Shown: in pieces, positions 1 to 64,000 of the stretch
How positions within the stretch are numbered: position 1 is the first letter of the stretch
How the letters are laid out: each line of letters begins with the position of its first letter
Notes under the pieces: model-generated
Told to the model about the DNA's origin: nothing
Database searches by the model: none
The model's input: only the letters and a program-made list of their open reading frames with translations
Assembly (NCBI RefSeq): GCF_010365785.1
Contig: NZ_CP048387.1
Span: 372,001-436,000, forward strand
Reading direction: 5' to 3'
DNA: 64,000 nt
DNA from: Spiroplasma sp. TIUS-1
GTDB lineage: Bacteria > Bacillota_I > Bacilli_A > Mycoplasmatales > Mycoplasmataceae
Program-made: the position numbers and the translations under genes

Positions 1-162
1 TGATCCACCATAAGATCCGCCACGAGAACCACGGTCTCTTGATCCGCCATAAGATCCACCGCGTGAACTGCGATCTCTTGATCCGCCATAAGAAGAAGAT
101 CCGCCACGAGAACCACGGTCTCTTGATCCACCATAAGATCCACCGCGTGAACCACGATCATC
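1..162 (-). repeat. Tandem ~39-bp repeats encoding an RGG-like helicase tail
   Basis: At least four head-to-tail copies of a roughly 39-bp unit (1-39, 40-78, 79-123, 124-162) encode variants of RDRGSRGGSYGGS on the minus strand. One copy carries a 6-bp in-frame insertion (two extra Ser) and another a 3-bp length change, so the reading frame is kept while length varies. The array runs off the window edge, so the copy number is unknown. Confidence 0.85.
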
Positions 163-1314
163 TCTGCTTCCTCTATCAGAAGAAGAACCTTTTTCTATTC
201 CATATTCAGAAGGGTCTACTTCATAAATTTCAATTTTGTATTCATGTTCAATTTCTTTAATTTGTTTTAATGTGCCACGACCATCTACTATTGATATAGC
301 TGAACCTTTTTCACCATTACGACCAGTTCTACCAATACGGTGAATAATATATTCATTATCACGAGGTATATCAAAGTTAATAACTAAATCAACACCTTTA
401 ATATCAATTCCACGAGCAGCAACGTCAGTTGCTATAAGTACTTGTACTTCACCTTTTCTAAAACGATTAATTGCACGTGTTCTTTCTGATTGTCTTTTAT
501 CACCATTAATAACTACACCTGTAATGTTGTTATCGCGTAGGGTATCTAAAATATTATCTGTATTTGATTTTGTATTACTAAATATAATTGCTGCTTGGGG
601 TTTATGTTTTTCAAAAATACTTAACAGTAAATCTACTTTTTTATTTCTTGGTACATAAATAAATCTGTTATCAATATTGTCATTAACTTTAACTGCGTTA
701 TCAACAATTATTGTTTCATATTGTTTCATATAATTATATGCAAGACTCATAACTTTATCACTTGTTGTTGCACTAAATAATCCAATTTGTACTTCAGGAC
801 TTGCTCTGTGGAATATTTCATCAATTTCATTTTTGAATCCCATTTTTAGCATTTCATCAGCTTCATCTAAAATGATTGTTTTAATATTGTCGAAGTTAAA
901 TGATCTTCTAATAATGTGATCATTGATTCTTCCTGGTGTACCAACAATTATGTGTGTATCACGCAATGATAATAATTGTTTACGAATTTCTGCTCCTCCA
1001 ATAAGAGAAGTTAATTTTACACCTTCGTAACGGCTTGTTAATTTTCTAATTACGTCAATTATTTGACTAGCTAACTCACGAGTAGGAGTTACAATTAGGG
1101 CTTGGGGTTTTCTATTTTTAATATCCAATTTTTCTAAAATTGGTAGCGCGAATGCTGCAGTTTTACCTGTTCCTGTTGAGGATTTACCAAATATGTTTTT
1201 ACCTTCTAAAAACATTGGAATTGCTTGTTGTTGAATGTCTGTAGGAGTTGTGAAATCCATTATTTCTAATGATTTTAAGACTCTATCATTCTTTATAAGT
1301 TCTTTGAACGTCAT
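1..1314 (-). CDS. DEAD-box ATP-dependent RNA helicase (C-terminus cut by window edge)
   Basis: Unwinds short RNA duplexes using ATP; relatives (CshA/DeaD type) act in mRNA decay, ribosome assembly and cold adaptation. Reading the minus strand with UGA as Trp gives 438 codons without a stop before the window edge. Motif I GKSSTGTGKT lies near residues 43-52, motif II DEAD at 150-153, then SAT and the HRIGRTGR motif VI near the end of the second RecA domain. From about residue 376 the protein becomes an Arg/Gly/Ser/Tyr repeat tail of a kind that often binds RNA. The start is preceded by an AAAGGAAA Shine-Dalgarno. It is divergent from rpsP. The family call is secure; the exact orthologue (cshA or deaD) is inference. 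Confidence 0.93.
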   Translation of the reverse strand, partial: MTFKELIKNDRVLKSLEIMDFTTPTDIQQQAIPMFLEGKNIFGKSSTGTGKTAAFALPILEKLDIKNRKPQALIVTPTRELASQIIDVIRKLTSRYEGVKLTSLIGGAEIRKQLLSLRDTHIIVGTPGRINDHIIRRSFNFDNIKTIILDEADEMLKMGFKNEIDEIFHRASPEVQIGLFSATTSDKVMSLAYNYMKQYETIIVDNAVKVNDNIDNRFIYVPRNKKVDLLLSIFEKHKPQAAIIFSNTKSNTDNILDTLRDNNITGVVINGDKRQSERTRAINRFRKGEVQVLIATDVAARGIDIKGVDLVINFDIPRDNEYIIHRIGRTGRNGEKGSAISIVDGRGTLKQIKEIEHEYKIEIYEVDPSEYGIEKGSSSDRGSRDDRGSRGGSYGGSRDRGSRGGSSSYGGSRDRSSRGGSYGGSRDRGSRGGSYGGS

Positions 1315-1529
1315 CTTTATTTCCTTTTGTCTGTGTCACTAACATTAAGACAAAATTCCTAGAGCTCTGTCAAAATACTTATACTATTATTACCTAAAAC
1401 AAATGTTTATGTTGAATTTGTTTTAAATAAGTTAAAATTAAGGTGTTGAGTTAGTTAAGTTAAATTACTTAACACTTTTAAAAATATTGATGTATTATTA
1501 TAAGTATCAACAAATAAATAGGAGGACCA

Positions 1530-1934
1530 ATGGTTAAATTAAGATTAAGAAGAGCCGGGAAAAAACGTGCAGCATTCTTTAGAATTGTTGCAACAGATTC
1601 ACGTGTTCAAAGAGATGGTATTTACATCGACCTAATTGGGACATACAATCCAATTAATGGTGAAACAAAAATAAACGAAGAAATCGCGTTGAAATGACTT
1701 GCAGATGGTGCACAACCAACTGACACAGTTAGAGATATTCTTTCAAAACACGGAATTATGAAAAAATTCCACGACTCAAAATTAGATAAGCCAGCTAAAG
1801 CTAAAAAAGCGGTTGTTAAAAAACCTGCAGCTAAAAAACCAGCTACAGTTAAAAAACCTACAACAGCAAAACCAGCTACAGCTAAAAAACCTGCAGCTAA
1901 ACCTGCAGCAGCAAAAGCTCCAGCTAAAAAATAA
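1530..1934 (+). CDS. rpsP: 30S ribosomal protein S16 with Lys/Ala/Pro tail
   Basis: Structural protein of the 30S subunit body, needed for assembly. The first ~80 residues are typical S16 (starting [11 protein letters not shown], with [14 protein letters not shown]), and Trp56 is encoded by TGA. After residue ~85, where most S16 proteins end, a tail of about 45 residues rich in KPAAKKPA-like units brings the length to 134. The start has a strong AGGAGG 5 bases upstream. It opens the rpsP-rimM-trmD-rplS operon and its stop overlaps the rimM start (TAATG). The tail resembles the one on L19 at the end of the same operon. Confidence 0.97.
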
Positions 1935-2428
1935 TGATAAAAGATAACTTAGCTTTAGTAGGGAAAATAGCAGGTACTCACGGGATAAAGGGTGAATTAA
2001 AAGTTTATTGATTTACAGAAACAAAAGATATTGATATAAAAATAAATGATTTTGTATTTGTAAAAAATGAGTCAACATTTGACGTTTTTAAAATTAGGCA
2101 GCTAACTGATCTGTATATTAAAAAGCCGCTGATTCAGTTTGATGAATATGAAAATATTAATCATGTACAAAAATTAGTAGGAAAAGAAATATATATAAAA
2201 AAAGAATTGGTTACAGAATTAGATGATTATTCTTGCTTAGGATTTGATGCTATATTTGAAAATAAAAAAGGAAAAGTTATTGATTTTTTAGATAACTCGA
2301 TTTATATGACATATAAGGTTGAATTTAAAGATAAGACAATTTGAATACCAGGTGTTGATGATTATTTAAAAGAAATAGATTTTGATAATCAAAAAATTAC
2401 TTTTATTAATATTGAAGGATTAGCATAA
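1934..2428 (+). CDS. rimM: Ribosome maturation factor RimM
   Basis: Helps mature the 30S head domain around S19 and classically sits between rpsP and trmD, as here. The 164-residue product has the N-terminal RimM motif (VGKIAGTHGIKGELKV) and ends with a PRC-barrel-like segment (IWIPGVDDYLKEIDFDNQKI). Several Trp codons are TGA. Start and stop both overlap neighbours by one base (TAATG at each junction), suggesting translational coupling. Sequence conservation past the first 30 residues is weak, but the operon position makes the call safe. Confidence 0.93.
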
Positions 2429-3150
2429 TGAAAATTTCTATACTTACTTTATTTCCTAACCTAATTAGTAATTATATTTCTGAATCAATTATTAAAAGAG
2501 CAATCTTAAAAAATAAAGTTGAATTAGAAGTTATTGATATTAGAGAACATACTACTTACGATCACAAACAAGTTGATGATTATCAATTTGGTGGTGGAGC
2601 TGGAATGCTATTAATGATAGAACCAGTTGTTAGAGCTTTAAACTCAATTAAAACAAAAGAATCTTTTACAATATTAACGAGTCCACAAGGTGTGACATTG
2701 AATAACTATATATCAAGAGAATTATCAATTAAACATAAACATATTATATTGATATGTGGTCATTACGAAGGCATAGACGCTAGAATAATGAATTATGTTG
2801 ATATGGAACTATCAATCGGAGATTATGTGATTACTGGCGGTGAATTATCATCATTAGTTATAGCTGATTCAATTATTAGATTAATTGATGGAGTAATAGC
2901 TAAAGAATCACATGAAAACGATAGTTTTGAAAACAATTTATTAGACTATGATTCATACACTAAGCCAGTTGAATTCGATGGTCATAAAGTACCTGAAGTA
3001 TTGATATCAGGACATCATAAAAATATTAATAATTTTAGAAGAGAATCACAACTTAAAAATACTTTTAACAAAAGAAATGATTTATTGAAAAAAGCAAAAT
3101 TAAGTAGTGAAGATCAAATGATTATTGAAAAACTAAAAAGAGGAGAATAA
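2428..3150 (+). CDS. trmD: tRNA (guanine37-N1)-methyltransferase TrmD
   Basis: Methylates G37 of tRNAs reading CNN codons with SAM, preventing +1 frameshifting. The 240-residue length matches the family. Visible family motifs are [11 protein letters not shown], the SAM-binding trefoil-knot segments [12 protein letters not shown] and [12 protein letters not shown], and the C-terminal [15 protein letters not shown]. It is third in the rpsP-rimM-trmD-rplS operon; rplS follows after 5 bases. Confidence 0.97.
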
Positions 3151-3155
3151 ATATT

Positions 3156-3953
3156 ATGAACTATTCAAACGTTGTAAAAGAAATTAGTGAATCACAATTG
3201 AGAACAGACTTACCAAAGTTTAACTCAGGAGACACAATTCGTGTAACAGTAAAAATTAAAGAAGACAAAAAATTTCGTATTCAAGCTTTCGAAGGAGTTG
3301 TAATTAAAACTCAAGGAAGCGGAATTACTGAATCTGTCACAATCAGAAAAAACTCAAACGGTGTATTTGTTGAAAGAACATTACCAATTCACTCACCAAT
3401 TATAGATACTGTTGAAGTTATTAAACGTGGTAAAGTTAGACGTGCAAGAATTTATTACATCAGAAACTTATCTGGTAAAGCAGCTCGTATTCAAGAAAGA
3501 TTACCACAACGTGCTAATCCAAATGCAGAAGAAAAAGTAGCAAAAGCTAAATCAGAAGCTAAATCAATTACATCTCAAAAAGCTCTTGCAGCACACCAAA
3601 GACGTAAGAGAAAAGCAGTTGATAAAAAAATTGCTAACAGAATTAATCCAGACAAAATTGAAAATAAAAAAATTCAAGCAGCTAAATTAGAAGCAAAAGC
3701 AAAAATTGCTAAAAAGCCAGCTAAACCAGCTACAGCTAAAAAAACTGTTGCAAAACCAGCAGCTAAAAAACCAGCAGTGAAATCAACAACTGCAGCTAAA
3801 CCAGCAGCGAAAAAACCAGCAGCTAAATCAGCACCAGCAGCTAGCACAGCAGCTAAAAAGCCAGCAGTGAAATCAACACCAGCAGCTAGCACAGCAGCGA
3901 AAAAGTCAGCAGTGAAAAAAGCTACAGGTGCAAAAAAAACACAAGGTAAATAA
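3156..3953 (+). CDS. rplS: 50S ribosomal protein L19 with very long Ala/Lys/Pro tail
   Basis: L19 lies at the 30S-50S interface. Residues 1-~115 are standard L19 ([49 protein letters not shown]). The protein then continues for about 150 residues, more than doubling the normal ~115 length. This extension starts with a Lys/Ala helix-like part and ends in [11 protein letters not shown]-type low-complexity repeats resembling histone H1 tails. It is the last gene of the operon and is followed by a hairpin terminator. The tail is in frame and uses ordinary codons, so it is not a frameshift artefact. Confidence 0.97.
3710..3930 (+). repeat. Low-complexity A/K/P coding repeat in the rplS tail
   Basis: Imperfect direct repeats of [10 protein letters not shown](P/T)AA units inside rplS; the copy near 3790-3840 is repeated near 3850-3905 with almost the same bases. 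The tract is richer in G+C than its surroundings because of Ala and Pro codons. Confidence 0.75.
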
Positions 3954-3957
3954 TTTT

Positions 3958-3990
3958 AAAAAAATGGATAAAACCATTTTTTTTATTTTT
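3958..3990 (+). terminator. Rho-independent terminator of the rpsP operon
   Basis: AAAAATGG/CCATTTTT hairpin with an ATAAAA loop and a long T run, directly after rplS. Confidence 0.85.
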
Positions 3991-4050
3991 TTATTCTTTA
4001 CTAAATAATAAAATCAATTATGATAATGATTAGTAAGGGTTGTAATAATT

Positions 4051-4365
4051 ATGTTAAATTTATTTAGTTTTTTAAAAAATTCAGAAGAAACATCTGGAAA
4101 AGAGTTAACACATTCTGCTGCATTGACTGTATTAATTATTGGAATTATTTGTATAGTTGCGGCTGCAGTTTTATTTTATTTTTTTATATTACATATAAAA
4201 CGTTCTAGTTTTAAAGAAAAACAACATGCAGAACAATTTAGAAGAGCATTTTGATGGGATGAACCAATGAAGTTTTGGTCGTTTTATGTATATGCATTTA
4301 TGTGTATTTCATTGATTTTAGGGTTTATTGTTTGTTTAATAATCTCAATTCCAGTATTAGTTTAA
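4051..4365 (+). CDS. Small two-TM membrane protein, unknown function
   Basis: Not recognised. The 104-residue product contains one TGA Trp followed by a TGG Trp (WWDEP near residues 68-72). It has two hydrophobic segments, about residues 24-47 and 78-103, joined by a basic loop (HIKRSSFKEKQ). It sits between the ribosomal operon and the PTS gene, after a terminator, with a weak upstream purine stretch (AAGGG) as ribosome-binding site. Coding status rests on length, sensible composition and UGA usage like its neighbours. Confidence 0.7.
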
Positions 4366-4426
4366 TTTAATAATAAAATAATAAAATATTCCAAAAAAGT
4401 ATAAGAAAACCAAAATAAAACTTGCG

Positions 4427-4441
4427 TTTTTTTTTTTTTTT
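4427..4441 (+). repeat. T15 homopolymer in the nagE promoter region
   Basis: Fifteen consecutive T residues about 60 bases upstream of the PTS start. A -35-like TTGCGT overlaps the left end and TTGTCA the right end; -10-like TAATAA (4449-4454) and TAGAAT (4456-4461) follow. It is the longest single-base run I noticed in the window. Confidence 0.9.
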
Positions 4442-4502
4442 GTCAAAATAATAAATAGAATTCTAAAAAAATTAGGGTTCAAAAAATTAAATAAGGAAAA
4501 AA

Positions 4503-6275
4503 ATGACAGCGCATAAAGAAGACATGCTAAACACTAAAAAGAATGGTGTTAGCGGATGATCTAAGTTTCTAACAGTGTTGCAAGAATTAGGTAAGGCGCT
4601 ACAGTTTCCAGTAGCTGTTTTGCCATTTGCTGCAATATTAAATAGATTCGGAGCTTTAGGTATTACATATACGACTGGTGCAGAAGGTGAAATCACTAAT
4701 GCTATCGGATATTGAATATCTTATATTATTCAAAAGCCAGGTTCAGTGGCTTTTGACCAATTACCATTACTATTTGCAATTGGTATTTCATTTGGTCTTG
4801 CAAAAGATCATCGAGGCGAAGTAACCATGGTCGCAGCAATTATGTATTTTATTATAATTTTAATGACAAGTGAACATGGTATACCAGAAATGCTATATGG
4901 TAACGTATTAACAAAAACAGTATACAATGCAGATGGAACTGAAATTATAGGTCAGTATTCATCACTAATGTATGTATTTACAGAAACACAAGTACAAGGC
5001 GTAGCTGTAATTACTGGAGCAACTTACGTACTTAATGTAGGTGTTCTTGGTGGAGTAGTTTCTGGGGTTGTAGCAGCAATGCTATACAACAAATTTAAAG
5101 AAATTAAATTACCAGCAGCATTATCTTTCTTCGGAGGAAGAAGGTTTGTACCAATGATTGGGATTGTAGCAGCAATGGGATTGGTTGCTATATTTGCAAT
5201 ATTGTGACCATGAATACAATTAGTATTAATGTTAATGGGTCAAGCAGTAGCTGACCCAAATAATCCAGCAGTAGCTATTCCAGGAACAGGATTATATGCA
5301 TTTTTAAACAGATTATTATTACCATTTGGATTGCACCAAATTTTAAATACATTCTTCTGATTTCAAATGCCAATTAAGGGTGAAATAATTGCCCCAATTA
5401 CGGGTGAAATAATTCCCCCAATTGATGGTGGAACTTTTACATGAATTAATGGTGATATTAATGCTTTTGCAAAAGGATTGAATACATCAGGATTATTCCA
5501 ATCAGGATATTTCCCAATAATGATGGGTGGAGTTCCAGCTATTGCAGCAGCAATGATCTTTGCTTCTAAAAAAGATAGAAGAACTGAAGTTATGGGATTC
5601 TTAGGTGGAGTGGCATTAGTTTCATTCGTATCAGGAATTACAGAACCAGTAGAATTCTCATTCGTATTCTTATCTCCTGTATTGTTATTAGTACATGCAG
5701 GTATGTCAGCGATATTTATGATGATAACTACAGCAATGCAAATTCAAATTGGATTTGGATTCTCTGCAGGATTTATTGATTATGCAGTATCATTTGCACA
5801 ATCATGAGGATTATCAACATACAAAGGTGGAGCTATGGAAGTAGTATCTAACCCACTAATGATGTTGCCATTAATTGCAGCAGCAGGTGGAGCTTACTTC
5901 GTAGTATTCTCACTATTAATTAGAAAATTAAACATACAAACACCAGGTAGAGAAGAAGATGGAGGTTATGTATCAGCACCAGTTGATATAACTACAACTT
6001 CATCAAAAGATTCGGGATCTAAAGCAGATAAATACGAGACAGCTGCAGCAAAATTTATTGCAGCAATCGGAAGCGATAACCTAGAATCAATCGATAACTG
6101 TGCTACTCGTTTAAGATTAGTTTTAAAAGATAACAAAAATATTGACGTAGCAGCAATTAAAGCTACAGGTGTATCATTTGGTATTAAGCAATTGGGAGAC
6201 CAGGCTTTACAAATTGTAATTGGACCTGATGTTGAACATTATGCTAACGCTATGAAACGAATTAAAAACGTTTAA
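4503..6275 (+). CDS. nagE: PTS transporter subunit IICB, N-acetylglucosamine/glucose type
   Basis: Imports and phosphorylates an amino sugar or glucose using phosphate relayed from HPr and IIA. Of the 590 residues, about 20-480 form the polytopic EIIC domain and the C-terminal ~80 the EIIB domain, with its phospho-Cys533 in NCATRLRLVL. Segments such as GYFPIMM, TEPVEFSFVFLSP and LIRKLNIQTPGREE resemble E. coli NagE more than PtsG, favouring GlcNAc. No IIA domain is fused, so a separate Crr must serve it. A 24-bp in-frame duplication lies at 5371-5418. A secreted chitinase-like gene follows directly. The substrate is inferred; glucose cannot be excluded. Confidence 0.9.
5371..5418 (+). repeat. 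24-bp tandem duplication inside nagE
   Basis: Two adjacent 24-base copies (5371-5394 and 5395-5418) differ at two positions; a third, degenerate start of the unit follows at 5419. They encode PIKGEIIA / PITGEIIP / PIDGG in the EIIC domain. Confidence 0.85.
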
Positions 6276-6290
6276 AAGATAGATAAATAA

Positions 6291-6313
6291 AATAGACTTA
6301 GGTCTATTTTTTT
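6291..6313 (+). terminator. Rho-independent terminator after nagE
   Basis: AATAGAC/GTCTATT stem with a TTAG loop and a T run, 15 bases after the nagE stop. Confidence 0.88.
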
Positions 6314-6325
6314 ATTGTGTGAAAT

Positions 6326-6354
6326 TTGATATAAAATGCCATTTTTGGTAAAAT
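6326..6354 (+). promoter_or_regulatory. Sigma-70-type promoter of the chitinase gene
   Basis: TTGATA (6326-6331), exactly 17 bases, then TAAAAT (6349-6354). Transcription would start near 6361, giving a short leader with an AGGAG site before the ATG at 6381. One of the best-matched promoters in the window. Confidence 0.7.
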
Positions 6355-6380
6355 TAGTATATATAAACAGGAGAAAACAT

Positions 6381-9300
6381 ATGAAAAAATTATTAAGCAT
6401 TTTATCAACAATTACTTTAGTCGGAGCGTCAACAACAACAATAATTGCTTGTTCTCCACAAAATGATATTTTTCCAAGTGGGGAAAATTCATGATGGAAT
6501 AATACTGAAACTGGATTTAATGATTCAAATGTAATAAATAAAATGATGAATAAAGTTTCAAGAAGCAATGAAGGAGATAAAATTTTAACTCAAGATCAAG
6601 GAGAAGGAGTTTCAAATTTTAAGAAAAGTTTAAAGGATAAAAATAATAATGGTCTTTTAAAATCTACTTTAGCAGGTAAAAATAAAAATATTTTAGATGA
6701 CTCTTTGTTAATTAAAAATGCAAAAGACATTAGATTCAAACCATATGCAGATATTGGTATTGTTGAAGACTATGCTGAATATGCATTAAAATGACATAAT
6801 AAATCTGGAGCTTGAAGAAGTGAAGTAATTAAAGAAGCTGAAAAATTAGGTATCGATAATGTTAATTTTAATAATTTGGCAAATATTGTAAATAATAAAG
6901 ATTTAATAAATTTAGACAATGGTGGTGGAATTAATTTGGGTTTCATGCAAAATGCAAGTGATACAGGTGAATTAACACCAATGTGAGATGCAGCACCAAG
7001 TAAAACAACAAATAAATCTGAAGAATGATTTAAAGATAGATTTGATAAGTGATCAAAAGATTCAAATGGTAACATTTCAAAAAATATGACAATTTCATTT
7101 GGACCTTTTGCAAATTCATTTTGACATACTGCATATAATAATGGTTCAACAGCAGAACAATTGGCAGAACAATTAAAAATGATTGGAGAAAATTATAATT
7201 CTAAATCATTTGACTTTTATTTTGCAGCACCTTATTTAAGTGCAAAACAACCTCAATATAAAGAATCACAAAAATTATTAGCATCAGCTCTTAAAATTTT
7301 AATGGAAACAGATGCTGCTGAAAATAATGGTAAAACTACTTGAGATATTAGACTTTCATTAGTTGGATCAAACGTACAAGGATTGGGATTTTCACCATCA
7401 ATGTTAGAAGGTAATGAAGCTGGTTTTGAAGAACATAATGCAGATGAATCATCACCGTTATATGTATTTACAAAATATTTAGGAACTAATTTTAAATTGA
7501 ATTTAGTTGCTGGATATTTAAGTGAAGAAGATTCTGAATTGTATCCAAATAATTTAGAAAAACTTAAAAATAATGAAAATTGAGAATTAAAATTTATCAA
7601 AAATCAAATTCAAGTTTTACGAAATAATTGAATAAAATTATCAAATGTTTTAAATGGTACAGAATTTGAACAAAGTAAATTAAATTGAAATCAAAGTACT
7701 GGTATTGTTAATGAAGAACAACCTCCATTAACAGATGATGAAAAAGATTTTTCAAAGAGAATGATAGTTACTCCTTGAATGGGTGCTCGTGCAGAAAAAG
7801 CGATGTATAACTTCACACCAAAAGATATGGCTGAGTTGAGAGAGTTCTCAATTGAACAAAATATTGGTGAGCTATCAATGTTTTATATAACAAGAGATCA
7901 TGGATCTGAATTCTTATCAAGTTTAACAGAAGATGAAAAAAATAATTTATCAACAACAAACTCAGCTAGATTAGCAGATAAAAATGCATTAGATCAAAAC
8001 ATCAGAAGTGGATCTGGATTTTATGATGAATATTCATATACAAAAGCTTTAAATGGAAAATTATCAAAATCAGATGTTGAAAATTTAAAACATTACGACA
8101 CATTTGAAGAAGCCAAAATAAATGGAATAAAAGGTCTAATTGATTTGGAATCTATAAAAGTAGAATCTGAATTTGGAAAATTTGTTGGTAGTTTAGGTAA
8201 TGATGCTGTTTGAGAAGGACCAGGTAATGGTGGGCCAGGTACAGGAGAAAATGGTGGTAACACAGACCCAGTACCTCCTACAGGTGAACAAGGACCAGCA
8301 CCGGCATCTCCATCATTATACAAAGATAGATTATTAGCAAACCCAGTTCGAGGGAATTCACAAATAACTAAAAAAGTTGCAAAAAATTCTGGAGTATATT
8401 TTTCACCTTACTTAGATGCAGGTCTATGAGAGGGTAATGAAATTGCTGCAATTAAAGGTGCATCTAATTTAGATCATTTGACATTATCATTTGCGCAACA
8501 AATAAACAGTAAACAACCATCAAATCCTTCAGAAGATATGGAAATTTCATTTGCAGGTATTGATAAGGGAAATGAAGGTTATGATTACTGACTAGAAGCT
8601 CAATTAAAAGCAAAAGTATTAGATCCTTTAGTAAAACAAAATCCTGATAATTTAAAAAATATCAAAGTTGCATATGGTGGAGCTACAACAGGTGGATATG
8701 ATCACAAAAATCCATGATCACTTGCTGCCGAATTATATGGAAATGATGCTACTAATAGATTAGAAAAATCATTAGTTGACTTTCAAAATGAAATTAGTGG
8801 TCTATATGGCAAATCAAACATTATGAAATCAATTGATTTTGATATTGAAGGTGAAGCACAAAACAACCATGAAGGTATTACAGTTCTTGCTAAAACATTA
8901 GCACAAATGAAAAAAGCAGATAAATCTTGAGATTTCTCAATAACACTTCCTGTACTACCACAAGGTCTAACAAATGTTGGTTATGGAGTATTGGATATAT
9001 TTGTAAAAGAATATAAAAATGCAGGATTGGATATTAAAGATTTACCAATCACTAACCTAATGTTAATGGATTATGGTGACCCAATATATCTTGAAGCTAT
9101 TAGTAAAAATGAAACAAATTTTGATTTAGCAAAAGCTGCGATTGAAAATACATTTAGAAATATTGAAAACTCAATTAAAGAAAACTTTAATATAGAAGGA
9201 GTTAAACCTTCAAATATTTGAAAATTAATTGGAGCAACTCCAATGATTGGTGTTAACGATACAGTTGCAGGTGTATTCACAGAAGAAGATGCAAAAGAAC

Positions 9301-9506
9301 TTTATAACTATGCTCATACAGTTGGTTTAGGTTACATTGGTATGTGATCTATGAATGATGATCGAGGTAGACAAGGTGATAAAGCAATTAACAAATCTCT
9401 TGTAACTCATGGATTAGCTTACTTAGACGAATATGTTTTTGCTAGTGCATTTAATGGTAATTGAGATTATGTAAAAAAACATACACATGATAAATGATAT
9501 TTATAA
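6381..9506 (+). CDS. Secreted GH18 chitinase-like lipoprotein with duplicated domain
   Basis: Predicted to cleave beta-1,4-GlcNAc polymers outside the cell. The 1041-residue product begins with a lipoprotein signal (MKKLLSILSTITLVGAS, lipobox Cys near residue 24). The C-terminal domain (about 650-1041) has the GH18 motif SIDFDIEG with D819, D821 and catalytic E823. The N-terminal domain (about 110-605) repeats the same layout, but the matching segment reads SFDFYFAA (D278, Y280, A282), so it lacks the acid catalyst. A Pro/Gly-rich linker (about 612-645) joins the halves. It has its own promoter and terminator and follows the NagE-like importer. The fold is inferred from motifs; activity is unproven. 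Confidence 0.85.
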
Positions 9507-9572
9507 TTTTTAAACTAAAATATTTCGATTGTGAATAAAAAATAATTAATAATCCACATTAAGAAACTAAAA

Positions 9573-9597
9573 AAACGAGCGGAAGCTTGTTTTTTTC
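9573..9597 (+). terminator. Rho-independent terminator after the chitinase gene
   Basis: AAACGAGC/GCTTGTTT stem (one G-U pair) with a GGAA tetraloop, followed by T7. Confidence 0.88.
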
Positions 9598-9707
9598 TTT
9601 AAATACTTTTTGTATTCTATTGAAAACTATAATGATGCAATATATCTTAAAGGGAAACATAAGTAAAGGTAATTTAAAATATATATAATAAATATGAGGA
9701 AAAAATT

Positions 9708-10106
9708 ATGTTAAAAAGTAGAAGACACTTAATTAAAATCTTGATTATCTTTACTTTAACTGTTATGTTTGCTGGCGGACTTGGTGCTGATTGAAACTCA
9801 GCACGTGGTATTGTCTGAACAATGTTCTATATTGTTTTACCAATATTCGTTTTAATTGGTTCAATTTTAGGTTTAATTTTCGAAAGGAATAAATTATTAC
9901 AAAGATTAGTTTTTGTGGCTACATGAGTTTATGCTTTAATTGGAATTATCTTTGTAATTTTGGGAATTTGAGATTTAGTTGATAACATAATAGAAAATGG
10001 AGAGATGGGGGATACATTATTATCACTTATTCATACTGTTTTATTTGCATTAATATGATGAATTGCAGCTTGTTTCGGATTAACGGCATATAAATCAATG
10101 AAATAA
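9708..10106 (+). CDS. Four-TM membrane protein, unknown function
   Basis: Not recognised. The 132-residue product is almost wholly hydrophobic, with four likely membrane segments near residues 10-27, 40-60, 68-88 and 108-127 and a short acidic loop (DNIIENGEMGD) before the last. Six of its Trp codons are TGA, which would break it under the standard code. GAGGAAAA lies at normal distance before the ATG. It is monocistronic, with terminators on both sides. Confidence 0.75.
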
Positions 10107-10134
10107 TCTAATTGTATTTTTTTTGATCAACGTC

Positions 10135-10160
10135 AAAACCCAATTTTAATGGGTTTTTTT
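10135..10160 (+). terminator. Rho-independent terminator
   Basis: AAAACCCA/TGGGTTTT stem with T7 tail, 28 bases after the membrane protein stop. Confidence 0.88.
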
Positions 10161-10215
10161 ATTTGTTTATGCCTCATTAAGTATTTATAATATATAGAAA
10201 GGTAAACGTGTTGAT

Positions 10216-10953
10216 ATGAATAATTACTATTTAGAAACAATTGAACTAATTAAGAAATTAATAAATGATTCAAAAATTGAAGAAGCTCTACAAATACTAG
10301 AAGATGAATTAAATGCTCCATACATTCCGCGTGATTACGAATTTGAGTTTAAACAACTGTTAACAAGCATTATCGATGTTAAAAGAACAAAAGAACAAAA
10401 AATATTAAATGATCCATGAAGTAAAGAAAAAGTAATAGACGTATTATCTAAAAATGGTGACCATGAATTACATATTGTTGCCATTGGAAAAATTAAAGAT
10501 CTTAATGCAAGAAGCTTTACAGATTTTTTCGTTGGATATTTTTCTAACAAAGAAAATCTTTGAATGTCAAAAATGTATGCATTATTAACATTTGCAAATC
10601 AGGGAATTGATATGGATTTTAAAATTGTTGATAACTTAAAAGAAGTTGTTTTAAATCCTTCAAAAATAAATACAAAGGAATATGACAATTCTTTTGCAAA
10701 ACTAAAATCAAATTTAGAAAAAAGTGCTGGTTCAAATGACATAATGCTGACTAATTTTTCAAACCAATTGTTGACAGAATATTATTTTATTAACTTCCCA
10801 AATAAAATAGATGATAATAATATTAACGATATTGTTTTATTTATATTAAACTCATGTAATAAGATGTTTAATATTAAAAACTTTAGTGAATTAAAAAACA
10901 AAGAGCTAGAGAAACAATTAGAAAAAGAATTTAAAAACGCAGGGATATTATAA
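10216..10953 (+). CDS. Conserved mollicute protein, DUF3196-like
   Basis: The 245-residue product resembles the mollicute family DUF3196 by its opening (ELIKKLINDSKIEEALQILEDELNAPYIP), a helical, TPR-like start; the match is from memory and moderate. No catalytic motif is visible. Two TGA Trp codons split the frame at 10419 and 10561. It lies 3 bases before obg and is probably co-transcribed with obg and nadE, so a link to ribosome or GTPase biology is possible but unproven. The AAAGG site is 13 bases from the ATG, rather far; no better in-frame start is seen. Confidence 0.78.
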
Positions 10954-10956
10954 GAA

Positions 10957-12243
10957 ATGAAATTTGTAGATTTAGCCAATTTTGTAATTAAGTCAGGAAA
11001 CGGAGGAAATGGTGCCGTTTCTTTTAGACGTGAATTATATGTGGCTAATGGTGGCCCTAATGGTGGAGACGGTGGAAAAGGTGGAGACGTAATCTTTGCC
11101 GTTGATGAAGGTAAATCGTCATTACTTGATTTAAAACTTCAAAAATTTTATACAGCTCAAAATGGTGATCATGGTGATATTAAAAATATGTATGGTAAAG
11201 GTGGAGAGGATATTTTACTTTATGTACCGTTAGGAACAACAATCTACAATCACAAGACTGGTGCTAAGATTGCTGACTTTACTTCAAAAGACCAGAGACA
11301 AGTAGTTGCTTTAGGTGGAAAAGGTGGTAGAGGAAATGCAAAATTTGCCAACTCAAGAAATAAGGCTCCGACTATTTATGAAAACGGTGATCCAGGAGTC
11401 GAAATAGAAATTAGAGCAGAGCTTAAAGTTCTTGCTGATGTTGGATTTGTTGGTTTACCAAATGCTGGTAAGTCAACTATGTTACGTGCTATTTCAAATT
11501 CAAAACCAGTTATTGCAGACTATCCATTTACTACTTTAAACCCTCAATTAGGAGTGTCACGTGACAACTTAGGTAGAACATTTGTTGTAGCAGATTTACC
11601 TGGTTTAATAGAGGGTGCTTCACTTGGAAAGGGATTAGGAATTGAATTTTTAAAACACATTGAAAGATGTAAAATCGTTTGTCATGTGATTGATATGACT
11701 GGAAATTATGGAACTGAAGATGTTATTAAGAATTATGAAATGATTAGAAATGAATTAAAATCATATCGTGTTGATTTAACAAATAGACCAGAAATTATTA
11801 TCGCAAATAAAATTGATGAAGAAGAAGGTCAAATTAATGCTTTATATTTTAAAGAAAAATATAAAGACAAAGTTATTGTTGAAACTTCTGGATTAAAAAA
11901 ACAAGGTATTGAAAAATTATTATTAACAATTGGAGATACTTTAGAAGAATACAAAGATAAAACTTTTGACACTGAAGAAACTAAAGAATTATTTAAGGTT
12001 TATACATTTGAAGATCCTGATGGAGATATTATCGTATCAAACTTAGGTAATGGTAAATGAAGTTTATCAGGTGAAACAATTTATCGTGTATATCAAAAAA
12101 CACCGACAACTACATACGACAACTTATTGTTATTTAATGAAAAATTAAAGAAACTTGGTGTTTATGATACATTACGTGAACGAGGTGCAAAAAAAGGAGA
12201 TTTAATTCAACTATTTGATGTTGAATTTGAATGGATGGACTAG
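10957..12243 (+). CDS. obg: GTPase Obg (ObgE/CgtA), 50S assembly and stress
   Basis: Large-subunit assembly GTPase that also senses guanine nucleotide levels. The 428 residues show the glycine-rich Obg fold at 1-158 (SGNGGNGAVSFRRE, GGPNGGDGGKGGDV), the G domain with G1 GLPNAGKST near 165-173, G3 DLPG and G4 NKID, and a C-terminal OCT domain reached only by reading TGA at 12058 as Trp. Length and domain order are standard for Firmicutes Obg. It is cotranscribed with the DUF3196-like gene upstream and nadE 2 bases downstream. Confidence 0.97.
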
Positions 12244-12245
12244 TT

Positions 12246-12968
12246 ATGGATTTAAAACAATATATTGATTACATTGGAACTTGACTACAAGAACAAGTTA
12301 AATTAGCAAATGCAAAAGGGGTAATAGTTGGATTATCAGGTGGAATTGATTCAGCACTTGTAGCAAGTATTGCTCAAAAAGCGTTTCCAAATAATCACCA
12401 AACAGTATGAATGGATTGTGAATCATCTAAGTTTGACTATGAATGTGCTCATGAATTAATTAACTTCAAAAAATTTCATAATGTTGATGTTGATCTAACA
12501 AGCACTTATAAAGATTTAATATCTGAATTAGATTCTAAAATTAAATTATCTGATCTTTCAAAAGCCAATGCAAAGGCTAGGTTAAGAATGACTACATTGT
12601 ATGCAATTGGTCAAACTAAAAATTACTTAGTTTTAGGAACAGATAATGCTGATGAATGACACATTGGGTATTTTACAAAATTTGGAGATGGTGGTGTTGA
12701 CTTACTTCCAATCGTTCACCTATTAAAGGGTGAAGTTAAAGATGCAGCTAGATTAATGGAAGTTTGTGACTCAATTATTAATCGTGCACCAAGTGCAGGT
12801 CTGTGAGATAATCAAACTGATGAAGAAGAAATTGGCGTTTCATATGATGAAATTGATGATTACTTAAGCGGTAAAAAAATAAGTGAAAAATCTAAACAAA
12901 GAATTGATTACTTACATAAGATATCAAACCATAAAAGAGTTGGAGCACCAGCTCCAAGCAAAAAATAG
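12246..12968 (+). CDS. nadE: NAD synthetase, ammonia-dependent
   Basis: Converts nicotinic acid adenine dinucleotide, ATP and ammonia to NAD. The 240 residues contain the ATP-pyrophosphatase loop LSGGIDSA (about 31-38), the LGTDNADEWHIGYFTKFGDGG substrate region and the C-terminal KRVGAPAP signature. No glutaminase domain is present, so free ammonia is the nitrogen donor. Several Trp codons are TGA. The start lies 2 bases after the obg stop with only a weak GGATGGA site, so translation is probably coupled. Confidence 0.96.
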
Positions 12969-12982
12969 TAGGAGATTATAAA

Positions 12983-13480
12983 ATGACAGAATTACAAGCA
13001 TCAAAAATAAGCGAATTTTTAGAGAAAAAAATATCTGAAGAAGAAATGGATTTAGTATTTGAAGATTTAGTTTCAATGATTTCACTTTATCTAGCAACTA
13101 CTCTTTTTGGATTAGATATTAATAGACTTTATATGGAAGGAATTGAAAACAATACTCCAATTGAAGATATTATTAAACAAGCTCAACATGAAATTTTATT
13201 ATCAAAATCTGAAATATCAGAACACTTACAAATCATTTTTGAAGATGAGGAAAGATCTGAAATGTTTGCAACAGGTTGTGTTGAATCTGGAGTATATGAT
13301 TTTGAATTACCAAATTCATTACAAAAATTTTTAGATGAACAACAAGTTTCAAAAGATGATTACATTGTTGAAATGATTATTTCTTTCCAATCTGAATTCT
13401 ATGACTTTTTTACAACAGAAGTAAATGTAGAAGAATGAAAAGATGAAATTATAGAACAAATACTTTTAAACTGAGAATAA
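12983..13480 (+). CDS. Acidic helical protein, unknown function
   Basis: Not recognised. The 165-residue product is strongly acidic and predicted mostly helical, without signal peptide or TM segment; the last 14 residues (WKDEIIEQILLNWE) require UGA as Trp twice. TAGGAGA precedes the ATG at good distance, 14 bases after nadE, so it is likely the last gene of the obg-nadE unit. A terminator overlaps its stop codon. Confidence 0.78.
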
Positions 13481-13501
13481 AAGAGGCGAAAGTCTCTTTT
13501 A
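13479..13501 (+). terminator. Rho-independent terminator overlapping a stop codon
   Basis: AAAAGAG/CTCTTTT stem whose first bases are the TAA stop of the preceding gene, with a short T tail. Confidence 0.8.
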
Positions 13502-13628
13502 TTGTTTTAAAAAAAAGTAATTTTTTAAAACTTAATTAATAAAAATAACAAAAGAATTGATATAATTATATTGTGTATTTAGGGCAAATTTACACAAATA
13601 AACAGGTATATAAAATTAAGGGCATTCG

Positions 13629-13886
13629 ATGAATTCAAAAAGCGTCATTTTTAAAATCTTAGATTTAGAAATTCCACTTTGAGTTTTTATCATCATATTT
13701 ATTATTATTGGACTTTTTGCGTTAGCAATTTATCTTCTTTCTTTATTTAAAGTTAAAAAAGAGATCGTCTATAATAATAAAAAAATATCTATTCATGAAT
13801 ATGATCAGATAAGAGCTATTAACTTACAGAAAGAAGATTTTGAAATGGAAGTTTCAAAGGTGCTTTCAACTATTAATAAGAAATAA
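13629..13886 (+). CDS. Small single-TM protein, unknown function
   Basis: Not recognised. The 85-residue product has one strong hydrophobic segment (about residues 17-42, rich in Ile/Phe/Leu), then a basic stretch and a charged C-terminal tail of about 40 residues. One Trp is TGA. It lies upstream of another membrane-protein gene with a 33-base gap and is probably co-transcribed. Upstream AAGGGC is a weak ribosome site. Confidence 0.65.
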
Positions 13887-13919
13887 CTTAATTTTATAAA
13901 CTGTTTAATAAGGAGAGAA

Positions 13920-15077
13920 ATGGCTTTATTTAATAGTTTATTAAAAAAACAAAATTCCAATAATCAAGCAGCATTAGATAATAGTGCTTTTTACTCATAT
14001 CCAAGCAATGAAGTAAAAGAAGTTTCTCAATTTGAAGTTCAAAAATATTACCAACCACCAGTAGTAAGACAAAGAAAACAATTCCAAGTTCAAGATGGTT
14101 ATAGTCAAAGACCAATGGACGAATTTATTGAAGAATTCAACGTTCCTGTGAATAATCCTTATCAACATATTAATCAAGAAGCGATTCCAATTCAAAGTAC
14201 TTCTATGGGTTATGTAAACGGTAATCAATTCCAAGTTAATAATAATTATATGATTCAACAAGAACAATATCTATCACGTGATAACCAAATGCAAGTTGGG
14301 CAAATTGCTCCAACAAATGAAATTCCAGCAGCTATTGCTCATGAAATTAGAAGTGAAAAGCTAAAACAATTTATAATTTTTGTTTTAAGTTTTTCTGGGG
14401 CTATTACTTCAACATTATTCTTAATGTCATATTACAACGAAGAATTAATGGGTATCTCAAAAAACTCAGTTCTGCATCCGATATTATCAATACCAATATT
14501 ATTAATTTCAACTATGTTTATTTTATTGACAATCTCTGATTCAACTTTGTTATCAAGATCAATGACAAAATATAGAAGTGATTTGGCAAATGGTATTGAT
14601 TCGGTTCCTTATTTTTTAACAAAAAACTATAAAAACTTCACAAGAAGAGGTGTGTATGTAAATTGAATGTCATTTTCAGTTTATATTGTAGGAGTTATTT
14701 TATTATTAATATTTTATGGATTACAAGCTCAATATAACTCAGGACAAAAATCTTTCTACATATTTTTTTGAAGAGTTGCAGAATTAAAATCGTTAGTGTC
14801 AGAAATTGTTATGACTACAATAGTTTTAGTTGGAGCTTTAATTGTGCATATAACACACATAGTTTGAACAAAGTCTCGTAAGAATAATATAATTGGTTAT
14901 TATGGACATGAAATTGTACATCCAGCTGAATTAGCACAAATTAAAAAAACAGCAAATATTAAATGTGCAATTATAACTTTTATTGTCTTGGCAATATTAT
15001 TATTTGTATTATTTATTCCTTGATTAATTATAAGAAAAAAAGGTGGAAAACCAGTGATGCCAATTGGCAGAATTTAA
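13920..15077 (+). CDS. Multi-TM protein with Gln/Asn/Tyr-rich N-terminal tail
   Basis: Not recognised. Of 385 residues the first ~140 are hydrophilic, unusually rich in Gln, Asn, Tyr and Pro and probably disordered. Membrane segments follow near 144-165, 180-204, 250-270, 297-318 and 346-370. The C-terminus is short and basic. A strong AGGAGAG lies just before the ATG. The Gln-rich head is reminiscent of cytoskeletal or adhesion-associated mollicute proteins, but this is only a compositional likeness. It follows the 85-residue TM protein and ends at a hairpin terminator. Confidence 0.8.
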
Positions 15078-15086
15078 TAAGTTTTG

Positions 15087-15117
15087 AAAAAATGATTTTT
15101 AGTCATTTTTTTTATTT
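15087..15117 (+). terminator. Rho-independent terminator
   Basis: AAAAAATGA/TCATTTTTT stem with a 7-base loop and a long T-rich tail, 10 bases after the stop. Confidence 0.85.
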
Positions 15118-15149
15118 TTTTATGTCGTTGTAATTATTGAGGTGAAATA

Positions 15150-15767
15150 ATGAAAAATATTGTAGATAGTAGTTGCATTATGAAGTTTGACAGTAAAATT
15201 TTTAACATGTCAGTTGTTGAACTTGAAATAATTGAATTGTTTGAAGAATGTGTTGCACAAAATCAGATTGATTCATTATGAAATAGATTATATAAATTAT
15301 TTAATGATAATGAAAAAATCAGATTGATAATTGAATTATTTAAAAAGGGAGCAATATCAATGATTGAATGTGAAAGTTTAATTTTATTATTTGCAAGACA
15401 TAATCAAAAAATATGAAACAACTTTGGTGAAAAATTTAAATATTCAACAGAATTTAGAGCTCCATTTGAAATGATAAATAACATATTAAATATAGATTAC
15501 GATTCGTATAAATTATCAATTTCGGAACTTAAGTTTTTATCAAAAATAATGAGATTAGGTGATCAGGTAACATATATGGATTTTTATAGAAAAGAAATGT
15601 CATCTTTTAAAAATCTGCTAGTTGTTAAAACGTTTTTCATGAAACGTTCAATACTAGAAGACTATTCAAAAACTGATTATTATGAAAATATAAATGATTT
15701 AAAAATTAAAACAGTTAAAGATCTGATTTGTGAATTTCTACAAAGAAAAATAATTTCAAAAAATTAG
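15150..15767 (+). CDS. Soluble helical protein, unknown function
   Basis: Not recognised. The 205-residue product has no TM segment or signal and looks mostly alpha-helical with many Ile, Leu, Phe and Lys; two Trp codons are TGA. GAGGTGA lies 5 bases before the ATG. Its stop codon is next to the first CIRCE-like palindrome of the heat-shock operon, which may also act as its terminator, so it is probably a separate unit from clpB. Confidence 0.72.
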
Positions 15768-15790
15768 CACTTTTAGTATTCAATTGCTAA
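15764..15790 (+). promoter_or_regulatory. Distal CIRCE-like HrcA operator / possible terminator
   Basis: TTAGCACTT, 9-base spacer, AATTGCTAA: 9-9-9 geometry as in CIRCE, with 8/9 and 7/9 matches to the consensus half-sites. Flanking A and T runs let the same palindrome fold as a terminator for the upstream gene, so its role is ambiguous. Confidence 0.55.
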
Positions 15791-15812
15791 TTTTTGGTGT
15801 AATATCTAATTG

Positions 15813-15839
15813 TTAGCAATGAAATACATTGAGTGCTAA
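15813..15839 (+). promoter_or_regulatory. CIRCE operator of the clpB-hrcA-grpE-dnaK-dnaJ operon
   Basis: TTAGCAATG, 9-base spacer, GAGTGCTAA: the right half-site is the perfect CIRCE consensus, the left matches 6/9. A -10-like TAATAT (15800-15805) lies just upstream, placing the operator at the transcription start and ahead of the AGGAGG site of clpB. HrcA, encoded in the operon, should bind here. Confidence 0.88.
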
Positions 15840-15854
15840 CTTTAGGAGGATCGT

Positions 15855-17999
15855 ATGGACTTTAATAGAACAGATGGTAATGACCCTAATATTTTAGAAA
15901 AATATACTAGGGACTTAACTCAATTAGCAAGGGATGGAAAACATGACCCGATAATTGGAAGAGAGGATGAAATAACACGTGTTATTAGAATCCTTTCAAG
16001 AAAAACAAAAAATAATCCAGTATTAATTGGAGAGGCTGGAGTTGGTAAGACAGCTATTGCAGAAGGACTAGCACAAAGAATAGTTAAACAGGATGTGCCT
16101 GGAACTCTAAAAGATAAAAGAATTTTAGAACTAGATATGGGTAGCGTTATGGCTGGTGCTAAATATCTAGGTGATTATGAAGAACGAGTAAAAGGTATTT
16201 TAAATGCTATTGAAAAATCAAATGGAGAAATAATCTTATTTATTGACGAACTTCATTTAATAGTTGGAGCCGGTAAAACTGGTGGCGGCGGTGGAATGGA
16301 TGTCGCAAACTTATTAAAACCACAGATGGCTAGAGGTGAAATTAAAATTATAGGTTCCACAACTCTTTCTGAATACCGTGAATATATAGAAAAGGATTCA
16401 GCTTTAGAGCGTCGTTTCCAACGTGTATTGGTTCAAGAACCAACTGTAGAAGAAACAATATCTATCCTTAGAGGAATTAAAGAAAGATATGAGAACTTTC
16501 ATAAAGTTAAAATTACAGATGCCGCTATAATTGCTGCAGCAACATTATCTGATAGATACATAACAGATAGATTTTTACCCGATAAGGCAATTGATTTAAT
16601 TGATGAAGCGTCAGCTACAATAAAATCGGAACTATCGACTGTACCTGCTAATTTAGATAAAATTAATAGAAAAGTTATTCAATTAGAAATTGAAAAATCA
16701 GCACTTTCTCAAGAAAAAGATGATAAATCAATTGAACGTCTAAAAGAAAATGAAGTTGAACTTAAAAAATTAAAATCTCAACAAGCTAAATTAGAATCAG
16801 AATGAAATAGTCAAAAAGAAAGTCATAATGAAATAACAAAATTGCGTTCAACAATCGAGTCATTGAAAAATGAATTTGAATTGAAAAAGAGCGAGGGTGA
16901 TTTCACTAGAGCTGGAGAAATTGAATATTCATTATTACCATTGGCTGAAAAAACATTAGCAAAGCAAGAGGAAAAAAGAGCTGAAAATAAATTAATTTCT
17001 GAAGAAGTTAATGAATCAGAGATTCAAGCAATAATTGCGCGTTGAACTGGTATACCAATGCAAAATCTTGTTGAAACTGAAAAGGCTAAAATCCTTAACT
17101 TAAAATCTAATATGAAAAAAACTGTTAAGGGTCAAGATCAAGCTTTAGAAGTAATTTCAGATGCACTTATTAGAAGTACATCAAGGATTAAGGATCCAAG
17201 CAAACCAATTGGTAGTTTCTTATTTTTAGGTCCAACTGGGGTTGGTAAAACTGAAGTTGCTAAAACATTAGCAAGATTATTATTTGCCGATGAAAGAAAA
17301 ATGATAAGAATAGATATGTCTGAATATATGGAAAAACACTCAATATCTAAGCTTATTGGTTCTCCTCCAGGTTACGTAGGATATGAACAAGGCGGTCAGT
17401 TAACTGAGGCAGTTAGAAGAAACCCATATTCAATAGTTTTAATTGATGAAATTGAAAAAGCACATAAAGATGTACTAAATATATTTTTACAAGTTTTAGA
17501 TGATGGAAGAATTACTGATTCATTAGGAAAAACAATAAACTTTAAAAATACAGTTATTATTATGACTTCAAACATTGGATCAGAGTACTTAATGAGTACA
17601 AATAATGAAACATTTAGTGAAAAAGCCTTAGATCAAATTTTATTACAATCACTAAAACCTGAGTTTATAAATAGAATTGACAATATTGTTACTTTTAATG
17701 CATTACCAAAAACAACAGTTAAAGAAATTATTAATAATAGATTATTAGAACTTGTTGAACGTGTAAATAAAGAGACTGATATAAATATTGTCTTTTCAGA
17801 TAATGTGATTAACAGAATTCTTGAAGAAGCATATGATATTAATTATGGTGCAAGACCAATAAAGAGATATATTGAAAAACATATTGAGACATTTATTGCA
17901 AAAAACATTTTGATGAATAAATTGGATATAGATAAAAAATACACAGTAGATTGCAAAAATGGTGAATTTATTATTACAAATAGTAAAGGATTTAATTAG
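15855..17999 (+). CDS. clpB: ClpB disaggregase lacking the N-terminal domain
   Basis: Hexameric AAA+ chaperone that pulls proteins out of aggregates with DnaK. The 714 residues begin directly at the first ATPase domain ([20 protein letters not shown]), so the ~150-residue N domain of full-length ClpB is absent. NBD1 Walker A GEAGVGKT is near 57-64, a charged coiled-coil middle domain lies about 270-395, and NBD2 Walker [10 protein letters not shown] near 459-467, followed by the GYVGYEQGG pore loop. Two TGA Trp codons interrupt the standard frame. AGGAGG precedes the ATG, and no upstream frame continues the N domain. Confidence 0.97.
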
Positions 18000-18007
18000 G
18001 TGAATTT

Positions 18008-19003
18008 ATGTTAAAAGAAAGACAAAGTCAGATACTAAAAATAATAGTAAATGAGTATATAAGAACATCTTGTCCTGTTAGTTCAAAATTTATTTCAAAT
18101 GCTTTTGATGGATCCGTTTCGTCGGCAACTATTAGAAATGATTCGGTTTTTTTAGAAAGTAATGGTTATTTGGAAAAAACTCATACTTCTTCAGGAAGAA
18201 TACCATCAACAAAAGGGTATAGGTATTTTGTTGATAATTTAATGGATAAGTTTGGTGTTGAAGATATTAAAGCTCAAATTGAAATACTATTTAATAACCG
18301 TGAAAATTCCGTTAATGAAATAATTAAAGAGTCATCGAGAATCATTTCTGAGATGGCTAAACTAGCAACTGTCGTAACAACACAAGATGCAAGTCATAAT
18401 GAGTTGGTAAGGTTTGAAATGATACCAATTTCGAATGAAATGGCTACAGTTATTTATGTTTTATCAAATGGTGAAGTTAAAAATAAAACATTTGATATTA
18501 CTGGGTATTCAGCAAATGATATTAGAGCTTCAATTTCAATATTTAATGATAGATTAGTAAATACTAAACTATCAGAATTGGAGTCTAAAATTGATGCGAT
18601 TAAACCTTTATTAGAAAAACAAATTAAATATTTTGATTTTGTTTTTAAAAATATAGTTAATGATTTATTATTAAATGTTAAGTCAAAATCAACAACAACA
18701 GGAATTAAATATTTATTAGATAATCCTGAATTTTCAAACCCAGCGAAAATTAAACAGGTACTAGAAATGATTGATCATATTACACCCTTTACATGGTTTG
18801 AACAACAATCTTCAGAGCAATCAATTTTTATTGGTCTAGAAGGTGGATTGGAAAATGATGATATGGCTGTTATAAGCGAAAATTTCAATAACAATGGAAC
18901 TAGTGCCAACTTGACACTAGTAGGTCCCAAACGCCTTCAATATAGAGCTGTAAGCGAGATATTAGATTGACTAAAAGAAAGAATCAACGAGGAGTATAAA
19001 TAA
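18008..19003 (+). CDS. hrcA: Heat-inducible transcription repressor HrcA
   Basis: Dimeric repressor that binds CIRCE operators and is kept active by chaperones. The 331-residue product starts with a winged-helix region (LKERQSQILKIIVNEYI, then PVSSKFISNAFDGSVSSATIRND) and continues with the GAF-like HrcA domain (SSGRIPSTKGYRYFVDNLM). The last ten residues follow a TGA Trp. Its stop overlaps the grpE start (TAATG). As second gene of the operon it is autoregulated through the two palindromes ahead of clpB; a further CIRCE stands ahead of lon. Confidence 0.96.
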
Positions 19004-19542
19004 TGGCAAAGAAAGATAAAGTAGAAAATATTGATTCTGTGGTTGAAGAAAAAGAACCAAAAGAAAAAGATCAAAAAACAAAAGATCAGAAAGAAATTAA
19101 AAAATCTGACAAAGAATTTATTAAGGAATTAGAAGAGAAGATTTTGATGATGAAAGCTGACGAACAAAATGCAGTTAGATTATTTAAATCAGAATTAGCA
19201 AGTGCTAAAAAATATGGAGCAGCTGGATTGGCTCGTGAGTTAATTCCGGTAATTGATATGTTGAAAGCAGTTGTAGCTGCTCCCACAAATTCACCAGAAG
19301 TGCAAAATTACTTGTTAGGTTTCAAGATGTTAATAGTTCAAATAGAACAAGCCTTAGAAGCTAATAACATTACATTAATAAACACAAAAGTTGGAGATGA
19401 CTTTGATATGTATTTACACCAAGCAATTGAAACTGTGGATACTGACAAAGTAGCTTCAGGAAAGATTGTAGAGGTTGTAGCTAATGGCTATAAACTACAC
19501 GATAGAGTTATAAAACATGCAAACGTTAGAGTTGCAAAATAA
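19003..19542 (+). CDS. grpE: GrpE, nucleotide exchange factor for DnaK
   Basis: Releases ADP from DnaK. The 179 residues comprise a highly charged N-terminal part (about 1-45, Lys/Glu/Asp), a long coiled coil and the C-terminal beta domain with the family ending VDTDKVASGKIVEVVANGYKLHDRVIKHANVRV. The ribosome site GAGGAG lies inside the end of hrcA, and start and stop overlap, so translation is coupled. It lies between hrcA and dnaK as in Firmicutes. Confidence 0.96.
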   Translation: MAKKDKVENIDSVVEEKEPKEKDQKTKDQKEIKKSDKEFIKELEEKILMMKADEQNAVRLFKSELASAKKYGAAGLARELIPVIDMLKAVVAAPTNSPEVQNYLLGFKMLIVQIEQALEANNITLINTKVGDDFDMYLHQAIETVDTDKVASGKIVEVVANGYKLHDRVIKHANVRVAK

Positions 19543-19546
19543 ATAG

Positions 19547-21322
<1,776 letters not shown>

Positions 21323-21333
21323 TAAAGGTATTC

Positions 21334-22449
21334 GTGAATAAAAAGCGAGATTATTATGAAGTATTAGGGGTTTCTAAGACTGCAACAGCTGATGAAATTA
21401 AAAAAGCATATAGATTACTTGCTAAAAAATATCATCCAGATGTAAGTAAAGAATCTAATGCTGAAGAAAAGTTCAAGGAAGTTGGAGAAGCATATGAAGT
21501 GCTTTCTGATTCTGATAAACGTTCAAGATACGATCAATTTGGTCATGCTGGGGTAGATCCAAGTGCTGGCGGATTTGGCGGTGGTGGATTTGGTGACTTT
21601 TTCAACCAAGGTGCTGGAAATGGTGGAGATTTTTTCTCAGACATTTTCGGGTCAATGTTTGGTGGGGGTCAAAGATCATCTAGAAAAAGTAATTCAGGTA
21701 AAGATATTTTAATTGAAGTAACTTTATCTTTAAAAGAACTTATAAATGGTGTTACAAAAACATTTGAATCTAAACTAGATGTTGAATGTGGTGATTGTCA
21801 TGGGATTGGAGCGTCTTCAAAATCTGATATTAAAACATGTCATGCTTGTAATGGAGTAGGGCAAGTAACTGGATTTAAGCAAATGGGTCCAATGAGATTT
21901 CAAACACAACAACCATGTCAAACATGTAATGCTACAGGTAAAATAATTACTAATGCATGTAAAAAATGTAAAGGTATAGGACATGTTAAGTCAAAGACAA
22001 AAATTGATATTCCTATTCCAAAGGGAATGATGCCTGGTCAGCAAATTCAATTTTCAAATATTGGAAATGCTGGGATAAATGGTGGATCTAAGGGGCATAT
22101 ATTTGCAGACATAGATGTAAATATGCCAAAAGATGTAGAGATACTAAGAAATTATGATTTAAAAATGAGATATAATGTAAATTACTTAGATGTTATTTTC
22201 GGAGCAAAAAGAACTTTTAGCTTTGTTGGAGAAAACATTGAAGTAGAAATTCCAAAGGGAATTAAAAATGACCAGATCATTAAAGTCAAAAATAAAGGTT
22301 TATATAAATCAAGTCACTCGTCAATTAGAGCTGATTTAAATTTGATTGTAAATATTGTTGTTCCAAACAACATCTCAAATAGTGAAAAAGAACTTTTAAA
22401 AGAGATTAAAGAAAAATCAAGTTTTGAACCAAACAATAACGTCTTTTAA
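21334..22449 (+). CDS. dnaJ: Hsp40 co-chaperone DnaJ, GTG start
   Basis: Delivers substrates to DnaK and stimulates its ATPase. The 371 residues show the J domain with HPD (YHPDV, about residues 33-37), a Gly/Phe linker and the four zinc-binding repeats [24 protein letters not shown] and CKKCKGIG, then two beta-sandwich substrate domains. Translation starts at GTG, 12 bases after the dnaK stop, with AAAGG in front; this start gives the canonical [10 protein letters not shown] opening. It is the last gene of the operon; a terminator overlaps its end. Confidence 0.97.
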
Positions 22450-22464
22450 TAGACGTTATTTTTA
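22435..22464 (+). terminator. Terminator of the heat-shock operon
   Basis: AATAACGTC/GACGTTATT stem; the left arm lies in the last codons of dnaJ and the stop is in the loop. T-rich tail. Confidence 0.85.
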
Positions 22465-22492
22465 TCTATAATATAGAAACTAAAGGATATAA

Positions 22493-23602
<1,110 letters not shown>

Positions 23603-23610
23603 GAGACATT

Positions 23611-24402
23611 ATGAGCAAATGATTATTTTCTGATTTTGATGGAACAATTGAAATCTATTCAAATCCTGAAATCACTAAAAAGAATGCAGAATTTTTAAAA
23701 AAATGAGTTAAGGACGGAAATAAGTTGGTGTTAGCTTCAGGCAGATCACACAGATCTTTAAGGAATAAAGCAACTGAACTTGGATTAAAACCAGATTATT
23801 TTGTAACAAACAATGGTTCATGTACATTTAAATATGATGGAACTGAACTTGAACGAATATTTATTTCAAAAGAAGACAGAGATGAAATTATTAATTCAAT
23901 GTTGAAATATGAAAAAAACTCAAATATTGTTTATGTTGTTAACGAAGGTAAATTTGGTTTTACATTAAATGATGATTCAGATCAACATGAGTCAATTGTT
24001 GGGACATTTTTTGAAAACGGCATTGATCGCGAAAAAGCATTGTTTGAAGTTAAAAATAGAGAAGACTTATACGGTGTATATTACATACTATCAAAATCTC
24101 ATGGAGGCCATCCAATTTTAAATGAATATGATAATAATAAAAATCTTAAAGTTATTTATACTTCTAAAAGATTAATTGAGATTATGCCAAGCCATGTTTC
24201 TAAAGCTAGGGGAGTTGAAATCATATCAAAAATTGAAAATATAGATATTGCAAATATTTATTCTGCAGGGGACTCTCAAAATGATATTGAAATGCTAAGA
24301 CATACAAATAATTCTTTTGCTATGAGAGATGGCCATGAGGATACAAAGCTAGCAGCTAAAAATGTAATAGATAATTTACATGACATTAAAAATTATATAT
24401 AA
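23611..24402 (+). CDS. HAD-superfamily phosphatase, Cof type
   Basis: Probably dephosphorylates small sugar or nucleotide phosphates. The 263 residues show the HAD motif I DFDGT (about residues 8-12), motif II as LASGR, and motif III/IV GDSQNDIEML near residue 225, with a Cof-type C2 cap between. Two early TGA Trp codons hide the true start in the standard code. AGGAGA is 5 bases before the ATG, and mnmA ends 8 bases upstream, so the two are co-transcribed. The substrate cannot be told from sequence. Confidence 0.88.
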
Positions 24403-24430
24403 TATAAATAATATTTAAGGAATCGAAATA

Positions 24431-25033
24431 ATGAATCTACCAGTGATGATTATTTTTGGTGTGATAATACTGGCTGTTCTGGCGTTCATTATTATCACGT
24501 CATTCACATCAAAAAAATCTCAAAGAATTGAACAAGAGAAAAGAAAAAAAGTAGTTCGTAATGAAATAAAACGTTGACTTGATGATCAGTATGGAGTTAG
24601 AAACGTACAGATAATTTATGAAACTGTTTATGCGAGAAAAGGTCCTGAGTACAAATATAGAGATGTATTTGACGTTATTGTTACTGTTATGGAACCTAAG
24701 ACAAATAAATTTGTTGAAAGAATGGCGGTTGAAGTTGAAGGGATTACTACTCGTACAAATAAAAAGAAATATGATACTAAATGAATTATTAATTCAAGAA
24801 TTTCTTTAGATGAGACTGAAAAAAGAATTGCAATAGCAGAGAAAAAAGTTAAGCTATCAAAGCAAGAAAAAAAAGCTATCAAAAAACAAGAAAAAGAAGA
24901 TTACAAAACATCTCGTTCTGTTGAAAAAACAGAAATGAAATCTAAAAAAATTGAAAATAAAGAATTAAGAAATAGCAACGAAATCAAATTAGATGTTAAA
25001 GAGCGTGGTGAAAAATTTACTCCAAGAAAATAA
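24431..25033 (+). CDS. Membrane-anchored basic protein, unknown function
   Basis: Not recognised. The 200-residue product has one N-terminal TM segment (about residues 4-25, PVMIIFGVIILAVLAFIII), a compact middle region (about 45-120, likely alpha/beta) and a highly charged Lys/Glu coiled-coil tail (about 130-185). Two Trp are TGA. It follows the HAD gene by 28 bases and ends in a terminator that shares its stop codon. The anchor plus charged tail suggest a cytoplasm-facing membrane protein. Confidence 0.75.
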
Positions 25034-25054
25034 TGCTAAGCATTATTTTTTTTA
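25027..25054 (+). terminator. Strong terminator overlapping a stop codon
   Basis: Perfect 10-bp AAAATAATGC/GCATTATTTT stem with a TAA loop and T run; the left arm contains the stop codon. The -10 hexamer of the next gene begins immediately after. Confidence 0.9.
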
Positions 25055-25066
25055 TATAATTGATGT

Positions 25067-27115
25067 ATGCTAAAAAAACAATCAGTTTCTAAAGAAGACT
25101 TCAAAACTTATTTAACTAAATGTCAAAAATTGGCATGATTCTTTTCGTCTAAAGAAAATTTTCTTGAAGGAGTTAAATTAAAACAAAATAAATTGTTTGA
25201 TTTTGATGCTTCAATTTCGACTGAAGAGGAGTCATATGGGACTTCTACAAGTTTTGATATATTGGAAGAGTTTGATTTTTTATTTAAAAAACAATCAGAT
25301 TTAACTGAAGAAGAAATTATAAAAAGAGATGCTTTAAATTCACAGTTTTCAAACGATGATGGTTTTAATGTTGAAATCTTCAGGGGTAAGCAAATTGAAG
25401 ATGGTATGCAAGCAGGTGAATTAGCTCAAGAACTTTTTGAGTTAAAACTATTTCGTGAAAATAAACTAAATAGTGAAAATAAAATATCAATAAATTTTGA
25501 ATCTGAAAAGATGAGCGAGTCATTAACTCAAAAAGTTGAAGAAGCACTTAAGGATCCTAATGTTAAATATTTATATGAAGCAGGATTTTATGCCTTAGAT
25601 AAAGTCTTAAAAACTAGATGTGACGTACTAATTAATAAAGGCAACAATCATGTTGAAATTGCTGAGGTTAAGGCAACATCAAGTGTAAAAAAAGAACATA
25701 TTTTTGACCTCTTTTATCAAAAAAAGGTTTTGGAATTATGTGGTTATAAGGTTGATAAAGTTTATTTAGTTAGATTAAATAAGGATTATTTTCCAGGTTT
25801 TAAAGATAATGTTTCAGATTACGATCCTAAAAACCAAAGTGAAGTTTTTTATGAAGACTTTGAATATTTGATTGAAGATATAAAAAACCAAAAAGATATT
25901 GAAATAGTAGCAGATGCAGAAATTGAAGTTGATAAAATGTTCATATTAGATGATCGTGGAGCCAACGTTGTAAAAGGAGAAAAAGTTTCTTTAGAATATT
26001 CGCTTAATTGTTTAGATCAATCAATTGATTTTGAAAATGTGATTGATGAAATTTTAGATATGCTAAAAGATAAACACAGATTTTCCAAAAAAGAGTGTTT
26101 CAAATTAAACTTTAAAACAAGTAAAAATACTTGAGTTGAAGAAACAAAAAGTTGCCCACACGTGTTTGAATATATTGATGCAAAGCATAGTGTATTTGAA
26201 TTAAAGTCAAATACTAAAGTTAATAATATGCAATTTATTTATGACACTGGAATTACTGACATTAAGGATATTGATAATGAAATAATTGATAGACATAAAG
26301 ATGGCTTATTTAAAGCACCAAAAATAAAAGAACAACTTCGAGTTTTAATGCCGTATTTAAAGGGCAATGAGTATAAAGTCATAAATCCAAATTCGTTTTA
26401 TCAAGTTGAAGATGAAATAAAAAAGTACAAAAAATATCCTATTTACATGTATGATTTTGAAACGTCTACTTGGGCTATACCTAAATTTGTAGGTTCGAAT
26501 ACTTATCAACAAATTCCATTTCAATATTCAGTTGATATTTTAGTTAATGATGATTTTGATGTAAAAGATAAGCATTCTTTTAAGCATTTTGATTTCCTTT
26601 CAAAAATCAAAACAGATCCAAGAATTGAATTTGTAAGAAGGTTTATTGTTGACTGTTTTGCTGAAGGACCCGGAGTTTACGTTGCTTATAATATGTCATT
26701 TGAAAAAGGCGTTATTGCTAAGTTAATTCACAGATTTCCAGAATATAAATTACCTTTACAATTTATTTATGATAATACAATTGATTTAATGAATTTTTTT
26801 CAAAGAAAAAAACCAAGTGAAGATGATACTCCATGTCTTATTTACCATCCAGACTTTCATGGATCTTACTCAATTAAAAAAACTCAACCTGCATTGTATC
26901 CAGAACTAAGTTACAATGATTTAATAGTTAATAAAGGTGATAAGACATCAGAGTTATTTAGAAGATTTATTGATGGTGAAACAACTGAAGAAGTTTATAA
27001 AAAAACTTTGTTTAATGAGATGTTAATTTATTGTAATAGGGATACAGAAGCAATGACAGCATTATTACAATCAATAATTAAGTTAATTGAAAAGGAGAAA
27101 CCTGTATGAAAATAA
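25067..27115 (+). CDS. DUF2779-type protein: PD-(D/E)XK plus DnaQ-like exonuclease
   Basis: Probable two-nuclease enzyme of 682 residues. The N-terminal half has a Cas4/RecB-like signature: Asp in TRCDVLI, then EVKATSS (E-x-K) and FDLFYQKKVLELCGY. The C-terminal half fits DUF2779: MYDFETST, QQIPFQYSVDI, VAYNMSFEKGVIAKL, a later IDLMNFF and CNRDTEAM, i.e. the acidic residues of a DEDD exonuclease. Cysteines (KCQKLAWF, KKECFK, SCPHVF) are placed as in Fe-S cluster Cas4 relatives. The start sits 6 bases after a TATAAT without Shine-Dalgarno. With UGA as Trp the gene runs two codons past ATGA and overlaps fmt by 10 bases. The biological role is unknown. Confidence 0.82.
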
Positions 27116-28035
27116 TATTTTGTGGAACTCCAAAAATTTCAGCCAACATTTTAAAGGCAATACATGAAAATAAACAGTTTGAAGTTGTAGGAGTAATAAG
27201 TCAGCCTGACAAAGTATCAAACAGAGGTATGAAAACTCAATTCAGTGAGGTTAAAAAATATTCATTGGATAACGGTTTAAAATTATTTCAACCAGATAAA
27301 ATGTCAGAAATTATAGAAGAAGTTAAATTATTAAATGCAGATTTTTTAGTTACATGTGCATTTGGAAAAATCATATCTGAACAATTTTTAAAGCTCTTTA
27401 AAAACTGCTTAAATTTTCATGCTTCATTATTACCAAAATATCGTGGTGGATCTCCAGTTCAATTTGCAATAATGAATGGGGACACAAGAACTGGAGTTTG
27501 CTTAATGCAAATGGTTAAAAAAATGGATGCAGGCGGTGTTTATTGTAAACGAGAAATAGAAATCGGAGATAGTGACGATAATGAAATTGTTTTTGATAAG
27601 TTAACAAACGCTGCTATTGAGATAGTAAGCAATGACCTCCTAAAAGTAATGAAGGGTGAATATGAAATAGTACCTCAGGATGAATCAAAGGTTACTTTTG
27701 CATTCAATCTTAAAAATAATGAAGAACAAATTGATTGAACAAAATCAGCTGAACAAATTTATAACTTTATTCGAGCATTAAAACCAAAACCACTTGCTTT
27801 TACATACTTAGATGGAACTAGAATAAACGTATTAGATGCTGAGCTTCCAATTATTGTTCCAATGATTTATTTGCCTCCAGGTACAATATTTTCAATTGAA
27901 AAAAATGGTATGTTGGTTATGTGTGGAGGTGGAATGATTAATTTAAAAGTAATTCAAAAAGAAGGTAAAAAACCAATGGAAACCAAAACATTAAAAGGAA
28001 ATAGTGAATATATTCGTAAACAATTTAAGATATAA
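27106..28035 (+). CDS. fmt: Methionyl-tRNA formyltransferase
   Basis: Formylates initiator Met-tRNA from 10-formyl-THF. The 309 residues show the N-terminal Rossmann part (IIFCGTPKISANILKAI), the catalytic segment FHASLLPKYRGGSPVQFAIMNG (Asn/His/Asp type) and the C-terminal tRNA-binding domain after a TGA Trp (IDWTKSAEQIYNFIRALKPKP). The start overlaps the end of the upstream nuclease gene (ATGA), and AAGGAG lies 9 bases upstream, so it may also be read from the nuclease promoter. Confidence 0.95.
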
Positions 28036-28062
28036 TAAAAATAATAAAAGGGAGACAACAAT

Positions 28063-28620
28063 ATGTCAGTTAATGATTTAAGACCTGGTACTACATTTAT
28101 CTATGATGGTAACTTATTCGTAGTTGTTGAACAATCTTTCTCAAAATCTGGGAGACAACAAGGTAAGGTTTCAGCCAAAGTAAAAAATATGAGAACAGGA
28201 GCTAGAGTAGAGATTACATTTACAGGTGGCGAAAAAGTTCAAAAAGCAATGATTGATAGAAGTGATATGCAATTTCTATATAATGATGGTGAAAATGTTG
28301 TACTAATGAACACAGATACATATGATCAAGTAGAAATTCCAGCTTCAAAATTATCTTGAGAATTGAAATTTTTAATTGATGGAGCAATGGTAAAAATGAC
28401 TTCATTTGATGGAGAAGTTCTGGGTATTTCTGTTCCTGATAAAATTGAATTAGTCGTTTCAGAAACTGAACCGGCTGTTAAAGGTGACACAACAAGTGGG
28501 GCACAAAAGAAAGCTGTTTTAGAAACAGGACTACAATTACATGTACCTTTATTTATTAAAGAGGGTGAAAAAATAATTGTAAGTACAGCCGATGGAAAAT
28601 ATTCTGGTCGTGCAAACTAA
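28063..28620 (+). CDS. efp: Elongation factor P with Arg at the loop tip
   Basis: Rescues ribosomes stalled at polyproline. The 185 residues show the three-domain EF-P layout: KOW-like domain (NDLRPGTTFIYDGNLFVVVEQ), OB domain after a TGA Trp, and the C-terminal signature LQLHVPLFIKEGEKIIVST. The domain I loop, usually PGKG with a modified Lys, reads SGRQQG, so the tip residue is Arg31 in an ungapped alignment. Start has GGGAGA at good distance. It precedes the Asp23-family gene by 11 bases. Confidence 0.95.
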
Positions 28621-28631
28621 GAGGTAATTAA

Positions 28632-28931
28632 ATGTATTTAAATGTAAAACAATCAGAAAAAGGTTCAATTAATATTGCTGAAGGTGTAGTTGCGGGAATT
28701 TTAAAGGAACAAATAAATAGATTTATTTTAAAATCAGTTAAAGATTTTGATATCAGAGTATTTATTTCATCTGATAGAAGTATCTATATAACAATTAACA
28801 TGTTTCTTTCTAAAACAGAAGATGCAATAACTTTATCAGAGTCTGCAATTATAGCTTCAGTTAACAAATCAGTTAAAACTTTAACAAATTTAACACCTAA
28901 AAACGTAGCATTTGCTTATATTAAAAAATAA
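28632..28931 (+). CDS. Asp23/Gls24 family protein
   Basis: Short 99-residue member of the Asp23/Gls24 (YqhY-like) family, judged from the opening (KGSINIAEGVVAGILKEQI) and alternating strand-helix pattern. In Firmicutes such proteins affect the envelope stress response or acetyl-CoA carboxylase; no function can be fixed here. AAGAGGTAA precedes the ATG, 11 bases after efp, and in Firmicutes a yqhY-type gene also lies near efp. It ends at a perfect hairpin terminator. Confidence 0.8.
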   Translation: MYLNVKQSEKGSINIAEGVVAGILKEQINRFILKSVKDFDIRVFISSDRSIYITINMFLSKTEDAITLSESAIIASVNKSVKTLTNLTPKNVAFAYIKK

Positions 28932-28946
28932 ATACTAAAATTTAGT

Positions 28947-28982
28947 AAAGTAAATAAACAACATAGTTTATTTACTTTTTTT
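28947..28982 (+). terminator. Strong terminator of the efp unit
   Basis: Perfect 13-bp stem AAAGTAAATAAAC/GTTTATTTACTTT with an AACATA loop and T7. Confidence 0.93.
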
Positions 28983-29012
28983 GTTTTAAAAATAAATTAT
29001 AATTAATATATT

Positions 29013-30533
29013 ATGATAAGTTCAATTAAACAGTATAAAAGTGGCAAAGAAATTGTCAGCATTGACAGACTTGTTCCCAATGAATTATACAAACAACAAA
29101 AATACTGTAAGGAATCCTTGGATTTAATTTTTGACTATAACTTAAGTAGTGATTATGATTTCAAATTACTTATATCTTCTTATTCAAAAATTGAACTTTT
29201 GGAAGACAGTAATGTTTATAAGCGTGAGTTAATTAAATTGTGAGAACACCAATTTAATACAAAGTTCAGTAATTTTTGAAATGTATATTACGGAATAACA
29301 AAAGCTAGAATTAAAAAAGCAGAAGCTTTTAATCAATCTCCAATTGATAATTGAGATCAAAGATTAGGCATTGAAAAAAAACTTACTGATCCAATGGACT
29401 TTAGAATTTCTTTACTTGAGCGTAGTGGTTTAGCTGCAAATACAAATGTGGAAAGAAAAGAAATAAATACTTCTAATACAGATATTGTTGAAAATAGTAC
29501 ATTAAATGCAATGCGTTCTCCATTTTTAACAAAAAGTGCAGATGAATATCATAAAAAAAATGTTGATGAAAATGGAAATATTAACATGACTGAGAGAAGT
29601 ACTGAAATTAGTCAAGCTCCAGATCCACATTTGCTTGAATTTCTTTATGGAAATGATGAAGATTCAAAACAAAGAAAAGAGACAATAATAAATAAGAAAA
29701 AAATTGAAGAATTTGAAACATTAGTTAACAAGGAGACTAAAGGTAAAAAAAGAAAAAAAGGTAATAAAGATTTAGCAGAAAATACAGAAGATACAATTGA
29801 TAGATTAGCGACTGTTAATTTGGATGACTTTTATACTTATGCTCATCCAACAACGTATACACATGAATTTTATACAGAAGCTTTTAAAAAAAGTTTGAAA
29901 GGACCTGACGATAATGAAACCCTAGACACGTTATTTTTTGAAAAGAATAATTCATTTGGTATTAACGAAAGACAAAATATCGTTGTAATTCATGAAGGTG
30001 ACTCATCTAAATATCAATTAGCCCATGATGTTTCAAGAAAACAGTCAATTGTTGGAACACCTAAAGTTGATTCAAAAGATAAAATACCTATGATTAAGCC
30101 TACAATCTCAAAGCCTAAGTTAAATGAAATTGAAGCAAAAAAAGAAGCTTTAAAAGAGTTAAAACAAGAGGTTGAATACAAAAAACAATTACAAAAATTG
30201 AATGAAAAAAATAACAAAATAATTCAAAAGCGTAAAGAACAGATTGCTAAAGAAGAAAGAAAAGAAGAAAAACGTAGAAATGCTTTAAATAATAAATCTA
30301 TAAAAGAATATGAAAAAATAAGTTCAATTGAAAATGAAATCAAGTTAAATAAATTAATTGGAAAAAAATCAGGATTTGCAAGTAAGAATAAGTCTAGATT
30401 AAGAAATTTTAATAATGAGGATAAAACTATTGAAGAACAAAAAATGATTGTAGAAATTGACGCTCAATTAATTGAGGCACAAAACACAATTACAATAATG
30501 GATATATCATTAAATAAAAATAATAATGATTAA
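29013..30533 (+). CDS. Large cytoplasmic coiled-coil protein, unknown function
   Basis: Not recognised. The 506-residue product is hydrophilic throughout with no signal or TM segment. Residues ~1-130 look folded and contain the TGA-coded Trp residues; ~140-370 are acidic and probably flexible; ~370-470 form a Lys/Glu coiled coil (KKEALKELKQEVEYKKQLQKL). A -10-like TATAAT (28998-29003) lies 9 bases before the ATG and there is no Shine-Dalgarno, so the mRNA may be nearly leaderless. It is followed 36 bases later by tig, which has its own AAGGAG site. Confidence 0.75.
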
Positions 30534-30569
30534 ATAGAATATAATCATTTTAAATATTAAGGAGAAGTT

Positions 30570-31859
30570 ATGAAATTTAATGAAAGAAAAGAATTATTAA
30601 CAGGACAAGGAGTTTGGACTGTTACTATTGATGGAAAAGAATGAAAAGAATTTGTGGAACGCGGAAAAAACAAGGTTAGAAATTCTGTTGTTGTTCCCGG
30701 ATTTAGAAAAGGTAAGGCACCAGCTGCTGAAATTGAAAAAAATGTTACAAGTGATAGATATTTAAGAGAGGCCATGGGGGCTTCAATTGCTTCTCTATTT
30801 GAGTTTGCTAGAGAAAATAAAGTTAATGTTGAGCCATGAAGTTCGCCTGTACCAAAGCCAATAAAAATTTCAGATAATGAATTTGTTCTTGAATTTATTT
30901 TTGATTTAAAACCAGCAATTAAAATTGGTAAATATACAGGTTTAAAATCAAGCAAATTGGTTAAAGAAGAAGCAAAGGCAACTAAAGCTGAAATTGATGC
31001 TTCAATTGAAGGTGAAAGAACAAGAATGGCTCTGGAAAAAACTAAACCAGCAACTGCTTCAATTGCAAAAGGTGATGAAGTTATATTTGACTTTGAAGGA
31101 TTTGTAGATGGTGTTCAATTTGCCGGTGGTAAAGCTGAAAACTATAAATTAGTTATTGGATCAGGTCAGTTTATACCAGAATTTGAAGATGGAATGATTG
31201 GTAAAAAAATTGGAAAAACATCTGTCAATGTAAAATTCCCTAAAGATTACGATGCAAAACTTGCAGGTAAGGCAGCTACTTTTGAGTTGGTTATTAAAGA
31301 AATTAAAGAAAAGATTTTGCCTAAAAAAGACGATGAATTAGCATTAGATCTTAACATTAAAGGTGTAACAAACATGGCTGAATTAGAAGCTTATGTTTCT
31401 TCAAAAATAGTGGATCAAAAAGAAACACAAAATAAAAATATTTTTGTAAACGAAGTAATTGAATTAATCAAAAAAAATTCAACAATTGAGTTACCAAAAT
31501 CATCAATTGAATCAACAATTGATGACCTTTACAGAGAATTTGAAGGTAATGTTTTACGTCAACAAATTACAATGAAAGATTACATGAAACAAACAGGATT
31601 ATCTAGAGAAGCAATTAGATCAGAATTAACACCTGATGCTGTAGCTAGATTATCAAGTTTCTTAATAACTGATGAAATTAGAAATAAAGAAAAATTTGAA
31701 ATTTCTGAAATGGAAATAGATATTGAACTTAAAAAATTTGCAGCAAATTTTGGAATGGAAGTTGACTACGCATTAGATAAGTTTATAACTAAAGACCAAA
31801 TTAGAGAACAAATAATGAAAGAAAAAATTGTTGACTTTTTATATAAAAATAATGGATAA
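30570..31859 (+). CDS. tig: Trigger factor (ribosome-bound chaperone)
   Basis: Meets nascent chains at the ribosome exit. The 429 residues contain the ribosome-binding signature VPGFRKGKAPAAEIEK (about 41-56), the FKBP-like PPIase domain (about 150-230: GDEVIFDFEGFVDGVQFAGG, SGQFIPEFEDGMIG) and the helical C-terminal arms. Trp residues near the N-terminus are TGA. AAGGAG is 7 bases before the ATG. Its terminator overlaps the stop codon, and lon follows as a separate CIRCE-controlled unit. Confidence 0.96.
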
Positions 31860-31875
31860 GATCCATTATTTTTAT
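31848..31875 (+). terminator. Terminator overlapping the tig stop
   Basis: Perfect 10-bp AATAATGGAT/ATCCATTATT stem with an AAG loop and T run; the stop codon lies in the stem-loop. Confidence 0.9.
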
Positions 31876-31918
31876 TTTTAAAGACGTTAATGAAAGTAGA
31901 TTAAATAATTTATTTTCA

Positions 31919-31945
31919 TTAGCACTTAAATAACACAAGTGCTAA
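31919..31945 (+). promoter_or_regulatory. CIRCE operator upstream of lon
   Basis: TTAGCACTT, 9-base spacer, AAGTGCTAA: a perfect palindrome with one mismatch per half-site from the CIRCE consensus. A -10-like TATGAT follows at 31950-31955, so the operator covers the -35 region. Places lon in the HrcA regulon. Confidence 0.9.
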
Positions 31946-31984
31946 ATAATATGATAAAATTAAAAAGTAATTTAGGAGGTACAT

Positions 31985-34363
31985 ATGAACAAATTACCAG
32001 TATTGATAACTAGAGGAACATTCTTGTTTCCAAAGGTCAAACATTCAATAGAAATAGGTAGAGAAAAATCTTTAGCTGTTTTAAGTGAATCTACAAACAA
32101 ACATAACAACAAAATTATTATTATTTCACAACATAATCCTTTAGAAGATGAACCCAAACTTGATGGAGTCTATAAAGTTGGTGTTGTTGCAAACTTTTCA
32201 GTGAAAAAAGTATGAAAAGATAACACTCAATCTATCTTAGTTGAAGCTCAAGATAGAATTAAAATTAAAAATATGGACTATGATGAATCAGGTATTTTGT
32301 ATGCTGAATATGAAGTTGTACCAACAACAGGTCCTGATAAAAAAGTGGCTATGAATATTTTTAATGTAATTAAAAATGCAGGAATCGGTGTTGCAGATTT
32401 TCCTGAAAACTTTGACTCATTATTGGAAGACGAAATTATTGCTTCTGATCCAAATGTATTGGTGGACTCAATTGCCCAGGTAATTGCATTCATTGGTGTT
32501 TCAAAAAGACAAGAGTTATTAGAAGAATTTGATCCAGTTAAAAGAATGGAAATAATCACAAATATACTAAGCGAGAAAAAAAGCGCTTCTGATATTGACT
32601 CAAGTATAACTAAAAAAATAAAAAATAATGTTGATGAACAACAAAGAGAATATTACCTAAGAGAAAAGTTAAAAGTCATTAAAGAAGAACTTGGAGAAAT
32701 TGATGGAGAAGGAAATGAGCTTGATGCTTATAAAAAAAGGTTAGAAACTGAGCCATTCCCAGAACACATTAAAAAGAGATTATTAAAAGAAATATCAAAA
32801 TTAGAGGGTATGCATGCTTCGTCACAAGAAGCAGGAGTACTTAGAAATTATATTGATTGAATGATGGATATTCCTTGATATGAAAGATCAGATGATAACT
32901 TTGATTTAGAAAATGCACAAAAAGTTTTAGATGGTGATCATTTTGGTCTTGAAAAAGTTAAAGAAAGAATTATCGAGTATCTTGCAGTTAGAAAAAATAC
33001 AAACAGTACAAAAGGGCAAATTATTACCTTAGTTGGTCCACCTGGTGTTGGAAAAACGTCTTTAGCAAAATCAATTGCCAAAGCAATGAATAGAGAATAT
33101 GTAAAAGTATCATTGGGTGGTGTTCGTGATGACGCTGAAATTAGAGGACACAGAAAAACTTATGTAGCAGCTATGCCAGGTAGAATTATTCGTGGTATGA
33201 AAAAAGCTAAAGTCTTAAATCCTTTATTCTTATTGGATGAAATTGACAAAATGGGTTCAGATCAAAAAGGTGACCCAACAGCAGCTATGTTAGAGGTATT
33301 GGATCCAGAACAAAACTCACAATTTTCAGATCATTTCATTGAAGAAGAATATGACCTTTCAAATGTGGCATTTATTGCAACAGCAAATTACCCAGGAGAT
33401 ATTCCAGAAGCTTTATACGACAGGATGGAAATAATTCAGTTATCAAGTTATACAGAAATTGAAAAAATTCAAATTGCAAAAAATCACTTAGTTCCAAAAA
33501 TATTAAAAGAATTTAATATAGATAAAAAAGAATTAGTATTTAAAACAGAAGCCATTGAGGAAATAATTAAATACTACACAAGAGAAGCTGGAGTAAGACA
33601 ATTAGAAAGAATTATTGGTAATATTGCAAGAAAATTCATTGTAAAAAAATTGAAAAATGAATTAACTCAATTAACAGTAACTCCAGAAGTTGTGAATGAA
33701 TTATTAAAAAAACGTGTCTTTGAACACAGCAAGCAATCTGAAAAATCAGAAGCTGGTGTTGTTACAGGTTTAGCTTATACACAATTTGGAGGAGATATTC
33801 TTCCAATTGAGGTTACTCACTTCCCAGGTAAGGGTGGATTAGTCTTAACTGGTAAATTAGGTGATGTTATGAAGGAATCTGCAACTATTGCTTATAACTT
33901 TGTAAAGGCAAACTACAAGAGATTTGAAATTCCTGAAGAAGTATTTCAACAAAATGATATACATATTCATGTTCCTGAAGGGGCTGTTCCAAAAGACGGA
34001 CCTAGTGCAGGTATTGCAATAACAACAGCAATTATATCTTCTTTAACTAACCAAAAAGTATCAAGAGAAATAGGTATGACAGGTGAAGTAACACTTAGAG
34101 GACTTGTTCTTCCAATTGGTGGTCTAAAAGAAAAATCAATTGCAGCACAAAGATCGGGATTAAAAACTATAATCATACCTTCACAAAATGAAAAAGATTT
34201 AGATGAGATTCCTGATGTTGTTAAAGAAAAACTAAGCATTAAATTTGCAAAAAAATATGAAGAAGTATATGAAATTGTTTTTGGTAAAAAAATATCAGAA
34301 TACATTACAGAACTTCCAACATTTAAAAAAGCAGAAGAGAAAAAGGGTGAAACAAGAAATTAG
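31985..34363 (+). CDS. lon: ATP-dependent protease Lon
   Basis: Degrades damaged and short-lived proteins. The 792 residues comprise the N-terminal LON substrate domain (LPVLITRGTFLFPKVKHSIEI), a coiled linker, the AAA+ domain with Walker A GPPGVGKTS (351-359) and FLLDEIDK, and the serine protease domain with the Ser674-Lys717 dyad (PKDGPSAG, GGLKEK). Three TGA Trp codons interrupt it in the standard code. TTAGGAGG precedes the ATG. The perfect CIRCE upstream indicates heat-shock control by HrcA. Confidence 0.98.
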
Positions 34364-34384
34364 TCAGTATACTGACTTTTTTTT
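34362..34384 (+). terminator. Terminator after lon
   Basis: AGTCAG/CTGACT stem with a TATA loop and T8, starting inside the TAG stop. Confidence 0.88.
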
Positions 34385-34454
34385 GTATTAAATTAACTTA
34401 CTTTAATTATTAAAAAAACTATAAAATAATATTTATAAAACAAACAGGATATTT

Positions 34455-36119
34455 ATGAGTGTATATATTGAAAAAATAGAAATAGCATTAATGAAAATAA
34501 TGAAAAATAATAAATTAAATGGATCAATTATTATTGAAAAAACAAGAGATTCTTCTAATGGAGATTTTTCAACAAATTTTGCAATGGTAAATTCAAAAAT
34601 TAACAATAGTAATCCTAGGATGTTAGCAACTTTAATTGTTGATGAGTTGAAAAAGGAAAAAATTTTTAGCAAAGTAGAAATTGCTGGACCTGGTTTTATT
34701 AATATGTTTTTAAATTCAAGTTTAAATGAGGAAATTATTTCAGAAGTTTATTCAATGGGAAATAAATATGGTTCATTTAAAAAACGTAATTTTAAGTATA
34801 ACTTGGAATTAGTTTCTGCAAATCCTACAGGCTATTTACATGTTGGTCACGCTCGTAATGGAGCAATAGGTGATTCAGTTGCAAGAATACTAAAATTCGC
34901 TGGATACGACGTTGAAACTGAATATTATACAAATGATGCTGGAAATCAAATTAACATTTCTGCGTGTACATTATTTTTTCACTACAAACAATTACTAAAA
35001 TCACCAGTAAATAAACCTGAAGAGATGTATGGTGGAGATATGTATATTGAAGTTGCTCAATCACTTGTCGAAAAATTTGGTGATAAGTATATTAAATTTA
35101 ATATTGGAACTGATAACAAAATTAACGATGAAAAAATTCATGAATTATTTAAAACAGAATCAATTACATTATTTATGGCCGCTATTAAACAACAATTAAT
35201 TAATTTTGGAGTTGGAATTGATTTGTATACAAGCGAAGCAGATATGTACAAAAATAATGAAATTGAAAAGACTTTAGATATATATAAGAAAAAAGGGAAA
35301 ACATTTGAACAAGATGGAGCTCTTTGATTAAAAACAACTGAATTTGGTGATGACAAAGATAGGGTTCTAAAAAAATCAAATGGAGATTACACTTATATTA
35401 CTCCTGATTTAGCTTGTCATAATGTTAGATTTAAAAGATCAAAATCTGACAAATATGTAAACTACTGAGGTGGTGATCATCATGGATATATTTTGCGTAT
35501 TAGATCAGGACTTGCATTACTTGGACATGATTTTAATGCATTGGATATTGATATGATTCAAATGGTTAGACTAATGAAAAACGGTGAAGAGTTTAAAATG
35601 TCTAAACGCAAGGGTACTGCAATTTGATTAATTGACTTAATTGAAATGGTTGGTAAAGACTCTGTACGTTATATGTTGTTAAGTAAAACTCCATCGTCAC
35701 ACATGGATTTTGACTTAGATATAGCTGTTCAAAAAAACTCAACTAACCCAGTCTATTATGCACAGTACGCTACGGCAAGAAGTTACAAAATTTTAGAGAA
35801 AGCTAAAGAGGAGGGTTGAAAATTCAATCCATCAAGTGCAGAACTATTGATTGAGCAAAAAGAAAAGGAATTATTAATACTGATTGATTCGTTTCAAAAA
35901 GAGGTTGCATATGCAGCTGATTCAAGATTGCCAAATGTTATTTGTGAGTATATTCAAACATTATCAAGAAAATTTCATTCATATTATACAGAAACAAAAA
36001 TTTTTGATATTGAAGACAAAGAACTAATGAATCAAAGACTTAACCTTGTTTCAACTATTTATCAGGTGTTATCAAATTCATTTAATTTAATAGGTATTAG
36101 TGTTATTAACAATATGTAA
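34455..36119 (+). CDS. argS: Arginyl-tRNA synthetase
   Basis: Charges tRNA-Arg. The 554 residues show the N-terminal additional domain ([14 protein letters not shown]), class I signature [20 protein letters not shown] with HVGH near residue 130, the KMSKRKGT loop after a TGA Trp, and the helical anticodon domain ending in the C-terminal Met typical of the family. The length is normal. CAGGAT lies 8 bases before the ATG. It is monocistronic, between two terminators. Confidence 0.97.
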
Positions 36120-36150
36120 AAAAACCAAAGTTACTAACTATTGGTTTTTG
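36120..36150 (+). terminator. Terminator after argS
   Basis: AAAAACCAA/TTGGTTTTT stem with a 12-base loop starting just after the argS stop; the trailing T run is short, so it is moderately convincing. Confidence 0.7.
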
Positions 36151-36197
36151 TAAGCAAATTAATAAATAACTAGTAACAAATGATAGTTATTTTGGTA

Positions 36198-36293
36198 TAT
36201 AATTTTAATTGTATTTATGCGTTGTAAACATTCACCCTTTGAGAATTTTGCTTTGTATAGATCGAGATTATCAATCACGCAAAAGGGGTAAAC
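36198..36293 (+). promoter_or_regulatory. rpsO promoter -10 and structured 5' leader
   Basis: A TATAAT (36198-36203) starts a leader of about 85 bases. In it, ACCCTTT (36234-36240) can pair with AAAGGGGT (36282-36289), which contains the Shine-Dalgarno, and TTTTGC (36246-36251) can pair with GCAAAA (36279-36284). The two pairings share bases and compete, a layout suited to S15 feedback control as known for rpsO leaders of other bacteria. The regulatory role is inferred. Confidence 0.5.
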
Positions 36294-36560
36294 ATGGTTT
36301 CAAAAAATCAAAAAGAATCACTAGTTAAAAAATTTGGTAGTAACCAAAAAGATACTGGAAAGACAGAAGTGCAAATTGCAATTCTTACTGGACATATCGC
36401 TAACTTAGCTGAACATTTAAAAGAAAACAAAAAAGACATTACATCAAGAAGAAGCTTACTAAAAAAAGTAGCGCAAAGAAGAAGATTATTAAACTACTTA
36501 TTAAAATGTGATGTAAAACGTTATAAAGAAATTATTAAAAAATTAGAAATTAGAAAATAA
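36294..36560 (+). CDS. rpsO: 30S ribosomal protein S15
   Basis: Primary binder of the 16S rRNA central domain. The 88-residue product has the full family pattern: [29 protein letters not shown], then [26 protein letters not shown] lies 5 bases before the ATG and is part of a competing leader structure. tRNA-Gly follows 52 bases later with its own promoter. Confidence 0.98.
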
Positions 36561-36575
36561 TTTTACAAATAAATA

Positions 36576-36603
36576 TTTACATATATAAATATTTGTATAT
36601 ATT
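36576..36603 (+). promoter_or_regulatory. Promoter of tRNA-Gly
   Basis: TTTACA (36576-36581), 16 bases, TATATT (36598-36603), placing the start about 3 bases before the tRNA 5' end. The same region holds a 9-bp inverted repeat AAATATTTA/TAAATATTT (36571-36594). Confidence 0.55.
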
Positions 36604-36612
36604 TATTTATAT

Positions 36613-36686
36613 GCGGGTGTAGTTTAATGGTAGAACTTCAGCCTTCCAAGCTGACTGTGAGGGTTCGATTCCCTTCACCCGCTCCA
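36613..36686 (+). tRNA. tRNA-Gly(UCC)
   Basis: Folds as a complete cloverleaf: acceptor GCGGGTG/CACCCGC, D arm around AATGGTAGA, anticodon stem TCAGC/GCTGA with anticodon TCC at 36645-36647, T arm GAGGGTTCGATTCCCTT, discriminator T and an encoded CCA end. UCC can read all four Gly codons in mollicutes by wobble. Confidence 0.97.
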
Positions 36687-36700
36687 AAAGAAAACAAAAG

Positions 36701-36724
36701 CAACCTTTAGGTTGTTTTTTTTAT
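36701..36724 (+). terminator. Terminator after tRNA-Gly
   Basis: CAACC/GGTTG stem with TTTA loop and T8. Confidence 0.85.
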
Positions 36725-36746
36725 ATAATTTTAAAAAGGTATACCT

Positions 36747-37469
36747 ATGAATTTGAAAAGAAGAAAAGTTAAAGAAATTAATACAACAGAATTAAGAGAT
36801 AGACAATTAATAACCGATTTTGGATGGATGGTACTTGCAATATTTATCGGAGTTATTTTACCAGGTGGAATAATGTGAGTTTTATTTGGATACGATTTTG
36901 ATTTTTCAATTGAGGTTCTTATAGCTGGAAGTGGCACATTGTTTAAACTTATATCTTCATTTATAGTTTTTCTATTTGCAGCTGTATCTGCTTGAACTTT
37001 TTATTATTTTAAAATTTGTAAAGCAGATATATTTTTGTTCTCATTTGCTTTTTTTTCTATTTACATTTCATTTTTCTTTACAGGAAAATTTCTAAGTGGG
37101 ACCGGTGGAAAAGAAATAATATTTAGATTTTTGATTTCATTAGCATCTGGAGCAGTTGGAACATTAATAGGAACTATGCTTTCATGATATATTGTAAACC
37201 TTGAATACAAAGCTGAGGACCATTTAGAGTCTATAGAAAAGAAAAGAGAAGTTGATCCAAATTCTCTTACAAAAAAAGAAATAAAGCTTATAAAACAAAA
37301 GGAGATGCTTGACTATAAGTATCAACTTAAACAAGAACAAAACCAAAAAATATTAGATATATTAAATAGTAAAGTTCAAAACAAATTGAAAGAAGAAGAA
37401 ATTTTAAAAGAAAAACTAAATAAAGAAGAAGAGGCAAAAAGGTTAAAAGAAAAGTCTAAGAAAAAATAA
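36747..37469 (+). CDS. Four-TM protein with C-terminal coiled coil, unknown
   Basis: Not recognised. The 240-residue product has hydrophobic segments near residues 24-45, 62-88, 92-112 and 125-150, of which several Trp are TGA, and then about 85 residues of highly charged Lys/Glu coiled coil (from EDHLESIEKKREV to the end). The tail is presumably cytoplasmic. No good Shine-Dalgarno is visible (AAAAAGG is 9 bases upstream). It is convergent with the minus-strand kinase gene; a shared hairpin lies between them. Confidence 0.75.
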
Positions 37470-37491
37470 ATATTTTAAGATATTTATTTTT
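37463..37491. terminator. Bidirectional terminator between convergent genes
   Basis: AAAATAAATAT/ATATTTATTTT stem with T runs on the plus strand and A runs that serve the minus strand; it overlaps the plus-strand stop codon. Confidence 0.75.
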
Positions 37492-38259
37492 TTATTTATA
37501 TGTAGTTCTGTTTAAAAAACGATTATATTTATCAATACAAATATCTTTAAACAATGTTGTACCAGTAATGTCAAACATATAATTAGCTCAAAGTGATCAT
37601 AAAATATCTTGATATTTTATTTCTAAATTTAATATTTCAAAATTATCAAATAGCTTTTTTTCTTTGCAAACTTTAATGAAATAATTAACTAATGTACTAT
37701 CATCGTTTAATGTTTCAGTTATAAAACTTGCAATATCAAAATAACGGTTATTGTATTTAGTAAAGTCATAGTCAATTAATTTAACATCGTTAACACCATT
37801 AAACAATATATTTCCAGGAACTAGATCATTGTGAGATAAGACATAATCTTGTTTATCTAAAATAGAAAAGGATGTAATGTCCATATTTATTTTATGAATT
37901 GGATTTTTAATATTTTTTAAAAATCATTCTAAGTAGTTTATATGGCTAAATTTTTTTAAACCTTCAATCTTTATTTTTCTTAATTCAACGATACCCTCAG
38001 CCACTAATTCAACAATTAACTTATTGATTTTTGTATCAGTCAAGTCAATGTGTGACTTGATAAAAGGAAAAGTTGATATTAATGTATTACCATCAAAAAT
38101 TACATTAATTGGTTTTACTAGGATATCTGTATTAATTTTTTTAAGTTCATTTAAAAATAAGTATTCGTTAGTTTTATCTAAATAAACTGAAGTGATATCT
38201 TGTGATGTTTTATGTACGATGTCTTTTTTATATATAACCTTATTTGTAAAACCACTCAT
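37492..38259 (-). CDS. Choline/aminoglycoside kinase-fold protein, LicA-like
   Basis: A 255-residue small-molecule kinase of the APH/choline kinase fold. The catalytic Brenner motif reads SHNDLVPGN (H143, D145, N150), followed by the metal-binding LIDYDF. N-terminal ATP-binding features are weak (VIYKKDIVHKTSQD). Three Trp are TGA. GAGGAT lies 9 bases before the ATG. Relatives phosphorylate choline (LicA) or related substrates; choline fits a wall-less cell, but the substrate is inferred. It is divergent from rdgB with only 39 bases between starts. Confidence 0.85.
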
Positions 38260-38286
38260 CTTTTAATCCTCACTCAAATTATAAAG

Positions 38287-38292
38287 TATAAT
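38287..38292 (+). promoter_or_regulatory. Perfect TATAAT 6 bases before the rdgB start
   Basis: A consensus -10 hexamer ends 6 bases before the ATG at 38299, so transcription should start at or next to the A of the ATG. No Shine-Dalgarno is present and the whole divergent gap is only 39 bases. Confidence 0.65.
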
Positions 38293-38298
38293 CAATTC

Positions 38299-38910
38299 AT
38301 GAAATCTAAAACAATTTGAATAGCAACAACTAACGAAGGTAAGATAAAAAATTTTAAAGACTTAATGAATGACTATAATGTTAAATCAGTTAAGGATTTT
38401 GATGATTCATTGGATATTTTAGAAACAGGAAGCACATTAAAAGAAAATGCTTTAATTAAAGCAAGAACATTTGCTAAACTGACAAACGAAATAGCAATTT
38501 CAGATGATTCTGGGCTTTTTATTGAAACACTAGATAACTTTCCTGGTGTTTACTCAGCAAGGTGGGCTGGTGAGGGTTTTTCTGATTTCGAGCTATGTAT
38601 TAAAATTTTAGATAAGATCAAAGAAAATAAACTAGAAAAAATAGCTAATAAAGCTACAATGAGAACTTGTGTAGCTTATTGCGATCCAATTAAAGGAATT
38701 GAAAAAACTTTTGTTGGAACTATTGAAGGATTAATTTCTAAAGAACCAAGAGGTGAAATAGGATTTGGATATGATCAAATTTTTGAGCCAATTGGTGGAG
38801 GTGGTAAAACTTTTGCAGAGTTGGGATTTGATTTCAAAAATAAGAATAGTCACAGAAAAAATGCTGTTAAAAAATTATTATCATTTTTAGAGGAACAAGA
38901 AAATGAGTAG
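38299..38910 (+). CDS. dITP/XTP pyrophosphatase RdgB/HAM1
   Basis: Removes non-canonical purine triphosphates (ITP, dITP, XTP). The 203 residues begin with the family signature IWIATTNEGKIKNF (Trp as TGA), followed by SDDSGLFIETLDNFPGVYSARWAG and GEIGFGYDQIFEP. The ATG chosen lies upstream of an internal Met (38365) and is needed to include the TNEGK motif. The stop overlaps the trmL start by 8 bases. The gene appears leaderless. Confidence 0.95.
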
Positions 38911-39424
38911 AAAAATAAACGTTATTTTATTCGAGCCAGAAATCCATAATAATGTTGGCTCAATTATGAGAACATGTGCATTAACTGATGCTAAACTGCA
39001 TTTGATTGAACCATTTGGTTTTATATTTGATAAAAGAAATTTTGCCAGAAGTTCTGCAAATAACTTTGAGGGTTGTGAATATGTTAGATATGATAATTGA
39101 GAAGACTTTATATCTAAAAATAAAGACCCAAAAATATTTTGCCTAACTCGATATGGCAAGAAACCAATTTCAGATTTTAATTTTGATTTAATTCAGGACG
39201 AAGTATTTTTAATGTTTGGACGCGAATCAACAGGTATAGATAAAAATATACTAAAATCTAACAAGGAAAATTGTTTCAGATTGCCAATGGTAGACACTGG
39301 AAGAAGTTTAAATATATCAAACACAGTAACTGTTGCGGTATATGAAGTATTAAGACAATGAGATTATCTAAGCCTTTCTAAAGTTGAAGTAGAAAAGGGT
39401 GAAGATTACTTAGATAAAATATAG
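38903..39424 (+). CDS. trmL: tRNA 2'-O-methyltransferase TrmL (SPOUT)
   Basis: Methylates the ribose of position 34 in tRNA-Leu anticodons, using SAM. The 173-residue size fits the minimal SPOUT family. Motifs: EPEIHNNVGSIMRTCALTDA, LMFGRESTGI and RLPMVDTGRSLNISNTVTVAVYE, the knot-forming ending. The internal Trp are TGA. Start overlaps the rdgB stop in another frame, so translation is probably coupled. Confidence 0.93.
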
Positions 39425-39432
39425 GAGGCCAA

Positions 39433-40806
39433 ATGATATTTGCAGATTACGGATTTAAAGATTTTATTAATGATTCTTTAACAGAATTAAAATTTGAAAA
39501 TCCAACTTTAATTCAACAAAAAGTTATACCAATATTAAATAAAAATGAATCAGTAATTGCGCAATCTCAAACAGGTACTGGTAAGACTCATTCTTTTCTT
39601 TTACCTATTTTTAATAACATAGATTTAGACAATCTAGATAAAATTCAATGTGTTATTGTTACTCCAACTCGTGAACTTGCACGTCAAATTTTTGCCAATA
39701 TAAAACAAATTTGTAAATTTAATCCTGCAATAAAAGCTCAATTATTAATTGGTGGTGAGGATCTATCAAGTCAAATCAATAATTTAAAAATTCAACCAAC
39801 AATTGTTGTGGGTACTCCAACTAGATTAAGGAGATTATATGATGATAGACATTTGAAAATTACTACTGCAAAATCAGTTGTAATTGATGAATGTGATATG
39901 ATTTTTGATTTAGGATTTATTGAAGACGTAGACTTTTTAATTTCAAAGATAAATAATAATGCAAAAGTATCGTTATTTTCAGCAACAATGAAAGAAGATT
40001 TAAAACCTTTTTTACAAAAATACTTTAGTGAAGCTAAACTTATTAACATTGTAAAAGAAAATCCGATGAATACAAATATTAAAAATATTTTAATTTGAAC
40101 AAGAAATAAGGAAAATAAATTAATATTTAAAATTCTTTTGAACCAAATCAACCCATATGTTTGTTTAATTTTTGTAAATACAAAACAATATGTACCAACC
40201 GTTATTAGTTGATTAAAAGAGTATGGCATTGAAAACATAGGTGAATTACATGCTGGTTTAGATCCAAGACAACGAACTAATATGCAAAAAAGAATTCAAA
40301 ATATGGAATTTAAATACATTGTTGCAACTGATATTGCAGCACGTGGGATTGATATTGACGGAGTTAGTCATGTTATTTCAGTTGACTTACCAAACGAATT
40401 AGAGTATTACATTCACAGAAGTGGTAGAACAGGTAGAAATAAATATCAAGGTGAAAGTTATGTACTATTTAACTCACAAAACCAAAGCTTAGTAGATAAA
40501 TTAAAATCTATGAACATTGAGTTCAGTAATATGAAAGTGTCTGATGGTCAAATAGTTGATATTAAAATTAGAGAAAAAAAACAGTTTACTAAAAAAACAA
40601 ATACTAAATTTGAAATTGAAGAGGCTAAAATTATTAACAAATTTAAAGGTGGAAGAGTGAAACCTGGATATAAAGCAAAAAGAAAAGCTGAAATTGAAAA
40701 ACTAAAAAAAGACACAAGAAGAAAACACATTAAAGAAAGTATTGCAAAAATTAAAAAGGAAAGATATATCAAACGTCGTAAAGATTTATTTGATAACGAA
40801 GGATAG
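39433..40806 (+). CDS. DEAD-box-family RNA helicase with DECD motif II, CshB-like
   Basis: A 457-residue RNA helicase. Q-motif region (NPTLIQQKVIPIL), motif I QSQTGTGKT, motif Ib and PTRELARQ, motif II DECD (in VIDECDMIFD) instead of DEAD, SAT, and in domain 2 ATDIAARGIDI and HRSGRTGR are visible. The C-terminal 100 residues are very basic (Lys/Arg) and probably bind RNA. Several TGA Trp codons. Layout resembles CshB of Firmicutes. AGGAGG lies 5 bases before the ATG; it follows trmL by 8 bases and is probably in the rdgB-trmL unit. Confidence 0.93.
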
Positions 40807-40814
40807 GCGAACGT

Positions 40815-41177
40815 ATGGAACTGAGAGAAAAGGGTTTAGATCTTATAGTGTATTTAAATACTGGTGAAGAAATATCTAAAATTATTAACAAAATTGTTAG
40901 AGAGTACAAAATAATTGATGCTAAAGTAACTGGTTATGGTTGATTGAGTTTTTTGGAATACGGAGTTCTTATTGAAAATGATCCTATATTTTCACAAAAA
41001 AATCACTTAATAGAATTAGTAACAGTTGGTTCATTAATTGGTTTAGTTGAGGAGCATGAAATGAAATTGATGGTTTCAGCTGCAACTAAAAAGGGACAAC
41101 ATATTGGTGAATTTATTAATGGAACTGTTGTGAACGAGTTCTCATTGACAATTTCAATTATTAAAAATGATATTTAA
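40815..41177 (+). CDS. Small PPC (DUF296)-like protein
   Basis: The 120-residue product resembles the PPC/DUF296 domain: an early IIDAKVTGYGWLSFLEYGVL strand region and a C-terminal HIGEFINGTVVNEFSLTISI like the GGHL..G.V..T.E pattern. The match is moderate and the usual His metal ligands are not complete. Bacterial PPC proteins have no well-defined function. One Trp is TGA. It follows the helicase gene by 8 bases and ends in a terminator, closing the operon. Confidence 0.65.
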
Positions 41178-41200
41178 AATGGTTATGACCATTTTTTTAT
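41177..41200 (+). terminator. Terminator of the rdgB-trmL-helicase unit
   Basis: AAATGGT/ACCATTT stem with TATG loop and T7, starting at the stop codon. Confidence 0.88.
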
Positions 41201-41277
41201 TTTTTTTAATGCTAATGGTTAATAATAAACACTATTTATTAAGTATAATTATTTATAAATAGAGATTAAGGGATAGT

Positions 41278-42801
41278 ATGATTGGTATAATTTCAACAAC
41301 GTATTTTGAGTTAAATGAAAAGGTATTTGATGGCTTTAAATTGGAAAAAAAATATTGATGAAAAAACGTTGTTATTCAGCAAGCTTCATATAAAGGTATT
41401 AAATACCTTTTAATTACCACTGGTGTTGGTAAGGCAAATGCTGCAATGGCGTTAACTTATATTACTGAAAAGTTTCCAAAGCTAATGTTATTATTAAACG
41501 TTGATATTGCTCTATCAACAAACGAAAATTTTAAAACTGGTGACGTAGTTTTTGGGTCAAACTTTATATATCGTGACTCTGATTTAACAGTATTTGAAGA
41601 TGTGAAATATGGTCAAATGTTGGATGAACCAGAAAATTATACGTTTACACATGACTTCATAACTAAAATTAAGAATTTTAAATTGGGAATGAATGAAGGT
41701 GTAATTGGTACGGCAGATACACTTATTTACAATTCAGATCAGTTCAAAGATATGATATCTAAATTTGGTTTTAGTATTGATGTCATAGACACAGAAGCTG
41801 GAGTTCTGGCACAAATTGCACGAAAATCTTCAATTGATTTTATGGCATTAAAGGTTATTTATTCAAACGCAATGTTATCTTGGGAAAATGATCCTTTGCA
41901 TAATATTAGAATTATTGAAGCAACAAATAAGATGAAATATGTAATTATTAAGTTAATTAATTTACTTGTTTTAGATGTAGATATTGATTTTAACGACTTA
42001 AATGAAATGGAATTAGAAGTGGTTAATGATTTATTTTACTTCTATGACGTTGCTTGAATTAAAAAGTTTCATAAAAATGCACATTATTTTATTTCAGGTA
42101 TGGGTCCTTCCTTATTTATAACTGACGCAAAAAGATTGAATCCAATTGCTGTAGATTTTGTACTAATGGACTGATCACGTGAAAACAATGTCATTGCAGA
42201 ATCAAAATCAGAGATGTATTCAACATCAAAATTTTGAGAAAATAAAAAAAGATATTTAGATTCAATGGAGATTTCTCCATCAAATATTTTATTGAATAAG
42301 TCAACAAGATCAAATCCACATAAAAAAAGATTATCAATTGAAGATTACTGTAAGTATATTGCAAAGCAAATTGCAATTAAATGTGAGAATAAGGATTATT
42401 ATTCATTCAATGGAGTTATTATTTCTGACAAGAGTTTAGTTGTTTCTTTATTAACACAACCAAGTTTTTATTTAACTAATATTAAAAATCATGAGTTATT
42501 ACAAGATTTTAAAATAGCTAAGGCTTTATTAAAAAATGAATTTATTAAATACCTTAATTTCTATTTAGAAAAAGTAAAATCTCCATTTAAAAAAATTGTT
42601 ATTTTTATAAAAGTAGTACTAGATAATGGACTTACTTTAGACATTGATATAGAAACACAAAATCAAATTAATACAACAATTAAAATAAACAGTCTACAAA
42701 AAGTTGATAAGTCATTTGTCCTTGTAGATATATTAAGAGACGACTATGACCAACAAAAAGTAGGATCAATTAAAATAAACATTGATATTAATAAAGCTTA
42801 A
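41278..42801 (+). CDS. Nucleosidase (MTAN)-like domain fused to an unknown domain
   Basis: The N-terminal ~230 of 507 residues follow the 5'-methylthioadenosine/SAH nucleosidase fold: MIGIISTTYFELNE with Glu11, TTGVGKANAAMAL, GVIGTADTLI and DTEAGVLAQIA with Glu173. The position of the catalytic Asp, in an SD pair in known MTANs, is Asn197 here (YSNAML). Residues ~265-507 form a second part I do not recognise; it is Lys-rich and ends in beta-like segments. Several Trp are TGA. GGGAT lies 4-5 bases before the ATG. Enzyme activity is therefore uncertain. Confidence 0.75.
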
Positions 42802-42809
42802 GGTAATTT

Positions 42810-43316
42810 ATGAGACAAGAAGAAAAAGATGAATTAATGAAAACGTTGGTAATTGATGCTTTTGTTGACTTAATGCTAATTGGAGAACCTGAAGTTACTG
42901 AACAAACAATAGACAACTTTTTGAAAGATAGATATTTTTTAGATAGATATTTGAAACTTAAAAAATCATTTGAAGAAGAAATCTCTAAGAAAAGTAAGCT
43001 AGTGGAAATGCCAAAAGTTAAGTTATCTGAAAACGTATATACTACTAAATCTGTAAGTAAAAATGATATTAATAATATTCTTAAGAATGCTAGGCTAAAA
43101 AATGATAATATGAAACAAAACTCATGAACTGATCCACAGGATATTATTGAGGCAAATATTATAAAAGAAGCTGAGAAGTCTGGTAAAAGTGCCTATGATT
43201 CCGATGTATTAAGAGAGTTAATATTAACTAGACAGAAAAATAAAAATAAAGACTCAAACATAAATTTAGCTATGGCTAACACTGCACGTGAAAATGCAGA
43301 AAAATTTAAAGGATAA
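42810..43316 (+). CDS. Soluble charged protein, unknown function
   Basis: Not recognised. The 168-residue product is Lys/Glu/Asp-rich and helical, with no signal or TM segment; a TGA-coded Trp (SWTDPQD) splits it at 43127. It follows the MTAN-like gene by 8 bases (AAGGTAA site) and precedes the YitT-like gene by 4 bases, so the three genes form one unit. Confidence 0.75.
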
Positions 43317-43320
43317 TTTT

Positions 43321-45078
43321 ATGGATTTAAAAGATAAAAACAAAAATTTAATAGTTGAAGAGGCGAATAAAGAATCATTAACAGAAGAAATTTTTGTTTT
43401 ATCAGATGAGCCAGAAACTTATGAACACAATGATGTAATTGATAAGACTGAAATAAAGCATTTAAATAAACGTTTACGTCGAGCTAATTCAAATAAAGAC
43501 ATGGGTATCAATGATGATTCAATTACTATTGATAGCGAAGGATTAGAAATATATCAATCTCAAATTTTATCTAAACGTGAAAAAACATTATTAATGAGGC
43601 ACTATTTAAGATACCAATTATTTTTTGATGTATTAAAAGTTGCATTATGTGCACTTCTAGTAACAATTACATTTGATTACTTTATTTCAATTACAGGTAA
43701 AACAGGATTATATCCAGCAGGGGTGGGAGCTTTTGCACGTTTCTTATCAATTTTAACTTCTGATAGTATAAAACTACAATCATCACTTTACTTTGTTTAC
43801 TATTTTGCAATTAATATTCCATTAATTATATTTGGATTTATTAAGCTAGGTAAGAAATTTACAATACTAACAGTTGTATACATTGGTCTTCAAATTGGAT
43901 TTGACCAGATTATACAAAATCTACCTTATATAAATCCAACAGATTTTCATGTTATTGTTAACTATCAATTATTAAATAATAATGGTGCTTCTTGAAATAA
44001 TGCCCATTGGTTATTTATATTTGGTTTAATTGCTGGATTATTTTTGGGATTTTCATATTCAATAGTTTATAAGTTAGGATCATCTACAGGTGGTCTGGAT
44101 TTTGTATCAGTATATTTAAGTACTAAGTTTCACAAACCTGTTGGAGCTTTAAATAAAAACATCAACTTATGTATTTTATTTGTGGTAATTATATTGAATA
44201 CCGCAGTAATGCCAATAGCAAATATAGGTGCTGACATTAAAATTGACATGATAATGAATGGAAGTACCAATTCCTGAGAGTATGCTGCAAATAATGAACT
44301 ACTAGAAAATTTAATTAGAGCTTACGTTAATGGGGATCCAAACATAATTGAGAACGGTAACTCTGTACAATTAAATGATTTATTATCTTCATTTTTAAAT
44401 GGTGAAACTAACATTGTAGGAAACAAAGAAACTTTGGTTCAAAGGGTATTAGAAAAATTCAAAGATAGTGAAGGAATTTTTGATTCTACAATAAAAGAGC
44501 AAGTCTATGAACAAATTGTAATTGGAGCTTGTTTAAACGGCTTTGATGGGAAAGGTCTTTCATCTGGAGCTTTATTTGGAATTAAAGTTAGATTTATTTT
44601 AGGTCCATCACTGTTTGCTTCACTAGTATTGATTTTATCTTCTGGTTTTGCAACAAACCTTTCATTCCCAAAATTCAAAATTTCAACATTTGTTATTAAT
44701 ACAAATAAATCAAAAGAAATTAATACTAAATTATTGGAATTAGGTTATTCAAATGATGTCTTACACTGAAATGGAATTAACCATGTTAATGGTAACTATA
44801 TTCACACTGACATGTTAATGATCACAATGCCAGTAATGGAGTGAACACCAATTGAAAAAGAACTGTTTTTAATTGATCCTGATATCAGAATTAATATTAT
44901 TTCAACAACAGCAGTTAAAGGTATGTTTAGCTACGAAGTAAATAAAAACCAAGATAGGGATATTATTATTAGAAACTTACATGACAACACAAGTGAAATT
45001 GAAAAGATTAAACAAATTGCCACAGTAAAATATAGAAAACAATTAAAACAAAAATTAGCAAAAGCAAAGCGTAAATAA
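43321..45078 (+). CDS. YitT/DUF161-type membrane protein with DUF2179-like tail
   Basis: A 585-residue integral membrane protein, long for the YitT family (about 280). After a ~95-residue acidic head come TM segments (first near 98-118), the YitT signature SSTGGLDFVSVYL, a large hydrophilic insertion of about 130 residues (near 315-420), another TM segment (LGPSLFASLVLILSSGF) and a DUF2179-like C-terminal domain (KFKISTFVINTNKSKEINTKL, VKGMFSYEVN). The ATG at 43321 is preferred to an in-frame ATG at 43288 because AAAGGA lies 8 bases upstream. Function unknown; transport or exporter roles have been suggested for the family. Confidence 0.83.
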
Positions 45079-45083
45079 TGACA

Positions 45084-45110
45084 AAAGGATATATTCATAT
45101 ATCTTTTTTT
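45084..45110 (+). terminator. Terminator after the YitT-like gene
   Basis: AAAGGATATA/TATATCTTTT stem with one G-U pair, TTCA loop, T7. Confidence 0.87.
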
Positions 45111-45134
45111 ATTTGTTTGTAAGATAATTACTAT

Positions 45135-46058
45135 ATGAAAACACGCTCAGGTTATTTTTTAATAAATAAACCTACAGGTATAACATCAAATGATTTGGTA
45201 CAAAAAGTTAAGAAAAAATTCAATTTAGATAAAGTTGGGCATTCTGGAACTTTAGATCCACTTGCAAGTGGATTAATGGTTGTATTAGTAAATCAAGCGA
45301 CAAAAGTATCTGAATTTTTCCTTTCTGCTAAAAAGGAATATGAATTCACAATTAAACTTTTTGAAACAACCGAAACATTGGATTCAGAAGGACCAATAAT
45401 AGAAAAGCAAAAACCCTTTAAGATTTTTAAATCAGATTTAAATAAGGTAATTAAAAAATACAATGGTTATATGTATCAGCAATTTCCACCTTTATATAGT
45501 GCAATTAAAGTAGATGGCAAACGTTTATATGAATATGCTCGTGATGGTGGAAGAGAAGCACCAAATATCAATTCTAGAGAAGTTTCCATTTATAGTTTGA
45601 TGTTAAAATCTTTTAATACAGAAACAAACGAAATTACATTAGTTGCAAGTTGCTCTAAAGGAACTTATATTAGATCTTTAGCACTAGATATTGCAAAGGA
45701 ATTGAAAACAATAGGATATGTAACATATTTACACCGTACTAAATCTGGAGCTTTTGGTATCGAAGAGGCCACTGATTTAGATAAACTTAAATTGGAAAAT
45801 ATATTTACAATTTATCAGGGACTTATTTTGAGTGAATATCCAATTTATGAACACAAAAATTTAAAAGAAATTTATCATGGTAAATCAATCAAAATAAATG
45901 CAAAAGAAGAAACTATATTTCTAAGTAATACAAATAATGAAATTCAAGCTATTTATGTTCGTGTTGCTAAAGGTATATACAAGTGCAAGCGTGGATTATG
46001 AGAGACAGACAAAGATAATATGACAATTGCACAAAAGGTGGAATTACATGGTGAATAA
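45135..46058 (+). CDS. truB: tRNA pseudouridine55 synthase TruB
   Basis: Makes pseudouridine 55 in the T loop of tRNAs. The 307 residues contain GYFLINKPTGITSNDLVQKV and the catalytic motif HSGTLDPLASG with Asp41, then YSAIKVDGKRLYEYAR and GTYIRSLALDIA. The last 18 residues follow a TGA Trp. No Shine-Dalgarno is evident; a GATAAT lies 6 bases before the ATG, pointing to a leaderless start after the terminator. The 3' end overlaps ribF by 11 bases. Confidence 0.95.
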
Positions 46059-46779
46059 TTTGCACAAAATTATATTTAATAAAGATGAGAAATTTAACTT
46101 TAAAATCAACTCAAATGTAATGTGTATTGGTTTTTTTGATGGGTTACATTCAATTCATAAAAGCATTCTATTAAAAACAAAAGAAATTGCAGATGAATTT
46201 AACTATAGTTCATCAGTATTTACTTTTGAAGAAAAAATAGGCAAAAATACATTTAAGTTGTTTTCTAATGAAACTAAATATGAAAAAATCAACTCAGAAT
46301 TTAATATTGATTTTATATTTGAAATGCAAGTAAATGATTACACCAAGTCAACATCTTATAACGACTTTTTAGACTATATTGTTAACATTTTAAAAGTTAA
46401 GAAAGTGATTGTTGGATCAGACATCAAATTTGGATACAAAGCACAAGGAAATTTAGAATCATTAATTAAGAAGTTGGGAAAGGAGAATGTTATAGTTTTT
46501 GAAAGAGAAATGCATACTTCTTCAACTAAAGCTCGGGAGTATATTAACTCAAACAATTTTGAAGCGTTTAACAATTTAATGGGTTACTATTTTGAAGCTC
46601 AGTTTGTAAGTAATTCAGATGGAACTTTCAAATTAGCAAATGATTTAAATTTTAAAAATGGAATATATTCAGTAGAAATTAATAATAAGATAGGAAGAAT
46701 GACAATTGTTGATAACATGACTAGAGATATTCTTGAGTCAATGTCTGTAAAAATTATTAAATTAATTGAGGAATTTTAG
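46048..46779 (+). CDS. Short RibF-like FMN adenylyltransferase
   Basis: Resembles the FAD-synthetase half of RibF: GFFDGLHSIHKSIL (the GxFDGxH nucleotidyl site), VGSDIKFGYKAQGN and SSTKAREYI. At 243 residues it is ~65 shorter than typical RibF, and the segment after residue ~170 is too short and shows no PTAN riboflavin-kinase motif. So the kinase half seems reduced or lost. AAGGTGG lies 7 bases before the ATG at 46048; an upstream in-frame TTG is less likely. truB-ribF is the usual Firmicutes order. Confidence 0.85.
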   Translation: MVNNLHKIIFNKDEKFNFKINSNVMCIGFFDGLHSIHKSILLKTKEIADEFNYSSSVFTFEEKIGKNTFKLFSNETKYEKINSEFNIDFIFEMQVNDYTKSTSYNDFLDYIVNILKVKKVIVGSDIKFGYKAQGNLESLIKKLGKENVIVFEREMHTSSTKAREYINSNNFEAFNNLMGYYFEAQFVSNSDGTFKLANDLNFKNGIYSVEINNKIGRMTIVDNMTRDILESMSVKIIKLIEEF

Positions 46780-46780
46780 T

Positions 46781-47209
46781 ATGGGAATGAAAAAAATAAT
46801 AGATAACTTATATTTAGGAGATAGAAATTCAGCTCCTATAGATACTGAATTAAGAATATCATGTGCAGAAGAGTTATATAAAGGACCTAGTGGAACTCTT
46901 TTTAATCAAACCGACTCTGTTACTTATATTAATTTTGAAGACTATCCGTATAGTTTAGACAAGGACTTGATATTAAAGTCGTTGCAAGAAATTGAAAATA
47001 ATATCGCAAATAAGAAGATCTATGTTCACTGTATGTGGGGAATAAATCGCAGTGCATCTCTTGTATTTATGTTTATGGTTAGAAATGGTTATTTAAAAGG
47101 TGACACTTATTTAAGTGCTCAAAATGAATTTCACAAGATTTATCCAAATCATTCACCAAATCCAGGATGGAAAAGTTTCTTGAAAAATAATTTTCCATAT
47201 GATTTTTAA
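46781..47209 (+). CDS. Dual-specificity-type protein phosphatase
   Basis: A 142-residue cysteine phosphatase. The active-site loop VHCMWGINRSAS gives the C-x5-R motif with Cys84 and Arg90, and an Asp in the DYPY or SLDKD segment may be the general acid. It begins MKKIIDNLYLGDRN, a typical DSP opening. No Trp codon reassignment is needed within it. GAGGAA lies upstream; the start is one base after the ribF stop. Target (protein, RNA or phospholipid) unknown. Confidence 0.88.
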   Translation: MGMKKIIDNLYLGDRNSAPIDTELRISCAEELYKGPSGTLFNQTDSVTYINFEDYPYSLDKDLILKSLQEIENNIANKKIYVHCMWGINRSASLVFMFMVRNGYLKGDTYLSAQNEFHKIYPNHSPNPGWKSFLKNNFPYDF

Positions 47210-47243
47210 GAAATTACTTTTATAAGAAAAGGTTATTTAAAAT

Positions 47244-47277
47244 AAAAAAAGTACTCAAAATAATGAGTACTTTTTTT
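47244..47277. terminator. Bidirectional terminator between convergent genes
   Basis: Perfect 13-bp stem AAAAAAAGTACTC/GAGTACTTTTTTT with an 8-base loop; T run on both strands. Confidence 0.93.
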
Positions 47278-47278
47278 A

Positions 47279-47869
47279 CTAAAATTTTTTAGCTTCAGCC
47301 TTGATTTGTGAATCAAATTCTTTCAATAAGTCTTCAGTTGATTGACTAGACCTTGGGTCCATTTTCATCCCTTGTACTTGAATAATATTTGTATTTTTAA
47401 TTCCTAAAAATGCAAATAGATCTTTAACAGTAGTTGCAACATTTGCAAAATTATATTTTTCAGTAGTTCCACCCATAGTATTAATAATCATAGCATTTTT
47501 TATATTTTTAACTAATCCAGTTTCGCGTGTTTCTTTTACATATTTATATGTAAACGTTTTATTAGCAACACAAACTAAATCAAATCATTGTTTTACAATA
47601 GTAGGTAATCCAAAATTAATCATAGGAACGTTAATAATAATTTTATCAACACTTAGTAATTCATTAATAAATTCATCAGATTGGTCAAAGAAGTTTGCCA
47701 TATTTGATGAATTCAAGTTAGTTAATTTAATTTCATTTAAATCTCTTTTAATAATTTCATCATTTGGATTTATCAATTTATATTCTTCAATAAATTTAGT
47801 TACAAGCGCAAATGATTTTGAGTTATTTGTAGGAATGGGGCTACCATTCAAAAATAATATTTTTGACAT
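47279..47869 (-). CDS. FMN-dependent NADH azoreductase-type flavoprotein
   Basis: A 196-residue flavodoxin-fold quinone/azo reductase (AzoR/AcpD family). It starts MSKILFLNGSPIP (FMN phosphate loop), contains NVPMINFGLPTIVKQWFDLV matching the AzoR pattern, and MIINTMGGTTEKYNF in the third loop. One Trp is TGA. AAGGAG lies before the ATG. Such enzymes detoxify quinones with NADH. It is divergent from udk. Confidence 0.9.
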
Positions 47870-47952
47870 ATTTTTTTCTCCTTAAAATATGAATATATTA
47901 TACCTTTATTGTATGTCTTGTAATATAATTGTTTGTAATGTGCGGGGTGAAA

Positions 47953-48564
47953 ATGAAGGTTATTTTAATTGCAGGAGGTTCGGGTTCTGGAAAAAGTACA
48001 ATTTCAAATTCAATTGCAAATTCAATTGATTCTGAAAATGTTGCTTTTATCTCAATGGATTCTTATTATCTTCCTTTGTCACACTTAACTCTTGAAGAAA
48101 GAAAGATATTCAATTTTGATCATCCAAAAGCTGTGGATATTATAAAGTTGATTTCTGATATTAAAGATCTTGAAAATGGTAAATCAATTGATGTACCAGT
48201 TTATAATTTTGAAAATCACGATAGAGATAAGATGACAATTAAAATAAAACCAACTAAAGTTTTAATTGTTGACGGTATTCTTGCACTTCACTTTAAAGAA
48301 TTACGTGATCTTGCCGATATCAAATTATACATTCAGACAGAAGGTGACATACGTTTTATTAGACGTTTATCAAGAGATATTTCTGAACGCGGTAGACAAA
48401 TGGATGATGTTATTACTCAATATTTGTTAACAGTAAAACCAATGCATCAAACTTTTGTTAAGCCATCAATTCAGCATGCGGATATAATAATCCCATTTTA
48501 CGAGTTTAATTCTACTGGAGCTGATTTAATTGCTTCAAAAATTAAGCAAATTATTAAAAAATAA
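47953..48564 (+). CDS. udk: Uridine kinase
   Basis: Phosphorylates uridine and cytidine for pyrimidine salvage. The 203 residues start MKVILIAGGSGSGKST (P-loop 8-16) and contain FDHPKAVD, VPVYNFENHDR and RFIRRLSRDISERGR, all typical of Udk. The ATG at 47953 with GGGGTGA just upstream is chosen over in-frame TTG 47929 and ATG 47938. A TATAAT (47924-47929) lies in the gap to the divergent azoreductase. Confidence 0.95.
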   Translation: MKVILIAGGSGSGKSTISNSIANSIDSENVAFISMDSYYLPLSHLTLEERKIFNFDHPKAVDIIKLISDIKDLENGKSIDVPVYNFENHDRDKMTIKIKPTKVLIVDGILALHFKELRDLADIKLYIQTEGDIRFIRRLSRDISERGRQMDDVITQYLLTVKPMHQTFVKPSIQHADIIIPFYEFNSTGADLIASKIKQIIKK

Positions 48565-48601
48565 GTTGTAAAATATTATTATATTTACAACAAAGGAAAT
48601 T

Positions 48602-49636
48602 ATGAGTTTAGAATTTATTAAAAGACAACTAGAATCATCTGTAGACTTTTCTGAATTAAGAAAATTGGTTAGGGGTTCGAGAGTTATGATCACTCTTATT
48701 ATAACTTTATCAATTATATTCTGTGGTTTGATTTCAATTTTACCATTCGTAGTAATCGTTCAAGAAATGAAAGATATTTGACATGTGATACTTCCAATTA
48801 CATGTGTTGCAACATTATTAGTTGCTGGAATGTTAATTATATTATCTTTCAACTTAGTTAGAACTACAGCAAAAATTAGAAAATATATTAACTCACTTGA
48901 TTTAGAAAATATTTATAAAAAATCATTTAATAAAATACTTAAATATGAAGGTTTAACATTTAAAAGTTTAAATATTGTTCATTCAAAACTAATATTTAAT
49001 AATACAAAAAAATGAGATGCTTTTAGCTTTTATGAAGACCAAGATTTGTTTTCATTACCATTTGATAAAAATACAGCTACTTTTGACTATAAAGGTCATG
49101 AATTAGTGTTTCAATCACAGTCAGTGATTTTAAAACGTGTGCCAATGAGAGTTATTGCAGCAAATAGAAAAAAAGGTTTGGAAACAAAATCTAAAAAGGT
49201 AATTAATATTTATAATTTAATTTGAAAAAACCAACCACTAGTTAAAAAATATAAAGGTGTTAGTGTTATTACTGGATCTGCAAGAGAAGAATTTTTTCAA
49301 ACAAATAATGAAGAATTTAATACTAAGTTTTTTGTTGATGATGAATGTGAAAATGAAGCTGGAGCAGTTGAAATGTTTGATAATGAATTTGTTGATTCAT
49401 TATTAGATAGTTCAAGAAAAAGAAACCACATTACATTCCATGGTCTTGTTGTTAAAGAAGAAGGTGTAGTTGTTTGTAGAACTGCAGAGACATCAAATTA
49501 TCAAGGTGAAATTTCAATTGTCAAAAATGCATTTGCAACTTCTGAAGAAAGAGTTATTGATTTTGTTACAAAAAACATTAATGCTGATATTTTAAACTTT
49601 GCAAGATCAGTTAGATACTTAGTTGGGCTTGATTAA
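48602..49636 (+). CDS. Two-TM protein, DUF3137-like
   Basis: A 344-residue protein with two adjacent TM segments (about 32-55 and 62-83) and a long C-terminal cytoplasmic domain. The general layout, with GVVVCRTAETSNYQGEISIV near the end, resembles DUF3137 proteins found in mollicutes; this match is tentative. Three Trp are TGA. AAGGAAA precedes the ATG, 37 bases after udk. It ends in a long hairpin terminator. Function unknown. Confidence 0.75.
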
Positions 49637-49685
49637 TTAACTTATTATTAATGAAAATAATAGCAATTCAAATGAAAAAAATTCA

Positions 49686-51748
<2,063 letters not shown>

Positions 51749-51765
<17 letters not shown>

Positions 51766-54337
51766 AAAACCAGAAGAGGTTGTTATACCTGAAGAAAACA
51801 TTATTGATTATGCTCTTGACGAACTAATGGGTGATCGTTTTGGTCGTTATGCAAAATATATTATTCAAGAGCGTGCATTACCAGATGTTAGGGATGGTTT
51901 AAAACCAGTTCAAAGACGTATTCTTTATACAATGAATGAAATACAATTATTCCACGATAAGGCATATAAAAAGTCTGCCAGAGTTGTTGGAGAAGTAATT
52001 GGTAAGTACCATCCACATGGTGATACATCAATTTATGAAGCTCTAGTGCGTATGTCACAATATTGAAAACTAAATGTACCTTTGTCAGATATGCATGGTA
52101 ATAATGGTTCAATTGACGGTGATAGTGCTGCTGCGATGCGTTATACTGAAGTACGTTTATCTAAGACAGCAGAGTTATTATTAAGAGACCTTAAAAAGAA
52201 TTCTGTTCAATGAGCACCAAATTTTGATGATTCAGAAACTGAACCAACTGTTTTACCTGCATATTTTCCAAATATATTAGTAAATGGTTCAACAGGAATT
52301 GCTGCTGGTTATGCGACAAATATACCGCCACATAACTTTAATGAAATTTTAGATGCAACAATTAGATTAATTGAAAGACCACATTCTTCACTTGATAAAA
52401 TTTCTAAAATAATTAAAGGTCCTGACTTCCCAACTGGTGGAGTTGTTATGGGTAAAGAAGGAATTCTTGAGGCTCTGGCAACTGGTCGTGGAAGAGTAGT
52501 TATTCAATCTAAAACACATATTGAAGATGGAAACATTATTATTACTGAAATTCCATATGAAATAGTTAAACAAGATTTAGTTAAAAAAATTGGTGAAGCT
52601 ATTGAAGATAACCCTCAAATGGAAATCAAAGATATTCGCGACGAAACTGATCGTAATGGTTTAAGAATTGTTATTGAATTAAATAAAGATGCAAATGTTG
52701 AGATTGCAAGAAAGTGGTTATTAAAAAATACTCCATTACAAGTAGGTTATAACTATAACAATGTTGTTATTGTAGATAAAAGACCTCAATTATTGGGTAT
52801 GATTGATATTTTAAAAGCTTATATTAATCACTTAGGAGAAGTATTCTTAAGAAAAACTAAATTTGATTTAGTTAAAGCAGAAAAACGTTTAGAAATTGTA
52901 AAAGGTTTAGTAAAAGCAGTTTCAATATTAGATCAAGTTATTGAAATAATTAGAAAATCTACAAACAGATCTGATGCAATTGAAAAATTAATTTCAAAAT
53001 TAAAATTCTCAGAAGTTCAAGCTATTGCTATTGTAGATTTACGTCTATATAGACTTTCTTCTACTGATGTTCACAAATTAACAGCTGAAGCAAAAGAATT
53101 AGAAAATACAATAAAACATTATAAAGATATTATTAGCGATAAATTAGTTCTTGACCAAGAGTTAATTGAATTGTTGACAGTAATAAGAAAAGATTATGGT
53201 GTTGAAAGAAGAACTGAAGTTATTGATGAAATTGAAAACATTGAAATTGATTTTAAAGAAACAATTGTAAAAAAAGATTACAAAATTTGAATATCTAAAG
53301 ATGGATATATTAAGTCTCTAGATCAGAAATATATTGCTCAGAATAAACTTACTCAAGAATCTTTTGCAAGAAAGCCACATGATATGTGGATTTCAACAGT
53401 TGAAGTATCTTCATTAGATAATTTAATACTTGTATGTTCTGATGGTACATACTATTTACTACCAGCATATAAAATTTCAGAATCAAAATGAAAAGATATT
53501 GGAATGCACATAAATAAAATTGCACCGTTTTCTGGAGAAAACCATATTCTTGCTGTATTTGTTGTTAAATACTTTGAAAATGCAAAACAAGAAATATTGA
53601 TTGCCTCTAAAAAGGGAATGATTAAGCGTGTTCCAGTTGAAAATCTTGAAACAAAAACATTTAACAGAGCTTTCAAAATTATAAATTTAGGAGCTGACGA
53701 CGAAGTTGTTTCAGCATCACTAGTTACATCACAAACAGAATATGTTGTTATGTTAACTAAAACAGGATTTACAGTTAAATATGATATCAATGAAATTCCA
53801 TCATCATCACCTAGTTCAAAAGGTGTTAAATCTACGGTTTCAAAAAATGAAGACGTTGTAGCTGGTAGAGTATTTGACAAGAACGACGAATTATTTATCA
53901 TTACAGAAAGAGGTGGAATTAAACGTATTAAACAAACTTTAATTCCAGTAATGTCTAGACCAAAACGTGGTGTTAGATCATTTCCAGTTTCAGTTTCTAA
54001 ACCTGATTTTGCAAGTTATGCATTCAATGTAAAAAATGGTGAAAAAATTGCAATTTTAGATAGTTCTGATGTTGTTACAACGTTAGATTTAAAGCAATTC
54101 AAATCACAGTCATTAGAGTCAAAAATTATTAGCATTGACGAAAGTGGAGTTCAGTTTGCTGCGTTAAAAAGAACATTTATAATTGATAATGGTGACATAC
54201 CTCCATCACCACAAGAAAAGGATGATAGTACAGTAATGCTAACAGCTAATATAAGTTCGATGATGGTCAATGGTAAAAATATTGATGAAATTAAAACTGA
54301 AGAATTAATGTTGGATTTAGACGATTTATTAGATTAA
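51749..54337 (+). CDS. parC: Topoisomerase IV subunit A
   Basis: DNA cleavage subunit of topoisomerase IV. The 862 residues contain the quinolone-determining region [18 protein letters not shown], catalytic Tyr in AAMRYTEVR, a long coiled coil (about 370-480) and a C-terminal domain of beta-pinwheel repeats starting near 510. The ATG at 51749, inside the parE end, has GAAGGAG 9 bases upstream. At least four Trp are TGA. Quinolone positions are Thr (Ser79 of S. pneumoniae) and Glu (Asp83). Confidence 0.95.
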
Positions 54338-54339
54338 TA

Positions 54340-54364
54340 AAAAATACCTTTGGGTATTTTTTTA
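54340..54364 (+). terminator. Terminator after parC
   Basis: AAAAATACC/GGTATTTTT stem with TTTG loop and T7. Confidence 0.9.
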
Positions 54365-54386
54365 TTTAACACTATAAAATTAAATT

Positions 54387-56549
54387 ATGAACCAAACAGA
54401 ATTTAAAGCACGAGTTAAAACAATAATAAGAAAAGAAGAAAAATGGACCATGTTAACTGTTGGTCTAACAGGTGAAAAAAATAAAACAGCTACTTGTTTA
54501 GTTTTTTTTCCTTTTGATTTTAAAGACGGGTTAATCTATAAATGGAAGGGTGTTTTTGAAAGCTCTCCAAAAAATAATAATAAAATTTTTAAAGTTAGCG
54601 AAGTTTATATTGAAAACAAACTTGAAGAAGAAGACTATGTTGAATTATTTAGCTCTAAACTATTTCCTTCAATTACAAAGACAGATGCAAATAAAATTTT
54701 AAGCCATTTCAAAGATCCAATTAAAACAATCATTGATAATGAAAATGAATTTCGTTCTAAAATAAAACTTTCAGCTGATAAAACAGAAATAGTTATTCAA
54801 AAAGTTAAGGAACATTATAAACTTCAAGAAGTAATTGAGTTTTTTTCAATAAACAAGTTAAATCAAAATGTACTAGCGATTTATGCTAAAAAATATATGC
54901 AAGATAGTGAACTTATTACCAAAAAATTCAAAGAAGATAACTTTATTGATTTAGTAAAAGTCAATTATTTTCCATTTGATGACGCAATGAATATCTATTT
55001 GGCTTATAACAATAATAAGGTCGATAATATAGCATTGAGTTGATATGGTTGATTTAGTATAAAAAAATATCTTGAGGAATCGGGTCATAGTTATGTTAAT
55101 CTCGAAAAAGCATTGGATCTTGCAAATACGGCAACTGGTAAAAATACTCAAGAAATTTTAAGTGCTTTTATTGAGTATGCAAAGAAAAATAAAGTATTGA
55201 TCTTTAATGATAAAAAAATTTATACACCTGAAAGTTTTAGACACGAGCAAACTATAGCTGAAAGTATTAATCAAATAAACAATCAATCAATTCAAAAACA
55301 AAATGAAAAAGATGTTTCTCAATTTTTTGATTTTTATAACAAATCAAATAAATTTAGTTTAAATACCGAACAAAGAAAAGCAATTAAAAGTTTTTTGGAT
55401 AATCCTGTTTCAATAATTAATGGTGGACCAGGAACTGGAAAATCAACTTTAATTGATGCAATAGTTAAATCGGCAGATGAATTATTGGGAATAAAAGATT
55501 ATGCAATTTTATGTCCGACAGGTAGGGCAGCATCAAGAATTAGAGATATGTTTAGTTTAAATGCTAAAACTTTTCACAGTTACTTAGTTATTAACAATGA
55601 GGAAGCTGAATATGAAATATCTAATGCTGGTATAGATGCCGATCTACTAATCATTGATGAGGCTGTAATGGCATATGCGGCACTGTTCCAATATCTGCTT
55701 AACAAGTCAAAAGGGGTTAAAAGAATTGTCATACTTGGAGACGTAAACCAACTACCTTCAATTGGTATTGGTAATGTATTTAGTGATTTAATTGAATCTA
55801 ATAAAATTGTTACAACTACATTAGTAGAAAATAATCGAGTTAAGGGTGCATCAATTGTTGAGCTAGCTAATAAAATCTCAAATTCAAGTGTTGAAATTAA
55901 TGACTTAGTTGATACTGTAGATTTAAAATTTATATCAGATATTGACAATCAAAATTTTTATAAAATGTTAACAGCTGAATATTACAAAGGATTGCCTTCT
56001 GATTTACAAAAAAGTATTGAACATATTCAAGTTATTTCTCCTTTCTATGGAAAAGAAAAAGATCGAGGAATTAATGCCATTAACAAACATTTACAAGAAA
56101 TAAATACATCAAAATCAGAAATAAAATCAAGATTCAAATTGAACGATAAAACAATGTTTACAAAAAATGATTATGAAATTGAATTATATAATGGAGACAT
56201 TTCATATGTAATTGATATTGATAATATTGGGTCTTCTAAAAAACAAGTAGTTAAAATTAAATCTAAAGACAGAGAAATTGAAATTAAGGGTGAATCTCTG
56301 AAAGAACTGACACTTGCTTACGCTACAAGTGTGCACAAAGTTCAAGGTGGTGAATATAACAAAATAATATTTGTATTAGATCCAAGTAATTGAAATACAA
56401 GAAACAGAATTTCAAAAGAAACAATTTATACAGCCATTACTCGAGCAAAAAGTGAGTTGATTATTTTTGCAGATAAAAATGATTTTTTAAATGCTTGTTC
56501 AAAGAAAACAGAGAAACGTAATACAACGTTATCTAAATTAATAAAATAG
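54387..56549 (+). CDS. RecD2-type DNA helicase
   Basis: A 720-residue superfamily 1B helicase of the RecD2/YrrC type. The N-terminal ~300 residues are diverged and lack clear motifs; then motif I NGGPGTGKST (near residue 350), motif Ia, II as IIDEA, III as LGDVNQLPSIG and the C-terminal TLAYATSVHKVQGGEY and YTAITRAKSELIIFAD. Three Trp are TGA. A TATAAA lies 8 bases before the ATG with no Shine-Dalgarno. RecD2 takes part in replication-fork and mismatch repair in Firmicutes. Confidence 0.92.
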
Positions 56550-56572
56550 TATAATTAATTAAAGGAGTTCTT

Positions 56573-57727
56573 ATGATTATAAAAAATGCAAATATTGTCT
56601 TAGAAGATAAAATTATAAAAAATGGTTCCATTGAAATAGAAAATAGTTTAATTAAAAATATTTCTGAATCAGTATTAAATGGAGATGAGGTTATTGATGC
56701 AAACGGACAATTTGTTTTGCCGGGATTTATCGATATGCATGGACATGGTGGATATGGTATAGACCACAATGATTTTGAGTTAGATAAATTTGATAATTAT
56801 AGAAAAAAAGTAACTAAAGAGGGTGTAACTTCTTATTTACATTCAACTGTAACAATGTCAAATGAGCAAATTAATAAGTCATTTCCAATTTTTAGTGAGT
56901 TTATGAAAAACCAAACTCCAAATGGTGCAACTTGTTATGGTATGTACATGGAAGGACCTTTTATTTCAAAAGAAAAAAAAGGAGCACATGAGCCTACTTT
57001 GCTACAAAATCCAGATCCAAAAGTATTTGATGCTTATAATAAGTTATCAGGTAATAATATTAAAGTAGTTGTATATGCTCCTGAAAACTCTGTTGGCAAT
57101 TTTACTGAACACCTATCAAAACAAGGAGTAATTCCTTCAACCGGTCATACAACAGTTAATGCAATGCAATTTAAAGAGTTTATAAATAAAGGCTCAAATA
57201 ATGTTACACACTTATTTAATGCTATGACAGGTGTTGACCATTATAATCCAGGATTAGTAGTTGGCGCTATGAACGACAAACGTGTTATGTGTGAGCTAAT
57301 AACTGACGGAATTCATGTTCATCCAGAAACACTAAAAATGGCTTACAACAATATAGGTCCAAACCGTTTGATTATTATTACAGACTCAATGAATGCAAAA
57401 GGGTTACCTGATGGAGACTATTTCTTAGGTCCTTTAGCTGTTATTAAAAAGGGAATGAAAGTTACTTTAAGTGATGGAAAAACATTAGCTGCTGCTGGTG
57501 CTACCTATGATCACAACGTTAGAACGATGGCATCAGCAATTGGTTTAACTACAAATGATTTATCAATATTAATAAAAATGACTTCTATTAATGCTGCAAA
57601 ACACTTAGGTATTTTTGACAAAACTGGAAGCATTACAATAGGGAAAAAGGCAGACTTAGTATTTGTTAATGACAAATTAGAAGTCCAAAAAACAATCGCA
57701 AATGGAAAAGTTGAATTTACAAAATAA
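56573..57727 (+). CDS. nagA: N-acetylglucosamine-6-phosphate deacetylase
   Basis: Converts GlcNAc-6-P to GlcN-6-P and acetate. The 384 residues have the amidohydrolase layout: LPGFIDMHGHGG with H56 and H58, MEGPFISKEKKGAH, STGHTTVNAMQFKEF, THLFNAMTG and ITDSMNAKG with the catalytic Asp, all typical of NagA. AAGGAG lies 6 bases before the ATG. It connects to the NagE-like importer and chitinase-like protein elsewhere in the window; nagB is not seen nearby. The end overlaps the next frame by 26 bases. Confidence 0.96.
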   Translation: MIIKNANIVLEDKIIKNGSIEIENSLIKNISESVLNGDEVIDANGQFVLPGFIDMHGHGGYGIDHNDFELDKFDNYRKKVTKEGVTSYLHSTVTMSNEQINKSFPIFSEFMKNQTPNGATCYGMYMEGPFISKEKKGAHEPTLLQNPDPKVFDAYNKLSGNNIKVVVYAPENSVGNFTEHLSKQGVIPSTGHTTVNAMQFKEFINKGSNNVTHLFNAMTGVDHYNPGLVVGAMNDKRVMCELITDGIHVHPETLKMAYNNIGPNRLIIITDSMNAKGLPDGDYFLGPLAVIKKGMKVTLSDGKTLAAAGATYDHNVRTMASAIGLTTNDLSILIKMTSINAAKHLGIFDKTGSITIGKKADLVFVNDKLEVQKTIANGKVEFTK

Positions 57728-58304
57728 TAATCTGAATCCAAGACAATATATTTATACAAAATATGCCTTTTCAATTGGTTATTTTTTACTAATACTTGCA
57801 GTCTTCTTGTTTTATTTGGGACCTTTTTCAAAAGATTTAATTCCGGCTGAAAATATAATAATTACAGATATTGTTATACTATTAATTTCTGCATGTTTGT
57901 TTATATTTTTTTTCACATTAAGATTTTCACTACACAAAAAATCAAACTACAAACTAAATAATAAGGATAAAAAATGATATATTCTTACTGTTTCACTTGT
58001 TGTGTTATCTTTTTTAATTGTAATTATTTGATTATCAATTGTAAAAAGTGTAGACAAAGACAAATATTTAATTTGATGGATATTAAGTTTGGTATCAATT
58101 GCTTTAATGTCGTTTTCTGCTAGCGTATTTGAATACCTTGCAAGATTTAATGAATTTTCAATAGTCGCGACAAAATTTGAAGTCAAAGCAAGAGAAAATG
58201 ATTTGGTTATTGCACAACAGTATTCAGCTGATACTGCAACTGCTGAAAATATATTTAACAGTGAAGAAGAAAATTTAAAAGATAGTGAGGATAAAAATGA
58301 TTAG
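57702..58304 (+). CDS. Four-TM protein, unknown function
   Basis: Not recognised. The 200-residue product has TM segments near residues 21-42, 50-72, 92-112 and 122-142, and an acidic C-terminal tail of about 50 residues. The in-frame ATG lies inside the end of nagA, with an overlap of 26 bases; no later Met opens the frame before the first TM, so the start is kept with some doubt. Trp codons include TGA. Its end overlaps the next gene by 8 bases, so nagA, this gene and the oxidoreductase are probably coupled. Confidence 0.72.
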
Positions 58305-59259
58305 ATTTGGAACAATTGGAACAAGCTGAATTACTGAAGAATTTCTTCAAGAAGCAGTAAAATCTAAAATTATTAAATTTACTTGTCTCTATACTAGGGA
58401 TAAAAATAAAGGTAAATTGTTTGTAGAAAAGAACAAAATGTTTAAAACTACAGTAGTGACTAGCTTTCAAGATATGATAGAAAATATAGACGCAGTTTAT
58501 ATTGCTTCACCAAATGGTTTACATTATGAGCAGGCAAAATACTTTTTAGCCCAACAAAAACATGTTTTAGTTGAAAAACCAATTACATTTACTTATGAAG
58601 AGTCAATTGAGTTAGCTCAAATTGCAAAAATGAATAATGTTATTTTAATGGAAGCAATGAAAACAATTCATTTACCTCAATTTGGTGAGTTAATTGAATT
58701 TAATAACAAGCATAATGCATTTTGCGCAAACTTATCAATGAATCAATATTCAAGTAGAATGCCTGATGTTAAAAATGGTATCTATAAAGGACCATTTGAC
58801 GAAATATTGGGTAAGGGATCAACTTATGATATGCTAATTTATCCTGTTGCTTTAGCAATTGCTTTATTTGGTGCAGCAGAAGAAGTTAAATCATTTGGAC
58901 AAAAATTATTAAATAATACTAATGTAAACGATGCTGTAATCATAAAACACGAAAACGGAACGTTAACAAATATTATGTGTTCTAAATCTGCAACTGGAGT
59001 TATTGGTTCAGAAATACTTTCTGAAGATGCTACATTAAGCTTTGGGGCACTAACTATGCTTGAAGATATAAAAATATATAACAGATTAACAAATGAAAAT
59101 AAAATACTGTTTAAAAAGAATGAAGAAAGTGGGTTTAAATATATACTTGATTTGTTTATAAAGATGATTCTAAATAATGATTTTAAACTTAGGGACAATA
59201 TCTTATCTCTAAGTTGTGAGATAATTAGAGTACTAAATATGGTCGAAGATGACCAATAA
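58297..59259 (+). CDS. Gfo/Idh/MocA-family oxidoreductase
   Basis: A 320-residue NAD(P)-dependent sugar-type dehydrogenase. The Rossmann start reads RFGTIGTSWITEEFL (Trp as TGA), followed by DAVYIASPNGLHYEQ and the catalytic-region signature KHVLVEKPITF (EKP). The C-terminal half has the family fold with YDMLIYPVALAIALFG. The substrate is unknown; position between nagA and deoC suggests sugar or nucleoside catabolism. GTGAGGA lies 7 bases before the ATG. Confidence 0.9.
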
Positions 59260-59271
59260 AAGGAGTAAACT

Positions 59272-59934
59272 ATGAATTTAAATAAATATATTGATCACAC
59301 TTTGTTGGCTGCAAAGGCAACAGATAAAGAGATTATTGCTTTATGTGAAGAGGCAAAAAAATATGATTTTGCAACAGTTTGTGTTAATCCAGGTAGAATT
59401 GCTTTGGCAAAACAAGTTTTGAAAGATTCAAACGTAGGAATAACAACAGTAGTTGGATTTCCATTAGGAGCAACAACAAGTGAATCAAAAGCTTTTGAAG
59501 CTAAAGATGCGATTTCAAAAGGCGCTACTGAAATTGATATGGTTGCAAATATTGGAGAAATTAAATCAGGAAACTGGGATGTTGTTTTAAATGACATTAA
59601 AGCAGTTAAAACTGCAATTGGTAAAACTATTTTAAAGGTGATCTTTGAAACAGTTTTATTAACAAAAGAAGAAATAATCAAAACATGCGAGCTATGTGTT
59701 GAAGCTAAGGCTGAATTTGTCAAAACCTCAACTGGATTTTCAACAGGAGGAGCAACTTTTGAGGTTGTCAAACTGATGAAAGACACTGTAGGAACTCGTG
59801 CTTTAGTTAAAGCTGCAGGTGGAGTATCAAATAAAGATGATGCAATAAAAATGATTGAATTGGGTGCAAATAGAATTGGTACTAGCCGTGGCGTAATGAT
59901 CATGGAAGGTAAAGATTCAAAATCAGGGTATTAA
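59272..59934 (+). CDS. deoC: Deoxyribose-phosphate aldolase
   Basis: Splits 2-deoxyribose-5-P into glyceraldehyde-3-P and acetaldehyde. The 220 residues contain YIDHTLL, the region TEIDMVANIGEIKSG, the Schiff-base Lys151 in FVKTSTGFSTGGAT and the second active-site Lys in ALVKAAGGVSN. Full-length for the family. AAAGGAG precedes the ATG, 12 bases after the oxidoreductase stop. deoA/deoB partners are not in this window. Confidence 0.97.
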   Translation: MNLNKYIDHTLLAAKATDKEIIALCEEAKKYDFATVCVNPGRIALAKQVLKDSNVGITTVVGFPLGATTSESKAFEAKDAISKGATEIDMVANIGEIKSGNWDVVLNDIKAVKTAIGKTILKVIFETVLLTKEEIIKTCELCVEAKAEFVKTSTGFSTGGATFEVVKLMKDTVGTRALVKAAGGVSNKDDAIKMIELGANRIGTSRGVMIMEGKDSKSGY

Positions 59935-59981
59935 ATTTAAAAAACAAATATATAATTAATTTTGTAAAGAGAGAAACAAAG

Positions 59982-60701
59982 ATGACAAATAATGAAAAAA
60001 TTGTTATTGAATTTGACGTTATAGCTGATAATTTCAAAATTGATGACACAATAGAATCAAATATGTTTACTGACATTTTGCTAGATGAAATTTCTCAAAA
60101 TCCAGGTAATGTTTTGAGAATCCTAGAAATAAATATTAAAAAAGAAAATGTAAGTTTAGAACAATGTATAGTTGAACAAAATTTTATTGGTTCAAGAATA
60201 TATGAAATTACAGATCAAGAAAGAAACATTCAAAGAAGAAGAGTTAATTTTATGAAAATTTACTCAACTGTATTACAATTGGCAAACAATGAAGCGCCAA
60301 CAATCAAAAGAGCTGAAGTTGCAAAACAAATTGAACAAACTCCAATTGAAAATGTAGTTGATGGTGATAATGTTGTTTGAGATCTAAAACAAAAAAAAGT
60401 TACAAAAGAAGGTCGTCCGAGAATTGGAAAAATTGAGTTAACTGAAAAAGTTGCTTCAACTTTTGCATTACCAAAAACTCGCTCAAAAACATTTGTAACT
60501 TATATGTTTGAAGAAATTAGATTAGCTTTAATTCAAGGTGAAGGTGTTTGATTAGATGATTTTGCAAACTTCTTATTAGAAAAACGAGCAGCAAAAATTG
60601 GTATGAATCCTTTAACTGGTGAAAGAATTGAAATTCCTGAAACAACTGTTGTGAAGCTAAAAGCATCAACAAAATTGAAAGAAATATTAAATATAAAATA
60701 A
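59982..60701 (+). CDS. HU-like DNA-binding protein with long N-terminal extension
   Basis: The C-terminal ~85 of 239 residues resemble HU/IHF: SKTFVTYMFEEIRLALIQGEGVWLDDFANFLLEK, then GMNPLTGERIEIPETTVVKLKASTKLKEIL, including the Pro-bearing arm. The first ~130 residues are acidic and predicted folded but unfamiliar; they are joined by a basic linker (DLKQKKVTKEGRPRIGK). Two Trp are TGA. AGAGAGA lies upstream. The HU part is a confident fold match; its role (nucleoid protein or specific regulator) is unknown. Confidence 0.82.
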
Positions 60702-60707
60702 TTTACA

Positions 60708-60734
60708 AACAACTTTTATGAGTTGTTTTTTTAA
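60708..60734 (+). terminator. Terminator after the first HU-like gene
   Basis: AACAACT/AGTTGTT stem with TTTATG loop and T7. Confidence 0.87.
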
Positions 60735-60850
60735 TGTCATTAAAATAATCTTTTTACTTTTTCAAAACACAAATGAAAAAATATAGATAGGGTTTAAATT
60801 GTTTATGGTATTATATATTTAACGTAAATTAAAAGGTCGGTGAAATTTAA

Positions 60851-61015
60851 ATGGCAGGTATAGTAGTACGCGAAGGCGAAACTATTGAAAGAGCGTTAAA
60901 ACGTTTTCAAAAAGCAGCAGCTGGTAACAAAGCTGAAGCTAGAAAAAGAGAATATTTCTTAAATAAAAAAGAAATGAGAATCTATGAACAAAAAATTAAT
61001 AGAAAATTTAAATAA
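60851..61015 (+). CDS. rpsU: 30S ribosomal protein S21
   Basis: A 54-residue basic ribosomal protein that helps mRNA binding in initiation complexes. The sequence GETIERALKRFQKAAAGNKAEARKREYF follows the S21 pattern, with a basic end. AAAGGTCGGTGA lies upstream of the ATG. It is a single-gene unit between two terminators, flanked on both sides by HU-like genes. Being so short, it is easily missed. Confidence 0.93.
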   Translation: MAGIVVREGETIERALKRFQKAAAGNKAEARKREYFLNKKEMRIYEQKINRKFK

Positions 61016-61022
61016 AAATTAG

Positions 61023-61051
61023 CAACTTAGTCAATAAGTTGTTTTTTTTAT
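61023..61051 (+). terminator. Terminator after rpsU
   Basis: CAACTTA/TAAGTTG stem with GTCAA loop and T9. Confidence 0.9.
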
Positions 61052-61152
61052 CTTTTTTCTCTAAAAAAAGTACACAAAATGGGGTTTAAATGAAAAAAAT
61101 ATTTTTTTTATATTACATTTGATATAATTAATTTATACATACAGGAGCAATT

Positions 61153-61890
61153 ATGTACAATTCAAGAGATAAAAAAGATAAAAGAAAACCAATGGAAGGG
61201 TTAAACGGTGATGGAGTTGCCCCAAAAGCTAACGTTGGTAGAACACCAGATAGACCAAAAGTGTTAGAAGCAAATACAAGTAAACAAGATTTAATTATGC
61301 AATCAAGACAAATGGGTGCAGTTAAAAAAGGTGACGGTTCTAAAGATATGTTACCTGATGGAGTTAAACTTTCTGTAGAAAACAAAGAAAGAATAATGAA
61401 TGAAATTAACCAAGGTGGTACAAATAATCCAATGGATTTACGTGAAAGATATTCAATCGACACAGATCCAGTTACAAGACGTGACGCAGCTATTTTAAAA
61501 CAATTCAGATTGAAAAAATTTGGTATCACTTCAGAACTTAAACTTTCAAAAATAGAACAAAATACTTTAGGTATTGTTATTGATAAAAAAGAAATTGTTT
61601 ACAGAGTTATGGAAAAAATAACAGACGTTGATGAAAAAGTTGTTAACAAAGTTTTAAACTTAATCTTTGCCGAAATTAAGTTAAGTTTAATATCAGGCAA
61701 TGAGGTTCAAATTGCAGGATTTGGTAGTTTCACTTTAAATAAAATTAAAGCACACAAAGGAATTAATCCAAAAACTGGTGAGGAAATTGAAATACCAAAT
61801 ATTACACTTGTTAAATTTAAAGCAGCAAAACAATTGAAAGATTCAATTGAAAAGCAAGAAGCTATAGAAAAGAAAAAAGCTAAAAAATAA
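61153..61890 (+). CDS. HU-family DNA-binding protein with basic N-terminal extension
   Basis: The C-terminal ~95 of 245 residues are HU-like: DEKVVNKVLNLIFAEIKLSLISGNEVQIAGFGSFTLNKI, then HKGINPKTGEEIEIPNITLVKFKAAKQLKDS, the full HU core with the DNA-binding arm. The first ~140 residues are polar, with a basic flexible start (RDKKDKRKP) and a middle region (MDLRERYSIDTDPVTRRDAAI). GGAG lies 6 bases before the ATG. It may be a nucleoid protein; the extension has no known parallel to me. Confidence 0.88.
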   Translation: MYNSRDKKDKRKPMEGLNGDGVAPKANVGRTPDRPKVLEANTSKQDLIMQSRQMGAVKKGDGSKDMLPDGVKLSVENKERIMNEINQGGTNNPMDLRERYSIDTDPVTRRDAAILKQFRLKKFGITSELKLSKIEQNTLGIVIDKKEIVYRVMEKITDVDEKVVNKVLNLIFAEIKLSLISGNEVQIAGFGSFTLNKIKAHKGINPKTGEEIEIPNITLVKFKAAKQLKDSIEKQEAIEKKKAKK

Positions 61891-61895
61891 CATTT

Positions 61896-61922
61896 AAAAT
61901 ACCTATTTGGGTATTTTTTTAT
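61896..61922 (+). terminator. Terminator after the second HU-like gene
   Basis: AAAATACC/GGTATTTT stem with 6-base loop and T8. Confidence 0.87.
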
Positions 61923-61938
61923 TTGTTATTATATTTAT

Positions 61939-62457
61939 ATGAAAATTCAAATAATCGGAGCATCTGGCTCTGGGAAAACTACACTTGGAAAATATATTTC
62001 AAACCAATTAGGGATTAACTTTATTGATACTGATAAATATTATTGAAAGGATGCAAAAAATAATGTTCCAAACAGTATCAAAGAACGAGAACAAATTTTT
62101 TTAAAAGATTTATATATTGACAGAGATAACTGAGTAGTGTCTGGAAGTATTTTTTCTTGAAACAAAACGCACTTAATGGATAAAGACATAATTATATATT
62201 TATCTTTAAATGAGGATAAAAGAATTGAGCGATTAGTAAAACGTATAGAGAGAAATCCAAATTATGGAGAAAACGGTTTAGACTTTTTAATCTGAGCTAA
62301 AAACTACTTTAATGAAACAGATGTAACAAAAGGTGGAACACATCTTTGTCATATGGCCGAATTGGAAGTTATAAAATCTCAAACACAAGCAAAAATAATT
62401 TACTTAAATGGTGAAGACTCAGTTGAAGAAAATTTTAAAAAAATAAAACAATTTTAA
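61939..62457 (+). CDS. P-loop kinase, adenylate kinase/FlaR-like
   Basis: A 172-residue nucleoside-monophosphate kinase-type protein. The P-loop MKIQIIGASGSGKTT (Lys13) opens the chain, followed by DTDKYYW (Trp as TGA), a Walker B-like DNWVVSGSIF and KRIERLVKRIER, a lid-like Arg segment. Several TGA Trp codons. The substrate is unknown; shikimate or DNA topology modulation kinases are similar. A TATTAT lies 6 bases before the ATG with no Shine-Dalgarno. Confidence 0.82.
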
Positions 62458-62490
62458 CTTTTAATGACGTTAATAACATGGAGGATAAAC

Positions 62491-63030
62491 ATGTATTACA
62501 TAAAAGCAGACAAAATTGAAATCATTGACAATGAAATTTTCTTAGAACTAAACCAAATTGGGTATAAAGGTATTTGCTTTGATAAAGAGACAAAAAATAA
62601 AAAATTCTTTTTATATCAGTTAAAAAGTGATTATACAGATATAAATTATTTTTCAAATGACAAACAAATAATAGATTTAATTAGATATCTCCATAAATTA
62701 TCCGGAATAGGAGAGACGATTGTTAAACAATTACTCTCTAGTTATAGTTACGAAGATCTAAAAGAGGATGTCAAAAAATACAACATAAATTCTTTTTTAG
62801 ATAAAACACCATTAAAGCTTATGACAGTTGAACTATTAATTGATGAATTAAATAAATATTTTTTCAATATTAAGAAAACAACAAAGGACAAAAAAGTAAT
62901 AGAAACTTTAAAAAAATTAGGATATCAGACAAATCAAATTTATACAGCCATTCAAAAAGTAGACAAAATAAATTCAATAGATGAATATATTAAAAATATA
63001 ATTATAAATATCTCATTAAATGAAACTTAA
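62491..63030 (+). CDS. ruvA: Holliday junction helicase subunit RuvA (diverged)
   Basis: Binds four-way junctions and guides RuvB. The 179 residues keep the RuvA plan weakly: an OB-like start, the helix-hairpin-helix LHKLSGIGETIVKQLLSSY (about 68-87) and a C-terminal helical RuvB-binding part (ETLKKLGYQTNQIYTAIQKV). GGAGGATAAAC precedes ATG 62491, better than an in-frame ATG 62464. The call relies mainly on its overlap with ruvB by 11 bases. Confidence 0.88.
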   Translation: MYYIKADKIEIIDNEIFLELNQIGYKGICFDKETKNKKFFLYQLKSDYTDINYFSNDKQIIDLIRYLHKLSGIGETIVKQLLSSYSYEDLKEDVKKYNINSFLDKTPLKLMTVELLIDELNKYFFNIKKTTKDKKVIETLKKLGYQTNQIYTAIQKVDKINSIDEYIKNIIINISLNET

Positions 63031-63955
63031 TAATATATTTAGACCCAAAAAGTTTGTAGACTTTATTGGTCAAAAGCAAATAATTAATAATTTACAAGTA
63101 TTCATTGAATCTGCTAAAAAGCAATCCACAGCATTAGATCATGTTTTATTTTTTGGTACAACAGGTTGTGGCAAAACCAGTCTTTCATTTTTAATTGCAA
63201 ATGAAATGGAGAAAAAAATAACTTTCATAAATGGCACAACTTTAAATAAGCCATCTGATTTAATTTCTCCTTTAACAACAATGAAAGAAAATGATATTTT
63301 ATTTATTGACGAAATACATGCTGTTGATGTTTCAATATTGGAAGTACTTTATCCAGCGTTAGAAGACAATGTAATTAATGTTATGGTTGGTAAAGAGTAC
63401 AATTCTAAAGTGATAACAATAAAAATACCCAAATTTACTTTAATAGCTTCTACAACAGAAATTCATAAAATCCCGCCACCTTTGTTAAATAGATTTCCAA
63501 TACAATTTTATTTAAAAGAATATACAACAGAAGAAATGGAACAAATAATTAAACTAGCTTCTAAAAAAATTAAAATTGATTTAAATGATGAATGTGCAAA
63601 ATTATTATCTACTCACTGTAAAAATAATCCTAGAATAGCCATCAATTTAATAAAACGAGTAAACGACTATTACATTTTGGAAAACAAAAATCTAACTGTG
63701 AAAAACATTACAGAGATACTTAAAAAAATTGGTATTGTAGAATTTGGCCTAAATCAAATTGACATTGACTATTTACACAGTTTAAAAAACGGCAAACCGC
63801 AAGGCGTCGAATCAATATTTCAAATAACTGGAATACCAGTAAGAACATTAATTGTCAACGTAGAACCTATCTTAATAAAGCTCGGTTTAATTACAAAAAC
63901 AACAAAAGGCAGAACAATTACTGAAAAAGGGGTTAATTTATTGTCAAAATTATAA
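63020..63955 (+). CDS. ruvB: Holliday junction helicase motor RuvB
   Basis: AAA+ motor that drives branch migration. The 311 residues begin RPKKFVDFIGQKQIINNL, with Walker A FGTTGCGKTS (about 46-55), Walker B LFIDEIHAV, sensor 1 LIASTT and PPPLLNRFPI around the arginine finger; a winged helix ends the chain (VRTLIVNVEPILIKLGLI). Slightly shorter than the ~335 of most RuvB. Translation is coupled to ruvA by the overlap. Confidence 0.95.
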   Translation: MKLNNIFRPKKFVDFIGQKQIINNLQVFIESAKKQSTALDHVLFFGTTGCGKTSLSFLIANEMEKKITFINGTTLNKPSDLISPLTTMKENDILFIDEIHAVDVSILEVLYPALEDNVINVMVGKEYNSKVITIKIPKFTLIASTTEIHKIPPPLLNRFPIQFYLKEYTTEEMEQIIKLASKKIKIDLNDECAKLLSTHCKNNPRIAINLIKRVNDYYILENKNLTVKNITEILKKIGIVEFGLNQIDIDYLHSLKNGKPQGVESIFQITGIPVRTLIVNVEPILIKLGLITKTTKGRTITEKGVNLLSKL

Positions 63956-63967
63956 TATTATTTCTAT

Positions 63968-64000
63968 ATGTTACGAAAAGCTATAAATCAACATCAGTTT
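63968..64000 (+). CDS. Possible start of a next gene (cut by window edge)
   Basis: An ATG at 63968 opens 11 codons (MLRKAINQHQF) to the window edge. It lies 6 bases after a TATTAT, like other leaderless starts here, but has no Shine-Dalgarno. Too short to identify. Confidence 0.3.
   Translation, partial: MLRKAINQHQF

What the first reader, a model, noticed from the sequence alone, without database searches (positions are those of the whole stretch)
6900..9506. Internal duplication in the chitinase: inactive N-terminal GH18 copy plus active C-terminal copy
The C-terminal domain has SIDFDIEG (D819, D821, E823). Three landmarks line up in the N-terminal half: SFDFYFAA at 277-284 against the catalytic segment, WDIRLSLVGSNVQGLG against WDFSITLPVLPQGLTN, and TPWMGARAEKAMYNFTP against TPMIGVNDTVAGVFTE. 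The catalytic Asp and Glu are Tyr280 and Ala282, so the first copy may bind sugar without cutting, or act in attachment.
Basis: partly seen in the sequence, partly recalled or inferred. Interest (0 to 1): 0.6.

Follow-up and report, generated by a model that had tools for sequence, protein, structure and literature searches.

The report
Chitinase carrying a conserved dead twin
A surface protein of a Spiroplasma-like, wall-less bacterium joins a working-looking chitin-cutting enzyme to a second copy of the same barrel-shaped domain that has lost its catalytic residues yet has been kept by selection in many related species, probably as a part that grips or positions the substrate.

Summary
The gene is 6381-9506 (+), genetic code 4, a 1041-residue lipoprotein. 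Both halves belong to the Pyrococcus furiosus ChiA AD2 / Streptomyces venezuelae Chi1 branch of GH18. The C-domain keeps D819, D821 and E823. The N-domain profile on its own finds only those chitinases in the PDB (best E 2e-7). Its predicted structure has the eight strands of a TIM barrel and matches 2dsk best (Z 21.7). In 25 N-domains from 21 genomes position 280 is always Tyr and 282 is Ala or Ser; in 38 C-domains D-x-D-x-E is always intact. The N-domain is under purifying selection (dN/dS 0.09-0.27), has one origin, and was found only joined to a C-domain, in Spiroplasmataceae plus one oyster Mycoplasma. So it is a conserved pseudo-chitinase module, not a decaying copy. Most likely role: glycan binding and positioning beside an active, membrane-anchored chitinase that feeds GlcNAc to the neighbouring PTS. 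Binding is inferred, not shown. Internal duplication and fusion of paralogues are not separated (support 79/58). No paper I could search describes this bacterial inactive-active pair.

The parts
6381..9506 (+). whole gene: 1041-aa two-barrel chitinase lipoprotein (genetic code 4)
6381..6452 (+). lipoprotein signal peptide, lipobox Cys24
   Evidence: NF038029 LP_plasma, 26.7 bits over cut-off 24, residues 1-24
6696..8198 (+). N-terminal pseudo-GH18 TIM-barrel domain (residues 106-606; strand 1 at 118, strand 8 at 497-502)
7206..7229 (+). SFDFYFAA (276-283): degenerate catalytic strand; Y280 and A282 replace catalytic Asp and Glu
7341..7388 (+). strand 5 landmark WDIRLSLVGSNVQGLG (321-336)
7770..7820 (+). 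strand 7 landmark TPWMGARAEKAMYNFTP (464-480); R470 and E472 invariant among N-domains
8199..8342 (+). Gly/Pro-rich linker (residues 607-654)
   Evidence: sequence; low pLDDT
8343..9488 (+). C-terminal catalytic GH18 domain, PF-ChiA type (residues 655-1036)
8829..8852 (+). SIDFDIEG (817-824): intact D-x-D-x-E catalytic motif
8928..8975 (+). strand 5 landmark WDFSITLPVLPQGLTN (850-865)
9237..9284 (+). strand 7 landmark TPMIGVNDTVAGVFTE (953-968)
4503..6275 (+). adjacent PTS EIIBC, best match GlcNAc-specific (NagE-like): likely uptake of the product
   Evidence: TIGR01998 E 6e-119 but below its curated cut-off; linkage seen only in this genome among the loci checked
56573..57727 (+). nagA, GlcNAc-6-phosphate deacetylase
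   Evidence: TIGR00221 over cut-off at G000:C1:428573-429709

Best explanation
A membrane-anchored chitinase whose C-terminal PF-ChiA-type GH18 barrel cuts chitin, and whose N-terminal barrel is an anciently inactivated but selectively maintained GH18 copy (pseudo-enzyme). Shown by computation: homology, barrel fold, loss of both catalytic acidic residues in every N-domain, purifying selection, single origin, and constant pairing with a C-domain in the same protein. Inferred: the altered but invariant pocket binds a glycan (chitin chain, chito-oligosaccharide or host glycan), so the N-domain works like a chi-lectin or carbohydrate-binding module, holding substrate near the neighbouring active site and holding the cell to it. 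Released sugar would enter through the adjacent NagE-like PTS and be used by NagA and NagB.
For: C-domain: phmmer to 9buf 6e-21 and 2dsk 2e-10; structure Z 25.5 and 23.1; D-x-D-x-E in 38 of 38. N-domain: PDB profile hits only to PF-ChiA-type chitinases; model with eight strands, best matches 2dsk Z 21.7 and 9buf Z 21.6, above other GH18 at 18.2 or less. Y280 in 25 of 25 and A/S at 282 in 25 of 25. N-domains are invariant in and after the strands, where any barrel pocket lies: mean commonest-residue frequency 0.80 after strands against 0.45 before, P 4e-9, like the active C-domain (0.82 against 0.54). dN/dS for N 0.09-0.27, for C 0.04-0.16. Every intact N-domain protein also has a C-domain; N is one clade, 100/100. 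Tandem copies in three genomes keep near-identical C-domain 3' parts but differ in N, as expected if N sets specificity. NagE-like neighbour, nagA and nagB present. Precedent for inactive GH18 that still bind sugar: PDB title of 4ay1 YKL-39, YKL-40 (PMC11190707), TCLL (PMC3662789).
Against: No binding or activity was measured. A Tyr in place of the catalytic Asp and Phe501 in place of Trp989 may block the -1 subsite, so chitin need not be the ligand. Conservation around the pocket would also fit a structural or other role. Structure models rest on four sequences (mean pLDDT 59.5 and 53.7), so side chains and domain packing cannot be read. No GH20 hexosaminidase was found, so the product path is incomplete.
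Confidence: 0.55

Rival explanations
1. The N-domain is a scaffold only: it folds against the C-domain or spaces it from the membrane, and its pocket binds nothing.
For: Found only together with the C-domain; the catalytic Asp is replaced by bulky Tyr, which could fill the pocket.
Against: A scaffold would not be expected to keep an invariant pocket face; conservation after strands is as strong as in the active domain. C-type domains occur without any N-domain, so it is not needed for folding.
Confidence: 0.2
2. The N-domain has a new catalytic activity built from other residues (for example D278, R470, E472, R505, D506).
For: R470, E472, R505 and D506 are invariant among N-domains and lie just after strands 7 and 8.
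Against: D278 is Glu in two of 25; the GH18 mechanism needs the missing Glu (established knowledge); nothing in PDB or family libraries suggests another activity.
Confidence: 0.1
3. The N-domain is mainly a host adhesin that recognises a non-chitin ligand, and the chitinase role is secondary.
For: Surface lipoprotein; tandem paralogues differ mostly in N and leader; Spiroplasma chitinases are discussed as host-interaction factors (PMC6716498, PMC3563533).
Against: The linked GlcNAc uptake and catabolism genes fit nutrition.
Confidence: 0.15

Closest known systems
Pyrococcus furiosus ChiA AD2 (PDB 2dsk, 3a4w, 3a4x) and Streptomyces venezuelae exochitinase 1 (9buf)
   Same: Both domains here belong to this GH18 branch by sequence and predicted fold; the C-domain keeps the catalytic residues.
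   Different: Those structures are of single catalytic domains; here an extra inactive copy precedes the active one in a Mollicute lipoprotein.
Chi-lectins / pseudo-chitinases (YKL-39, YKL-40, TCLL)
   Same: GH18 barrel with catalytic residues replaced, retained by selection.
   Different: Those are animal or plant, mostly stand-alone proteins from other GH18 branches; here the pseudo-domain is fused to an active-looking chitinase in bacteria and sugar binding is unproven.
Arthropod GH18 domains lacking the catalytic Glu (Dm-CHT10, Dappu-CHT3 and others; PMC2685406)
   Same: Arthropod chitinases can have one to five GH18 domains, and some of these domains lack the catalytic glutamate.
   Different: Different GH18 branch and kingdom; no evidence of common origin.
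Paenibacillus ChiW (5gzt, 5gzu)
   Same: Bacterial cell-surface chitinase with two GH18 domains (established knowledge); the full-length model aligns across both barrels.
   Different: Its two catalytic domains are regarded as active (own knowledge); different GH18 branch.
Oyster Mollicutes MAG chitinase (PMC8125052)
   Same: Putative Mollicute chitinase noted as homologous to 2DSK.

Membership tests
GH18 chitinase, PF-ChiA branch: C-domain | sequence homology to solved members | tested here: met
   9buf 6e-21, 2dsk 2e-10; profile 4e-29 and 3e-14
GH18 chitinase, PF-ChiA branch: C-domain | (beta/alpha)8 barrel | tested here: met
   eight strands in the model; Z 25.5 to 9buf_A
GH18 chitinase, PF-ChiA branch: C-domain | D-x-D-x-E catalytic motif | tested here: met
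   D819, D821, E823; 38 of 38 homologues
GH18 chitinase, PF-ChiA branch: C-domain | hydrolyses chitin | not testable with these tools
   needs an assay
GH18 chitinase, PF-ChiA branch: C-domain | match to the general Pfam GH18 model PF00704 (a detection aid, not a biochemical criterion) | tested here: inconclusive
   no PF00704 match in the protein or genome; likely a limit of that model for this divergent branch, since solved chitinases match directly
Active GH18 enzyme: N-domain | D-x-D-x-E catalytic motif | tested here: not met
   D278-x-Y280-x-A282; 25 of 25 lack both catalytic residues
Pseudo-GH18 / chi-lectin-like: N-domain | GH18 barrel fold and homology | tested here: met
Pseudo-GH18 / chi-lectin-like: N-domain | catalytic residues lost but gene maintained | tested here: met
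Pseudo-GH18 / chi-lectin-like: N-domain | binds chitin or other glycan | not testable with these tools
   needs a binding assay
Internal duplication within the protein | N and C nearer to each other than to outside GH18 domains | tested here: inconclusive
   grouping 79/58, long stem of 3.3

The most novel reading that the evidence does not exclude
Mollicutes invented a bacterial chi-lectin by duplicating a PF-ChiA-type chitinase domain, losing catalysis in the first copy and fixing the pair, with the dead copy now acting as a lineage-specific glycan-recognition module that diversifies between tandem paralogues while their catalytic domains are kept alike.
Probability: 0.35. Interest if true: 0.55.

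Novelty: new variant of a known kind. Interest (0 to 1): 0.42.

Why it matters
About 500 residues of a chitinase counted among the putative virulence or host-interaction genes of Spiroplasma have no Pfam annotation; they turn out to be a conserved dead chitinase barrel. That gives a testable hypothesis for how wall-less insect symbionts hold on to chitin or host glycans, and adds a bacterial case to the known evolution of sugar-binding proteins from chitinases.

Tried and rejected
Chance similarity of short motifs: rejected by profile and PDB searches. Decaying pseudogene half: rejected by dN/dS and invariant pocket, although two other genomes (G003, G475) do carry N-domains broken into pieces. 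Stop codons in the frame: explained by code 4. N-domain homologues on viral contigs or plasmids: none found; C-type homologues occur on plasmids of Lactococcus, Streptomyces and others. First genome-contig scan with the single protein found nothing. Foldseek alone ranked N-domain matches poorly (best E 1.4e-3); the second look by VIA-align gave the clear order. Conserved NagE linkage: seen only in this genome among the loci checked. I did not fetch the Yersinia plasmid hits as outgroups, to stay clear of possible toxin-complex chitinases, and used other genera instead.

Full report
WHAT IS THERE. The window comes from a Mollicute genome (811,521 bases, one contig; its family includes Mesoplasma seiffertii) using genetic code 4. 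The gene is 6381-9506 (+), 1041 residues with 21 TGA tryptophans. It begins with a lipoprotein signal, then a variable leader, an N-terminal domain (about 106-606), a Gly/Pro-rich linker and a C-terminal domain (about 655-1036). Pfam has no significant hit for either domain.

THE OBSERVATION. Profile-profile alignment of 15 N-domains against 15 C-domains pairs the same landmarks (E 2.1e-7, 93.6%, 323 columns). Searching the PDB with the N profile alone gives only P. furiosus chitinase AD2 (E 2e-7 to 1e-6) and S. venezuelae exochitinase 1 (1.6e-4). The C-domain finds the same chains far more strongly.

STRUCTURE. The N-domain model (four-sequence alignment, pLDDT 59.5, pTM 0.69) has strands at model residues 13-19, 79-83, 131-135, 171-176, 217-223, 267-272, 356-362 and 392-397 with helices between them: a TIM barrel. 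Its best structural matches are 2dsk (Z 21.7, 268 residues, 3.5 A), 9buf (21.6), 3a4x and 3a4w, with other GH18 enzymes from 18.2 down. In the full-length model both halves have eight strands and the C-domain matches 9buf (Z 25.5) and 2dsk (23.1) first. Confidence is moderate, so the fold can be trusted but side chains and domain packing cannot.

CATALYTIC RESIDUES. On an alignment of all homologues fetched, position 280 is Tyr in 25 of 25 N-domains and 282 is Ala (23) or Ser (2); 278 is Asp in 23 and Glu in 2. P284 and Y285 are invariant where present, and R470, E472, R505, D506, F501 and Y502 are invariant in all rows that reach them. The C-domains keep D-x-D-x-E in 38 of 38. F501 stands where the C-domain has the invariant W989 (alignment).

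SELECTION. dN/dS between close pairs is 0.09-0.27 in N and 0.04-0.16 in C. In N, residues in the seven positions after strands (where a barrel pocket lies) are far more conserved than those before strands (0.80 against 0.45, P 4e-9), as in the active C-domain (0.82 against 0.54, P 2e-8). The N-domain is therefore maintained, pocket included.

DISTRIBUTION AND ORIGIN. In 320 genomes of the order, 24 Spiroplasmataceae genomes and one oyster Mycoplasma (ATU-Cv-703) have the N-domain; one more genome (G328) has only a weak hit, which lies inside a stand-alone C-type domain. In 392 genomes across the phylum it occurs only in Spiroplasmataceae. Every intact N-domain protein examined also has a C-domain. 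C-type domains also occur without N: alone, or as a C-C tandem of 902 aa with both motifs intact. N-domains form one clade (100/100) on a long stem of 3.3 changes per site; N plus Mollicute C against outside sequences has 79/58 support. One ancient origin is clear; duplication in place or fusion of paralogues is not decided.

TANDEM PARALOGUES. In G176, G068 and G251 two such genes lie side by side. Within a genome, the 3' two thirds of the C-domain are 89-98% identical in DNA while the N-domain is 71-88%, as if the C-domain were homogenised by gene conversion and the N-domain allowed to differ.

FUNCTION. The gene directly follows a PTS permease nearest to the GlcNAc type; nagA (56573-57727) and nagB are in the genome; no GH20 hexosaminidase was found. 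A surface chitinase feeding GlcNAc metabolism fits. For the N-domain I favour glycan binding, by analogy with pseudo-chitinases that keep binding after losing catalysis (YKL-39, title of 4ay1; YKL-40, PMC11190707; TCLL, which binds GlcNAc but lacks a chitin groove, PMC3662789). This is inference; scaffold, adhesin and new-activity rivals remain.

KNOWN OR NEW. Spiroplasma chitinase genes are known and discussed as host-interaction factors (PMC6716498, PMC3563533, PMC5874924), and a Mollicute chitinase homologous to 2DSK was noted in oysters (PMC8125052). Arthropod GH18 domains lacking the Glu, within a group of chitinases that can hold several such domains, are known (PMC2685406). I found no paper describing the inactive N-terminal barrel, but the library holds only part of the literature. 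New variant of a known kind.

Noticed in passing
L126, L127, L128 (genomes G251, G176, G068): Tandem two-barrel chitinase genes with near-identical C-domains but diverged N-domains, suggesting gene conversion limited to the catalytic half.
   Followed up: partly
L097 (G244): A 902-aa protein with two C-type GH18 domains in tandem, both with D-x-D-x-E intact.
   Followed up: partly
L098, L099, L100: Other paralogues join a C-type domain to 230-410 residues of unrelated leader; one is 1273 aa with a further ~450 residues after the domain.
   Followed up: no
L111 (G003), L112 (G475): The N-domain is broken by stops or frameshifts into pieces while the C-domain is largely open.
   Followed up: no
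window 4503-6275 and 56573-57727: NagE-like PTS gene directly upstream of the chitinase and nagA about 47 kb downstream.
   Followed up: partly
window 8298-9488: The C-domain gives no PF00704 match but a sub-threshold match to DUF5696 (E 2.6e-4), hinting at a distant barrel relationship.
   Followed up: no
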